From assembly GCA_026770025.1 (NCBI GenBank), contig JAMXDE010000031.1, positions 558,001 to 622,000 on the forward strand: 64,000 nt of DNA. The letters are read 5' to 3'. The first letter of the stretch is position 1. The number at the start of each line of letters is the position of its first letter. Under the pieces are notes generated by a model. It did no database searches. It saw only the letters and a list, made by a program, of their open reading frames with translations, and was not told the origin of the DNA. A program made the translations under genes and the position numbers. Of the stretch, positions 1 through 64,000 are shown piece after piece. The DNA is from Craspedostauros australis. Its lineage: Eukaryota; Bacillariophyta; Bacillariophyceae; Mastogloiales; Achnanthaceae.

Positions 1-107
1 GGCGTGATGCCGACGAATGCCGCGACGCCGCAGAGATGGGCCAGGAGCAGGCAGAAACGCTGCAAGAAGAAGCCGGTCATTGTGTTGGCGGTCAGGATGT
101 GCGGTAA
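1..107 (+). CDS. 3' end of an unidentified gene (partial)
   Basis: The third reading frame is open from the window edge to a TAA at 105-107 and encodes about 34 residues rich in Glu, Gln and Ala (for example AAEMGQEQAETLQEEAG), like the end of a helical or coiled-coil protein. The two other plus frames give Arg-rich, unlikely peptides. The body of the gene lies outside the window, so no function can be given. The call rests only on composition and frame, and could be wrong. Confidence 0.35.
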   Translation, partial: RDADECRDAAEMGQEQAETLQEEAGHCVGGQDVR

Positions 108-898
108 CGCAGCGAGAAGGTTCAAGTTGGCGCAGGCAGGCGACTCTCTTTCAACTTCGGTGGGTGCTGATTGTGTGTGAGCGTGTGATCCGGTGCGGTG
201 TCTTTTACTATGTAGTCAACCAGTACCAATACTATGGAGAGTCTATTTACAATACAGTACGAGTACTTGATTGTGGTTGTCGGGTGCTCGTCCGCGGCAA
301 CCAAAGGCGGAAACGGTGGCGAAGAGAGAGAAGTGGAACGCAATCGTTGGATCTTGTCGCAGTTGTCGGCGTGTTGCTTTGGATGACGTAACTGACGGGT
401 TTCTTCACAAACAGTCAGACGCAAATGAAAAGTACTCCGATAGCTCTCTCCTTCGCTCTGCAACGACAACAACGATGACGCCACTCCAACCATCGCTCAC
501 AACTCATCGGCTGTGACTTCTACCACGACACTGGAAGAAGCACCGAGCGATGGGACATTGGAAACGCAAGAGTGCTTCATTGATGTCTTGTTGTCGTCGC
601 TAACATTCTAATTTAGAGTATCCATGATCAAAAGAGAAGCTCACCAATGCTGGTCTGTTCTATGCACAGGTACTCTGACCCTATTGATGTGGTATCACAT
701 GAAGTTTACGCGCTGCCTCCAGAGGGCGACGTGAGTGCCGAGTATGACGGAATGTTGAATGTTTCGACAGGTCATGTGTGTTGGCTGTGCTGTTGTTACG
801 TGGCAACGATTTGAGAAACGTCGCAATCTGTTCGCATCGGCTGAAGTTTCGATACCGTCATCTTCCAATGTGGCGCGCTCACGGTGGCATAACATCGT
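108..898. other. Intergenic region, no gene seen
   Basis: Only short overlapping ORFs on both strands are present, with no recognisable motif. It must contain the 3' flank of the partial gene at the window edge and the 3' flank of the ankyrin gene on the minus strand. Confidence 0.5.
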
Positions 899-2791
899 TT
901 AGAACTGCACGACAGATGGGTCCTTGCGTAAAAGTTCGTAGATGGTGCCGATGTTGGCAGATGGGTTGAATGCGGGCATCAATCCGGTCTTGGGATCAAC
1001 TTCCGTCAATGCATTGGGGTAACTCTTCCAGAGCTGCTTGGTCCCTTCGTTCCATTGCTTGCCGCTTCCGATGGCCATGTGCAATGGCAGCTGGCCAGTC
1101 TTGGCGTAGCGTATCTTCGCTGCTTCCGGGTCAGCGGAAAGGAGGATGTCGATGACCGACTCGCTCTTTTGCTGCGGCTGCGGTTGTTGCTGAGGTGGAT
1201 TTGTTGTATCCGTTGCGTTGGCTGGTGCTGCATCTGCGTTGTGTTGATTCGGAGCCGTGCTGTGATCATCTTCTGCGTGGCTCTCGTTGGATGCGGTGGC
1301 ATCATCGCCGAGGATTTGATCCTCGAGAGTGTAGCCACCATCGGAGAGATCGCGGACCTGATAGATGGGTGCCATCGCTGCGATGTGCAGTGGCGTCATG
1401 CCGTTCTTGTCGCACTCCTTGAGCTGCTGGCGATACAGCGTAGTGGCGATCTTGACAACGGCGCGTGGGCAGTCCACGGTGGAAGCCGCATGCAGCACGT
1501 GCGAGTGGTAGATGAGATCGGTCTCGCAGTCGTTGCGGCTGGCACTGCCGCTGCCAATGCTGTTCTCAGCTGCCTGTTGGGTGGATTGCGTCTGAGGATC
1601 GTTGGTGATGGACCCAGCGTACGCATAGCGCAGCAGGAGCATCGTGCGCCTCCACGCCTCGCCCAATTCGCCCACGAGATCGGCGGACGTCTTGACGTTG
1701 TCAATGACATCGTCTCCGAGGATGACGAAATACCTGACCCAGAGGCGCAGCATCGGCGTGAGGCCTTCGTAGTCGCGTTCGTGCACGGCTGCAGGGTTGG
1801 CCCGCAGGAGCTCGTGGATAACTTCGATGGGCGCGTCGCAACGACATGCCGCATGGAGGGGCGTGTCGCCGTCCACATCGCGCATGGAGGTCTGGCCATG
1901 GTAACCACCCTCCAGGAGGGTACGCACGACGTGGACGGAGGCGTGGGGTGACGAGCACGTGATGTGCAGCGGGTTCATGTTGGACGTTCCCACCATGAGC
2001 GAGGCCTCGGGGTAAGCGCGGAGGAGCAGTCCCACCACGGAGGCTGGTGCATCATGATCACACGCGACGTGCAAGGGGGTTCGGCCTTGTTCGCCCACCA
2101 CCTTGGACTCGCGAGGGAAGGCGGAGACGCGAGCGTAGGTGCCCGCCCAGTTGTAGGAGTTGACGAGCTGCATGAGGACGGAATCTGGGTTGTAGAGATG
2201 TTTGTACCTGTTGGACTCTTCAAACATTTCTGCCTCGTCTCCGCTGTAGTTGTAGTCGTTGTCATCGTTGGTGTTGTTGCTGGCATTGGCAGGTTGTTGT
2301 TGTGCTTGTGGTTGTGCTTGTGGCTGAGGTTGTGGCTGTGCTTGCGCATATGAACGTGGTGGAGAAGAGTTGGTGCTTGGATGTTGGAATGTCATGTTGC
2401 GCTGGCCGACATTGCTGCTGTGGCTACTACCACGGTATGCGCTGTCGCCGTCTGTGAAGCTTGCGGCGCTGGGCATGGAGGCAAGGGTGTCTCTGCTGCC
2501 GCTGTTGCTCATGGCGACGATGGAGCGGTAGAGATGGGTTGGGACGTTGAAGAAGGGAACCGGCGATGTCGGTGAGGTAGCCGAGGCAGACTGCGGGAGT
2601 GCGACAGGAACCGTGGGTTCGAAGGAGTAGGCTGACTGTTGCTGGGACTGCTGTTGGAGCTGCTGCTGGAAGGCGGCGAGATGAAAGTGGGGTTCAGGGT
2701 ACGCAGTTGGCATGGAGGACAGGGCCGTGCGGGCTCTCTTCGGTGATGGACCCGTTGCGGACATGCTCATGTTGATGGCTGATGTTGGCAT
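899..2791 (-). CDS. Gln-rich ankyrin-repeat protein, 630 aa
   Basis: Single-exon gene starting at the ATG at 2791-2789. The first 230 residues or so are low complexity: Gln tracts (FQQQLQQQSQQQS), a QPQPQAQPQ run, and a short acidic and Asn-rich stretch. From about residue 232 follow about six degenerate ankyrin repeats with recognisable TPLHVACD, NPLHITCS, TPLHAACR, TPLHIAAM and LPLHMAIG cores. A hydrophobic segment around TPMLRLWVRYFVILGDD interrupts the array; I recall that layout from diatom ankyrin families (memory, not checked). Ankyrin arrays mediate protein binding; partner and location cannot be inferred. Upstream lies a very long leader without any ATG, so the start is well supported as the first available ATG. 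The plus-strand ORF opposite (1055-1951) is a shadow. Confidence 0.88.
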   Translation of the reverse strand: MPTSAINMSMSATGPSPKRARTALSSMPTAYPEPHFHLAAFQQQLQQQSQQQSAYSFEPTVPVALPQSASATSPTSPVPFFNVPTHLYRSIVAMSNSGSRDTLASMPSAASFTDGDSAYRGSSHSSNVGQRNMTFQHPSTNSSPPRSYAQAQPQPQPQAQPQAQQQPANASNNTNDDNDYNYSGDEAEMFEESNRYKHLYNPDSVLMQLVNSYNWAGTYARVSAFPRESKVVGEQGRTPLHVACDHDAPASVVGLLLRAYPEASLMVGTSNMNPLHITCSSPHASVHVVRTLLEGGYHGQTSMRDVDGDTPLHAACRCDAPIEVIHELLRANPAAVHERDYEGLTPMLRLWVRYFVILGDDVIDNVKTSADLVGELGEAWRRTMLLLRYAYAGSITNDPQTQSTQQAAENSIGSGSASRNDCETDLIYHSHVLHAASTVDCPRAVVKIATTLYRQQLKECDKNGMTPLHIAAMAPIYQVRDLSDGGYTLEDQILGDDATASNESHAEDDHSTAPNQHNADAAPANATDTTNPPQQQPQPQQKSESVIDILLSADPEAAKIRYAKTGQLPLHMAIGSGKQWNEGTKQLWKSYPNALTEVDPKTGLMPAFNPSANIGTIYELLRKDPSVVQF

Positions 2792-4358
2792 GCTTTCAAG
2801 CTGTGTTGTGTGTGTAAATACAGAGTGGGTGGGTGGATGGATGTGTTTTGTGTTGGTGTGGCAGCAGCAGCAGCTGTTGATGATGATGATGTCTTTGATG
2901 TTGTTTTGTGTTTGTGTTGGTGCGTATTTGCGTTCGTGTGAAGGAAGGACGCCTTTTGCTTTGGTCCTGTTTCGCGGATTATGAGGTTTGTGTGGGTTGT
3001 GGCTATGCGGTTGCTGAAACTCAGCGCTTGTGTTGGGCAGCTGTGGTGAAACGAAACGGAGTGATGGCGTCCGCAGCTGCTGCTGTCGTGGCGGCGCCTC
3101 CAGGTCGTGTCTTGTTCGTGACGTTGCTTGAGCGTGTACAAGCAGAACAGGATGCAGAGTTGTATCGTGTCGTATCGTGTTGGACCGAACGAGGTGGAGT
3201 GGAGTGGATGGTGTGGTCTCAGGAACCGCTGCAATGAGCCTTGTATAGCTTGTATGAGAGCACGTGCCTGTTTTGTCGCTTCGTGTCGTTGATGGTTTCC
3301 GCCCAACGCAGGCTGTACCAATGGAGATGCGGTTGATAGAGATGGAGAATGACGGAGAAGGGAGAGATGAGAATCTCCGAGAATGCGAGGTGACCCTGGG
3401 CTGGCGCTGCGACCACAGGCTATGTTTTGTGCTGTCCTCGTCCGTAACCGCCGTGTGGTCAGAAACGAATGAATGCCGGAGATGAGAGAAGGGTCCTGCT
3501 GCTGGTCTTCTGCCTGTTCCGAGACGTCGTCGGCAACTTGTTTCTCTTGGCTCCCTGTTGTCTGTTTGCCTGTTTGCCTGATGACTGCTGGCTCCTCTGT
3601 GTCTCTTGATGGGTTGTTGCTGGTGCCTGCTGCTGCCGTTGGAGAATCGGTGATGCGCTTTGGCGTCTCTGGAGCGGAGTCGTCGCGCGACGAGGAGTGT
3701 GGGTATTGTGGGTGGTGCTCAAGAGCGGGGCTTCTCGTTTTGGCGGTTGCTGTTTTTGTTTGAGGCCTGCTGCGAAGCTGATCCTTTCCGGGTTCTGTCC
3801 TTCCCTCCCTTGGTCGATGCAGATGATGCAGATGATGGAGAGGGAGAGAGATGGGCCAACAGCTGATGACACAGCTGGTGCGGGTATTCTTCGTCCCCAC
3901 GCGCGATGCTATGGGACTGGGGCTGGGCTCTTGCTCCCTTGCTCGATGTTGATCCTGTTGCGGCTTTTCTTCTCTACTCGTGGCTCGTGGACCAGATTTG
4001 GGTAACGGGTGGCTTGGTGGCAGCACGAAGAGCGGAATGGATGACGATGGAGGTGTTCTGGAATGCGGATAGCCACGGCGATCCTGTTCGAAAAAGTGGG
4101 GAAGGGATAGATTGGAGCGTCGCGGAGCAAGGATGGTGCCTAAACACGATGATGGAGCAAGCTTGTGGTGTATTGCAATTGAGGACCTCCAGTTGTTTGC
4201 TTGCGTTTCCCTTCCTTGGTCTTTTGTTTGGGACGCTGTGAGGAAGCTCGGAATCTCCTTTGCTCGCGAAGGTTGGGATGCGGACGTGGATGGATTAGAC
4301 ACACAAAGAGGCACCTCCTTGTTGTTGGGATGCAAACAAGAACAGAGGAGTGCGATGG
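2792..4358 (-). promoter_or_regulatory. Exceptionally long ATG-free 5' leader of the ankyrin gene
   Basis: Reading the minus strand from 4358 down to the ankyrin start at 2791, I find no ATG in any of the three frames over 1,567 bases (no CAT on the plus strand). The opposite orientation contains roughly 50 ATGs by my hand count, so this is not simple base composition. A strand-specific lack of ATG is expected where a scanning ribosome must pass through a transcribed leader. The first minus-strand ATG upstream is at 4361-4359, and another ATG-free run continues to about 4599. One frame (4422 to 2767) is also free of stops but has no Met. The transcription start cannot be placed from sequence alone, and an intron within the leader is possible. 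Confidence 0.65.
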
Positions 4359-5710
4359 CATGGGATGCGGTGGAGGTGTTCGTCGATGACGTCGTGTGGT
4401 CGGAAGCGCTGATGACGAACACACCCCTGGCTCAGTCTTTTCTCTCCGTTCAGTTCCAGAGATGTTCGTGAACACACGAACTGATTCCTCTGTTGTTCCC
4501 CTGTAGCCGCTGTTGTCTGTTGCCTGTTGCTTTGTCCGTGAACAGATTAATTGAGTTGTTTGCTTGGCTTTGTTTGTTTGTTTCCAGCAACGGGGTGATC
4601 ATTTTCTGATGTCGCTTGCTCCTTTCGCTGTCTTCTTCTCACTCTTCACATTTCCAGCGAACAGAAGTGGTAGAGTGTGAGTACCGGATTGCTCAGTTGT
4701 GTTGGAGTCCTGTCATTTGTGTTCTTGCGGTTGGATCATCGAGTTTGCCTCGTGCGCGAAATCTCTTGTTGGCTCGTTGTTTTCAACCCAAAACACCCCA
4801 AGGAAGAAACGCGGATACATGTGATACAGAAGCAACCATACAGACATTTTTTGGTTCGGTCATGGAATTGCCCAATGTCCGACGAGCCCGCTTCCACTGT
4901 TCTCCGCACAATGGATCGGATTCGTGCATAGCCCCAATAATCAACATCCTGTTCGGCCAGGTGGAGGCTTCAAAACAACAGCTGGGTGTCTATGCCACTT
5001 CTTGGAAAGGAGCGACAAATCTGTTGTTGATGTTACCAGTCATTGTTCAACGGGAGAAACCCAAGAGCCAAAACCCGAACCTTCTCAGGTGATCTCCTTA
5101 ATTACGCAGCCAAGCGCTGGGACACATGTGACGTCATCATATCTCCATCCAAGGTTACTGCCACAACAGATGACAATCTTGTTCGGGCTTGCTGCGCACA
5201 ACTGTTGCGAGACGCGCGAAGCCACGTCATGTGGTGCACCAATCCGAACTATCCGAAGAAGCGTGATTGATAGTTAGCAGCGAGCGACGCAAAGTCCAAT
5301 CTGTCCCCGAGGACAATCCAGCGTGTTTACGACCGGAGATATTCTTGACCTTCAAGGGTGACGTACTATCATTTCTCCGCTGACGATTTCTCCGTTGGCT
5401 GGAAGACGCCACGAGAGCAGCAAAATCGCTGTCAACTGATTGGACGACAACGTGGAAGACTTGGCCAATCATGTCGCTCGAGTTCACAGAAATGACAGAA
5501 AGCACGATTTGCACGATCCACCAATCGTGGGAAGGACCCAAACGAAAGGATCATCATTCTTGTCCATGAAAACGGTACCGGAAGGGCAGTTGCGATAAAT
5601 CTACCGCAGCCCCCATGGATGATTCAATTCGAGGACTTTGGTGTCCGTTACTTGCAGCAAACAGCGATTTGCACTGTTCGAAAATTGATTGTTGTGTTCG
5701 ATATCGTATG
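4359..5710. other. Divergent intergenic region between ankyrin and SDR genes
   Basis: This contains the presumed promoters of both flanking genes. Several short ORFs (the longest about 158 codons at 4616-5092, plus) have no recognisable domain and look like chance. No repeat or RNA gene was recognised. Confidence 0.4.
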
Positions 5711-5901
5711 TTCGGGAATCGTTCATTGAACGTGACTGGTCGGATCCTCTGTTTCCTGTTAGCAACGATCTACGCAGAAACACAAACACGAAGAGAGGAT
5801 CTGCCCACACATCAGCAGGCTCCGACATTCGCAGCCTCTCCACTCTTGCACATCACCAGCATCGACTTCGAACGAGCACATCGACACCCGGCATTCTGAA
5901 T

Positions 5902-5943
5902 CCAGCATCCAACATCCAACATCAAACATCAAACATCAAACGC
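5902..5943 (+). repeat. Heptamer tandem repeat in the SDR leader
   Basis: About six tandem copies of a seven-base unit (CCAGCAT, CCAACAT, CCAACAT, then CAAACAT twice and CAAACGC) lie 20 bases before the SDR start codon. They sit at the end of a 252-base leader (5711-5962) that has no ATG. Confidence 0.8.
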
Positions 5944-5962
5944 AACTCACGAGGAGACAGAG

Positions 5963-6709
5963 ATGAAGCAGGCTTGGGTGGTAGTGACAGGGGCAGGATC
6001 GGGTCTCGGCCGTGCCATGGCTGTGCACTTCTCGCAGAACGGTTTTCCTGTGCTGGGAATCGGGCGTCGCCTGGCTCCGCTGCAGGAGATCGAATCCGGC
6101 TCCATCTCCATCCTCAGCGCCGATGTCAGCGAGCAGGAAGGACGGCAGGCCATCTACGACGCCATCCCAACGGGTGACCACATCAAGTACCTCATCCACA
6201 ATGCCGGGGTCCTCGAGCCCATCCAGCCGCTGATGGACGTCAAGCCCGCTGACTTCCGCAAGCACATGTCCATCAACCTCGAGGCACCGTTGTTCTGCAC
6301 GCAGATGCTGGCACCCAAATTCCAGGCCAACTCCACGCGCGTTCTGCATGTGTCCTCAGGCGCCGCCGTGTCACCCTACGAGGGATGGGGCACCTACTGC
6401 ACATCGAAGGCCGCTCTCAACATGGTCTACCGAGTCCTCGACCTCGAACTCAAAGCGAAAGGTATCCGCGTCGGCAGCGTGCGACCCGGCGTGGTGGATA
6501 CGCCCATGCAGAGCGTCGTCAGGTCAGCCGACGAGGCTGTGTTCCCCAACCTGCAGCGCTTCGTGGATCTCAAGGAAAGCAATCAACTCCTGCCTCCAGA
6601 GAAGGTGGCCAGATTCATGTTCTGGCTGCTCACAGAGACGACGCCAGATGAGTTTGCTGCAGAAGAGTGGGACATTCGAGATGACCGGCACCAGGGAAAG
6701 TGGGAGTGA
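5963..6709 (+). CDS. Short-chain dehydrogenase/reductase, benzil/sepiapterin reductase-like
   Basis: Complete 248-residue classical SDR, single exon. It has the cofactor motif TGAGSGLG near residues 9-16, the NAG motif (NAGVL) near residue 84, the catalytic Ser in VSSGAA near 130 and the YxxxK pair in YCTSK near 145. The stretch after the active site (EGWGTYCTSKAAL) resembles the benzil reductase/sepiapterin reductase branch, which reduces diketone or pterin carbonyls using NADPH; the substrate here is inferred, not shown. No targeting peptide is evident, so it is probably cytosolic. The start is the first ATG after a 252-base ATG-free leader. It is convergent with the helicase gene, 200 bases away. 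Confidence 0.92.
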   Translation: MKQAWVVVTGAGSGLGRAMAVHFSQNGFPVLGIGRRLAPLQEIESGSISILSADVSEQEGRQAIYDAIPTGDHIKYLIHNAGVLEPIQPLMDVKPADFRKHMSINLEAPLFCTQMLAPKFQANSTRVLHVSSGAAVSPYEGWGTYCTSKAALNMVYRVLDLELKAKGIRVGSVRPGVVDTPMQSVVRSADEAVFPNLQRFVDLKESNQLLPPEKVARFMFWLLTETTPDEFAAEEWDIRDDRHQGKWE

Positions 6710-6909
6710 GCAGAAAGGACGCCGGCGCGTTGACTAAGCGCGTGCACATGCACCCATGTATGAAGCAGCTCCGCTCCTAGTGCGTTTGCAACAGGCGATA
6801 TTGAAGCAGCTTGTTAGAGGAACCTACTAGAGAGCAAGAGTTATGAACATGGTATTGCGTGAAAGAGAGCGCTCAACTGCAGCGTATCATTACTTCCAGC
6901 TTGACTTCT

Positions 6910-9900
6910 CTACGACTGCACCGACGGTGCTGCCGTGTCCAATTGCCACTCTTCCAGCTCGCCAAAGGCTGGCTTGGCTCTGTTGCCGTTGCGGAGCGGA
7001 ACCTTCACCACGGCCTTGGTTTCTCGTGCGTGCTTCACCAGATCCTGCCAGTACGGATTGACAGTGATGGAATCACACCGCGCAATCACGAACAGGAAGT
7101 GCTTGGCTCGCGTCAGCGCCACGTTCATTCGGCGGATGTCGCTGAGGAAGCCAATTCCCCCACCGACGCCACCGGCTCGCACTGCGGAAAAGATGACGAT
7201 GTTCGCCTCGCGGCCTTGGAATGCATCGACGGTGTTGATCTCGACCATCTTCTCGTAGTCCTCACCCAGAGCATCGTGGAAGGACTGCTTGAGCAAGGCG
7301 GCCTGTTGGCTGTACGGCGTGATCACAGCAACACGCGTGCGTGCCGACAATCCTCTGGTCAGCTTGCGTAGCGATTCAAACAGGAATACTGCCAGATGAG
7401 CCTCGATGGTGTTCGACAGACTCGTCCCTCCTCTCTCCTCCTTGGACTCCAAATTCAGGATGGTGAATGGCTGAATACAAATAGGATGATGAGCATACGG
7501 ATTTAACGCGTTCGAGTAGATACATGCAGGGGATCAAGATGGAACAGCGAAATGGAATGGATGGACGACCCCAAAGGATGCCAGCTTGAAGCCGCAACAC
7601 GTGCACGCACACACTCCCGCACGCACGCACAAACTATCAGTCGAGCTTGCTAAAATTGACCAAATCAACATGACACGAGATATCCAGCAAGGAAGCGAAC
7701 GAGCAAGCACACCAATGTAAACCAAACCAACAACGTACCTGTAGGTTTGGAGCTTGCATCGCCACGATGGGCACGACGGGGTTTCCGTACTTCTTGTCAG
7801 TCACGTTCGGACCATCCATCAGATTGCCCCCGTAAAAGCGCTCGCGAGGGAAGCGAGAGATCTTTGGATGCATGCGGTACTGCTCATTCAGCATGAACAC
7901 CTCATGCCCAGCCTCCTCCAACCGCTGGAAGAGGCTGCGGTCGAACTTTGAACCGCGTCCCGCAACATTGAACACGGTCGCAGGGAGTTGCTGAGGGTCA
8001 CCGACCAACACAGCATGTTGCGAACCAAGATGCAGCGCCGCCAGCGTTGACGGCTCCACGCTCTGCGCCGCCTCGTCGACAACCACCACCTCGAATCGGT
8101 GGGTGCCTTCCAACGCCCTGCTTCCTGCCGTTCCCAACGTCGTCATCACCACATGCACGGTATTCAGCAGATGATTCTCAACAGCCTGGCGCAACGAAGC
8201 GTGGCGAGACCCGTTGTCGATGGAGTTCTGGACGATCCCGCACTGCTCCAATCGCTGTTTCGCACGGAAGTACTTCTCCACGTACGAGACGGTTCGGGAT
8301 GCGTACTGTTTGTACTCAGGCATGGCTTGCGGGTGAATCATCTGCCCGTTGTACCCAGGTGGTGGCGGGCAGCTATACGTCGTGGTCCCATTCAAGACAT
8401 TCCAAAAGTACGCCCGGCCAGACTCCTCAAACGTATCCTCATCAATCTTGATCTCCCAGTCACGGCTAAGTGGGCCGGGTGCGGCCATTTGAATCGCGGC
8501 CAATCGACGTCGCCCTTCTGCAATGCGCTTCTCCAACATTCGAAGCTCCCGCTTCAAGTCTCGCGTTGTTGAGTCCAGGAGTCCCTGGTCAAGGATGTTG
8601 TTGAGCACCTTGTCCACACGAGCTTCCAATGAAACGGGCTTGACGGCCAGGGATTGTCGCGCGCCGAGGCGGATCATGCTGGGATTGTAGCGCTTGCCGT
8701 TCCGGTCGAGGAACCCATCCTCCATGATCTTCAGGATGATGTTGTCCACCGCCGCGTTCGATGGTGCACACACCAGCAGCCGCGGCATGGACTTGCGTGC
8801 GATGTCCAATTCCAACTGCTGATTCCCACTCGGCATCGCAATGATCCTCTCCACTTCATCGTAGTACTTTTTGTACTGGCGGATGTGGAGAGAATTGAGC
8901 ACTGCCACAAGCGTTGTCGTTTCTGTCGAAAAGAGTGCACAAGATGGTTGCAAGGGGCAAGTGATTATCGAATACGTACGGATATTGTACCATTCGTAGC
9001 GTGGCAGAAAAGAGTAGATTCGTTCACGACAAGGCCGCGTTGGATGGGACACGGATTAGCGCGAGATTACGAACATTCTGGTACGAGAGTCAAGCGCATT
9101 GACGGGAGTACTCGTATGTATATGCATGACATGACACAAACATCAAGAGCATCTCATTGCAGATCTTGCGTGGCACAGAATGTGAGCACGCAGGAGAAAG
9201 ACAATCAGTCACTTACTTCCACTTCCCGGAGGGCCCTGTCAGGTGATGGATGGGTGTTCCATTGGCGATAACGGCAGTAATGGCACGAGCATTGCGGTGC
9301 CATTGCGGGAGCAATACGTCCCGTATCATCAACAGACAAGAACAGATGAGAGCATGATTGTGCAATTCACGTGAGTTTGCCGATGTTCATCCATGCCAAT
9401 GCTCTTCACGCATGCACACTACCAAACACATACACCCTGCACATTGCACATGCATTCACCCATACATTCAGTCACTCATACAAGTACAAGTACACACATA
9501 TACACACACACACACATATACAGAGCCGCTTACCTTGATGAGCGTGAACCCTTCATCGCCATACCCTCGGGCAGCAGCGGCGATGGCGGCTAGCTGCGAT
9601 GGGTTGAACTTGTTCTTTGCATAGTTGGTGAAGCCACTGCCCAGAGCTTTGGCCCCGCCCATCTGTTCCAGCAGATCCGCCCGCGACTCGCGCGATACCA
9701 GCTGCCGTTCGGCCATCATCTCTGGCGTTACTTTGCCTGGCAGATGCAGTCCCATCATGTACTTGCGCAACGGAAGGCGATTCACGTTGCAGAGTGCTGT
9801 GAATTCGCGCAGCGCAGTAATGTTGCCACCGATCTTGAGCAAGAACATCTCGGGCTGTCCAATCCTCGCCCAGCGCTCCTTGGAGATCTTGAGAATGAGT

Positions 9901-11627
9901 CCGTCTGCGTCCTTGCGCGATATCTCGGTGTGGCCAACGATCACCATTTCCTCCAGCATGTCCTCAGTCTCTTGCACGGCAAGGCCACGAATCAACCTGG
10001 ACAAGACCTTCTTGTAGTGGACGGGGATCAAGCAGCAGACATCATGCATGAGGAGATTCATGCCGCGGCCGTCCTCACGGAATTTGGTCGCAACCTGCAC
10101 GTTGCACCAGTTGAGATCCATGGCATCCATTTGCATGTCTCTGTCGCGGCGCGACCCCATCCCCTTGGTGGTCGTGTCGACGCTGACCAGGACGAACGAG
10201 ACCTGCTGATGGTTGTGCTGGTTGACCTCGGTGCTGATTTCGGACAAGAGCTGCGCCCTGGCCTCGGCCTTGCACAGCGGCGCCCACGCTGCTATGTACT
10301 GGCGGTGATTGAGAAAAGTGTTGGGCAACGGCTTTCGCTTCGGGAGCTTTTCATCCTTCTCCTCCTCCGACATGTTCTGGTGCTCGATCTGCGTTGCCAG
10401 ATCCGCCGCGAAGTTCCAGTCGCGGATGCTCTTCCAGAAGTCCTCTGGCGAGATCTTGACGGGGATGTTCATGTAGCCTGGCAGATCAGAATGCTTCTGG
10501 TATCCGAACTGGCCTCCAGCGACACCACTCCCACCCTGTGTCGGTCTGTTGTTTGCAGCGGCCTTCATCATATCAATAAGACTGCTCGTCTTCTTCAGTC
10601 CTGGCGTTGGGTTGGCTCTCGCGATCGCAGTGTTCGGTGTTATTGAAGCATGTGTTGACGATGCCATCGAAGAGAGCGCAGGTGATGTTGACCGTGACCC
10701 TCCACCTGCTCTTGGTATTGGTGCTGATGACGACGACGACGATGATGCTGCAGCTCTGTTCTTTCTAGGTAGTTTGGGAATGGCTGGGACTTTCCGAACG
10801 GAGGGTCTGCGATGTGGATCAGTGGTCACTGACATTGCTGACTCTGTCTTCATTCGGCTAGTGTTTGTGTTTGTGTTCGAGTTGCCGTTCATGCTTGACT
10901 GCGCCGATGATCGAGCATGGTCACCGGCCTCGTTCTTTCGTTTCTTTCTACCAATTTGGAAGGCCGGCTTCTTGCTTTGACCAGCACGTCTCCTGCGGTC
11001 AAAGGGGCTGACACTCATGATTGCGTTGGCATTCGAGCCTGATGCGACATTGGGTCTTCGACCTTCCGCATTCACCACATCCACGATCATCACATCATCG
11101 TCGCCGTCGTCTCTGCCATCATTGGTGATACTGCTATTGGCATTGGTGTGGATGGCGGTTCCGTCTTCTTCGTCGCTGCTGGTCAGATCAATGACGCCAT
11201 TACCATTGCCATTGCCATTACCATGACCATTGATATTGGCCTGACTTGGCTTGGAACCGGCTGATTGCGCGTTGCTCATCGTTCCTTTGCCGGTGACGCA
11301 TGCCAAATGCTGAGACAGCAACATCGCCCTCGGTCTTTTGCGCGCGATGCTTGGCGCTTTCGCGGCTTTCGGTCCAGGCGCTGCTCGTACCAGCGACGGC
11401 AAGGGTGCCGAAGAGATGCCTTCCCGCGATCTTGCTTCAGGTCTCTTTCTACCAGCTCCTGCAGTGCGGCCGCGGTTCGGTGCGGATGCAGAACCTGCCG
11501 CCGACGCCGAACCAGTCTCGTTTGCCCGTCGGTGAGCCGCAGCAAGACGCCGCTGTCTGGCCAGCACGTCCTGCTCCTTTGAGCTTTTCATCCCCATCCC
11601 GCCTCTGCGGCCATGGTTGGGATACAT
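6910..11627 (-). CDS. SEN1: Sen1/senataxin-type superfamily 1 RNA/DNA helicase, four exons
   Basis: Exons, in transcript order: 11627-9534, 9235-9217, 8922-7739, 7470-6910. Phases agree and give about 1,285 residues. The first roughly 400 residues are Ser/Asn/Gly-rich and basic. A Sen1-like insert domain follows, then the helicase core: Walker A GPPGSGKTTT, motif II VVVDEAAQS, motif III GDPQQLPATV, motif IV LNEQYRMHP, motif V FQGREANIVIFSA, and motif VI MNVALTRAKHFLF. Sen1 proteins unwind RNA:DNA hybrids and help end non-coding transcription in the nucleus; the same role is inferred here. UPF1 is a relative, but there is no Cys/His zinc domain. The introns are 298, 294 and 268 bases with GT-AG ends. 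A 19-base exon carries the P-loop. Confidence 0.9.
9217..9235 (-). other. 19-base microexon encoding the helicase P-loop
   Basis: Exon 2 of the Sen1-like gene. It is bounded by TGACAG upstream and GTAAGT downstream, starts in phase 0 and ends after one base of a Lys codon. It encodes GPPGSG and part of the catalytic Lys. The preceding exon ends in ...GFTLIK and the next begins ...TTTLVAVLN, so only inclusion of this exon builds a complete Walker A motif. Confidence 0.85.
9491..9520. repeat. CA/TA dinucleotide microsatellite in helicase intron 1
   Basis: An imperfect (CA)n and TA run lies within the first intron of the helicase gene, just inside the donor site at 9533. Confidence 0.85.
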
Positions 11628-12922
11628 GCTCTCAAGAGGGCTCTCCTTGAAGGCGTGTAGTGTGTATGGATGTATGTATATATGGATGGCGGTGGGATCA
11701 ATTGCGAGTCAATTGCAAGTCACCACGCTGTCTCTCTCTCTCTCTCTCTGTCTTCAGTGGGCCCTGATTGTTGTCAACGAACAGGAGTGTTTGATGAATG
11801 CTTGATGGCCACTGTGGTCATCAACTCCATCAAACGAACCTTGCCTGACTTCCCAATCCAGTTGTATTTGGTGGGAGTTCATAGAGCGGATGGTATGCGC
11901 AAAGAAGGAATTGGTCACATCACACACAACACTGACAGATGTACACGATGTGTGCCACTATCTCCCTCCATGACACGCTTTTTCGGCCAATGCCAAACAC
12001 AAACACAAACACAAACACAACACAGAGCAACACGAACAAATGTGCACAAACTCGCGCAAAGTTTCAAACCGACAACGTGGGACTCATTCGGTTTTCTTCC
12101 ACGCACCGGATAGAAACTCAAACAAAATGATACTAACACATAGATACTAGTAGTATCGATTGGAGGGATCGAGAAATCTTGGTATACCACGACTGCGCGC
12201 AAGCACATTTTATCAGTCGGACTAACATGCGTGTGTGTGGCATCGCACCACATGCATGGATGCGTTGTGTCGACTTTGTGATATTTATTTAGTCATACAA
12301 ACATGCGGGGTACTAATACTGAGCGCGGTTTTGCGAGATTCAGATTTCTCTCCACTCTTGTAAACATTGCAGAAAGAGGCGCGCCCGCCTCGCGCCCTCC
12401 AAGCGCGACATGTTGACGAAGGCGGAAGCGCCACAATCCGACCGAAGCCGTCACACAACCGTTGGTGTTCAGAAAACGAAACGGGAAATAATTCAGAATC
12501 AAAAACAACGTGGAGTGATCGGCACAACAGGAACATCTCTCTCTCTCTCCGACCTGGATCTGCGCGCTGGAGGGCTGCATTCCGAGGCAAGGATAACTCT
12601 GCCCTTCCCTCCAAAAGCGAAAGGAGATTGGCTGGAGCTGGCTCCCTCAAGCGAAGTGAAGTGTAGTGAACTGAATTGAATTGAATTGAAACAACAGCAA
12701 CAGAGACGACGTTAACGCCATAGTGATCATCATTGGCAACGGCAACAACAAATGCACAGTCCAGAACACATCAATCACAACAAGCAATCGATCAATCGAT
12801 CAATCGGTCGATCAAGGAAGTGAAGAGACGGCAGAGAACCTCGACGTGAAGACACCAAACGCCTCTCCCATCATCATTACCATCATCATTACCATTGCCA
12901 CAACAGCAGCAACAGCAACAAC
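11628..12922. other. Divergent intergenic region with CT and CAAACA repeats
   Basis: This separates the helicase (minus) from the armadillo-like gene (plus). It holds a (TC)n tract at about 11731-11749, a hexamer repeat (ACAAAC units) at 11994-12022, and another (CT)n tract near 12537-12551. No credible ORF was seen. The region next to the armadillo-like start is CAA-, CAT- and GA-rich, as in other leaders of this window. Confidence 0.5.
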
Positions 12923-14412
12923 ATGTCGGTCGTCCCCCTCCCCAATACAGCAGCAGCAGCAGCCACTGCCACGGAAAAACCAGCCATGACAAGCGCCATC
13001 ACTCCCAAGCAGAAGCGCAAATCCATCCACAAGGCGCCGCCCAGCTTCTTCGGCGTCGTTCTGCAGGCGCTCAACCCCAACACCTGCATGAGGGCCTGCA
13101 ACGGTGATGTGGATCAGATCATCACGGAGGAGGAAGTCCAGGTGGACAGCGTGCTGCCGGATCTGCTTGAGACCATCAGCAACAACGGCGAGCAGGCAGA
13201 GCAGGTGCTGGCACTGGAGGATCTGCACAAGTTGGTGGATAAGAATCACTCGCAGAACAGGTGCGTCAGGTTGTGATGCTATGTGATGCTATGATATGTT
13301 ATGTTATTATGTTGCGCTATATTATGTGATGTGATGTGTTGCACAACTACTATTATACATGTTGTGGAGTGCATCCATGTGGCTTCCATACTGCTTCCGT
13401 ACTCGTGGGTTCATATCTGTCCATGAACACATGCCCTGGGGGTGTAGCCAGAAGCAATTGCGCAATGGCCGGAGTAGCGGATGACCCAGAGAACAAATGC
13501 CCCATATGTGCCACCAGAGCAGAGCCATCATTGCCAACAATGGAAGCATCTCATTCCACCACATGTGACTGCAATCAACAGTGTCCTCACACCCATGCAC
13601 TCCACCGCTTCCCCCATCGTCACATGCAACACACTCCGCTCTGCCACTAATCGTACCTGCTCTACATCTACAGGATCCCAATTGTGTGCACTCGCAAGTG
13701 GAATGCAGTCAGAGTGCTGGCAAATTACATCTCGCAGACGGACAATCCGAAGGGACGGCGACAGGCCTGCCTCATCCTCAACAATCTCTCAATTCCATTC
13801 GACAACAAGGCCGCGATAATACTCGGAGAGGACAGCGAATTGCTTCTCACTGTCTTGCCCGACATCATCCGGAAGGGATATCCGGAAGCATACCTGTGCT
13901 GTGTCTGTCTCATGAACCTCAGTATCCTGGAGGACGCCAAAAAGCTCATGCTCACGCACGTGCCGTCCAAGACGTCCAACGCACGCAACGCTCTCGACAC
14001 ACAAACCTCCTTGCTATCCACCATGGAGATCATGATGAAGACCTACCGTCCCTTCCTCCTGTCTGACGTGGTGTCTGTCGAAGGCGAGGCGATCCGATGG
14101 GCGATAGGAATGTTCCGCAACCTCTGCACCAATTCACCAAACGCAGCCATCCTTGCGCAGACTGGAATCCCCAGCCTCGTCGCAGGATTCATCCGTGACT
14201 CGCCGCACCCGCTTTGCAAATGGAAGAGAGATTCGTTGGAGGATCTGGGTTTGGCATTGCTGGTCCAGCTGGTGCACTACCCGGCGTCGCTGCGATTCAT
14301 GAGGAAGCACCATCGTCAGATAAAGGACATTCTGTCGAAGATCGCAGGGAAGAAGGGGATCCATGGCATGCGGGCCACGATGGTGTCGAATCATGTCAAC
14401 GCGACCAACTGA
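12923..14412 (+). CDS. Armadillo-like helical repeat protein, two exons
   Basis: Exons 12923-13260 and 13674-14412; the split Arg codon (AG|G) joins in frame to give 358 residues. The 413-base intron has a GTGCGT donor and a CTACAG acceptor. After a low-complexity start, the protein has an acidic segment (ITEEEVQVDSVLPDLLE) and then alpha-helical repeats of armadillo character, for example LANYISQTDNPKGRRQACLI, then AIRWAIGMFRNLCTNSPNAA followed by a short ILAQTGIPSLVAG segment. Such repeats form a scaffold for protein binding. I do not recognise a named family; it may be specific to diatoms or stramenopiles. It is convergent with the membrane-protein gene downstream. Confidence 0.82.
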
Positions 14413-15341
14413 AGCGGTGGTCGCAGCTACTGGCATCCTGCCGTTATCCGTGCGGAATTGCCGAAGAGAGAGAGAGAGATCTTGACGAATCCATGCATCT
14501 GTGTACGCAAAGATGTGGTCATGGTTGATGGAGGCACAACCATGGGTGCAGTGATGGCTGCTGCTGCTGCTGCCTCTTGAAGAACTCCGCGGGGGCCGCG
14601 CTACTATGCAGCCTGTATGCACGCCAAAGGTATGGTACAGGCATGTGGCATGATGTCGTATGGCGTTGGTTATCATGCGACACGGCCATCCTTCTACCAT
14701 GCTTCCATTGTGGACATGTTGGCAGCTATTATACTACACACGGTATGAAAGTCAACCGAGATGCAGCTTTGGAAAATGACGTGGTATGCCATGACCCAAC
14801 CATGATACGCACAACCGGCTACGCTACGAGTATGCTTCGCTACACCTCAGTGTCCGCCCGACACTAGGAGAGCGCGTCCAAAGGTGCCAGGTGCACACAT
14901 GTTGCCAGGGGAGACGATCAGCATCATGCACAGATGGTAACATTATTGTAATGAATTGTATTGGGGAACAAGCGCAACGTCAGAACGTCATCATCATGTG
15001 CCGACCATACATGGGGGGGAGACTAGCATGTATCCATGTTCATATTTGTTGGACGCCTCCTTCGCATCAACAGCAACGCACTCAATTTAGAGAAGTCTCT
15101 CTCTCTCTCGAGAGGGAGGGAGAGAGAGAACGGATAAAATAACAGTACGCTCTTGTTATCGCTATTAGACTCAAGTAATCGATAGGTGCAACACATCTCA
15201 TGCCCACCACCACCTTGCATCCAATGCATCGTGTGGGATCAACTCTTGATCTGCCGAGCCAAAATATCGTCTCTGGCTCCATTCATGAACTCCGAACGCA
15301 ACAATGGCGATAGCGACGGCAACAATCACAACCGACGATCT
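14413..15341. other. Convergent intergenic region, no gene seen
   Basis: This is the 3' flank of two convergent genes. It contains only short overlapping ORFs and a GA/CT inverted repeat at 15096-15129. A short (GA)n tract lies near 14466-14479. Confidence 0.45.
15096..15129. repeat. CT/GA inverted repeat (potential hairpin)
   Basis: A (TC)n run of about 14 bases passes through CGAGAGGGAGGG into a (GA)n run, so the two arms can pair almost fully. It lies about 210 bases beyond the stop codon of the membrane-protein gene on the minus strand, between two convergent genes, where it could form a hairpin in either transcript. Confidence 0.7.
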
Positions 15342-18031
15342 CTAATCTTCATGCTGTGGCGTGGAAAGTCCTTCCTCCACCTCTCGCAAACGAACTTCCT
15401 CCTCCTGCCGATGCATCATGTTGCCGCCTGGTCCTGCCAGATCTCCCAACGAATTGCGTTCTTCCTCGCGTGCCATGGCCAGCATGCGGAACCATTGGTT
15501 GGAGCTGGTGGATGGCACCACGCTCCTGCTGTTGGTGCCGATGCGAGATTCCATGTCGTACAGGCCGGCCATGATGCTCGCACCTCGGAAATTGCCCTTG
15601 TGAAGCAGGCGTTGGATGGCATTCTGTTTGCTGACCGCGGAATCCGTCGTGTCCGTGGATGGCGCCATCTGCAGGAAGGAATTGTCGAAACCGCTGCGCG
15701 CGGTCGACGATCTCACAGCTGGCACCAAAGCCGTGCTGGAGGGCGCCGCCATGGAGCCATCGTCCATCTTCTGCTTCAGGCGGTCGGCGTAGTAGCTCAC
15801 CAGAGCCCAGTCTCCCAAATGAACGGCGCGGTTCATTTGAACTTCGAGGGACTCATCAGCCTCGCCGGCTGGTGCGACCGGCGCGGCGGTCATACCTCTT
15901 TGGTATTCCGGGTTGTGCTCGACTTCGTTGGACAGGGAGGAGATGCGGTTCCAATCGCCCACCTCGAGAGCATCATCCAATTCGCTTCTCAAGCTGTCGA
16001 GAGTTCGAGTGCGTTCGATGCCTGGGACCGCCGATCGGCCTTCGAATTCCTGTCGTGTCGGAGATGATGGGTACGCAAAGCCGCGAGACTGCTGATACTG
16101 CTGGTTCTGGTAGCGGTTTTCGTAGGAGCCATCGGCGTGGCTGTTGATGGTGGACAGTGTGCGGTTCTCGTCAAGGGATGCAGTGTCATCGCAGTCTGTC
16201 ATCGAGGCTGTGTGAGCCTGCGAGAGGCCAAAGAGGTTGTTTGCACCGTTTCCGGTTGCGCCGGAGTTCTTGGCCTTGCTACTGTTGGCTGCGCCGCTTT
16301 CGCCAGCGTACAAGGCTGATGTGACTGCGATGCTGGTCCAGTCGGCGCCGGCGACGAACGCGTCCAGTGTTCTGGCACGCTGCTTGTCAGCCTTGCTGAG
16401 GTTGGCACGGGCCGTGCTGCTGGAATGGTCGACGTTGAATTGATCACGTCCCGCTGTCGACACTGTGCTGAGGTCTTCACGCTCGGCAAGTACGTGCGAC
16501 AGGTTGTAAACTTCATTCCAGTCGGCATGGTCGATGGCAAGCATCATGGATTGGACGGCGTCTCTTGTGCTGATGTGGGCGTTAGCCGCGAAGCGGTTGG
16601 TACCGAAGGACATGAACTTGGGGATTGACGACGAGGATGCAGTCGATGATGTATCGCCTGTATCCACCAAGGCATCGAGGCCTGGCAAGAATCGCAGATC
16701 CGCTTCAGAGATGTCTTCTTCGATATCGCCGAGCTTCTTGTTCATGAGGCTTTCCTCATCACCATCACCGTCGTTGAGGGAGCGACGGCGCCAGAGGATT
16801 GCAAGGCAGCAACAGAGAAGGCACATGGATGCTCCTGCCACAGCGACAACACCAACTCGTGTACTGATCAGTTCGCTGTCGGAGTTTCCGTCGTCACCAG
16901 CTGGAGTGGGGTCTCCAGTTCGGCCAGTGGTGTCAGGGGTGTCAGTGCCTGAATCATCTCCACCTGTGTCCGAACCCGAAGAACCAGTATCTCCATTGGA
17001 GGTGTCGGTACCGCCGTCAGTGCCACTGTCGCTGTCGGTGCCACTGCCACTGTCAGTTCCTGTGTTATCAGTGGGAGAAACGAAGGAATCGTTGGTGCTG
17101 TCGTTCGTTGGGTTCGTTGGACTTGTCGGATTAGTGTTGGGGCTTCCAGCTGGGCTGTCATTGGGGGTACCAGCAGGGCTATCAGCAGGGCTACCGTTTG
17201 GAGTGCTGCCCGTTCCGTCTGTTGTGGATCCATTTGGTGCAGCGGCCGGCGCGATAGTTGGTACGTTGGTTGGTGAGGATGTGATGGAACCATCGGCTGC
17301 AACCACTGGGTCCTTGGTGGGTGCTGGGGTTGGCGATGATGTGCTTGGGCGAGAGGTTGGTGCTGGAGTTTCTGCCACTGCGCAAGTCGAGAGGAGGTGC
17401 GTGGGAATGGAAGGTGAGTTGCGATGCTGGTTGAAGAAATCGCACAGAGCATACACCAATGCAGTGCACTTGGGTACAATCACACCGAATACAACATGTC
17501 ATATTGAGATGTAGAGCACAGCAGAAAACAACAAAGTAGAGCAGCAGAGTGGTACTTACGGAGTACGAATGGAGACAGATCGACGCAGAGCATTTCGATC
17601 TGCTCTTCGAGGTTTTCACTGCCGACAATGTATCCGAAGGCGGCTCCGAAGTTGTTCAATGTTATCAATCCGTTGAGGCATTGCATCCGCTCCTGCTCGC
17701 CTGCTGATTTCGGGCAGACACCCTGCGAGAAGGCCAGCTGCACCTGAGTCGGCAAGGCGGGGAAGTTGGGCGGTGGGCACTGATGGCCGGGAAGAGCTGG
17801 CTTCGTGAAGGTGTTGCAGTAGTTCACGAATTCGGTAGCAAACTCCTGCTGGGTGATGGTGCCGTCAGCCTTCTTTTCATCGCTGAGCATGGAGGTGGTG
17901 CACGAAGTCATGAAGGTGCTTTGAGCTCCTGAGAATGTCTGGCCATCGCTTGTCGTGTATCCGTTGGCGGCCACGGCAAGCATGGACAGGATGGCAGTGG
18001 CGAGGCCCACGGCGTTGGCTGTGCGAGTCAT
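15342..18031 (-). CDS. Secreted-domain, single-pass membrane protein with Pro/Thr linker and repeat-bearing tail
   Basis: Exons 18031-17560 and 17377-15342; phase 1 joins CTC C|TG GCA, giving 835 residues. An N-terminal signal peptide (TAILSMLAVAANG) is followed by a Cys-containing domain with an EF-hand-like segment (SDEKKADGTITQQEF) and the ending CPPPNFPALP...CPKSAG. A long extracellular linker rich in Pro, Thr, Ser, Asp and Gly (PTPAPT; SGTDSDSGTD) leads to a transmembrane helix near residues 330-352 (VAVAGASMCLLCCCLAILW). The cytosolic tail of about 480 residues carries around five copies of a helix-pair motif centred on (G/A)DW. Pro/Thr linkers are common in diatom surface proteins; a wall or adhesion-sensing role is only inference. 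Confidence 0.85.
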
Positions 18032-19056
18032 CGTTCCTTATCTGTATTCTGGTATGGTACGCCTCTTCGTACTCGAGTATGGAGTAGAGTATGTCTGGTT
18101 GTAAGGGTTATTTCGGTTGATGTTCCGGCTTCTTCCTTGCTTTTTTCATTTTGTGAGCTGATGGATGGAGTTGGTGGAGAGCATCGTGCAGCATTGGCAG
18201 TGCAGGGCAAACCAGAGGAGAGGCTTCATTCTTGTTTCGGCGTTTGTAAACGATCAGCCTGGCACACTAGTGCGCACCGCCAAGTTCGATCCGCATGAGG
18301 TGCATCTCCATCTCATCTCATCTCTCGCCTCACATATCATCCGCATCAACTCCTCCGCTTTGAATCACGTCAAACTCCACAAAACAATCCTCCGCTTTGT
18401 CGAGAGAAATGTGAAGCGAGATTGGTTTTTGGCGTCGAGGTTGCAAAATGTGACTCCTGATCTTGCGGGAGCGGATGTCACATAGGCAGTATATCGTATT
18501 CATGACTTAATACATTGATACGTATTCTTGTGGATTGGCCACTTTGTTTGGTCCAAAGGGACTTAGCAACTCGTGTCGCATCACCGAAACCTGTGACATC
18601 AAGTTCCGACCGTTGAGTTATTCCTTCAGGAACTTGTGGAGCTTTACGAAAGGCACAAATGGTCAAAGGGGTCGAAGATCGAAATGGTTAGTCACGAACG
18701 ATTGAGACCCGCTTATGACGCGTCCATCAAAAAGTAAGCCAAGGAAATCTGCCGCGAAGTCTGGAGATGTTGGCGCATCCTTCGTCAACACATCAACAGA
18801 GAGAGGTGGGTGAGAGAGAGTGGATGAGAGCGCTTCATGTGACCTGCTTCGAGCTGCTCCGCCGCGTTTGACACTCATGATAGTTGTAGAGTGCAATCCA
18901 GGAGAGAGAGAGAGAGATCGGTTGTTGCAAAGTCGTACGAGAGAAAGGAACGACGAAGCAAACGCGCAAGAGCAGAATAGCAGATCTGCAAACGTGAAGT
19001 TTGACATCAGCATCAGACATCGACAGAGCATCCGCAGATACCAAGACGAGGAGAGC
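18032..19056. other. Divergent intergenic region
   Basis: Contains TACTCGAGTATG-like inverted sequence near 18068-18090 and a (GA)n tract at about 18900-18919. Short ORFs are not convincing. From 18880 to 19056 the plus strand has no ATG, as expected for a leader of the small ORF that follows. Confidence 0.4.
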
Positions 19057-19347
19057 ATGACGATGAGGTCCCTGATTAGCATTCAGAGACTATCGAGAAG
19101 GGCGCTGGGACGATGTAGCGTTCGATCGCTGTCGTGTGCCTGGAATGGATCAGCAATCGGGATCGATGAGGGATCTGCCTCGCAGGGCGCGCAGAGCAGC
19201 TCGAGAAGCTATGGGAGCTTGCCGTTTGATTTCGATGGCAGCATAGCAAGGACAAGTACCCTCGTTGACAACACAGGGTCTTCTGTAGCGACGACGCTTG
19301 GCTTCTTGCCTGAGATCTGCATTGAAGAAGACGATGATGGTGGGTAA
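19057..19347 (+). CDS. Small hypothetical protein with possible organelle-targeting N-terminus
   Basis: A 96-codon ORF starts at the first ATG after about 175 ATG-free bases. The N-terminus (MTMRSLISIQRLSRRALGR) is basic, Ser-rich and free of acidic residues, like a mitochondrial presequence, and the C-terminus is acidic (ICIEEDDDGG). The final codons GGT GGG TAA could alternatively be a splice donor (GG|GTAACA), in which case more exons would follow; none was found. There is no recognisable domain. It may not be a real gene. Confidence 0.35.
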   Translation: MTMRSLISIQRLSRRALGRCSVRSLSCAWNGSAIGIDEGSASQGAQSSSRSYGSLPFDFDGSIARTSTLVDNTGSSVATTLGFLPEICIEEDDDGG

Positions 19348-20576
19348 CACTCTGCTCGTACAATAGTCCATACCATACTATAGAATGCAACAACATCCAC
19401 ATGAAATGCTATATCTGTTTCTATACATAGACGGAGAGACGATACTGTTCTCGGAATGAATCTCTTCCGCACCAGACGCTTTTGCTTATGTAGATGACAT
19501 GAAAGCAGGTTGCTTGCTATAGACGTATAATAGTTCTAGTTGTGATTCAATTGAGAGATCTACTCTCTTGTATTTGCGCACATTGTGTTTATTGCCGTCG
19601 CGTCGGGAGGCGATGGCTGTCAGTGTTGTTGGCATTGTTGGTACCGTGGGTGGCAGGAAGGAAGCCAGCATGCAAGCGAAAGATTGAACGAGTGGCAGTA
19701 TGAAGTGAGAGAGAAGTTCGACGTGTGCGCGTTGGAGTGAGACAACAGATAGGATCTCCAAGAACTCCCACTGGTGATGTGCAACTACTTTCAGCGGCAA
19801 GGTGCACAGCGCGTTGATCTCTCAGAAGGAAGTCAGCAGGTTTTTTCAACATGGTTGATTCTGCAAAAATATAATGTAGATATCCCTTTCTTTCCTCACC
19901 GAGATCATTGTGCATGATGCGTCGCGCAGCAGGCCTCTCTGTTGATGATACTGTCCACATGCTCTTTGCCACGCAACTGAAGTGACACAACTACTCACAT
20001 TGAGGGCGGAGAATTCAATGGCGACGTTCTCCTTTCTCTCTCTCTCTATTTCTTTCTCATTTCGTCTCGTTGCGCCCATTTCCTTCCATCGCATCGCATC
20101 GCATTGCGTCTCATGCATGACCTTGCCAAGTCGTGATGACGAATTATCTTTGTGCACAGCATGCGTCGATGATGGAGAAAGGATCCGGAGACGGGAGTGT
20201 GTTTGGATGTGCATATTATATGTTGAAGCGTTTTATGGTACAGAGAGTCGGAGCGGTAATTAACTGTCCAGCAACAAGTGAGCAATGGTTGTTCATGTAC
20301 AAATGCAAGCGCAAATGCAAGTCCAAGTTGATAGGCACACGTCATTGCTCTTGGGAGATGCCAACACCAGCCGCAGCAAACGGATGGAATACTCGTACAG
20401 TTGCAGCAAGGAAGACACTCCAGAGTGTTTGCAAGGTCGCTTTTCGTGTAAACTTGACAGAGCACCATCACATACCATGTCCCGGCATGCCAAGCCATTA
20501 TTCTTCGCATCGGATGCTCCCATATGCAGACTCAGCCAAGGCACAGAGAGCAGTCGCAGTATAGTAGAGTACTTAC
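19348..20576. other. Unresolved region, possible downstream exons of a minus-strand gene
   Basis: On the minus strand, an acceptor ...CACTTCAG near 19985 continues the phase of the exon at 20577-20812 into an open frame (CVAKSMWTVSSTERPAAR). A 39-base GTGAGG...TTGCAG segment downstream could be a tiny intron or in-frame coding. None of this resembles a family I know, so it is offered only as a possible gene model. The rest looks non-coding. Confidence 0.25.
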
Positions 20577-20812
20577 GTTCCGTCATCGTCGTCATCAAAA
20601 TCGAAAGCGGTCGGGACGATCGGTGGCTCGTACGCGGCCACCAGCCCAGGTCGCGTTGATAGTGTGCTGAAGGACCGGATCGCTGTCGTTCGTCTCGTGC
20701 TGGCGCTGTATTGATGATTGCAGGAGCGTGATGATGATCTTGTGCTGCTCGTGGTGGCTCGCGTTCTGCCCGCTCTGCCTATCTGCCTTGCGAATGCTCT
20801 GGATGTTCTCAT
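20577..20812 (-). CDS. Candidate first exon of a mitochondrion-targeted hypothetical protein
   Basis: The exon runs from an ATG at 20812-20810 to a consensus donor (GGAAC|GTAAGT) at 20577/20576 and ends in phase 2. It encodes 78 complete residues: a very basic, Ser/Thr/Arg-rich stretch (MRTSRAFARQIGRAGR) typical of a mitochondrial transit peptide, then VAAYEPPIVPTAFDFDDDDDG. The strong donor supports a spliced gene whose remaining exons lie at lower coordinates, probably ending near 19500-19990, but they could not be assigned with confidence. Function is unknown. Confidence 0.45.
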
Positions 20813-21353
20813 GGTGGTCGACTCGAATGCGTGGTGCGATGCGATGCTCAGGCGTCTTCCGTTTCCTTGTGAAGTTGTTCAGTTACCTCCTTGATCATTC
20901 GGTTGTTTGTGATGTTGTGCGCAAAAAGGTTGTCTGTCTCCTCTTCCTCCTTTTCTGTTGATGTGAAGCCTCTCTCTGCGCCAAGAGATGAGAGATGATG
21001 TGCTGCGATCTTTCGAAGAGAGAGAACGTGAGGTGGTTGGTGTTTGAGGTTGGGGAATTCAAGCACAATCGACCAATCGTGATAAACTGATGGATACTAA
21101 AACCAAACAAAAACCGCAACAAAATCGACAAGGATTGCAATCATCACAAACGCAAGACCAACACAAGAAAGCCATCCTCTGAAGACCAATCACATCAAGG
21201 TTCCACCCGACATTGTATCTGGTAGTCTTGGTGATTGGATCACAGCACTTGCACTTCGAGTAGCTGGTACAACACGACAGCATAGTGCGAGTCCAAAGGA
21301 CAAGGAAGGAGCAATCGCAGGCTGCTGACAAGAGAGGATAGATAGCACGAAAG
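20813..21353. other. Divergent intergenic region upstream of the ABCF gene
   Basis: No gene was seen. The 260 bases before the ABCF start contain no ATG and are rich in CAA and ACA, like other leaders here. Confidence 0.45.
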
Positions 21354-24300
21354 ATGTCGATATCGGAAGACGAATTGGTGGGGATGCTCGGCGGAGTTCT
21401 GCTGAAGGATGAGATTGATGGGTTGGATGAAGATCTAGTCGATGTAAGTCTTCACTCTATCCATGCTCTCTCTGTACTCTGTGCGCTCTATGGCCAGTTC
21501 GACGTGGATGATGTGCTCTGAACTCTCCATGCACTTCACGACGATGCCACAACTCACAAATCGCTTCCGCGATTCAACCGTGCTATTCCCATTCCTCCGC
21601 CCTTGTCCACGCAACTCTACTCTGATCTTCTCCATGCTACGCCACTCCACAAATTACCCATCCAAACCAATCGTGTATTATTCTACAATACGCAGTACAT
21701 TTCAGGTCTGCTGTCAACGCAGCTGGCAGATGATCCCGACAATTGCGCAGAGATCCTGGAAGAGTCCATGGTTCCGTTCCTGGACTCCCTGGGTTGCCCA
21801 TCCGAGCTCGTGGAGCAGGCGAAGGGCGTCATCATGGAAAAGTCCAACGCTGCCCTGAGCGGTGGCGACGCCTCGGAAGAACGAACGGGCGCGCGCAAGC
21901 TGCAGCAGGGTTTGGTCAGCATGGCATCCAAGCTGTCCGAGCAGACCGAGGAGGATGCCAACCGCTTCGTTTGGGGTGCGGGCAAGCAGGTCAAGGCCAA
22001 TTCCAACACCGCCAAGGATGCCTACAAGGACACCACGTCTTCCAAGGAACGTCGCAAGCAACGTCAGGAGCTCGAACGCGCACGCCGCGAACTGGCGGCG
22101 CAGCAGCAGGCCGAGGCCGAATCCACCAAGGCGGGCGTGTCGGCAATGATCCTGCCCACCGTCAAGAGCAAGGAGAAGGACGTCAACTTGGCCGGCATCT
22201 CGCTCTCCTTGGACAACGGCACCGTGCTCATGGACAGCGGCGATCTCAAGTTCACCTACCAGCGCAGATACGGCATCGTCGGAGAGAATGGCTGCGGCAA
22301 AACCACCTTGCTGTCCAGGATTGCCAACTGGCAAGACCTGGAAGGCTTCCCGCGTCATCTGCGCGTTCTGCACGTGCGACAGGAGCTGCACACAGAGAAT
22401 GAGGAAACCTCTGTGCTGCAGGCTGTCCTGGAGGCTGACATTGAACGACAGATGCTGCTGAAGGAAGAGAAAGATCTCATGGCGCGGTTAGAAGGAGACG
22501 AAAAGACGAGCGACGACGACGCAGATATCACCATCGAGGAACGGCAGAAGCGACTCGCCGAAGCCGAAAAGGATGGCGCCGATGCGTTCACCCAGGATAT
22601 TGCGCGCCTCAAGGATGTCTACGAACGTTTGCAACTCCTCAACGCCGATACTGCGCAGGCGCGTGCTGCCATGATTCTCAGCGGCTTGCAATTCACGCCC
22701 GAGATGCAAACGTCACCCATCAAGAGTCTCAGCGGAGGCTGGCGCATGCGCGTGGCGTTGGCAGCATCCCTGCTTATCGAACCTGATCTGCTCTTGTTGG
22801 ATGAAGTAAGTGACACGGTGGTGTCGTTGTGCCATACATTGTTGTGCGCCATACTCGTGCCGTACTGTATTCTCATCGCACTTTCTGTATTCCAACACCT
22901 TTGCGCGTTCTCTCACTTTTCTTTTTTTTCTCTTCACTTTTGTTCTACACTCTACTCTACCATCACCATCACCCATGTCTCTTTCGCTCCTGCGACGCAT
23001 TCGTGCAGCCTACAAACCATCTTGATCTCGAGGCCGTGATCTGGTTGGAAAGATATCTTGTGGATTATCCGCACACGGTGATCGTCGTGAGTCACGATCG
23101 TGGATTCCTCAATGAAGTGTGCACGAACATCATCGAGTTCAAGTACAAGAAGCTGACATGTAAGTCGTACAGATTGCAGTGTGCATGAATCAATTCTTGG
23201 ATGGGGCTGTTGCTATCTGCACTGTTTGACTCGGATCTGCTCCGTCACGCCTACAATTGTGGCTGCACAAACTCCACTATTCATTCACAGCCACCATCAC
23301 TATCACTCTGCGCTCACACTGCGGATCAACTCATCCAACTATATTCCATCAACTGCACGCTTTGCTTCTCACGTCTCATGATCTCCATGCCATGACATCA
23401 TACGCATGCCTGTGTGCGCCAAATGGCTACCACCCCACACTCAACACCCAACAGACTGGAGAGGCAACTTCGACTCCTACGTCAAACTGAGGGACGAAAG
23501 CATCAAGAGCAGAATGCGCGTCTACGAAGCCTACCAGAGCAAACGCGCGCACATGATGGAGTTCATCGAAAAGTTCCGCGCCAATGCCAAGCGATCCACG
23601 ATGGTACAAAGCCGTATCAAGGCGGTCGACAAGATGGATGCAGAAGCGCCAGAACCGTTGGAAGTGGAACAGTTGTGGCGATTCTCCATTCCCGCATCCG
23701 AACCGCTCGGGCGACCCATCATCTCGATCGACGATGTCACATTCGACTACACGCCCGTGCTGGAGGACGGGACCAAGAAGAAGAGATCCGACTACCTCCT
23801 ACAGGACGTCAACTTTGGTGTGGATCTCTCATCTCGTATCGCAATCCTTGGTGCCAACGGACAGGGCAAGACGACGTTGCTAAATCTCATCATGGGCAAG
23901 CTACGGCCACTGAAGGGCAACGTCTCCATCAACAGTGGCCTCCGCATCGGGCACTTCACGCAGCACCATTCAGATAACTTCGATCTCACACTGTCTGCTA
24001 CTGAGAATATGCTGGAAATGTTTGAAGGTGCGGATGATCAGGAGATGAGATCGTTCTTGGGCAAGTTCCAAATACAGGGCACCGATGCTCTGAAACCGAT
24101 GGGATATCTGAGTGGAGGGCAAAAGAGCCGCGTCGCCTTCGCGGCGCTCGCGTACAAGAAACCCCACGTGCTGGTCATCGATGAGGGTTCGAATCATCTG
24201 TCCATGGAGGCTGTGGATGCGCTGGTGGAAGCCGTTCAGGACTTCAAGGGCGGTCTGATCGTGGTGAGCCACGACCAACACTTTGTTTCCAACACATGTA

Positions 24301-24437
24301 CAGAACTCTGGGTCGTCGACTCCGGCAAGGCTGAGAGATTCCGCGGTAACTTCCTCGAATACAAGAAGTTCACCACGGAGAAGACAAGGAAGCGAGTGGA
24401 AGAGACCGTGAAGAAGCTTGGTAACATTAACCACTAG
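21354..24437 (+). CDS. ABCF3: ABCF family ATPase, ABCF3/Gcn20-like, four exons
   Basis: Exons 21354-21443, 21723-22805, 23009-23159 and 23455-24437 join in frame to give 768 residues (animal ABCF3 is about 709). An N-terminal helical domain precedes two ATP-binding cassettes with no membrane segments. NBD1 has Walker A GENGCGKTT near 217, signature LSGGW and DE|PTNHLD split by an intron. NBD2 has Walker A GANGQGKTT near 573, signature LSGGQ near 659 and IVVSHDQHF. ABCF proteins act on ribosomes; Gcn20 works with Gcn1 in activating Gcn2 under starvation. The second Walker B/D-loop reads DEGSNHLS instead of the usual DEPTNHLD. The first intron acceptor was chosen as ACGCAG at 21722 because the more obvious TTTCAG shifts the frame. 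Confidence 0.92.
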
Positions 24438-24610
24438 AGAGATGCAGACTCGCGGAGTACTGCGATTCCCTTCTTCCAATTCTGTTGAATGTGATTTGTC
24501 CAGTCCACTACCGTACCAAACAAGTAAAAAGTAAGCGCTCGGCAATGCCAATACTCCACACGTATGGTATGGTGCTGACTACGATACACACCTGTGCTTT
24601 GCCTACATAT

Positions 24611-27600
24611 TTACATGGCGTCGTCCGTCTCGGCAAGGAGAAAGTTGACCCATTTCTCGCGAACGTTCTGACCTTCCAAATGCTCGATGTCAGCCTTCGT
24701 TTCTGGCAACGGCGCAGCGACGGCGCCGACGATGCGATTCCTCACGCTCTCGATGTCCATGTGCGTGAGATGGACCTTCTCCCTCTCCTCCTCCGTGAAA
24801 TGCAGCACGCTGGCCATGAGCTCCAGCACCTGCTGACGCTTCGTCTTCTCCTTCATGGTGCACCAATCGAGCAGGATGTTCTTCATGAGCGTGCGATCAA
24901 TTACATCCTCCTGCGTGGTCTGCAACCGGTGGATGGCCTCGTCCAACGAACGTCGCGTCTGGAGATTCTCCGTCTTGAGGCTGGAAATCTTGCGTTCCAG
25001 AAGCGTGACTTCTTCCATGGAGTTGCGCACGGCGGCGTCTGCCGCTGCCTGGACTTGCTTCATCTCCGACATGTGCGTCTGCTTGATGGCTTCGATTGCG
25101 GTAGCATGTGCGGCCCGTATCGCCTCCTCCAGATCCAGCCTGTGCTCTTCCGTGAGACGCATCTCGGCCTCTCTTTCATCCTGAAATGCCTCCAACGCCG
25201 TTTGCAGATTGGTGCTGGCCATCGTAATTCGTTCGCAATCGGCCTTGGCAATTTCCAGGTCGCCAAGGGTCGCCGCCAGCTGTTGCTTCAGATCGCGGAC
25301 TCCCGCCAAGGCTTCATCGCGTTCCATTTCCACCTGGGAGTGGGACGAGATTGCGGATTGGACGGCCGACTGGTTCTTGGACCGTTCACGGCTCAGCTCT
25401 TCTCGCATCATGGTTAACTCCATCTGTTGTCCAGGGTGAGGGCGAGGATGAGGGTAAGGTTGGTGGTCGAGTACAATCACGGAATAAGTAACGGTCAACG
25501 GTCAACGGGCAATGAACTGTGAGATGCGGGGCACTTCAGCAAAAGTAATAGAGATCGAATTGATACGCGACAGAGGCTGCTGTCTCGCCATTGACATCTG
25601 AGTATCAAACGCAGCACAAACCAACCCAAGCCTCACGGATGGCAGCACCAACGCACACGCAAGAGCATGAATGCGAATACGAATACGAACACACTCACCT
25701 GCAAGGATCCCGCCATCGTCGCATCCTGCTCCAAAGATTGCGTCTTCGACTGCATCTGAGCGTAGGCTGCTTCCACGTTATGCAAGTGCGCCTGCAGCTC
25801 CTCGTTCTCCTTGTGCAGCTGGTTGATTTCTTCGTCGGCTTCATCCGCGTCTTCTTTGTGTTCCTTCATGGACGACTTCAACGTGTCTACCATCTTTTGC
25901 AACCGCGACACCTCGACTTCACGATCATCGAGCATGGCCAACGTCTGGGCCATCTTGTCTTCGACCATTCGAATGGCGTTCTTTTCGCGTTGATCAGCCT
26001 GCGTGAGATCCCGATCATGCTGTTTGCTCAACCGTTGGAACCGTGACTCGGCATCCTCCGCGCGCTGCTCCATTTGATGCAGAAGCTGCTTGAATTCCTG
26101 CTGCTGCAGCACCACGGCCTTGCGCTCTTCGGCGGCCTTCGCCTCGAGGTGGTGGATTTGGGACAGCAGATCATCCTTGATTCGCAGCATCTCATTCTGA
26201 TGATCCTCACTTGACGCCTCCATCAACCGTGCCTCCTTGGTTTGGAAGCTGAGCATGAGCTGCTCCTTTTCGGCTGTCGCTGCGTCGACCTGTTGCTGCG
26301 CGAGGTGCTGCGCTTCTTCCATCTTTCCCCGCGCTTCTGTGAGTTGCAGTTCCATTTGCTGGCATCGTTCCTCCAGCTCCTCGACCTTCGCTTTGGCTTT
26401 GTCATCGATCGGTTGCTCAAGCTGCTGTGTCTGCTCCGATTCACCCTTGCCTTCGCCCGAAGCTTGCGACGCCTTCGCAAGCTCCAAGTCTGCCTGCAGC
26501 TGTTTGCACTGTTCCTCCAGTTCTCCAATGCGCTGGTCCTTAGCCTGAATGTCCAGTGATACGCCGTTGTCTGCCGCCTCGGCCTGTTCTGTTCCGTTGA
26601 ATGTCGCTGCAGCAGATAGGGTAGTCTTCTCGAGTTGATCGGAAAGGTCCTTGATTTGCTGTTCGTGCTGTGCCTGGATCTCGGCACGCTGGGTCTGTTC
26701 CGCAGATAGCTTCTGGGCCATGGACTGCATCTCGCCATCGTGCTTCTGCTGCATCTGCTCCATCTTGTCATGCTCTTGCTGAAAGCTCTGTGCCGCCTGG
26801 TCTTGTTGCTGGGCGGACTGCGCCAATTGCTTGGACAGCTCCAGCATGCGATCATTGGCTTCGAGCTGCGCCTGCTTCATGAGTTCCATCTGATCGCGCA
26901 GTTCGGCGGCCTCCGTCTGCGCCCTTTCTCTCTGCAGCTGCAGTTGATCCATGCGCTGCTGCCACTGCTGTTGCTGCAATCGCAGTTCCTGTTCTTGCTG
27001 CAATCGTTGCTGATCGAGCAATTCTTGTCGCTGCAACGCCTCGGCTTCGACCTGCCGCGTTCTCTGAGCAGCCTCATCCACCAGCTTCTGCTGCAGCATC
27101 CCCAGCTGCTGTTCGAGCTGCTTCTGCTGTTCCATCTGTACGGCACGAATGTCGGAAGTGTCGGCCGGCTGTTCATGCGCTGGTGTGACTGCATCTTGCG
27201 GCTCCGCTCCCATCTGTGGCATTTCTGCCTGTTGCTCCACCTTGTTGACATCGACATCCGCACGCACCGGCCGCGTGTTCTGCGTATCGAGCTGCTGCAG
27301 CTGAGCCTCCTGTTTCTGCAACCGTTCCTGCCGCTGTCTCCTGCGTTCCTCCCGTGCCGATTCGCGAGATGGTGCTACCGAACCTGCGGTGGATAGTGCC
27401 GGTGCCGTGGCTGCCGATGATGGTGGCATCACACTTGTACCTGCGTGCGATCCTCCCTGCGCTGGCATGATGGATGCCAGACGTGGCTTTGGAGCCGAAG
27501 ACGGCGCCACCGAGACTCCTGCCGCAGCCTTGGGAGCGCCGTTGGATTGAAAGACGCTCTGGAACATGCCGCCTCCGTCGTGGCCATCCTCGCCTTCATA

Positions 27601-27912
27601 TTCACCTTCTCCATCGGCATAATCAGCATAGTCAGCATCATCGCCATCATCCTGAGGACGAGAGTCATCCAACGCTCGCGCGAGAATGCCAACCAATCCC
27701 AAACCACCCTTGCTGCCTTCTGCGCCCTCCTCCTCCTCGTCGTCGTAGTACTCGTCTTCATCGTCGTAGTATCCCTCCTCTCCATCATCGTAGACGCCAT
27801 CATCGTCGTCGTAGTCTCCGCCATCCGCTGGAGGAGCCACAGCATCTCCCAGCTTCTTCAAAGTTGAGTTCAGATCCTGGCCTCCCAACTGACCAGCCAA
27901 ACGTCCCCACAT
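24611..27912 (-). CDS. GMAP-210/Rud3-type golgin with GRAB-like domain, two exons
   Basis: Exons 27912-25699 and 25423-24611, phase 0, give 1,008 residues. The N-terminus (MWGRLAGQLGGQDLNSTLKK) could form a short amphipathic helix like the curvature-sensing end of GMAP-210. An acidic Asp/Tyr/Glu-rich patch follows (residues about 36-70), then a very long Gln/Glu/Leu-rich coiled coil. Near residues 912-955, DRTLMKNILLDWCTMKEK and VLELMASVLHFTEEEREK match the pattern of the GRAB (GRIP-related Arf-binding) domain. Such golgins tether vesicles at the cis-Golgi. The chosen ATG is the first one; the frame stays open upstream to 28173 but without ATG, and 300 bases upstream are ATG-free. The gene is convergent with ABCF at 173 bases. 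Confidence 0.87.
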
Positions 27913-28463
27913 GGTTCGCAACGATGCGGTCGATTCGATTCTGGTGCTGCTCTCTCGATTCGAGTAGATGGTTCGTCCTACGCTCTGTGCTGGGCCTTGG
28001 GCAAGGATCGTTGTTGCCTCTGACTGTGTGTGTGAGTGAGTGAGTCTGCTCTGAATGGGGTTGGCCTCTTGCGTTTGGATTCGTCTTCCTTGCCTTTGGC
28101 TCCTCTGTGGAATGTCTCGACCGTTGCGTCGCGTTGTGTCGCGTTGTGTCGGAGCGTGGTGTTCCCAAAACAAGGATTTTCCGTCGAGTCGTTGGTTGCC
28201 GAGTCGTGGCAGGCATTCTCGCTGCGACGACGTCTACGGGATTGTATCTAGAGAACAAGATTGGGAAGTTGAACACCCTGGAGAAATGAATCAACCGCGT
28301 TTCGACACAGACTCGCTCCGGCCTCTTGAGAGAGAGAGAGAGAGAGAGAGTACAAGAGGGTATCCATGATGGCTCATCACCACTATGGTTGTATGCATAA
28401 TAGTTGATACTACTCTACTCTACTCTGCTTCTGTGTAGCATCAATAGCGTTGCTAATTCAGCG
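27913..28463. other. Leader and promoter of the golgin, with a GA microsatellite
   Basis: The first 300 bases upstream of the golgin start have no minus-strand ATG. A (GA)n tract lies at about 28328-28350, and an ACTCTACTCTACTCTGC run at about 28411. The remainder is the 3' flank of the glycosyltransferase gene. No gene was seen. Confidence 0.5.
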
Positions 28464-29909
28464 CTATCGCCTTGCGCTTGAATCGAGCCGTTGCCTTCGT
28501 TCGTGCAACTCTTTCATACCATCTCCCACCCATTGTATTTTCGACGTCCCCAGAGCAGCTGGCAACTTCGCTCGTGTCGAGTTGCGTGTCGCATGTTGCT
28601 CCTTGCCATCTGCAATCAGCTGCTGCAAGTGCGCTGCGATGGCTGCCCTTCCCTCCGTCACCTTGGCTTTCAGATGCTTCTTCAACTCCAGGTCTGCCTT
28701 GTACCGCGTGCCGTGGATATTCACGTGATGGACCACCACCCAATCTTCCAGCCGCTGCCTGTGCTCACCCTCGTACACCCGCGATATCCATCCGTCGATG
28801 TAGTAATTGTCGAACTCCTCGGGATAGTACCGCCCATCGAAGATCTCCAGATGCGTCCTGTGCACCATGTCGTGAGTCAGAATGGCCGTGTTGCCTTCGC
28901 GACACGTCGGACCGACGACGCCGACGTTGCCCATCGCCCGCAATGCCGCCACGCCTTTGCGCACCCAACCTCGCGTCGCAAATTCGGTGTCATCGTTGAT
29001 GCGCGTAATATAATCGGCGCCGTATTCGTAGCAGGCCAGACAGATTTCGTTGTTGGGAATGCGATGTTGCTTCGATTTCTGGATGCGCAGCACGTTGATC
29101 GGCAACGTTGCGTTGTTGCGCGTGTGATTTGCGAGCAGGGTGGAAGCATGGGCGTTCCAAAATGCATCGTCGTCATCCATTCCGATCACCACCTCGATTT
29201 GGAAGTCTTGTCGTTCTTGGGCTGTGATCGTGCGTTCCAACGATGGCAGCAGGATATTGAACAGCGATGTGTCGTGCACCGATTCCCAGGTCGGCACTGA
29301 TCTTGTCGGCACTGCGATTGCGATCACCGGCTTGCGGCGCGTTCCAGTTGTGCTATTGCTAATGTTGCCGCTGCTGCTGGCTGGTGGCGCCCTTGTGTTC
29401 TGTGGGAGACTGTTGGCGTTGGCATTCCACCGGTTCAGGTCACCCAAAGTGAGATAAAAGCACAGTAGCGATGCAACTCCTGTGCGGACCATCCATCTGA
29501 AGACGCATCGCTTCTCACACGCACTGCGTTGACGCAGCCAAAGCCATGGTGGCAATGCGGATGATGATGCTGATGCTGCTGTTGCGGATAGCGATGCGGA
29601 TAGTGATGGCGAAGGTGGCGACGGAGGTCGCGACGTAGGTGGAGACGGCGACCGCGACTGCGATCGGGACTGCGACCTGAACAATGATGATGATCCGCTG
29701 CAGGGCGAAGAAGACGATGCCGGTGATACTGGCCGTGTCAGTCTCTGTCGTGCAAACATCGGAGTCTGTCCAGTCTCATGAGAACTTGGCTCCTCTTCCT
29801 TCCCGTGCTGCGCAGTGTTCATCGATCCATCATCTCGCATCGTTGCTCTTTGCATACTCTCATCGAAGTATCTGCCGCCCCCTCTGTCTTTCTGTCTGTT
29901 CCTCATCAT
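28464..29909 (-). CDS. Type II membrane glycosyltransferase, GT-A/GT2-like
   Basis: Single exon, 481 residues. A Ser/Pro/Arg-rich cytosolic tail precedes a hydrophobic anchor near residues 136-155 (TGVASLLCFYLTLG), then a lumenal domain that begins IAIAVPTRSVPTWE, as in nucleotide-sugar-binding folds. Two acidic motifs are visible, GMDDDDAFW near 243 and INDDTEF near 303; the second fits the metal-binding DxD position. The layout suggests a Golgi enzyme that adds sugars to glycoproteins or polysaccharides. Donor and acceptor cannot be predicted. It lies tandem with the golgin gene and divergent from TrmO. Confidence 0.8.
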   Translation of the reverse strand: MMRNRQKDRGGGRYFDESMQRATMRDDGSMNTAQHGKEEEPSSHETGQTPMFARQRLTRPVSPASSSSPCSGSSSLFRSQSRSQSRSPSPPTSRPPSPPSPSLSASLSATAASASSSALPPWLWLRQRSACEKRCVFRWMVRTGVASLLCFYLTLGDLNRWNANANSLPQNTRAPPASSSGNISNSTTGTRRKPVIAIAVPTRSVPTWESVHDTSLFNILLPSLERTITAQERQDFQIEVVIGMDDDDAFWNAHASTLLANHTRNNATLPINVLRIQKSKQHRIPNNEICLACYEYGADYITRINDDTEFATRGWVRKGVAALRAMGNVGVVGPTCREGNTAILTHDMVHRTHLEIFDGRYYPEEFDNYYIDGWISRVYEGEHRQRLEDWVVVHHVNIHGTRYKADLELKKHLKAKVTEGRAAIAAHLQQLIADGKEQHATRNSTRAKLPAALGTSKIQWVGDGMKELHERRQRLDSSARR

Positions 29910-30776
29910 CTTCTCTGTTTCACTTTGCGACGAGTGGTGTCGATCCCAAAGCCCGTCTTTCTGCGGTGATCTGTCCTGACACGATGGCTTGCTTTCGTTT
30001 CCTTCCCCCGCCGACTCTCGCTCACCGACTCTCGCTCACCTCCTCTCGCCACGGACAAGAAACGTGTGGATACGCTCGTTGAAGCGTGGATTGGTTCTTC
30101 TCAGTCGACTAATGCGACTAGCAGTTGGCGACATCTTGGCGCGAGTTGTTTTTTGGCGCCTTTCCGCGTTAACGTCATTTAACGCCATTCTGGTCTCCAA
30201 CCAACACGCTCTCGATTCTCACTTCTAACGGTCAAGTTGAAGTTCATGTTGTTCCAGCTTGATTGTCGTGTTTGACAACGTTCTTCAGCATCATCATCTA
30301 GTCTCTTCTTCGTAGCATGTTCTCGTTGTTCGGTTTTTGCGTGGTTTGTTGTGCGAACCAGCGAGAAGAAGAAATGATTCCGTTCCCGTTTTGTGTTCTC
30401 ACAACCACGGAAACAGAACCGTTGGTGTGACACATGTACACATCGCCACGAGGTTTTTTTGGATCTCTCATTTCGTCTCTCTGTTCGTTGTGCGAAAGGG
30501 CGTTTGTGACCGACGCAACAAAGATCTCTGATTGTGCACATTGAATCTGGATTGCACAAGTGGTCCTGTCCCTTCTGCCTTGGTCTGCCCAGTCTGTTGC
30601 GGTTATTGCAATACTTCTCGTACGAGGATTGCGGCATCCTCATTGCTTCGAACTCGGAGAAGAGGGCAGAGAATAGGGCGAGGCCAAGATACACAACCAC
30701 AACAACCACAACAACCATCGCACACGCAAGCACAAGCGTAAACGCGAAGGCAACCTCGGAGGCAGTTCAGGCGACG
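29910..30776. other. Divergent promoter region, glycosyltransferase/TrmO
   Basis: No gene was seen. The 340 bases before the TrmO-like start (30437-30776) contain no plus-strand ATG, which supports 30777 as the start even though the frame is open back to 30534. Confidence 0.5.
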
Positions 30777-33700
30777 ATGTGCCGAAGAAGACACGGTCAC
30801 AGCGGCGCTGCGGCGCATGGACCAGCAGCTGTGGCGTCGCCGGCCATGGCCATTGCAGCGACGCTCGTGTCTGTCGCATCGCTGGCGGTTGCGTACGTCT
30901 ACCGTCAGAAGCAGAAGCGCCAGGCGAAGACTATCGAGGAGCTCGAAGAGCAGCTGAGGAATCAGGCGCAGAGCGGAGGACAGACAAGCCGGTCGGTTGA
31001 CTTCTCCGCCTACGCAGGAGGCAAGAAGGCACGATCGTCTTCATCTTCGGCGGCAGGGACTGCAGGAACTGCAGGCACAAAGCCATCAACTGACGGAAAG
31101 GAGAATGAGAAGCAGCAGAATACGCAAAAGAAGCAAAAGAAGCTGACGCTGGAAGACACCCACGCACTGTACGAAGATGGTCTGCGCGTCAAGCCGATCG
31201 GCACGGTCCGTTCCATCTACCGCCTCTGCGTGGGGACCCCGCGACAGGGGTTGCTGGCGCCACACGCTCGTGGCCGCATCGACCTGCTCAACGTGGGCAA
31301 TTCGTTCGCGCAGCACTCTGTGCAGGGACTGGAAGGTTACTCCCACATCTGGGTGGTGTTCATCTTCCATCTCAACACCCAAGCCAAGAGCGGCTCATCC
31401 AGAATCACCACGAAGGTCGCACCGCCGGCGCTCGGCGGGAAGAAGGTCGGGATTCTGGCAACTCGCACGCCCCATCGGTTCAACCCCGTGGGCCTCACGT
31501 TGTGCAAGCTCGATCGCGTCGAAGTCGAGGGGCAGAACGTGTCCTTGCACATCTCCGGCCTGGATCTGGTGGATGGCACACCCGTGTTGGACATCAAGCC
31601 CTTCGTGCCTGTCTACGACACAGTTCCACCAGAGCAAGTGAGTCTGCCACCGTGGGTGTCTGGTGGATTGGCGACGCAACGCAAGGTCACGGTCACCAAA
31701 CTCGCCAAGGATGAACTCAGAACGATCCTCGAGAAGCACCCGGACGCTTTGGAATTCTACGGTCCCCAGGCCAATGCACCATCCGCAAGCAAGATCGGCG
31801 GCGGAGATGCGGCCTCGAAGCCCATCGACGCAACAGTAGACGACGTGCTGGGTTGCATCCAGCAGGTGCTGTCCATGGACGTCCGAAGCTCATGGCAAAC
31901 GCGGAAGGCGCGCGAAGGCAAGTTCCAGGCGGAGCGTGCTGGTCGCGTCGTCGAAACCGCGGGCGGAACGAACATGGTCGAAGCGTCGGAAGATGACGCA
32001 TCTTCGCCAACGCTCCTGTGCACGCAGCAGCTGGACAACTTGCTTGTTCACTACTCCGTATCGGAAAGTGCCGACAGGAAGCGTGACACGTCGGAAGGCA
32101 GCGGCGCCGAAGACACCATCTTCGTCAAGACGATCCAGCTGCTCAACGAACCAACGTCCTCGGTCACTTCAACCGTTCGGACTTTGCCGGAGGACAAGGC
32201 GTCGAAGTCACCGAAGGTTGCGTTGAAGCATACTCAGTATCCGGTACAGCCCAACAACCAAGGAAAGGGCACCCTCAACCTCCCCAAACTCAAGAAGGTC
32301 GTCACACCAACGGCGGATGCAAAATCTAAAGCTGAGGAAGATGCTTTCCACTTCCGCGACTACCGCCGACTCAAGAAGTACTGGAACACAGCAGCCACTA
32401 ACAATACACCAGACGGTGTTCTCCCAGATCGCCCACGCACGGGTGGCCCCGGATCGTCGTCCCATCATTCATCGCGTAGAGGATACGGCCATTCGGACGG
32501 CGCCAGCATCCGATCATCTGCGCCCTCATCGGCCGCCACCACACCCACGTCGTCGCCCCAATCACATGCTCGTGCGAACAGATCAGTGATGATGTCTGGC
32601 TCCTCAATCAACATAGCGAAGTTGACGGCGGGTGACAACCAAGTGGATGATTCCAAGCCGGTAGAGGTCACAACCAGCGATGAATCGGCCAACCAGAATC
32701 AGTTGCCATCAGTTGTGGAAACAAGGCCCATGGAAGCTGATACACAAGATGTGGGCGGTTTCAAGGTCGCAAAGAAGAAGGCGGATGAGCCAGTGGCACC
32801 AGTTTCTGCAACAACCGCGGACGTTGGTGGATTCAAGGTTGCAAAGAAAGTGGAGACGCCAGATGCTGCAGCAGCGGCAACAACGGAAGATGTCGGAGGG
32901 TTCAAGATCGCAAAGAAAGCGGATCCACCAAGTCCAGCGACGACCGCTGATGTCGGTGGTTTCAAGGTTGCAAAGAAGGCGGACGAAACGGCTCCTGTGT
33001 CGACAACTGATGTCGGCGGGTTCAAGGTCGCGAAGAAAGTGGATGAACCAGTTGCTGCTGCAACAGCGGCAACAACGGAAGATGTCGGAGGGTTCAAGAT
33101 CGCGAAGAAGACGGAGACGGAGATAGAGACGCCAGATGCTGCAGCAGTGGCAGCAACAGAAGATGTTGGTGGATTCAAGGTCGCGAAGAAGATGGACGAA
33201 GCAGCTTCTCCTGCAACGGCTGATGTCGGTGGTTTCAAGGTTGCCAAGAAGACGGAGACGGAGATAGAGACGCCAGATGTTGCAGCAGTTACGGCAACGG
33301 AAGATATTGGCGGCTTCAAGGTTGCAAAGAAAGCAGATGAGCCGGTTGCAGTGACGACAGCTGATGTTGGCGGATTCCAGGTCGCCAAGAAAGCAGCTCC
33401 TGCAGCGGCGGTGGCGGCGTCAACAGACGTTGGCGGATTCAAGGTGGCAAAACAGGTAGAACTTCCACAACAGGACATTGAAACAACGATGACAGAGGAG
33501 GTGAGCGGTTTCAAGGTCGCAAAGAAGGACGACGATGCAGCGCCAACACATGACGAAAGCGGACCACCATCCTCTTCACCGAACGGAGCAGCAACAACAA
33601 CAACAACAGCGCAGGAAGGTGTGGCGGCTGAAGATGCCAAAGCCAAGAATGAGGATGTCGACGCCAGCGATGTTGTATCTGACCAGAAGAACGCACCAAC

Positions 33701-33959
33701 ACACGCGTCTGACGACTGGAGTTTGGTCGCCAACGAGCAATCCTCTCCCGAACAGTCATCCGATGAGCCTGATGATACAGACAAAGGCGAAGAGGTAGAC
33801 AAAGCGGGCGTTGCGGAGTCGAACAAGGTTCAGGACGCAGACAGTGCAGAAGGTACTGCGAACGTTGCACACGAGGACGAAGCCGAAAAGGATACCGGCA
33901 CGGCCAAAGCGGACGACGCAAATGAAAGCACTGAAACGGCGCAAGCTGATTCCGAATAA
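30777..33959 (+). CDS. TRMO: TrmO-type tRNA methyltransferase fused to a tandem-repeat C-terminus
   Basis: Single exon, 1,060 residues. A hydrophobic segment near residues 22-42 (AMAIAATLVSVASLAVAYVY) looks like a membrane anchor, followed by a basic coiled segment. Residues about 139-281 form a TrmO/YaeB domain: KPIGTVRSIY, GYSHIWVVFIFH, RTPHRFNPVGLTL and GTPVLDIKPF. TrmO methylates N6-threonylcarbamoyladenosine at tRNA position 37 using S-adenosylmethionine. The Ser/Thr-rich middle has no known domain. Residues about 657-917 are twelve copies of a unit with core DVGGFKVAKK, and the end is acidic and disordered. Human TRMO is much shorter. The coding-like frame continues past the TAA for 42 codons (see the entry after it). 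Confidence 0.9.
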   Translation: MCRRRHGHSGAAAHGPAAVASPAMAIAATLVSVASLAVAYVYRQKQKRQAKTIEELEEQLRNQAQSGGQTSRSVDFSAYAGGKKARSSSSSAAGTAGTAGTKPSTDGKENEKQQNTQKKQKKLTLEDTHALYEDGLRVKPIGTVRSIYRLCVGTPRQGLLAPHARGRIDLLNVGNSFAQHSVQGLEGYSHIWVVFIFHLNTQAKSGSSRITTKVAPPALGGKKVGILATRTPHRFNPVGLTLCKLDRVEVEGQNVSLHISGLDLVDGTPVLDIKPFVPVYDTVPPEQVSLPPWVSGGLATQRKVTVTKLAKDELRTILEKHPDALEFYGPQANAPSASKIGGGDAASKPIDATVDDVLGCIQQVLSMDVRSSWQTRKAREGKFQAERAGRVVETAGGTNMVEASEDDASSPTLLCTQQLDNLLVHYSVSESADRKRDTSEGSGAEDTIFVKTIQLLNEPTSSVTSTVRTLPEDKASKSPKVALKHTQYPVQPNNQGKGTLNLPKLKKVVTPTADAKSKAEEDAFHFRDYRRLKKYWNTAATNNTPDGVLPDRPRTGGPGSSSHHSSRRGYGHSDGASIRSSAPSSAATTPTSSPQSHARANRSVMMSGSSINIAKLTAGDNQVDDSKPVEVTTSDESANQNQLPSVVETRPMEADTQDVGGFKVAKKKADEPVAPVSATTADVGGFKVAKKVETPDAAAAATTEDVGGFKIAKKADPPSPATTADVGGFKVAKKADETAPVSTTDVGGFKVAKKVDEPVAAATAATTEDVGGFKIAKKTETEIETPDAAAVAATEDVGGFKVAKKMDEAASPATADVGGFKVAKKTETEIETPDVAAVTATEDIGGFKVAKKADEPVAVTTADVGGFQVAKKAAPAAAVAASTDVGGFKVAKQVELPQQDIETTMTEEVSGFKVAKKDDDAAPTHDESGPPSSSPNGAATTTTTAQEGVAAEDAKAKNEDVDASDVVSDQKNAPTHASDDWSLVANEQSSPEQSSDEPDDTDKGEEVDKAGVAESNKVQDADSAEGTANVAHEDEAEKDTGTAKADDANESTETAQADSE
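32748..33527 (+). repeat. Twelve tandem coding repeats, core DVGGFKVAKK
   Basis: Twelve units of about 16-27 residues each have a nearly invariant core (D/E)(V/I)GGFK(V/I)AKK and a variable Ala/Thr/Pro/Glu spacer (for example TETEIETPDAA, seen twice). Exceptions are GGFQVAKK in copy 10, GGFKVAKQ in copy 11 and VSGFKVAKK in copy 12. The DNA is similar but not identical between copies, which suggests selection on the protein. Confidence 0.95.
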
Positions 33960-34086
33960 AGTGACGAGGATGATGCAAAGGCCACGACCGGTGACATTGA
34001 ATGCACGATCTGTGGCGAGTGCAAGTCCAAGGCATCCTTCTCGCAGAACAAATCAGGACGAAGACATCTCAATTCTCCGACTGCGT
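33960..34086 (+). pseudogene. Remnant of a zinc-motif domain after the TrmO stop codon
   Basis: Directly after the TAA at 33957-33959 the same frame stays open for 42 codons (to TGA at 34086-34088) and encodes SDEDDAKATT followed by ECTICGECKSKASFSQN. In another frame, the next bases encode QIRTKTSQFSDCV. Together these resemble the pattern CxxC...K..FS.NQ....DC of small zinc-binding domains such as Stc1-like domains. The stop and a one-base shift would both have to be recent damage. Readthrough, or chance, are alternatives. Confidence 0.4.
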
Positions 34087-34786
34087 GACTAAAACATCCG
34101 CACAAGTGGCTGCAAATATGGCATGATGAACTGGTGAATAGGTCGTCGACGGGTTGCTGCATGGATGAGCAAACGAAACGACGAATGCAGCAACTCTGAT
34201 ACAATAATCCTAACTGAATGATGAATGTATGATACCCATGAAAACTGGACCATAGAGTCACCATGTGCACGTTTGAATACAATGCGATGCCACTCTTACC
34301 GCTTCCCTACTGTATATTGCGAGCATCTCTTCGCTCATCCAGCCAACAGATGCGCATCACCTACCCACCTCGGCGGCTGACATGTGTTTTCACACGAGGC
34401 AGGCCGAGAACAACGAAACACGCTACACTGAGAGGATCCCACAGCATCTCCTTGGGATGATGGATGGCTGTATCCGACTTCGTACTTGCATGTTACTATG
34501 CTCTCACATCAACAGAGGAATGATGGATGATTTGGATTGGTGCAGGGCAAGTCTGTGACCTTGCGCTTTCAGATTTTGGATCTCGTTTTCTATGTGTGTC
34601 TGTGCGCCAACTCAATCCAGGTGGTGGTCATGCATCTGCCAACCAACAATTTTGGCGCGAAAATCGAAACACGATCAAAATCCACAAACGAAGGCAACAA
34701 GGAACAAAAACAACAACAGTCCCAATCATGACGCGGTAAGGACGCCCCTCCGTTCTATGGATTGACTCCCCCATGGTGACCACCTG
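34087..34786. other. Intergenic region with two mini-uORFs before tRNase Z
   Basis: No gene was seen in most of this stretch. Close to the tRNase Z start are ATG ACG CGG TAA at 34728-34739 and ATG GTG ACC ACC TGA at 34773-34787. The second ends with a TGA that overlaps the main ATG (TGATG). Confidence 0.55.
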
Positions 34787-37612
34787 ATGCCATCATCCTC
34801 TTCGTCAAGACGCACACACGACACGACGAGCACAACATCAATGGGCAAACGAACACCACCCACGATCGTGACTCTTGATGTGCTCACTGACGGTTCCGAG
34901 TTTGCAGGTTCAGGCACCTTGTTCCTTTCAGTGTGGAAGGTCTCCAAAGCGCAACTTGATTTGTTGGGTCGCACCAGGCCTTCCTCTGACGATGATAGCA
35001 ACAGCGAAGACGAAAGCGATAGCGAGAGCAGTGAAGAAAGTGAAAGTGGAAGTGATGGGAGCTGTGACCATGGAAGTGAACAGAGCAGCAACGACTGCAG
35101 TGACAGAAGCAACGATAGCAACGATAGCAACAACGACGACTCCAACGCCAACATGACTCAAGGAGACCAAGCGCTGGCCAACCAACCGGCGGCACAGACG
35201 CAATCTGACGAGGACCTGCAAACCAAGATACGGCAAACGCTGTTCGAAGTGTTTGATCTTTCCCCACCGCTGGCTCGATATGCCATATCGGGCCTGGGAG
35301 ATGGCACCGCTCGGTTATGCGCGGACCAGCGATTCAAACTTTCAGCAACACGCAGCATCTTCCTTCCTCATGCCAGCGGCGCGTGTTGGGACGGGTTGAG
35401 CGCCTTGCTGTTTGCATTGCACAACGCAGGCGCTCCATCGCTGCACCTCGTTTCGCCACCGATCCCTCGTGTCCGCAACGGCAACTCAAGGCCGACTGAT
35501 AAGGTCGAGGCTCTGTCATCGTCGATCCTGTCGAAGCACAAACACCTGGACATACGGACATGTGAGGTGCCGGCTTCGAATGAGAGCCAGATGAAGAGCT
35601 GGTGGCAGGTGTACGATGATGAATTCATCCTCGTTCATGCAAGGGCAGTGACCAAGGACAGCGTTGCGTACATCTTCTCGGTGGTAGATCACACTACACC
35701 GGGAAGTAATAGCAATACGCACGCAGAAGAAGCAACAACAACGAAGACGATACCGACGACGACACCGACGACGACACCATCTTATGTCAACATCCTTACC
35801 GTACCACCAGAATGGGACGGCAACTCCCAAGAACTCGCGCAGATACTGAACGGGCCACTCCCTACTGTGGGTACAGCCACGTCGAAGTTGCGCATTGATT
35901 ACGTCATCCAGTCGCGGCCAGCACAGCATGCCAATGACAGCACGCACATCCGAACCAATGAACAGAGCCATGACAGTCCAACTATCATCACTACCTCTCC
36001 TCAAAATCAATCCGTCGACCCAGCACAATTGATCCAAAGTCAGTCGCTGCTGCGTGCATGTCACAAGGCCGTGCCGACCATGTTTCCTTCGACGACATTC
36101 GAGGATACGTCAGACGACCATGCATCTATGAGCGCGGATGTGAGATCAGACCGCGTTGCAAGCAGGCCCCACCAGCAGTTGCTACTATCCTCCTGCACGT
36201 CGATGGTATTGAAGATGAGGAACCACGAAGAAGTGTTTGTGGACCGTGCGCAAGAGATACGGCAGCGCCGAACCAACGAACGGAAACATCTGGAGCGTTT
36301 CGCAACGTCCTTCAAGTCTTTGAACGACTTTCAGCAACGTATCGATCAAGACGGCGCAGCACAACGACGGAGTCCGACAGTGGCGATCAAAGATGACGAT
36401 GAGATCGACCTTGACGATGACGACGAGGGTCAGGACGAAGATGCTGGCACTGGCGCTGGCGAAAACGAAGCCAGCAAAAGCAACGATGAAAATACAAAGA
36501 CGCCACCCGAAGCCGCACAATACCTTGACCGGGTACTGAACGAACCGCACCTTGTCGTTCTCGGAACTGGCTGCGCTTCGCCGTCAGCGATCCGCGGCGC
36601 ATCGGGGCATGCCGTCGTCTTTCCAGGACAACGAACGGCTTCAGGATCGATGCGCGACGAAGTTCTTTTGTTGGACTGCGGAGAAGCTGTGACGACGATG
36701 TTGCTGAGATATGTCAAGCACGTCGATTGGAAGACGTGCATCAAGGGTATTTGGATTTCCCATGCGCATCTGGATCACTTCGGTGGCCTGCCAACGCTGT
36801 TGCGGGTATTGATGAATGAGTCAGCTTCGAGGCAATCTTCTGCTGATGGTGGGGCAACGGATCCACGAGATCCAGATGAGCGCAACCCGCAAAACACGAA
36901 GTGGCAGCAACCATCGAAAATGCGACGGGTGGAAGCAGAGCCATTGTGGGTCATGGCGCCAGCCAAAGTCCTTGCCTACGTCGACGCCATGCTCCACTTG
37001 GATCGCGGATTCGACAGCAAGAAGAACAAACGATGGTTCGTGCCGCTGATGCATTTCTGTCAGCCACCGCGATCCAGATGGACTTGGTTCCAAAACGTAA
37101 AGGTCAACCACTCCTGCTGTCATCCGTACGGCCTGATCGTGGGGTGGGATGCGATCAACTCGACGGGGCAGCGTGAGTGCCGCTTCTTGTGCTTTTCGGG
37201 CGACACGCGCCCGTGCCACCAGCTTGTCGACGCGTGCCGCAGAGCGCTGGCTTCTACTGCGTCGCGGCTGCCGCTGGCACAGTCGTCAATGTCGCCTGCA
37301 GCAACCCAGTCAACAACACGGCATGACCTCAATCGCATGACGCTACTGCACGAGGCCACATTCAATCGCGACGACGCGGACCAGGCAATTCAGAAGAAGC
37401 ACGCCACTGTGGATGAAGCCATCCGGGTGGGCTTGGACATTCCCACCACGAGGATCCTCTTGACACATTTCTCGCATCGCTACGTCTCACAGGACCCGGA
37501 GTCGCTATTTTACAACCAGGAGTTCATCCGGCAGCAACTCGCGGAACGTAATTTGGGATGCCATACTGCCGCGGTTGGTTTAGCGGTCGATGGCATGATC
37601 GTGAAGCTTTGA
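34787..37612 (+). CDS. ELAC2: Long-form tRNase Z (ELAC2-like)
   Basis: Single exon, 941 residues, within the range of long tRNase Z proteins. The N-terminal half has the degenerate metallo-beta-lactamase domain: ARYAISGLGDGTARLC near 160, then RSIFLPHASGACWDGLSALL, interrupted by an acidic Ser/Asn-rich insert. The C-terminal catalytic half begins VVLGTGCASPS and has DCGEA, the zinc motif SHAHLDHFGG near 658, the Asp of SGDTR near 805, HEATF and LTHFSHRY near 894. The enzyme cleaves 3' trailers from precursor tRNAs in the nucleus and/or organelles. No clear targeting peptide is visible. A Met 18 codons in (MGKRTPP) is a possible alternative start. Confidence 0.92.
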   Translation: MPSSSSSRRTHDTTSTTSMGKRTPPTIVTLDVLTDGSEFAGSGTLFLSVWKVSKAQLDLLGRTRPSSDDDSNSEDESDSESSEESESGSDGSCDHGSEQSSNDCSDRSNDSNDSNNDDSNANMTQGDQALANQPAAQTQSDEDLQTKIRQTLFEVFDLSPPLARYAISGLGDGTARLCADQRFKLSATRSIFLPHASGACWDGLSALLFALHNAGAPSLHLVSPPIPRVRNGNSRPTDKVEALSSSILSKHKHLDIRTCEVPASNESQMKSWWQVYDDEFILVHARAVTKDSVAYIFSVVDHTTPGSNSNTHAEEATTTKTIPTTTPTTTPSYVNILTVPPEWDGNSQELAQILNGPLPTVGTATSKLRIDYVIQSRPAQHANDSTHIRTNEQSHDSPTIITTSPQNQSVDPAQLIQSQSLLRACHKAVPTMFPSTTFEDTSDDHASMSADVRSDRVASRPHQQLLLSSCTSMVLKMRNHEEVFVDRAQEIRQRRTNERKHLERFATSFKSLNDFQQRIDQDGAAQRRSPTVAIKDDDEIDLDDDDEGQDEDAGTGAGENEASKSNDENTKTPPEAAQYLDRVLNEPHLVVLGTGCASPSAIRGASGHAVVFPGQRTASGSMRDEVLLLDCGEAVTTMLLRYVKHVDWKTCIKGIWISHAHLDHFGGLPTLLRVLMNESASRQSSADGGATDPRDPDERNPQNTKWQQPSKMRRVEAEPLWVMAPAKVLAYVDAMLHLDRGFDSKKNKRWFVPLMHFCQPPRSRWTWFQNVKVNHSCCHPYGLIVGWDAINSTGQRECRFLCFSGDTRPCHQLVDACRRALASTASRLPLAQSSMSPAATQSTTRHDLNRMTLLHEATFNRDDADQAIQKKHATVDEAIRVGLDIPTTRILLTHFSHRYVSQDPESLFYNQEFIRQQLAERNLGCHTAAVGLAVDGMIVKL

Positions 37613-40576
37613 CGGCATTCCTCGTACTCGTAGTATGCTGGGAATGGCACAAAGATAGAATCAGCCAAGTCGGTATGTACGCATGATAAACACAACAGAG
37701 TACCTAAACACTGCTCTAACTGCCACGAGAGTGCTGCTGCAATCATCGTCGCAACAGCAGCGACTTTGCCTACAATCGCCGTGATACATAACAGAACGAC
37801 CACACTACAGGCGGAGGAAGAGGAACCAGTGAATGTGCGCGTACGAGCACCCTCGACATGCAATCATGTCTTCCGCAGTATGCAAACTTGGGATGGTACC
37901 AATACAGCGACGGCAGAACAACGTCATCATCACCATTGCCGCCTCTCTCCCTTCCCCTTGAGCCCAGATTTTGCACGTGCACCTTTCGTCTGCGCCATCC
38001 TTCGACTTCAACATGAAAGGTGATCGAATTCACGAGTCGTGGATACGGTTTGGCGGAAGTTCTGAGTTGGTTTTGTTCTCCACGATCGTGGCTTCCTCAT
38101 GCATGCGATGTCACCCTGCGTCTCAGGGTTGTGTGTGAATGTTCCCTCCCACTCAAGGGTTTTGTGTTGCTGTGGAGAATGGGAATGAGTGCCGGTCCCA
38201 GAGCCCATGGTTGAAGCGTTCCCTCCCAGTGTTCATGAAATGGCTCTCTCTGGGGAGGGTTCGCGTCAATTTCTCAAAAGTGGGAAAGGAGTGATGGCTT
38301 TCGGGTGTTTTTTGTTCCACTGTCGCCACATGCAAGGGCTTGAAGCGAACGAATCGGGAAGCATTGCTCTCTCTCTCTCTCTGGTGGTTCTTCATGGGTG
38401 TGGATGAACGATAGATCAACACAGGTAGAGCACGATGGTACGGCAACACTGGATGTGGACGGTATGGCATGGTGCCATGCTCGTGCACAGGCGGATGATT
38501 TCTCTGCTCTGCTCTTGGAGGCATGTACGAACGATGGTTCCTCTCTCGTTGGAGGTTTGTGGGAAAGCAGATGATGCCACGGACAAAAACAACGTCGACA
38601 ATTTTGAACACCAGCAAAGTCCCAGACAGAAAGCCAGATCGTCAACTCAGCAGGCTTGTCCTTGATTGACATGGCGCGGACCAGGTATCTCAACAAGGCG
38701 CACCTGAACGTGGAGTATCATCGCCATCTCATCAAGTGGCAACACCAACAACAGGACCACCAACAACCACCACCACCACTGCCGACAGCACCAACAGCAG
38801 AATCTGGAGGACCGAACCAATACTCACGTGCTTGTACAAGTACCACCTGCTTGACTGAACTCCGCCGCGGACAGGCACAACCTTCTCTTCGTGGTGCATC
38901 CCTTCCCCATGACGGCGCTTGTCGTCGTTACGATCTATTTGTGCCAGCACTCGTGGATTGCGAGAGCGGGGAACGAGGATGAAGATGACTGGCAGGATAC
39001 CACAAGAGGCATCAGATTGAACGCGAACTTGGAAACGCGCAAGAACGGCCAAACAAACGAACAAAACAAACGATTGACTGTGCATGACCATGATGGCAAT
39101 CATACTGTTGGTGGGAATGGTTCCGTGCTTTGAAAATTTGCGTGGGATTCATAGGCAAGATTGCTGTTTGTCCAACGGCTCTTGTCAAAAAATGTGAGCA
39201 AACCCACCAGAGACATAACGTTGGGTATCTATTTTCGTCCACCGTCTTCATAACATCACGCCAATACAGTTGCAGAACCGTTACATGTCCAGCAGGTCCG
39301 CCCAAATCTCGTCACAACAACCCAACCATGATTCGACTCGGAGGCAGGCGGGTCACGAGGTCGTGATGGCTTCGTGGCTTCGTCGGTGTTATCGGAAGAT
39401 GTCCAAGAGGCAAAGACGGAGACAGATCCGTCTTCGACGCTCTGTCATGCCAGCAAGGCCGTCGGAGGCCCCGGTGGCCACAATTGTGGTCACACGGAGA
39501 GCGGCTCCCTCCGCCGATTCATCGTGCTTCTGGCATTCGAACGTTGCTGGTGTTTCCATAAACCGCAACGACCATGGGATGCAACCCATCGTTGTCTGAT
39601 CACAAATCAAGCGATCGCATTCTCATCAAGGAGGTGCGCAAGGTGTGGCACGGTGTGGTTTGATGCGGTGTGAGAAAGTGCGATGGAAATGACAGCACAT
39701 GGCATCGGTGGGCAGCCGTCTTGTGGGTCATCGTGATGGCTACCACGGCAGGTAAGTGCGGCATCCCGTACCTGCCAAAACTGGTCGAAGACAGCATGGC
39801 TGGTGATATATACAGCCCTTGCGTACCTTCGCACACACAAGCAGCCGAGCAACCAAGCTCCAAAGCGACGGCCGCCCGTCCAACGAGCTCAAAATTCGCG
39901 ACACCAATGCAATCCGCTTCAGCGAGACATGGCGCAATGGCGACAGAGGCAACTCCTGCATGCCCGCACAATTGTGTTTCCAGCGACTCCTGTTGCACTC
40001 TCTACTCCGCAGTCGCAAATGGAATGATCATTTGTCATTGAGGAATACAGAGTGCAAGAGGAGTTGCTCGATGCTCAGCTGCTCGGGCATTGGACGTTCG
40101 CTGGGCGGTTGACATCACATCGCTCTGAACGACACCTGTGTAGAGTGGGGAGTATGATGGTACGGTTATATGGTGATATGGTGATGCTGAGGCCATGTTC
40201 CACGAAGCTGATTGGTGCTTCGCGTTTCTATTTTTACTCTGCTCTACTCTGCTGATACTCTGCGCGTTTGCGGCGTTCTACTTCGGGTTCGATTCTGATC
40301 CTGTTCCATGTGATTCCACTGTTGTCTACCACGCGATTCCGTATTCGCTTGGTGGGCGTTTGAATGCAACTGCTCAACCCTGCCTACTTTGCATACAATA
40401 CTGCACTCACAGAGACCCTCTTCCGAAGCACATCCTTTGCCGGCATTCTCTTTTTCTCAACCACCATGGCGTACTTGCGCAGCAATGAAGTATCAATTCT
40501 CGTACTCCATGCTTGTTCATTATAGTAGTTCCTCTCTACGCGCTTACCGCTCCCGTATAGTACATCACGAACAAAT
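37613..40576. other. Gene-poor stretch of 3 kb
   Basis: No gene can be supported. The best ORF starts at 38671 (103 codons, low-complexity QQQDHQQPPPP) and is not convincing. A (CT)n tract lies near 38367-38382. The stretch 39800-40110 has longish ORFs in several frames but no motif. It might contain a decayed gene or a non-coding RNA, but nothing in the sequence shows this. Confidence 0.4.
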
Positions 40577-42472
40577 CTATTGCAGAGACTTTGCTCCCAT
40601 CTTCTTCCACACACCTCTCTCTGCATCCGTTTCCACGAGCTTCGTCACCAACGATGTGACTTCGTCGACCTTGTCCAAAGTGAGCCCACTTGGGTCGGAC
40701 AAGATGGGCAACCAATGATGTTGAACGTGCGGTTTCCATGCCAACAGATCCTGATAGACATCCTGAGCCGTGGTGTGCGATGTCGGTGACAGCTCAACAA
40801 GGTGGCTTGGAATCGCCGCCGCCACGTCTGAGGCCGATTCCTCTTCTGCACCATCTTCTTCGTGCATCCAAATCAATTGCGACATCTCGACACCATGATC
40901 CACGATCATCACGTGTGCTTCGCGGATGAGCTCCAGTTGTTCTCGGAAGGATAGAGGATTCGCGTCCACAACTTGGACGGAGGAGAGGAAGGATCCACGA
41001 TGCATCATTAGTTCACCACGCAGCGCTTCCCATGGATCATCAGATGACTTTGCTGGATGACGCAAGATCACGACTCTGCCCAGTAGCTGTTTCGTATTCT
41101 GCAGCTTGTACCGTTGCAACGCGAAGTTCACGAATTCTTGCATTTGGCCCGGTTGCGGACAGTAGGGTTGCAGAGAATGGTGGACGTTGGCAGCGATCGG
41201 ATTGGAATAGCTCGGCGGGACGAAGTAGGCATGCTCGAAGGAAGTCACCTGTCTCAGCTGATTCCGCCAAAAGATAATGTTGGCAGCGCCAAATAGATCC
41301 TTCCACACTTGATCGTACATCGTCTTTCTGCCATGCTTGTCGAGGAAGATAATTCTGTACTTCTGGTTGGCAGCAGCAGGATCTTCCAATCCAACTTGTT
41401 GCATCATCTGGTAGACATTCCACCAATCTAGCTGGGCGTGGTAAAGGTTGTTGGGATCATACCGATGAACGAACAGTGTGATACCGGGCATGGTACGCTC
41501 GCTGGAGACATTGGATGTGGTTTTCATGCTGTCCAGCACGGAGTTCATGTAGTAGTGGTGGCTTCGCTTGTTCTTGGGTTGGATGGATGGATCCAATGGC
41601 TCTGGGACGGTCCAAACACCTTCCAGGTAGATGATGCGTTGCGTCCCGTCCGAGGTCTTGCCTCGCAATGCTTCGGGTTTGTGCATCTTCACGAGATCAG
41701 GATGGAACTGCAGGCCCTGGAAGTGACAATTGGGAAACGATGGCGAGGGCATGCTGTCTGCATCGAGAACGATGGCGCATCCGTGATCAGGGAATACGAG
41801 GGATGGATCGTGCGCTGCGGCCTTCGCATCTCTGCTGCCGTTATCATTCTCGTCTTCCTTGTCATCTTTGCTGTGGCGAGCTTTCGCAGGAAGCTTGGTC
41901 CACTGCTGCCGTTCAATGCAACTGGCGTAGCCATCGCTTGCCATGACTCTGTGCTGCAGATACTTCGGCGCAACCTGAAACGAAGGTTGCCTCATGACTT
42001 CGTCCAGATGCCCCTTGCGCTCCATCATCTCGCGTTGATTGAAGTGCTTGCTCTTGTAGATGCCTTGCGCATGCTCTGATCCGCCCGCGTTCTGAAACTG
42101 CAATTGCGACGAATGGAGTCGCTGCTGATGGTGGCTCATGCCGGCGCTACTGCTGGACGAGGATGATTGTGTGTAGTCCAGTACGATGATTGTGGTCGTG
42201 ATGATCATGTACACCGCTACGCTGAGGTAAACGAAGGATTTGAGCGGGGATCGGCGTGGATGAAGCGGCATGTGCTGATCATCTTCGCGACACGACGGCA
42301 GCAATGACGTGCAGCAATCGTGGCATGCGTTGCTATCATTGCTCATTCTTGGATCGTGCTGTCCGGAGCCAAGTCCAAATCCATTTGTGTATCGATCCTG
42401 ACGCAAAGGAACGCGGCGTCCTATGAGCGCCGCTCCTTCGTCGTCTTGTATATGGTGCGGAACTGTCAGCAT
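40577..42472 (-). CDS. GT61/DUF563-like glycosyltransferase, type II membrane protein
   Basis: Single exon, 631 residues. A 75-residue cytosolic N-terminus precedes a membrane anchor near residues 76-98 (FVYLSVAVYMIITTTIIVL), then a Ser/His-rich stem and a lumenal domain. From about residue 327 to 560 it follows the DUF563 pattern: LFVHRYDPNNLYHAQLDWWN, VVILRHPAKS and VMIVDHGVEMSQLIWM, where the family usually has a HGA...L motif. GT61 enzymes include plant beta-1,2-xylosyltransferase and animal EOGT. Location is probably the Golgi or ER; the sugar is unknown. A three-codon upstream ORF (ATG GTG TAA, 42487-42479) sits six bases before the start. Confidence 0.82.
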   Translation of the reverse strand: MLTVPHHIQDDEGAALIGRRVPLRQDRYTNGFGLGSGQHDPRMSNDSNACHDCCTSLLPSCREDDQHMPLHPRRSPLKSFVYLSVAVYMIITTTIIVLDYTQSSSSSSSAGMSHHQQRLHSSQLQFQNAGGSEHAQGIYKSKHFNQREMMERKGHLDEVMRQPSFQVAPKYLQHRVMASDGYASCIERQQWTKLPAKARHSKDDKEDENDNGSRDAKAAAHDPSLVFPDHGCAIVLDADSMPSPSFPNCHFQGLQFHPDLVKMHKPEALRGKTSDGTQRIIYLEGVWTVPEPLDPSIQPKNKRSHHYYMNSVLDSMKTTSNVSSERTMPGITLFVHRYDPNNLYHAQLDWWNVYQMMQQVGLEDPAAANQKYRIIFLDKHGRKTMYDQVWKDLFGAANIIFWRNQLRQVTSFEHAYFVPPSYSNPIAANVHHSLQPYCPQPGQMQEFVNFALQRYKLQNTKQLLGRVVILRHPAKSSDDPWEALRGELMMHRGSFLSSVQVVDANPLSFREQLELIREAHVMIVDHGVEMSQLIWMHEEDGAEEESASDVAAAIPSHLVELSPTSHTTAQDVYQDLLAWKPHVQHHWLPILSDPSGLTLDKVDEVTSLVTKLVETDAERGVWKKMGAKSLQ

Positions 42473-43639
42473 GATGGTTTACACCATGAACGCGATGCGC
42501 TGCGATCCGATGCGATGGCGTCAAAAGCAGCAGAAGATCCAGAGTAAGACAGTATGGTCGTTGGGTTCTCTCACGATGTTGGCTGAGATGTGATGTGATG
42601 AGATGTTGTGATTGAAGCAAAAGACTGTTGTTTCACGAGAGCTGCGAGACGAGAACGGTGGGATTACCGATGCATGTACATGGAGTAGATGAGATAAGTG
42701 TGGGAGAGCAAGAAGGATACTCATCATCGAATGGATAGCACCAGCAGCAGCGGCAGCAGCAGCGGTGAGGTTACGCCCATGGATCGCCATCTCGTCACGA
42801 TGCAAACAACTCACTTCTTCGTCTTGCGTTTGTTGTTGATTTTTCACAAATCGAGGTGCACCATGTAGGTGCGCCTTGGTATTTCTTGTTTAGATGGATC
42901 GTGTCACAACATGGCGCACTTTGTTGCACATGCAAGTCATGTGCCTCTCTTCCTCATCAATCATGCCTCCAAATGCCCTCCTGTTGTGCTCGATCTCTGG
43001 TCTCTCTTTCTCTTTGGAGAGACTGAGGGGAACCGGCATCGTTTGCTCTCCAATCCATTGCAATCAACATTCCACGATTAGTGGCGGCCGTGCACCATGA
43101 GACCTTGTTGGACGAGTCCATATTGCGCAACAAGGAGACTTGTGAGGATCGGAGTGTTTCGCTAATGGCGCTTTGGATCATGTATTCTATGGTACATCGC
43201 CATAGCGCTCCAGGAAGAAGACTCTGATGGTGCACCGCCACTCGAAGTGAGGGTTGAACAGCGAAGAGAGCCGCACACGAGCATTTTGTGAGCAGCGAGT
43301 TTCCGAAACGTGTTTGTCGCCACGATCCAAGAGTGACATCGTAGCGTGGGTTTCGAGACCAGAGCGAGAGATCGCTCACCAAAAGCAGGCACCGAGACAA
43401 GGCAAAGCGAGACAGTCTGCGTCAGACACTCCACCTCTTCCCAACTCAAGGCCAAAGACAAGGCAAGATGCCTCGCATGAAGCTTGCATGAATTACAGAC
43501 AAGAATAGTGCTGAGAAATGAATGTTCGTATTGTTCTGCTCCACCATGCTTGCACTTGGCCCAAGGGAACCAGGCTGCTCGATTCCAAATGCGCGCAGTA
43601 CAACTCTGAATTCATCTTCGATACACATAGCCTGCGGCA
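42473..43639. other. Intergenic region, no gene seen
   Basis: This holds the presumed promoter and leader of the GT61-like gene (minus) and the 3' flank of the ankyrin gene. A CAG/CAGCGG-rich run lies near 42740-42765. Short ORFs are unconvincing. Confidence 0.45.
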
Positions 43640-45067
43640 TCAACGTTGTCTTTTGCGAGATCTTGTCATTTTCTCGACATAGGACCTTGGTAGGACCTCG
43701 CAAGCCATGTCCACTGACGTCTTTCCGTCGTCGTTGGTCACAGTATAATCGATATTCAATTCGCGGTTTTGCAACAAGAGCTCGACCACATCCTTTCGCT
43801 TATACTCGCTTGCGGCATGCATTGGCGTGTTCCCACAGTCGTCTTGGGCATTGGCATCAATGCGATCCCCAAAGGATTCCATCAACAACTTCACCACCTC
43901 GGTGTGTCCGTATGCACACGCTTCATAGAATGGCGTTTGGTCCATCGAGTTTTTCTTGTTGACGTTTGGGTTTGCACCGGGCGACTTGATCATGAGCTCC
44001 ACCAGAGAAGCATTGCCGCTGACGCAAACGAGATGAAACGGCGTATTGCCATTTTCGTCTCTTGTGTTGCAAATCCTCTTGCGCACATCGCCTTCCACCA
44101 AGGCTTGCACCACGGAGGAGCGGTGATACTCGCAAGCGACATGGATTGCCGGCTTGCTCATCCAGTCTTGCTTGTACTGATTGACATTGCCTCCGTCTGG
44201 GTGGCACAAGAATTTGATCAAGTCAATATGCTTCTCGTCACATGCAATGTGCAGGGGTGTCCGGCTCTGCTCGTCTTGCTGATTGATACTTACCTTCACT
44301 TGAGGCGATTCTAGCAAGTACTTCACAACCTCCTTTTTGCCACTCTGGCAAGCGAAATGAAACACGGTCCAACCGTCTTCCTCTGTTTCGGATGGGTCTA
44401 CGTTCACCAACTTCGAATCTATGAGATATGCCACCAAGTCTTTGCTGCCGCTCTGGCAGGCGCAATGCAGGCAATTCCAACCCTCGACGGGCGTTCTCTC
44501 GTTGGGTTCCACGAGCGGCGGTTTCGATGTGATGAGATACTTGACCAGGTCTTTGCTACCGCTATTGCACGCCACATGCAATATCCCCCAATCGTTGTTG
44601 TCCAATGCAGCCTTGTCCACTTGCGCTTGCTTGGATTCAATCAGATATTTGACGACGCCAGTTTGTCCCTTTCGACATGCTGTCAACAGCGGCGTTTCCC
44701 CAATATCATTCTTGGTATTGATGTCGATTTCCTCGCGGTGTGACTCCACGAAATACTTGACAACCGAGACTGAACCACTTTCAGCAGCAACGTGAAACGC
44801 CGTCTGGTCCGTGTCGCGTCCCTTGGTATTCATGAGACCCTTCGATGTGTCTGATTTGATCATCGATCGGATCGTTCCGAGGTCGCCTCTTCGACAAGCA
44901 TCGTGAAAGTCTTCGACGCGGTCGGTCATACCTGAGGTCGGTTGCATGGATGCAAGTGGAATAGGAATTGGGTGTTGTGGTGATTGTGTTAGCTCGTGGC
45001 AACATTGAATCATCCATGCGTCTTGTCTGTCAGAATCAGCAAGTCGCCCAACCGATCGCTCACTCAT
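43640..45067 (-). CDS. Ankyrin-repeat protein, 475 aa
   Basis: Single exon. After a start that may lie at 45067 or at later in-frame Met codons (MQPTSGMTDRVEDFH), it consists almost entirely of about twelve ankyrin repeats of 33-38 residues, with cores such as TAFHVAAESG, TPLLTACRKG, TPLHIACDEK, TPFHLVCVSG and TPMHAASEYK. The end is basic (KMTRSRKRQR), which could be a nuclear localisation signal. The repeats suggest a binding scaffold and no catalytic domain is present. The gene is a relative of the larger ankyrin gene at 46767-49160 and on the same strand. A (GA)n tract (CT on the coding strand) lies immediately upstream. Confidence 0.88.
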   Translation of the reverse strand: MSERSVGRLADSDRQDAWMIQCCHELTQSPQHPIPIPLASMQPTSGMTDRVEDFHDACRRGDLGTIRSMIKSDTSKGLMNTKGRDTDQTAFHVAAESGSVSVVKYFVESHREEIDINTKNDIGETPLLTACRKGQTGVVKYLIESKQAQVDKAALDNNDWGILHVACNSGSKDLVKYLITSKPPLVEPNERTPVEGWNCLHCACQSGSKDLVAYLIDSKLVNVDPSETEEDGWTVFHFACQSGKKEVVKYLLESPQVKVSINQQDEQSRTPLHIACDEKHIDLIKFLCHPDGGNVNQYKQDWMSKPAIHVACEYHRSSVVQALVEGDVRKRICNTRDENGNTPFHLVCVSGNASLVELMIKSPGANPNVNKKNSMDQTPFYEACAYGHTEVVKLLMESFGDRIDANAQDDCGNTPMHAASEYKRKDVVELLLQNRELNIDYTVTNDDGKTSVDMACEVLPRSYVEKMTRSRKRQR

Positions 45068-45983
45068 TCAACAGAGAGAGAGAGAGACACGCACGCAGAT
45101 GATGCTTCGAGAACTGGTAGCTTGTTCACACGTACTGTGATGGTCTTCAGGGGGCTGCGGAAGCGGCACGTAGGTACGGGTGAAAGCGAGTGTATGGTGC
45201 GATTATTAGTATGTAGCTCGTGGATCCCGTTGCAACTCTGGGCGTGCGAGAGGTGATGCAGTGGCTGGCAAAAATGATGTGGGCTGAGACCCTGTTGTTC
45301 TGTGTGCAGCTGGGAGTGCGTTGATGCTCTGTTGGTGCGGGTAGGTGTGGTGAGTGTGGTGAGTGTGGTGAATGTGGTGGAACGACGCATCCTCATGGCA
45401 TTGTTGCCTCCGTCATGTTCGCTTCTGCTTCGGTTTGGGATTGCGTTCGATTGCGTTGCTTTCTGTGATGTGACACGGTGTCAGCTTCTGAGAATCCGTC
45501 GCAATATCCCGCGCAACGCCATCTACAGTTATTTTGACGTTAATTTCGCCCTCTCTTTCTGCTCTCTTGGTGACGGGAATCGTCCAATCCCGTGTCTTGT
45601 TCCAACAAATTCGGACAAGTCGAGCCTCGATGAGCACGTAGCGAACGCATGGCAGACGAGAACACGTCAAGGCGCCAAATTCCCACACCAACAAACACAT
45701 CACGTTTCTCACTCCGACAGGCGCCAAAACACAGCGAACAGGGAACACCAACCATGCACGCTTGTTCCGTTTCGAGTTGCGATCAACGAACGAGGGAAGG
45801 AAGATGCAATCCCAAAGACACAGCACCGCGCAAGCAAGAGGCCCATGTCCTTCAAACCAGAGCGTCAGCCTGGACAATCACAAGCATTCGACTACGTTCA
45901 CTTCCACATATCACACACATCATACTCGTGTGTGAGAATCAAGATCAGCGGTCGTTCACAAGGAGTCCCATCCAAGAATGTGA
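45068..45983. other. Intergenic region; possible 5' part of the BTB pseudogene
   Basis: A plus-strand frame open to 45997 contains a stretch (YVHFHISHTSYSCVRIKISG) that might be a former exon of the BTB gene, but no start or splice junction is convincing. A (GA)n tract lies at 45074-45089. Confidence 0.35.
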
Positions 45984-46685
45984 GAGAGTCTTGGTGAGGA
46001 CTGGTGTGACGAGAATGCAGCCACTGTCTATCCTGGCATCAACATCAGCATCAGCATCACCCAAAACCGACTCGACGCTCTTCATACCGACACCACGACG
46101 GACATCACGTTCCTGTGCGGCCGAGGTGACGAACAGCCACCCATCAAGGCAAACAGCGGTGTCTTGTTGGTCACTGTTCCATCCATCAAGTCGCTCATCG
46201 ATTCTGGAATCCACTATCAACTTCCAACCGAGGTGCCGCCATCCGTTTCCGCCAGAGTGACCATCCCGCTCTTCGAGTTTTGATGCCAAACACGTCCGAT
46301 ACATCATTCAATTCATCTATTCAGGTGAAGCATCGTTCAACAATCACACTGGTGACAATGGCAGTCCTGGCATGACCACACAAGATGATCTGCAACAAGT
46401 GATCCTTGTGGCCGACAAGTTCGGTTTTTGGAGACTCAAGCTGGTTGTCGAGGCTGAGCTGATCCGCAGGCACCTGGTAGAGGATACCATGGTTGATCTG
46501 CTATTATTCGCCGATCGAAGCAATTGCATGATGCTACGAGATGCGGCAATGAACATGGCATCTGCAAATGGGAACGCATCCTTTCCGCTCTTGGCAATGT
46601 CAACGAAAACAGCTTTGCATCAACCACGTGGCAGTCGCATCAACAGAAGAACAATGGATTGTTGCTCAAGTACAATCATGAATAG
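45984..46685 (+). pseudogene. BTB/POZ-domain pseudogene with two compensating frameshifts
   Basis: Three frame segments together form a BTB-like fold. Frame A (45984-46283) encodes DITFLCGRGDEQPPIKANSG and RVTIPLFEF, then meets TGA. The frame shifts at a TTTT run near 46279-46283 to FDAKHVRYIIQFIYSGEASF, continuing with VILVADKFGFWRLKLVVEAE and LLLFADRSNCMML. Near 46570 the sequence returns to frame A with ERILSALGNVNENSFAST, ending at TAG 46683-46685. BTB domains form dimers and bind Cul3 or other partners; a working copy would have been an adaptor. There is no start codon in frame A, so the 5' end is missing or was spliced. It lies between two ankyrin genes. Confidence 0.7.
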
Positions 46686-46766
46686 AAACACGGAGGGCTG
46701 CTTTATTAATTGCTATCCAGAATATATCTAGAGTGCTTGAACGATCCAGCACAGTTGTGATTGGAG

Positions 46767-49160
46767 CTACGCTGCTTTGCGATTATTGATTCCGATGCCT
46801 TGGTTCAAATTGATCCGCTTTTTTGCATCACGCAACAACGCAACGATGTCGCGCAACTTCTTCTTCTTGGCAATACCCAGCGCAGTTTCGCCATCGTTAT
46901 TCTTGATTTTCAAATCAAATGCCATGCCGGCGCTGGTGAGCAAGGCCTCTACCACTTCCTTGCAAGCATTCCTACTCGCCACATGCAATGCCGTATCGCC
47001 ATCTTGATTCTGAATCTTCGCATTCGCTCCTCCATCTGCTGCAATCAGCGACTCTGCCAGTTTTGGAAACCCTTGCCTGGCTGCGTGATGCAATGGTGTG
47101 TCGCCGCTCCTGTTCTGAATGTCTGCCAGTGGTTGTGCTGATGTGAGTAAGCGGTCCATGGCATCCCCTCTTTCGATTGTGCAGCCTTCATCTAAGTTGC
47201 GGTTCGAAATGACTTCTTTTCGGATGAGGTCATAGAGTTTCGTGAGCTTCATCTCTTGATCGACGGCAAACACTCTGTGATCGTTCCTTGAGCAGTGGGC
47301 TGGGGTGTCACCTGTGTTGTTTTGAATGCTGAGATCAAACCAATCTTCGTGAACTCCATTGAAGTACTCATCCTGGAAGCGATCTGATGTCCCATTTTGG
47401 TATGCAAGACGAAGGGCTGTGTTGCCATCATTATTCTGCGCATTGGCATCCACTTTCGGTTTCTTCAATCCAAGCAGCCTGTCGAGCATGTGAGTTTTTC
47501 TGTTCATGTACGCGAGGTGGAGCGGTGTATTGCCATCTTTGTTTTGGATGGTGCCATCGATGTCACAAGAACCAAAGTAATCCCACCAATCGGAATGATC
47601 GATCCAACTGGATCCCGCCAATAGGTGAAGTGCCGTGTTGCCATCGTTGTTTTGGAGTGTCAAGTCGAAATTCGGATCTCCATTCTTCCTGATGAGCCAA
47701 AGAAACAAAATGAAATCCCTCATTATCGCAAGATGAAGAGGCGTGTTGCCATCGTCATTTTGCAAGTTCGCGCTGATGTTGTTTTCATCTATCTCAAGCA
47801 GATACCCCAATAAGTCTGCAACAATTTTGGTGTCTACAGCAATATGGAGTGGTGTGTTCCCTGTGCTGTCTCTTGTGTGGAGACCGACGTCCATCTCATT
47901 CCATTCAATGAAGTACCTCACGATGGCAGCTTCCCCGGATTCGCAGGCGGAGTGGAATGGCGTGTGGCCTTTTGCATCATGGATGTCGAAATCAATGTCG
48001 ATTTGATTTGATTCCATGAGAAACCGGACCAGATCTTCTGTATCGTATCCGTACCTGCACGCCCAGTGAAAAGGTGTCTCACCGGCCTTGTTCTGGATGC
48101 TGAACGCGTTGTTGACTTGCCCCAATGCGAGTCCCACCAACGCCTTCATCAGACCTGTAGATCCTCTGTCGCATGCAGAGTGGATTGGTGTATTCCCTTC
48201 ATTGTCTTGTGCGCTGAGATCGATGGAAGCGAGGCCCACTTGGGCGAGATGTAGAGCCACGTCTTGACTATCATTCATGCATGCGCAATGGAACGGTGTC
48301 TGACCGGACGCGTTCGTCATTTGTAGATCGATCTTCGCTTTGTCCGAGTTCATGACGAGCTCAATCACCTCTCTTGATGCACTCTCGCAGGCCAGGTGGA
48401 ATGGTGTGTCGCCATCGTTGTCCGCGATGGTGAGGTCAATGTATGCTTGATCTGTTCGAAGCAGAAGCCCCAAAAACCGTCCACGCATAAATTGAGACAT
48501 GCGATGGGCCGGTGTTCTGCCGTATTTGTCTTGGATGTTGATATCAAGGCTGGATTGACAAGTATTGACGAGATACTCTATGCATTCGCTGGGGTATCCG
48601 CATGCACGTTGGAGTGCCGTGCAGCCATTGGAGTCCGTTGCGTTGCAAACAGTGTTCGTTCGGTCGGCCTCCATTAGGTACTTCAGCAAGCAAAGATCCC
48701 TGTTGACGGACACGATGTGAATTGGCATAGCACCAGAACGGTCACGAATGGACTGATCGACGTGAAGCTCCTCCGTTTTGCAGAGGTACTCGACCACGTC
48801 GGGAGAACGGTGGGTGCATGCAAGATGCAATGGCGTGCACAGGTCTCTGGTTTGCGCATTTGCATCAACATCGACTTGCGTCGATTCGACCAAGTACTTC
48901 ACAACGTGTATGTTTCCTCCACGACAAGCGTGATGAAACAGCGTGAAGCCGTTGGAGTCGGTTAATGTGCTGCTGATACGCGAGTGACTTGCTTCAATCA
49001 GACTCTTGACCTTGCGAAAATCCCCATCAAGACAAGCTTGCATCAACGGCGTTCTCCCTTGACCATCACATTGGAAGTCATCGATGGCGCGGTCCGATTG
49101 GTCCGTCTCAGGGTCTACCTTGTCGCAGGCGATGTGCGGAGCTTGGGACAGATCTGACAT
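46767..49160 (-). CDS. Large ankyrin-repeat protein, 797 aa, about 20 repeats
   Basis: Single exon from ATG at 49160. After about 35 residues it is a continuous array of about twenty ankyrin repeats, with very regular cores such as TPLHLACT, TPFHCACM, TPIHSACD, TPFHWACR, TPLHLAIM and TALHVASR, joined by NNDGN or QNKDGN linkers. It ends with a short basic tail (DAKKRINLNQG). No enzymatic or membrane domain is present. Such arrays act as protein-binding scaffolds; partners are unknown. Organisation and linker style match the 475-residue ankyrin gene, indicating a local duplication. The overlapping ORFs on the other strand are shadows of the repeats. Confidence 0.9.
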   Translation of the reverse strand: MSDLSQAPHIACDKVDPETDQSDRAIDDFQCDGQGRTPLMQACLDGDFRKVKSLIEASHSRISSTLTDSNGFTLFHHACRGGNIHVVKYLVESTQVDVDANAQTRDLCTPLHLACTHRSPDVVEYLCKTEELHVDQSIRDRSGAMPIHIVSVNRDLCLLKYLMEADRTNTVCNATDSNGCTALQRACGYPSECIEYLVNTCQSSLDINIQDKYGRTPAHRMSQFMRGRFLGLLLRTDQAYIDLTIADNDGDTPFHLACESASREVIELVMNSDKAKIDLQMTNASGQTPFHCACMNDSQDVALHLAQVGLASIDLSAQDNEGNTPIHSACDRGSTGLMKALVGLALGQVNNAFSIQNKAGETPFHWACRYGYDTEDLVRFLMESNQIDIDFDIHDAKGHTPFHSACESGEAAIVRYFIEWNEMDVGLHTRDSTGNTPLHIAVDTKIVADLLGYLLEIDENNISANLQNDDGNTPLHLAIMRDFILFLWLIRKNGDPNFDLTLQNNDGNTALHLLAGSSWIDHSDWWDYFGSCDIDGTIQNKDGNTPLHLAYMNRKTHMLDRLLGLKKPKVDANAQNNDGNTALRLAYQNGTSDRFQDEYFNGVHEDWFDLSIQNNTGDTPAHCSRNDHRVFAVDQEMKLTKLYDLIRKEVISNRNLDEGCTIERGDAMDRLLTSAQPLADIQNRSGDTPLHHAARQGFPKLAESLIAADGGANAKIQNQDGDTALHVASRNACKEVVEALLTSAGMAFDLKIKNNDGETALGIAKKKKLRDIVALLRDAKKRINLNQGIGINNRKAA

Positions 49161-50807
49161 TCCTGCGCAACGTCATGCAACGCAGTTTGTTCGTGTTGAT
49201 GAATGGAAATGGACGAGATGAAGAGGATGAGGCAGCAGTGTTAGCCTTTACGTGGCGATGAACCATCCACAGCTCTTTTCATCGGAACCATGGGAGCATT
49301 CACCAAACCAACCAATCAACTGGGCAAGAGTGGACGAGAACCATCACTCACTTGTGTATCGTGTGGGGGGTAATGGCAATGTGCCCACAGGGATCAGAAA
49401 TGTCCGCGATGCGCGGAGAGGACGGGGGAGGCCGGAAGGGAGGGCTGGATTCGCTTGCTTGATCCTGCTGGTGGGATGAGAGGAAACCGCCGAAGTGGAG
49501 GACGTCGTGCCTCAGCTCGTGTGTTCCTCGTCACCAGTCTGTCTTCGTGTTGCCTTCTGTGTCTTGTGCGCGATCGATCTTGCAGACTACGTGTGCAGTG
49601 GAAATTCTATGGCTTGGCCGCTCCTACAGTTGCTGCTGCCGGTGCTGCTGGTGGTGCTTCTATTGATGGTGCGGGTTATTTTATGTTATATTATGTTGGT
49701 GCCATGATGGTGTGAGCACCTGCACGTGTAGGCATGGAATCGCACACACTCATCTCTTCCTCTCTTGTGGAGGACATCATCGAAATGGCAAGAACAATTG
49801 GAGGAGTGAGACGTGGATCTGTTTGTTGGTCTTGTTTGTGCGGGTTTGGGAATCCCGCGAACATTTTTGGTGTTGTTGTGTGTCGTGCGAAAGCCTCCGC
49901 TCCCATGATTTCTGTGATCTTCGACAATCTGACAGCATCAAAGCTGCTTGGACACGAGGATGTTTGCATCGACAGTAGCCTCCATCGTGCCCGAGTTTGA
50001 TGGACATGACATGTCTTCGAACAACGAACAACACCAATGACCAAAGAAACAGAACAACAAGGAACAGAACGGCCACCACAAAAGAACGAGAAAGAAACGT
50101 CAAGAGCAAGATGTTCCCAACAACAACAACAACAACAACATCACCACAAACACATCGCAGCCTGCCCCTCCTGTTTCCAATCGTTGTTGTAGTAGTGTGA
50201 AAGGCTGATTTATGATTACTTGGCTTGCGTTGTTTACTGCAGTGCGAGAGCGGTTGCTGGCGTGCATGCACCGTGCGAAAGCACGAGATGTCAACTCTTG
50301 GTTTTAGTAGAGCGGTGATCGGAACATGACGACCGATGACTCTGACGTCTCCGATCTGCTGACTGGAAGAAGGATGACGGTGCCAAATGATGCTGCGTCA
50401 TGCAGGAGGATCCAGGTCTTCAAGGAACCTGAACGACGACGTAAGATGTTGGAGGAGTTGCTAGTTTGGGCGCAAAGTTGCTGATGACGCCATTTGTTGA
50501 TTGGTATCTTCCACCGAGTCCCCAGTCACGGATAAAGAGACGACTCGATGGACTACGACAATGTGGTTTCAATCAATGAACTTCGACTAGTCCGACTTTA
50601 TCGTTGCAAGATTCTGCCAACGCGCAAATCGCCACATGCGGCGGCAACAAAGATACCGTCTCACGTGCACCTGCTTCACACATCCATCGCCTTGTGTTCT
50701 TGCACAGAGCACCAACAGATCCATAATCCCTCTCGACGGGTCGCCGACGAGCACTCTGCTTCGTCACATGCCGCATGCGATCGCAGCCATGGATGGATCG
50801 ATGAATC
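49161..50807. other. Intergenic region, no gene seen
   Basis: Contains a (CAA)n run at about 50118-50140 and a CTG-rich stretch near 49625-49660. ORFs are short and low complexity. The last 20 bases hold an upstream ATG (50789) whose ORF overlaps the following gene. Confidence 0.45.
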
Positions 50808-51824
50808 ATGGAGCCAGTGACCATCATCTCGTTGAACACGTACCTAATTGCGAGGTATTTCAACAAAGGCCGCATCACTCGTCCTGATGGACGGGCTTCG
50901 ATGATTCGCGCACTTGTGGAACGCAAGAAACCAAATCTGGCGTTGTTTCAAGAAGTCTGGGGCAGCGGATTATCCAACTTGGTGGCTGGCATGGAAGCAC
51001 CATCGCACAGCGCAAGCTCGCAACACGTGAAGGACGACGATGGCCACAGATGGCAAGTGCCAGCCCACCGATCCGTGCTGTTGCCGATCGCCGGGGCGAT
51101 TTCTGAGATCGTCCACACGATGCGCTTCCGTTGGCTTCAAACGGGAGGTCTGTACGATCTGCACGATCGTCACACTTCGGCGTGCCTGTACCGTGACAAG
51201 CACACCTTCACAGTTAGCCGCAGCCGTTCCAAGAAGGGTGTCGAGGCCACGCTGTGGAAGTTCGCGGCATGGGGAGGCGATCGGCAGCTGCTGGTACTGA
51301 ACACGCATCTGGATCCGTGGCATGTCCTCAACCGTCGGCGGCAGGTGCAAGAGATCAAGATGTTCCTGGATGACACGCTGGGTCGGTTGGAGCATCGGGG
51401 TTATGACATGGCTCAAACGGGCGTGTTGGTGGTCGGCGATTTCAACGTGAAGGCAGGTTCGAACGAGTATGATGACTTGTTTGCCGGCGACGAGGGGGAC
51501 AACAGAAAATGGGTAGATCTATTTGCGAGCGATCAGCGCAAGTCGAGCGGTGTTGAGAATGAGCCAAACGAGAACGGCATGGCACGGCTGGTTGGAGCAG
51601 AGAGCGCCAAACATGGCACTGATGATCACACGTACTGCATCCGCAACAGCTTGGTGTCGTACCCGAAGGATTGCGGACGCATCGATTACGCCTTCACGTT
51701 GGAACGTTTTGAGCGTCACCGCTTGCTTGCGTTGGACTGCGTGCATGCAGAAATTGAACGACAACAGCGCGGTGAGGAGCTGTCCGATCATTACCCATTG
51801 ATCTTTCAGCTCATCCCGAGATGA
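50808..51824 (+). CDS. Endonuclease/exonuclease/phosphatase-family enzyme, neutral sphingomyelinase-like
   Basis: Single exon, 338 residues, a complete EEP fold: ISLNTYLIARYF at the start, the metal-binding Glu in LFQEVWG near residue 48, NTHLDPWH near 165, GDFNVKAGSNEY near 211, RIDYAF near 291 and the catalytic SDHYPL near 325. The spacing and the segment ending KKGVEATLW, followed by the LNTHLDPWH motif, resemble Mg-dependent neutral sphingomyelinases, which cleave sphingomyelin or related sphingolipids to ceramide. No membrane segment is visible. Other phosphodiesterases of the fold cannot be excluded. An out-of-frame upstream ORF (50789-50887) overlaps the start, so expression may be lowered or an earlier exon may exist. 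Confidence 0.87.
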   Translation: MEPVTIISLNTYLIARYFNKGRITRPDGRASMIRALVERKKPNLALFQEVWGSGLSNLVAGMEAPSHSASSQHVKDDDGHRWQVPAHRSVLLPIAGAISEIVHTMRFRWLQTGGLYDLHDRHTSACLYRDKHTFTVSRSRSKKGVEATLWKFAAWGGDRQLLVLNTHLDPWHVLNRRRQVQEIKMFLDDTLGRLEHRGYDMAQTGVLVVGDFNVKAGSNEYDDLFAGDEGDNRKWVDLFASDQRKSSGVENEPNENGMARLVGAESAKHGTDDHTYCIRNSLVSYPKDCGRIDYAFTLERFERHRLLALDCVHAEIERQQRGEELSDHYPLIFQLIPR

Positions 51825-54393
51825 TCGACTTCTCAGACAGAATTGATCTCCCCACGGAGTTGCTGTCTGCGAAGGGCATGGCTGCACCACCTTTTGATGA
51901 TGTCCATTCCGCCAGCGCGGGAAACGGTCGTGATACTCTCGTGTGCATGACGCCAGATCATCTTTTGCTGTTGCGACTACGGGGGCATGGAAGAGAGGCT
52001 GGAAGCCAAACCAAGACGGCACGAATCTCTAGGTAGTGAGCAATGGTTGAGCAATGGTTGGGTTGTATTCACACGAGCAGTTACAGATGCAACTAATCAG
52101 GCAATGTATTGGTGCGCAGAGTAGCTGTCTGCACCCGTCGATACGTATGGCATGTATGTGCGTTGGTACGCTTGAATTCATGCTGCTTGGGCACGAGAGT
52201 CAATTAGCGGCTTCAAATGTGTTGAAAGTTGGAGATAGATGGCGATGCTTGAGCATCTTGCCAGTAAAGCCGATCAAAGTAAACCAGGTAGAGTGTAATT
52301 GAGTATGTGTTATTGCGACAACGCTGCGCACACTGCTCCCACGCATGGTCGCTGATCAATCAACTTGATGCCATGATCTATTCTCATTGCATAGCCTGAG
52401 CGCTTTTAGTTGGATCGTGTTTCGGAGCAATGACAAACTGTGCGAGCGTTCGACGTCAACGGCGGAACAGCCAGGTCATCCTATTAATTATGTCCGGACA
52501 AATGGCCGCAGATGTTCTTTGATGGTGGCGCAGCGACGTGGCAATTGGTCTTGTGACTGGATTTCTTCAAGTCGGCGACGTCGACGCTCTGCAACGAGGT
52601 CGGCCAAAAGCGAAGAAGGAAGTGGAAACGTGATGGGCGCTGTGCTGTTGGATTCGGTTTGGCACCGAGGTTGGCGAAGAGGGATGAAGGTTGAGGAATC
52701 AGATCTCTCTTCCTCGATGCTTCTTTGGAGTTCACACCTACGGTGTCCTTGTATGGTACAAGTGCGCGCAGAGTTGAGCTATCCAGATCACTCACGGAGA
52801 AAGAGAGAGAGCAGATGACAAGGAACGGACAGGTAATGATGATGCAACGTCGCCGAGTAAAGAATCACAGAATCGTCCAGTATCACGTTTTGCCTATCCA
52901 GCGTTTGTGTACTTGCGAAACCATGCGCTGTCTGCAGAAGATGCCGTCACTGGAGACGCCTCATCAAAGGGTACAATACCAAGGAGAGGCATCGGATACG
53001 AGCACGGAGATGATGGAATTTGAATCGATGTTGAACATGCTGTTTTCCACATCCAGTGGCCGAGGTTCCTCAGAACAATTTGATTGGAAACCAAGGGACT
53101 GGAGGATGGGTTTGGCGTGTTGGTTGTGTTAGCTGTTTGGAGTATAGCGAAGGATCTGCGAACAACCTACCAAGGTGCGCTGTGATGATGATGCTGCTGA
53201 TGCTGGTGGTGGTTGATGAGGCTCACTGTCCCGTGCTATCATACGATGCAAGAGAACTGCTCTATTGTTTTGAATGCGAGTAGCGCGCCGATGTTCTGCT
53301 CTCTTCTCTATCTTGGTTTCCCTTGCCTGGGCGTTTTTCGCTTCGGAGTGCGTGTTTTTGTGGGCTGATGGATGTCGTCATCGCTGGTTGACGAATTGGC
53401 TGGCTGGTCACATTGTTCCTCACTTATGCCCACGTCACATTCAACGTGCGCGTCATCTGTTGATGTCGCCCATCTGCAACAACCGGATCTCTTTTGTTCT
53501 GTGTCGTTTTTTTTGTGACCACGCTCTTTGTGGGGCTGCACACACATCGCGATTCATACCGCTTAACTCGAGATCGGCGTGCGAAAGGTGGATCACCGGA
53601 GACCTCCGAAGAGACCAACGCAGACACAGACACAGACAAAAGCCACCAGACGGAGGGTACAGCTGTTTCTTCTCGTCCACCCAAGTTGTAGAGACCACAG
53701 GAGAGGACAAGCCACGGTGCCTGCATCGGCAACTGTCATCAATCAGGAAAGGTGGAAGAAGTCCCAAAAGCTCACAGAGGAGAAGGCAACAATCAACACA
53801 CCGCAATTAGCATCAAGAGCATCAAGAGCAGAGAGCAGAGAGAGAGAGAGAGATACCCGAGACATCAGACAGAAGAAGCCACCGAGATCCTCCTTCATTC
53901 ATTGTGATTCCCAGATTGTCAGCAACAACCATCACCGACTCCTGCGTCCGGAGCACTTCATGACATCAGAAGAAGCAGTCGAAGCCTCATCTGCCATCGC
54001 AGGAACAGGAATAGCACGAATAGGAATAGCCATCCAAACAGTAACGACAACAGCAACAGCGACAACATCATCCACGTTGAGACAGTGGAAGAGCATCGAG
54101 TTGGATTGAAGGAACAGCATTTGCGAAGGCATAGGCGTGGGGTTGTCTTCGCAAACGCTGGTCCGTCTTTCAAATCATCGCTCGGACCATCCTTGAATCC
54201 GACATTCGAGAAGCAGAACAACATACTCTGCCTGCATTTGCGCATACTCATACTAGTACTCCGCCACTTATTGCCTGCAGCGCAGCGCAGTGAAGGCCAG
54301 AGGAAGGAGTGAGAAGCATTGGGCAGAAGCGTCGGGCAAAAGCACAGGAATAGACAGCACCCAAAGGAAGGCAAGCAAAGCAGAGCGGAAAGA
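51825..54393. other. Intergenic region with the bZIP leader
   Basis: ORFs on the minus strand at 52484-52795 and the plus strand at 52725-53132 have no recognisable domain and I do not call them genes. A (GA)n tract lies near 53829-53852. The final 431 bases (53963-54393) contain no plus-strand ATG although CAT is frequent, so they are probably the bZIP leader. Confidence 0.45.
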
Positions 54394-57243
54394 ATGGGGC
54401 CACAAGCGAAGGGCGCGAGCTCCAACAGCACGGAACAGAACAATGCTACCAATGGAGGGGGTGTTATCGGCAATTCTGTTGGTGGTGCTGGTGGTAGTAG
54501 TGCAACCAGAGCTCCAGCACCGACTCAAGAGGATGGAGAGCGAATGGTTCTGGATGCATTGCTCAACATTGGTTCAACCACAACAACGCAGCAACCACAG
54601 CACCAACCACAGCACCAACAGCCCCGACGACAGCAGCCAGGCGGAGCTCAAGAACAGCAGGCGGAGCAACCGCCCCAACATCATCCACAGCATCTATCAC
54701 AAGTTCAGCCCCATGCACAGACTCAGACACAGACTCAACATCAATCCACGTCCACACCCACTTCTCAGGGACCTGCACCAGCCACAGTGCAAGCTCAGCC
54801 GCAGACACACTCCAACATCCCAGCAACGTTGCCATCGGCTCTTGCAGATGCGATTGCGAACATCATGAGATCGTCTGCAGCACCTTCCGGCACTGTGATA
54901 CCCCAGCCTGAGGCTGCAGCCGCATCACCATCATCAGGGGCAATGTCAGAACATGATCGTCGGAGTAGCTTGAGCGTGACGGACTCGATGCACGGCAGAT
55001 CCGCGCCAGGAGCATACGCCAACGGCCATGTGAATGGTGCCCATGCGACGAATGCTCACGCCAATCACAGCGTCAGCCACGGCACCAACGCCTCCGCGAC
55101 TACCAACACGTCCACAAGACAGGCTCTGCTCAACAGCGCAAACCCGTTCGCCGCGGCTTCCGCAGCGATGGCATCCAATCCCCTCGCGCACATGCGCAAT
55201 CAGCTGCAGGCGGCGGCATTGCTCAACAACCACTCCATCCTGCATCGCGGTGGTCTCAATTCCGCCCTTGGCTTGGCATCGCCATCGTCGCACGCTCAGC
55301 TGCTGGCATCAACACAGGGTCTGCCACCTTCCACGCTGCCCAATGCATCCTTGATCTTGCAACAACTCCTGCAGAACACCAGCACAGCTGCAGCTTCGAC
55401 TCCCTCCATCACCGTCGCCAACCGCAATGGCCCCAACACCCAGAACACCAGCGCGAGTGCGAACAACAACAACAACAACCACACCACCGCCACCAATGTC
55501 AGACCGCAAGTGAACGACTCACCCAATCAACAGGTTCAACAAGCCACAAGCCATGGGACCACCACCTCCACCTTCCGGCCATCGTCGCCACAGCCCGGCA
55601 TCAAAAGCCCCGTTGCGGAACTCCAGCCATCTTCCATGTCCCTGCTGTTGCCATCGCCGGCCAAGAGAGCCGGTGTCTGCAAGGACAAGGTCGAGGCCGC
55701 ACTGCGATCCAAGCCGCAGAGAGGACGCAAGCGCAATGATCTCAGTGAACTGGATCGTCTCGAACTCACCCGCACGCGCAATCGGGAGCATGCCAAGAGT
55801 ACGCGGTACGTTTGTGGCGCAGCAGAATGCTTGCTTCCAATCAGCCGACCAATGAATGAATGCTCACAAACTTGCATGCGAACATCCATTCCACATCTGT
55901 TGTACACTCCAATACTCATCCTGTTTCACTTCCATTCGCTTCCTCCACATGCACGCATCGTATCACCAACTACAGAATGAGAAAGAAAGTCCGATACCAG
56001 GAACTTGAAGAATCCGAACAACGCCTCAAGAAGTTGGAAGGGGTGCAGCAGCTACAACAGTCACGGCGCAAGCTCTTTCGGCAGTTTGTGGAGCGCAGAA
56101 TAGGAATGATGACGGCGGCATGTCAGCAATCGGCGAAGCGCAACTTCGACAGGAAGAAGGACAACGGTGAGAGTGAGAGCGATAGCAACAACAGCGGCAG
56201 TGGCAATGAGGACGACGCCACCACCGACACAACCGATCACGTCAGGGTCTCCTTGAACGATCTCATCACCAACGAAGAATCCTTCCATTGCACGATGGAC
56301 CACATTTCGAGCATGCCATCAGAGACGGACCAGAGTACCAAGGTGAGGCGGGGAAATGGATCTGTTTTGCACAATGCTCTGTGTAATGCTCTGGATGATC
56401 ATCTATTGCATTGGATGCATCAGTACTGCGTTTTGGGGGGTCTGTTTGCTGATGTGGTGATGTCCCTTGTTCCTCCTACACGTCATTCCACATGACAGCA
56501 CAAGCACACCGTACCGCATCATGCCATTCCATCGAGTACTGTATTCGCTCACACTTTGCATGCAAACACTTTGACTCTTGAACTGCCCTCTTCCACAGGT
56601 CAAACCTTTCTCATCATCGTCGACGCTGTCGTCGTCGTCGTCTCTGGCATCCACCATATCACCGAGATTGGCACCGATGCACATGTGGGATGCGGAGCTC
56701 GCAGCCCAAATCAGGATCCACAACATCTTCCCGCCGTCCGCACCGCACCGCCTGGGATATCATATCGAAGGAGACGATTACGGCGTGGCCTGCACCGATG
56801 ACAACCGATGCTTCGGTCTGGTCCATATTTCACAAGCATTGGAAGACAAGGGCGCCGCACCCACGAACAACCGGCTGCTCCTCGCCGGTGTCCTCATTGT
56901 TCACTTCGTGCCAGCATCCACAAAGATCACGACCGCGCAGTGGCACACAACGACCAATTGCATCCCTGAACTTAATCCGCAGCAACGGACGTATGCGACC
57001 GCAGGTTTGGCGACAGACCAGCAGCAACAACGACATGCGCAAGGTGGGCTTCGTTCAGGTGACGATGCAGCGACGCAAGGGCAGCTGTCGACCAACGCAA
57101 AGAGCGACGGTGATGATGCAACAAACGCGGTGGAAGATGGTGCGACGAAGGATATTCACATCGACAGAGTCTATTCCAGCGTGGTTTCGTTGGAACGGCA
57201 TGGGGATATTGATCCAGGGAATGGGGTTGGGATGAATATTTGA
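54394..57243 (+). CDS. bZIP transcription factor, three exons
   Basis: Exons 54394-55805, 55976-56342 and 56599-57243 join in frame to 807 residues. A long low-complexity N-terminus (Gln, Thr, Ala, His and Asn rich) could be a transactivation region. The basic region near residues 459-475 (RTRNREHAKSTRMRKK) has the N-x7-R bZIP signature, followed by a leucine-zipper-like stretch (YQELEESEQRLKKLEGV). The first intron splits the second Arg of this motif. The C-terminal 200 residues form a globular region (FGLVHISQALED; LLLAGVLIVHFVPASTK) that may be a PAS-like or family-specific module. It is a nuclear DNA-binding regulator with unknown targets. No LOV photoreceptor motif was seen. Confidence 0.87.
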
Positions 57244-57884
57244 TGTGTAATATCTGCAAATGACACTCTGGCATGGAGTAGCGTGGCGTATGTACTCTAT
57301 TTATTGCACTTGTGCAAGACCATACAGTGGAGAGTTACAACCAAGGGCACCGACTGCTCTGGCACTGCCATACTCTACCCTCTATGTAAATCTGATCTCA
57401 TCTACATCTATTATGCTCTATTGCCATTGTCATAGTACTATACTTGTGTGGTACTAAAAGGTATGATGCGCTAGTGACTGCGCTACGCTCCATCACCACT
57501 CTCGCATCGTGGCATCCGACAAGAGGGCGGGTACGACAACTCCCACAAACTGCGCCGCTAGTTTGTGTGTAGTTCTAGATGAGTCCTGCCAAGATTGACT
57601 TGTTGCGAAGAAACGCGAAGCCCATGTCTGTCGACTTTCTGTCACGTGTTGTTGATGTTCTCCTTCGCTTTCGTGTGAAGTTTGAGGAACAAGTGTTGCG
57701 AACCCATTCATGCCATAGTGATCTGCAATAGCAATCGCAAGCGCAGCAACAGAGAGAGGAACAGCTCCTGTCACAAACATCCTAACCATCACAATTAGAC
57801 AGAGCATCAACAACAGCAACAGCTACAGCAACAGCGACAGCGACAGTGTCAGCAGCAGCAGTATCAGCAGTATCGAGTGAGAGC
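57244..57884. other. Intergenic region with the G3P dehydrogenase leader
   Basis: The last 100 bases are a CAG/CAACAG-rich leader (57801-57884). No gene was seen in the rest. Confidence 0.45.
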
Positions 57885-59150
57885 ATGTCGAGCAACCGCA
57901 ACCTCTCATCGTCATCGCTAATAGGCACCGCCATCGCGGCATCCTTCCTGACGGGCGTCGGCATGAGCGTGTACTTCATGCGAGTCCGCGATAGAGAACG
58001 GCTGCGCAAGGCAGCATCCCGCGTCAAGACCACGTTGCGCAAGCAGACGCAGCGTTTCAATCTGGGACCAAGGTTTTCCACGTTTTCTACCACAGCACAT
58101 CCCAAGATCATCGTGGTGGGAGCTGGGAACTATGGTACCGCGATGGCCTACACAGCCGCGAGGCATCGGGAACATGAGGTCATTCTGTTCATGAGAGATC
58201 CGGAGCAATGCAGGTGCATCAACGAGGAGGGATACAATCCCAAGTACCTGTCCAAGTACCCGTTGACGGTTGACGGCAACAAGATCACAGGGATTTGCAC
58301 GAAGGAAGATCTTGCAAAGCATCTGCAAACGCCGGACGTGCTCCTCATCCTGGCCTTGCCGTGCCAAAAGACCGTCGATTGGATCTGTGACCATCGCAGC
58401 ATCATCCCGCCGAACGTCCTCATCTGCAGCACGGCCAAGGGGCTGTACCTCAAGACGAAGCAGCTGATCGGACATGCTATCCTGGATGCGCTGGATCGTG
58501 CCGAGCAGCCACTGACGTTCCTCAGCGGACCCGGCTTCGCGGAGGAGATCGTCAAGGGACACCCCACGTCGGTGGTGGTGGCATCCGACCAGCTCTTCCT
58601 CGCCGTGCGCGTGCAGAGGATCATGAGCAACATGCGCAATTTCCGCGTCTACACGTCGCAGGACCCCATCGGCGTGCAGCTGGGTGGCGCCCTCAAGAAC
58701 CCCCTGGCCGTCGGAGCCGGGATGCTGACGGGTATGGGATTTGGAATCAACACGCTGTCTGGAAGCGTCACGCGCGCTAGCCGCGAATTGTGCGATCTGT
58801 GCATCGCCATGGGCGGGGATCCGCAGACCATCAACGGCTTGTCGGGCATTGGCGATCTCGTGCTGACGTGCTTTTCGGACAAGTCCCGAAATCAGCGATG
58901 CGGGCAGCGTCTCATCAAGGGGGAGAGGATCGAGGACATTCAGAAGGACTACACTGTGGAGGGTGTCGCCACGGCCGATGTCGCGATGGTGTACGCGGAG
59001 ATGTGCGGTCTGGAGCTGCCGCTCTTCTCGGTCGTGCATGCCTTGATCCACAAGACGATCGATGCTGACAAGGCTGTGGAGATGATGATGGGCAGGTCCT
59101 TGAAGCCGGAGACGGATCGGGGTTCTCACCATGCGGTTGGTTTGGTGTAG
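57885..59150 (+). CDS. GPD1: NAD-dependent glycerol-3-phosphate dehydrogenase
   Basis: Single exon, 421 residues from ATG 57885. It converts dihydroxyacetone phosphate and NADH to glycerol-3-phosphate, feeding glycerolipid and glycerol synthesis. The dinucleotide motif GAGNYGTAMA lies near residue 77. The two active-site Lys positions are STAKGLY near 182 and ALKNPLAVGAG near 268. LSGPGFAEEIVKGHPTSVV, NGLSGIGDLVLTC and SRNQRCG are also typical. The first 60 residues hold a hydrophobic segment (LIGTAIAASFLTGVGMSVYF) and a basic stretch, suggesting a membrane anchor or plastid/mitochondrial targeting, but I cannot decide which. The bacterial-like architecture (GpsA style) and the extension are the notable features. 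The antisense ORF (57918-59132) is a shadow. Confidence 0.94.
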   Translation: MSSNRNLSSSSLIGTAIAASFLTGVGMSVYFMRVRDRERLRKAASRVKTTLRKQTQRFNLGPRFSTFSTTAHPKIIVVGAGNYGTAMAYTAARHREHEVILFMRDPEQCRCINEEGYNPKYLSKYPLTVDGNKITGICTKEDLAKHLQTPDVLLILALPCQKTVDWICDHRSIIPPNVLICSTAKGLYLKTKQLIGHAILDALDRAEQPLTFLSGPGFAEEIVKGHPTSVVVASDQLFLAVRVQRIMSNMRNFRVYTSQDPIGVQLGGALKNPLAVGAGMLTGMGFGINTLSGSVTRASRELCDLCIAMGGDPQTINGLSGIGDLVLTCFSDKSRNQRCGQRLIKGERIEDIQKDYTVEGVATADVAMVYAEMCGLELPLFSVVHALIHKTIDADKAVEMMMGRSLKPETDRGSHHAVGLV

Positions 59151-59750
59151 CGTAGAAGAGAGCAGAACATACCATATAATAGGTCGTTGATGATGCGCAG
59201 TAGTGTAATCTTGGTGTTAGCAAAGGAACGACTCCCTCCGCAACGAACGTTCGTTGTTGAACATTGCGTCTACGAACTTGCACAGGTTGGAAACCTTTCG
59301 ATCAGCGATGACATGGCTGACAACGCTGCTCCAACCGGTGCACTTGCGACTTGTAGTTGGACATGTAAAGTTGATTATATTGCTGCTGCTTTAATCACAA
59401 ATACTCGTAGGATGATGAAACGATGGGACATTGGACAGAGCGGGAGTACAACCTCTCGCTGCCATCGTTCCGTGGAGGCCTCTGTGGCCATTTCTCTTCA
59501 TCTTTCGAGATTGACACGTATTTCTCTCTCTCTCTTTCATTCACTCACTTGGTTACTCTTTCACATCATGTTCTCGAGCCTGCAGACTGTTCACGCCAAG
59601 TTCATGTTGGTCTGGCCGAAGCCGCCGCGGCATCTTACTCACTCTGAGATCGTTTGGCGCTTCTAACCGAATCTCGGTAAAATCGCCATACGAAGCTCCA
59701 CACCACTTGCTTGCATGTTTGCAATTGTTGATATTGGCCATTTCGCCGCC
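59151..59750. other. Convergent intergenic region, no gene seen
   Basis: This is the 3' flank of G3P dehydrogenase and metacaspase. A (CT)n tract lies near 59524-59535. Nothing else was recognised. Confidence 0.5.
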
Positions 59751-61280
59751 TTACTGAATGAGGCAACCGCAGGTCTGCATGGCCGTTTCCATTGGATCAC
59801 TACCGCCGCCGCCGCCTGCTGCAGCACCGCCACCGGCTGCCAAGAATGCAGTCATGAGGCCCATCATTGGAGCAAAGTCGAAGCCTTCGGCCAGGTGCAT
59901 CTCTTGCTCTTCGCCATCGGCAACAAAGACGTATGGGAGGTCAAGAACGGTTCCGGAATGGCAGCAGTCCATGATGGAAGTACAGAAGACTCCCTCTGGC
60001 ATGGGTGCGACCAGGGTGTTGAAGAGGTCGTCATCGCGGATCTGACCGGCGTTGTGGTAGTCGAGCGGGACCAAGGTCTCGTCGTATCCATCCTGCTCGT
60101 CACCATCGTCGTCCTTCAGCTTGCCTCCGTGGCCGGAGTAGTGGAGGAACACCACATCACCTGGCTCACTGGCAGCGACGATCTCCTTGTATGCAGCAAG
60201 GATGTTGTCGTGTGTTGGGTTGGTGTGGTTGCCATCGTCCATCAGCACGGTGATGTTCTGCTCCTCGAATCCGTGGCAGTCCTTGATGTATTCTTTCATC
60301 TGCGAAAAATGGATTGGAAGTGTGTTCATGTTGGAATCGTTGTACGTCCATGGGGTGTTGTCGTTGTTGTTGTCGTTGTGCAACGGTGTGAGGAATAGTG
60401 TGAGTGCGTAGTCATTTCCGTTGGTCATGATTTTCTGAAGGGGAGAGCATGGTAGATTGATTGAAAGCTATGGATCGCCACCCATGGCGATGATGCAAGT
60501 TCTTCATCCATGCTGGAACATTAGCTATCCCATGCGAGTACAACAATGGAAGCGATGCGCACGACCCGTTCATCACACATCGCCGATGCGACTCCATCGC
60601 AACTTACGTTTCCAACATCGTTGTGGCACCCGCGCAGCTCTCCGTTCTGTCCGACATAGTTGATTCCACTGCATACATCAGATGCACGGAATCATATCCC
60701 GAGAGGATTCGTTCGAGAGGTACGAAAGGAAACATAGGTGTGAGTGCTTTGGTTGTTTCGACGAACCACCGAAGATCCCGATGCAAAACCCCGGTTCGTC
60801 GTTGGTAGATTCTCTCTTCGTGAATCCAATCAGCTGCCGTTTCTCCGCTCCAAGTCACCAAGCAACATGGCACGAGATTGCTTCCATCCTGTCCAATCCA
60901 ATCCAATCCATTACTTACATCATGACGGCTCTGGCGGTTCCGCTGAAACCTGGCGGCACGAGGTCGAAGTTGTCGTGAATGTCCATGGGACGCGAAGACG
61001 AGAGCTGCGGCACCTGCGTGAAGGACTTCTGCTCCAGCATCCCGCGCACCTTGAGGAGGGTGTCCTGGAAGCTGAGATCCTTTCCGGTGTTCTGATGATC
61101 AGCATAGGTGACGTTGAGGAGGGCGGAGGTGAGGGCACCGCCGGCTCGTCCAGCTGGATCCGGAAGCTGGAAACTAGCGACGTTGCTGACATCCGCGGAG
61201 GTCTGCGAATCGCGGCATCCGCTGATCATGCGGAAGTCGGCGGGGATTGCCTTCTTGGCTTGTTCCAGTGAATCGGCCAT
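59751..61280 (-). CDS. Type III metacaspase (p10 before p20), three exons
   Basis: Exons 61280-60919, 60668-60608 and 60299-59751 join in phase to 323 residues. The N-terminal 105 residues are p10-like ([30 protein letters not shown]), followed by the p20 core: [20 protein letters not shown], the catalytic His in LHYSGHGG near 198 and the catalytic Cys in SIMDCCHSG near 252. This p10-p20 order is the reverse of type I/II metacaspases and defines type III, described in algae with secondary plastids. The enzyme should cleave after Arg or Lys and act in stress or programmed cell death. The C-terminus is Gly/Ala-rich and ends TCGCLIQ. The large third frame opens further upstream, but TTTTTCGCAG|ATGAAAG at 60299 restores the conserved N-MKEYIKD junction. 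Confidence 0.93.
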
Positions 61281-62235
61281 CTTGTCTCTTCAGTTGATTT
61301 GAGTTGGGTTGTGTTGTGTTGTGAGGACAGCAACGGGTGCAGTTTGACTTTTGGCTTGTGTTAGCAATTATGATTGTGTTGCTATTGTTGTTGTGGTTAT
61401 GGTTATGGTTGTGACTGCGGCTGGAGCTGTCGTGACCAAGATCGTGATTGTGAGGCGTTGGGTGGATTGGCGCGAGGTGTCAGCTCGGCAGAACGAGCAG
61501 CTCGCGGAAGAAGGAAGAGCAAACCACTCCCCCGCTTTGCACTCTTCCAACGGTTGCGCGTGTGTCAGCGCAACGTGCGCGCACGGCGTGTACCTACTAC
61601 TATTGCGTGCGCACATGCGAACCACAGAAAAGGATTTGGCTTCCGATTTTCGCCTCTCGCACAAACTCGTGATTGGCCAATCAAGCAGAGCGAACAAGAC
61701 ACAAAATGTGAGACAAATTTCAACAATTCGGCGAGGAGTTGCGCGCACCACAAATTCTCCCTTTTGACAACTTCGATCAACACGGAACTGGAATGGTCGT
61801 GTTGATCGGGTGTTGGTCACACCATCGTCTGTCCGTGTCCGTCAGAATCTTGCAAATCGAGACAACCATCAACGATTGACCAAACACGAACATGGCGATG
61901 GAAGGAAAAGGAAGCGACCATGGCGCAACGATGTGTCGGCGTGCCGTCATGGAACCCAAGGGACACGGCGGAGTGCTCGCAAGATCCGATCAACATTCAC
62001 ACACGCTTGCCAGCACGGTATCACACTCCACCATAGAATGCATACGGAGAGAGAGAGAGAGCAGACTGCTAACGTTTTATACCATACGACGAATACCAAT
62101 ACTCCATACGATCACAATTTATCCCGACGTCGTGCCTCACAGAAACAGCAGCAGCAATACACGATAGCCATACACGATAGCAATAGTCGTACCCGTGCCA
62201 TCAATACAGAGACAAAGCCAATCAAAAGTAACAGA
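61281..62235. other. Divergent intergenic region
   Basis: This contains promoters of the metacaspase and the downstream membrane protein. A (GA)n tract lies near 62048-62061. The last 190 bases have no plus-strand ATG. The reading frame of the following gene is open back to 61810 and includes an ATG near 62038, but the low-complexity peptide argues against it. Confidence 0.5.
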
Positions 62236-63108
62236 ATGGCATCATCCGGTCCATCATCCACCCTGATGGGAGGCGCGCTGCTGGTTGTGGCGGCCGCAGC
62301 CACGACGTACTTCACCGCCTTCGCAGGCAAGGGATCCACGAAGGGAGATCTCGGGGATATCGACGACATGGACGACGAAGTGGAGTACATCACGGAGGAC
62401 GACGTCGTGAAGGTCTTCGAGCGGCTCTTCCTGGAGATGCAGGCGGTGGTCGGTTCTTTGTCGCAGCAGATCCAGCAGATCCAAATGTCGGGACAGATGA
62501 TCCCGGAGAAGCAGCTGCGCCAGATCCTTCGGAACGAGTTCGAGCGCGCGCTGTCCATCAAGCAGCAGCAGGTCTTCGACGCGTTCGGCATCGAGGAGGA
62601 CTGCCTAAAGGAGGCCGTGTGGGAGATGTTCGCCAAGGAGGATGAGCAGCCGAACTCGTATCCCAAGGCCGTCAAGTCGGTGGAGCGATTCCAAAAGCTG
62701 TGGGAGAATCTCACGGGCGAGTCTGTCATCGGCAAGCGTCCGGGACAGTCCACTTCGCGCAGCGCGCCGGAACCGCCGATGGAGATCCTGTCGCCCGAGA
62801 AGGTCGTGGAGGCCGCCGAGATTTACTTCGGCGCATTGACCAAGACCATGGAGAATCTCGTCAACAAGCTCAAGGCGGAAGGCAAGAATCCGCAGGATCT
62901 AGCCGTCGCCAAGGAGCTGCAGATGGAATTCTCCGCCGTTGCCAACGACAAGGGCGAGGAGGCCCTTCAGACGCTCGGCATCAAGCTCAATCAGTTCCAG
63001 AAATCCATCGAGGCCAACGCCCAGAACCCCACGGTCGCGCGGTCGCTGGCCATGCTGCAGATGAAGCAGCAGCAGGAGCTGGCAGCATTGGGGGCCATGC
63101 CGATGTAA
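62236..63108 (+). CDS. Membrane-anchored alpha-helical protein of unknown function, 290 aa
   Basis: Single exon. An N-terminal hydrophobic segment (LMGGALLVVAAAATTYFTAF, residues about 10-29) is followed by an acidic linker (GDIDDMDDEVEYITEDD) and a mostly alpha-helical body with amphipathic segments (DDVVKVFERLFLEMQAVVGS; EKQLRQILRNEFERAL). The end is Met/Gln-rich. No enzymatic motif is visible. The conserved-looking style suggests a stramenopile family, but I do not recognise it. The start at 62236 was preferred over the longer frame because the upstream part is low complexity and the 190 bases before it have no ATG. Confidence 0.75.
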   Translation: MASSGPSSTLMGGALLVVAAAATTYFTAFAGKGSTKGDLGDIDDMDDEVEYITEDDVVKVFERLFLEMQAVVGSLSQQIQQIQMSGQMIPEKQLRQILRNEFERALSIKQQQVFDAFGIEEDCLKEAVWEMFAKEDEQPNSYPKAVKSVERFQKLWENLTGESVIGKRPGQSTSRSAPEPPMEILSPEKVVEAAEIYFGALTKTMENLVNKLKAEGKNPQDLAVAKELQMEFSAVANDKGEEALQTLGIKLNQFQKSIEANAQNPTVARSLAMLQMKQQQELAALGAMPM

Positions 63109-63411
63109 GAGTTGGCTGTTTTCCGAAGCGTTCTCACGAGTGTCTCAGCAACGTGAGTCTGGGAGAGTAACTGCTGTTCTCTGCCCCATCGAACTCGTAT
63201 AACATCTAAATACACCGCTGTATCCTCATACATTTGCATAAAGATGTCGTAGCAGATCTTTAGCAAGTTTGACTAGAGTAGCTCGAACCGTATTCCACAC
63301 CAACAGTAGAGTACAGTAGAGCCTGTTGTTGCATTATCATCCTTTCGCCAACGTTGACACCTACTCGCACGTGTCTCGTAGCATACGTGCCGTACGTATG
63401 TGTATTTCACG
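63109..63411. other. Convergent intergenic region, no gene seen
   Basis: Short 3' flank between the unknown membrane protein and the PPR-like gene. Nothing recognisable. Confidence 0.5.
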
Positions 63412-64000
63412 TCACGGTTTGGGCATTGGTGGGAGGTCCACCTTGATGGCCGGTTCCAGCCGATCTTCACCGTGATCATCGTTTTCCCTCTCTCCAAAGT
63501 CTTGCTCCTCGTCATCCACCGTCTCTTGCATTTGTGCTGGTAACGGTGCTCGTTCTTGTATCTCTACTGGCACGGCTGCTGGGATTTGCACACCCAAGGT
63601 CTCTACAACCCTCTCCACTTTGCTCTTGAACATACCATCCTTCTTGCAACGTTTCACCAACTCGAGGATAATTCCCTTACGTCTCGCTTCCCTTGCTTCG
63701 TCTTCTGGTGTCAACACCAATGACGACGACGACTCCATCAAATTGGAACAGGCTCGCAGCATCAGAACATACGTGTTGGCATCCACAGAGAACTCGCTGG
63801 AGTGCAGATTGTCAAACGCCAGCTGCGCGGCCTTCCAGGCTTCCTCCTTGTGCTCCAGCTCCCGCCCGCACACGGCGATGTACGTGTTCCAGAATTTGCG
63901 ATGCGTCGTGATCTTCAGTTCCTGCGCGATCTCCACGATGCGATCGGCCTTTTCCAGCATGCTGATCTGAGAATTGCGATTGCACGAAATGATGAACAGG
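63412..64000 (-). CDS. PPR/helical-repeat protein, 3' part only (partial)
   Basis: The frame is open from the window edge to a TAA/TGA-bounded end at 63412 and continues beyond 64000, so the N-terminus is missing. The visible 196 residues include helix-pair repeats of PPR character (LEKADRIVEIAQELKITTHR; FWNTYIAVCGRELEHKEEAW; ANTYVLMLRACSNLM), then a Glu/Asp/Pro-rich C-terminus. PPR proteins bind RNA in mitochondria or plastids to control processing, splicing or translation; here this is inferred from repeat style only. A TPR-like protein is an alternative. Confidence 0.65.
   Translation of the reverse strand, partial: LFIISCNRNSQISMLEKADRIVEIAQELKITTHRKFWNTYIAVCGRELEHKEEAWKAAQLAFDNLHSSEFSVDANTYVLMLRACSNLMESSSSLVLTPEDEAREARRKGIILELVKRCKKDGMFKSKVERVVETLGVQIPAAVPVEIQERAPLPAQMQETVDDEEQDFGERENDDHGEDRLEPAIKVDLPPMPKP

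Follow-up and report, generated by a model that had tools for sequence, protein, structure and literature searches.

The window analysed here, a stretch of 64,000 nucleotides from the diatom Craspedostauros australis, contains on its plus strand an open reading frame of 1060 amino acids, counted from the first ATG of the frame and without an internal stop. It joins a TrmO-type tRNA methyltransferase to an array of short, closely similar peptides. The features of this gene are the following.

30777..33959, plus strand: TrmO paralogue with array (single open reading frame; coding score in frame)
30843..30899, plus strand: N-terminal hydrophobic segment, aa 23-41, a predicted membrane anchor (hydropathy)
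31233..31619, plus strand: TrmO_N methyltransferase domain, aa 153-281, with Q157, R230, D263 and K274 (PF01980, TIGR00104, alignment)
31653..32150, plus strand: TrmO C-terminal domain with insertions, about aa 293-458, with D368-V-R370 at the DPRxxY position (alignment; right limit approximate)
32154..32747, plus strand: linker between enzyme and array, rich in Ser, Thr, Pro and Lys (translation, composition)
32748..33527, plus strand: array of twelve cores, [DE][VI][GS]GF[KQ][VI]AK[KQ], separated by spacers of 10-17 aa (pattern; selection test)
33073..33331, plus strand: 141-base repeat inside the array, its units duplicated together (Tandem Repeats Finder, 1.8 copies, 85% matches)
33528..33956, plus strand: acidic C-terminal tail of 143 aa (charge count)
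33711..33728, plus strand: DDWSLV, aa 979-984, a fit to the general ATG8-binding (LIR) consensus, possibly by chance

The combination of TrmO, array and hydrophobic N-terminus described in the earlier note was confirmed at this position, and its claim that a single reading frame carries enzyme and array was supported by codon usage. The score was trained on nine other open reading frames of the window and two from the same genome, all of them predicted only, and was read in 180-base blocks. It is above zero in the frame of the gene for each block from 30658 to the stop, and below zero past the stop. The weak blocks are those at 30658 (0.09, mainly upstream of the ATG), 31198 (0.10) and 32458 (0.02), where another frame is slightly higher (0.13, 0.16 and 0.15, respectively). 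Because the in-frame score remains positive to the stop, the TrmO domain and the array are read as one gene. An intron, or separate genes for TrmO and array, was rejected on the same score: splice-like matches within the frame are few (5' at 31638 and 33501; 3' at 32427 and 33755), and the intervening blocks score as coding, the weakest being that at 32458. An antisense frame of 375 aa over the array was also rejected, the minus-strand scores of blocks 32638 to 33718 being all negative. Downstream on the same strand, an open reading frame at 34787-37612 resembles a tRNase Z of the long form: Lactamase_B is matched at 2.6e-07, and the tRNase Z domain weakly, at E 0.0051 and under its cut-off. 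The adjacency of two tRNA-related genes may be coincidence. Two adjacent large frames of 475 and 797 aa at 43640-49160 on the minus strand appear, by eye, to be ankyrin-repeat-like.

The identification of the enzyme as TrmO was borne out by two profiles, each above its cut-off: PF01980 (TrmO_N; 7.1e-34, 116.9 bits against a cut-off of 26.8) and TIGR00104, the NCBIfam TrmO equivalog (101.1 bits against 93.25). Five sequences of solved structures were matched at E up to 1, and the top four are TrmO-family chains (best 7btu, 4.4e-28). A separate C-terminal TrmO domain was not reported by Pfam in the array protein. It has been reported for E. coli TrmO that AdoMet binding or methylation needs Q25, R92, D125, K136 and D194/R196 of the DPRxxY motif, of which the Asp and Arg were the residues mutated (PMC4132733). 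We looked at an alignment of six sequences (the array TrmO, an array-free paralogue from the same genome and four bacterial TrmO proteins, none of them from E. coli), onto which the E. coli residue numbers were mapped via motif and spacing. It can be seen that Q157, R230, D263, K274, D368 and R370 are invariant in all six. The DPRxxY motif reads DVRSSW in the array TrmO, so that Asp and Arg are kept while Pro is replaced by Val and Tyr by Trp; the paralogue has DPRSSH, and the Tyr is also missing from one of the four bacterial sequences. The array TrmO is probably an active methyltransferase.

The twelve cores span aa 658-917 and start at nucleotides 32748, 32820, 32889, 32949, 33009, 33081, 33162, 33222, 33303, 33363, 33426 and 33498. 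The description of twelve DVGGFKVAKK repeats holds as the count of a family, though not as one of identical copies: this exact sequence accounts for six cores, DVGGFKIAKK for two, and DIGGFKVAKK, DVGGFQVAKK, DVGGFKVAKQ and EVSGFKVAKK for the other four. The array exceeds chance; the 7-mer GGFKVAK occurs eight times, and when aa 641-1060 were shuffled 2000 times no 7-mer occurred more than twice. When a profile was built from 16 cores (these twelve and four from a second gene, on contig C18), the cores scored 28-36 bits and the next window in the three proteins compared scored -1.3, with no intermediate-scoring cores found in that scan.

That the core is kept while the spacers vary, as the earlier note had it, was upheld by substitution counts. 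Among the twelve window cores pN/pS is 0.077 in a comparison between copies within one genome; the pattern that picked the cores was itself drawn up from them, and this pushes pN down to some extent. The cores differ at 65% of synonymous and 5% of non-synonymous sites. Spacers of equal length (10 pairs) give 0.635, the four C18 cores 0.152, and cores compared between the two genes 0.115 (pS 0.62). Given pN/pS of about 0.08 in the cores against 0.64 in the spacers, the cores look held by selection at the protein level.

The suggestion to look for the motif in other proteins was fruitful. A genome search with the array protein found, besides itself, only the gene on contig C18 (E 2.5e-9), which lies on the minus strand and carries four cores, VGGFK[VI]AKK. 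Two exons (7072-6059 and 5827-2435 of locus L009), joined across a GTGAGC...TTTTCAG intron predicted by eye, would encode a protein of 1468 aa with three TFxP segments and long coiled-coil-like stretches rich in Ala, Glu, Lys and Arg. No Pfam match was found in it. For the first exon, neither the rest of the genome nor the solved structures offer a confident relative (best E 0.23 and 0.24, respectively). Outside the cores it shares with the array protein no 7-mers and a single 6-mer, AAAVAA, and its strongest hydrophobic segment reaches just 0.84. The core motif is thus not specific to TrmO, and since a further gene, unrelated in other respects, has it too, the reading of the array as a multivalent motif gains strength. 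At aa 799, 1218 and 1442 the C18 protein has three similar Trp-basic segments, TWADRLLGLGGKK, KWFNRIARRGR and RWKERLAKKSK, possibly amphipathic helices that bind membrane or calmodulin.

Pattern counts over the 74.8 Mb genome are lower bounds, and cores split by introns escape the search. A stricter pattern gave at least nine matches in two genes. GF[KQE][VIM]xKK gave at least 15 (11 in the array TrmO and four in C18; the reversed pattern gave two), and GFK[VIM]AK at least 16 in three genes (11, four and one in a formin; reversed pattern one). With mismatches allowed there were at least 18, namely 12 in the array TrmO, four in C18, one on contig C1 and one on contig C43 (two mismatches). DGFK[VIM]A matched at least five times, in the formin, in a hydrophobic frame of 420 aa without the following Lys and in three frames of 27-71 aa. 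A wide spread of the motif was not found in the assembly with these patterns, and it is repeated in two genes only. The strings GGFKVAKK, VGGFKV, GGFKIAK, GFKVAKK and DVGGFK are absent from the open-licence papers searched. A virus-borne motif was considered and rejected, scans of viral contigs (IMG/VR) having given just one single-copy match, VGGFKMAKK near the N-terminus of a 195-aa frame (L045 4763-5350, plus strand), which is probably chance. The genome that carries the array gene has at least 61 matches to the light-harvesting family PF00504, counted exon by exon; at the top-scoring locus lies a gene for an antenna protein whose presequence contains AAFAP, and among PDB chains the long LHCI chains of 9vfj match it best, followed by a fucoxanthin chlorophyll a/c protein (4.9e-32). 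Such matches and such a presequence fit a phototroph that is a diatom or closely related to one.

Part of the likeness among the cores is descent, for the 141-base block, within which units 6-7 and 8-9 fall, represents copies spread by duplication, and the array has grown partly in this way. One possibility is that the whole array is a low-complexity expansion, produced by slippage and unequal crossing-over, with copies that are alike through duplication and have no specific binding role. The nearest core by DNA does lie in the same gene for all twelve window cores (one of them tied with a C18 core), as such growth would leave it. However, the synonymous sites of the cores have diverged strongly (pS 0.65) and their amino acids hardly at all, while spacers of the same array change freely. 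In addition, the same core stands between different spacers in an unrelated gene, where three of the four cores have their closest DNA match among the window cores and not among the other C18 cores. Expansion without a binding role is therefore unlikely in our judgement.

Composition might suggest instead that the array is a nucleic-acid-binding tail whose lysines keep tRNA or rRNA near the methyltransferase, given that there are three Lys in ten of the twelve cores and two in each of the rest, and that the enzyme family acts on tRNA. It seems quite unlikely. The net charge is -6 for the array and -32 for the tail that follows, the C18 protein carries the same core without any Pfam match, and a Gly-Phe pair that never varies would rather be expected in a motif for docking to proteins.

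The core could also dock to the cytoskeleton or to one of its regulators, so that TrmO would be tethered at actin or microtubule structures. The sole further genome match to GFK[VIM]AK sits in a low-complexity part of a formin on contig C1 (L049 1-6747, minus strand; FH2 2.4e-69), at aa 596 of the part read, and the C18 protein is long and coiled-coil-like with its TFxP segments. But the formin copy, VDGFKIAKQ, is single and imperfect, and as the reversed pattern also has one match it may be chance; moreover, no Pfam domain was found in the C18 protein and no solved relative for its first exon. We consider docking to the cytoskeleton improbable. The N-terminal part of the formin is very long and of low complexity, with DPF, DPW and FxxF-like motifs. 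Right before FH2 there is a CCDC53-like segment (PF10152, 2.5e-07).

PF01980 matches at least twice in the 74.8 Mb genome, in the array gene and in an open reading frame of 465 aa on contig C16 (L034:4220-5617). The latter protein shows a hydrophobic N-terminus (1.71, aa 19-37), a charged stretch, the TrmO domain and DPRSSH, and no array cores were found in it by the profile scan. The earlier note had named relatives with an array-free TrmO as what would speak against its reading; a TrmO of this kind is present in the same genome. Because this second TrmO is without the array, the array is, on sequence grounds, an addition to one paralogue and not part of how TrmO works in Craspedostauros australis.

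The hydrophobic N-terminus that had been noted was found again: aa 23-41 have a mean hydropathy of 2.09, the strongest in the protein (next 0.97), and the basic stretch RQKQKRQAK follows directly. The basic flank, together with a C18 protein that lacks a strong hydrophobic segment, suggests that aa 23-41 would anchor the array TrmO in a membrane with its C-terminus in the cytosol. The predicted anchor is not peculiar to the array protein, since the array-free paralogue also begins with a hydrophobic segment; an anchor-like start is common to both, and the array is confined to one. A weak similarity of the N-terminus to the membrane-protein family PF24838 (E 0.18 and 0.086) fell under the cut-off and was left unused. 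The same region could alternatively be a cleaved signal or a plastid presequence, giving the protein a plastid or secretory role in which the Lys-rich repeats act, silica formation being one example. In favour of this, a short signal-like segment would begin at a second Met, aa 24, and diatom silica proteins are Lys-rich. Such a role is very unlikely, in view of the similar N-terminal layout of the array-free paralogue, the weak hydrophobicity of the C18 protein and a TrmO substrate that is tRNA.

The low-complexity C-terminal tail is, judging from composition, probably disordered. DDWSLV in its acidic end part fits the general ATG8-binding (LIR) consensus, but as a single match in a long tail it is weak and may be chance. 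The core itself was also considered as a LIR and dropped, because GFKVA has no aliphatic residue at +3 of that consensus; only DDWSLV in the acidic tail fits.

Taken together, the above results are best explained if one TrmO copy, arisen by duplication, membrane-anchored and probably active, acquired a tail with many docking motifs, by which it would bind a hub that it shares with the coiled-coil-like C18 protein, a reading to which we give a probability of about one in two. Since the searches found the tag in repeated form in just one further gene, its probable role is to dock the enzyme to a putative partner. The N-terminal segment would anchor the enzyme in a membrane, leaving the remainder in the cytosol, and each core would act as a short linear motif held by one pocket of the putative hub, with twelve copies giving avidity or cross-linking. 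The C18 protein, with four copies, would dock to the same hub. That this protein lacks a strong hydrophobic segment would place the shared hub in the cytosol or nucleus, which fits an anchor with a cytosolic C-terminus. TrmO activity (t6A37 to m6t6A37 in cytosolic tRNA) would then be concentrated at a membrane-linked scaffold, and the array-free paralogue would serve the remainder of the cell. What had first been proposed for this locus is supported in part. A bolder version is unlikely. In it GGFKVAKK would be a linear motif not described before, for which this algal lineage has a dedicated receptor, and a single hub would bring together the membrane-anchored methyltransferase for tRNA A37, the coiled-coil scaffold and perhaps a formin, so that some of the tRNA modification would take place at an assembly linked to cytoskeleton or membrane.

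The array TrmO shares with TrmO, YaeB and human TRMO (UPF0066, class VIII AdoMet methyltransferases) the TrmO_N domain, the tested AdoMet residues and a C-terminal domain with the Asp and Arg of DPRxxY. In contrast to a typical TrmO it has an extra hydrophobic N-terminus, large insertions and a low-complexity C-terminal extension with the array, all of which are missing from the four bacterial proteins compared (244-258 aa). Large internal insertions are reported for mammalian homologues (PMC4132733), and Drosophila dTrmO is described with an additional N-terminal domain of about 100 residues (PMC12977680).

Yeast Tcd1 and Tcd2, which convert t6A37 to ct6A37, are also t6A37 enzymes with an N-terminal transmembrane segment; this is reported to lie in the outer mitochondrial membrane, facing the cytosol, and to be dispensable for activity (PMC13139853). 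Unlike the array TrmO, they are an unrelated enzyme with another reaction, and the passages of that source on Tcd1/Tcd2 describe no array (PMC13139853). With membrane-anchored t6A37 enzymes on record, the predicted anchor is less surprising than the array. Mammalian CDKAL1 (t6A37 to ms2t6A37) is said, from work by Brambillasca in 2012 (cited in PMC7900539), to be membrane-anchored as well; it is a radical-SAM enzyme with an ER tail anchor, in which it differs from the array TrmO, and we know of no array in it.

The array itself resembles the disordered algal proteins PYCO1 and EPYC1, in which many copies of a short motif are conserved against varying spacers; further pyrenoid proteins contain variants of EPYC1's sticker, and the stickers of both bind Rubisco, that of PYCO1 being KWSPR (PMC10288592). 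KWSPR is absent from the array protein, and no link of it to Rubisco was found. The searches found this short peptide handle repeated in two genes only, so its receptor could be fished directly, with the array-free paralogue in the same cell as a natural control. In yeast (Tcd1/2) and in mammals (CDKAL1), the final steps on t6A37 are carried out by membrane-bound enzymes; if the preferred reading is true, the array TrmO would add to these another t6A37 enzyme that has a membrane segment, in this case with a docking handle of twelve copies built into the same chain.
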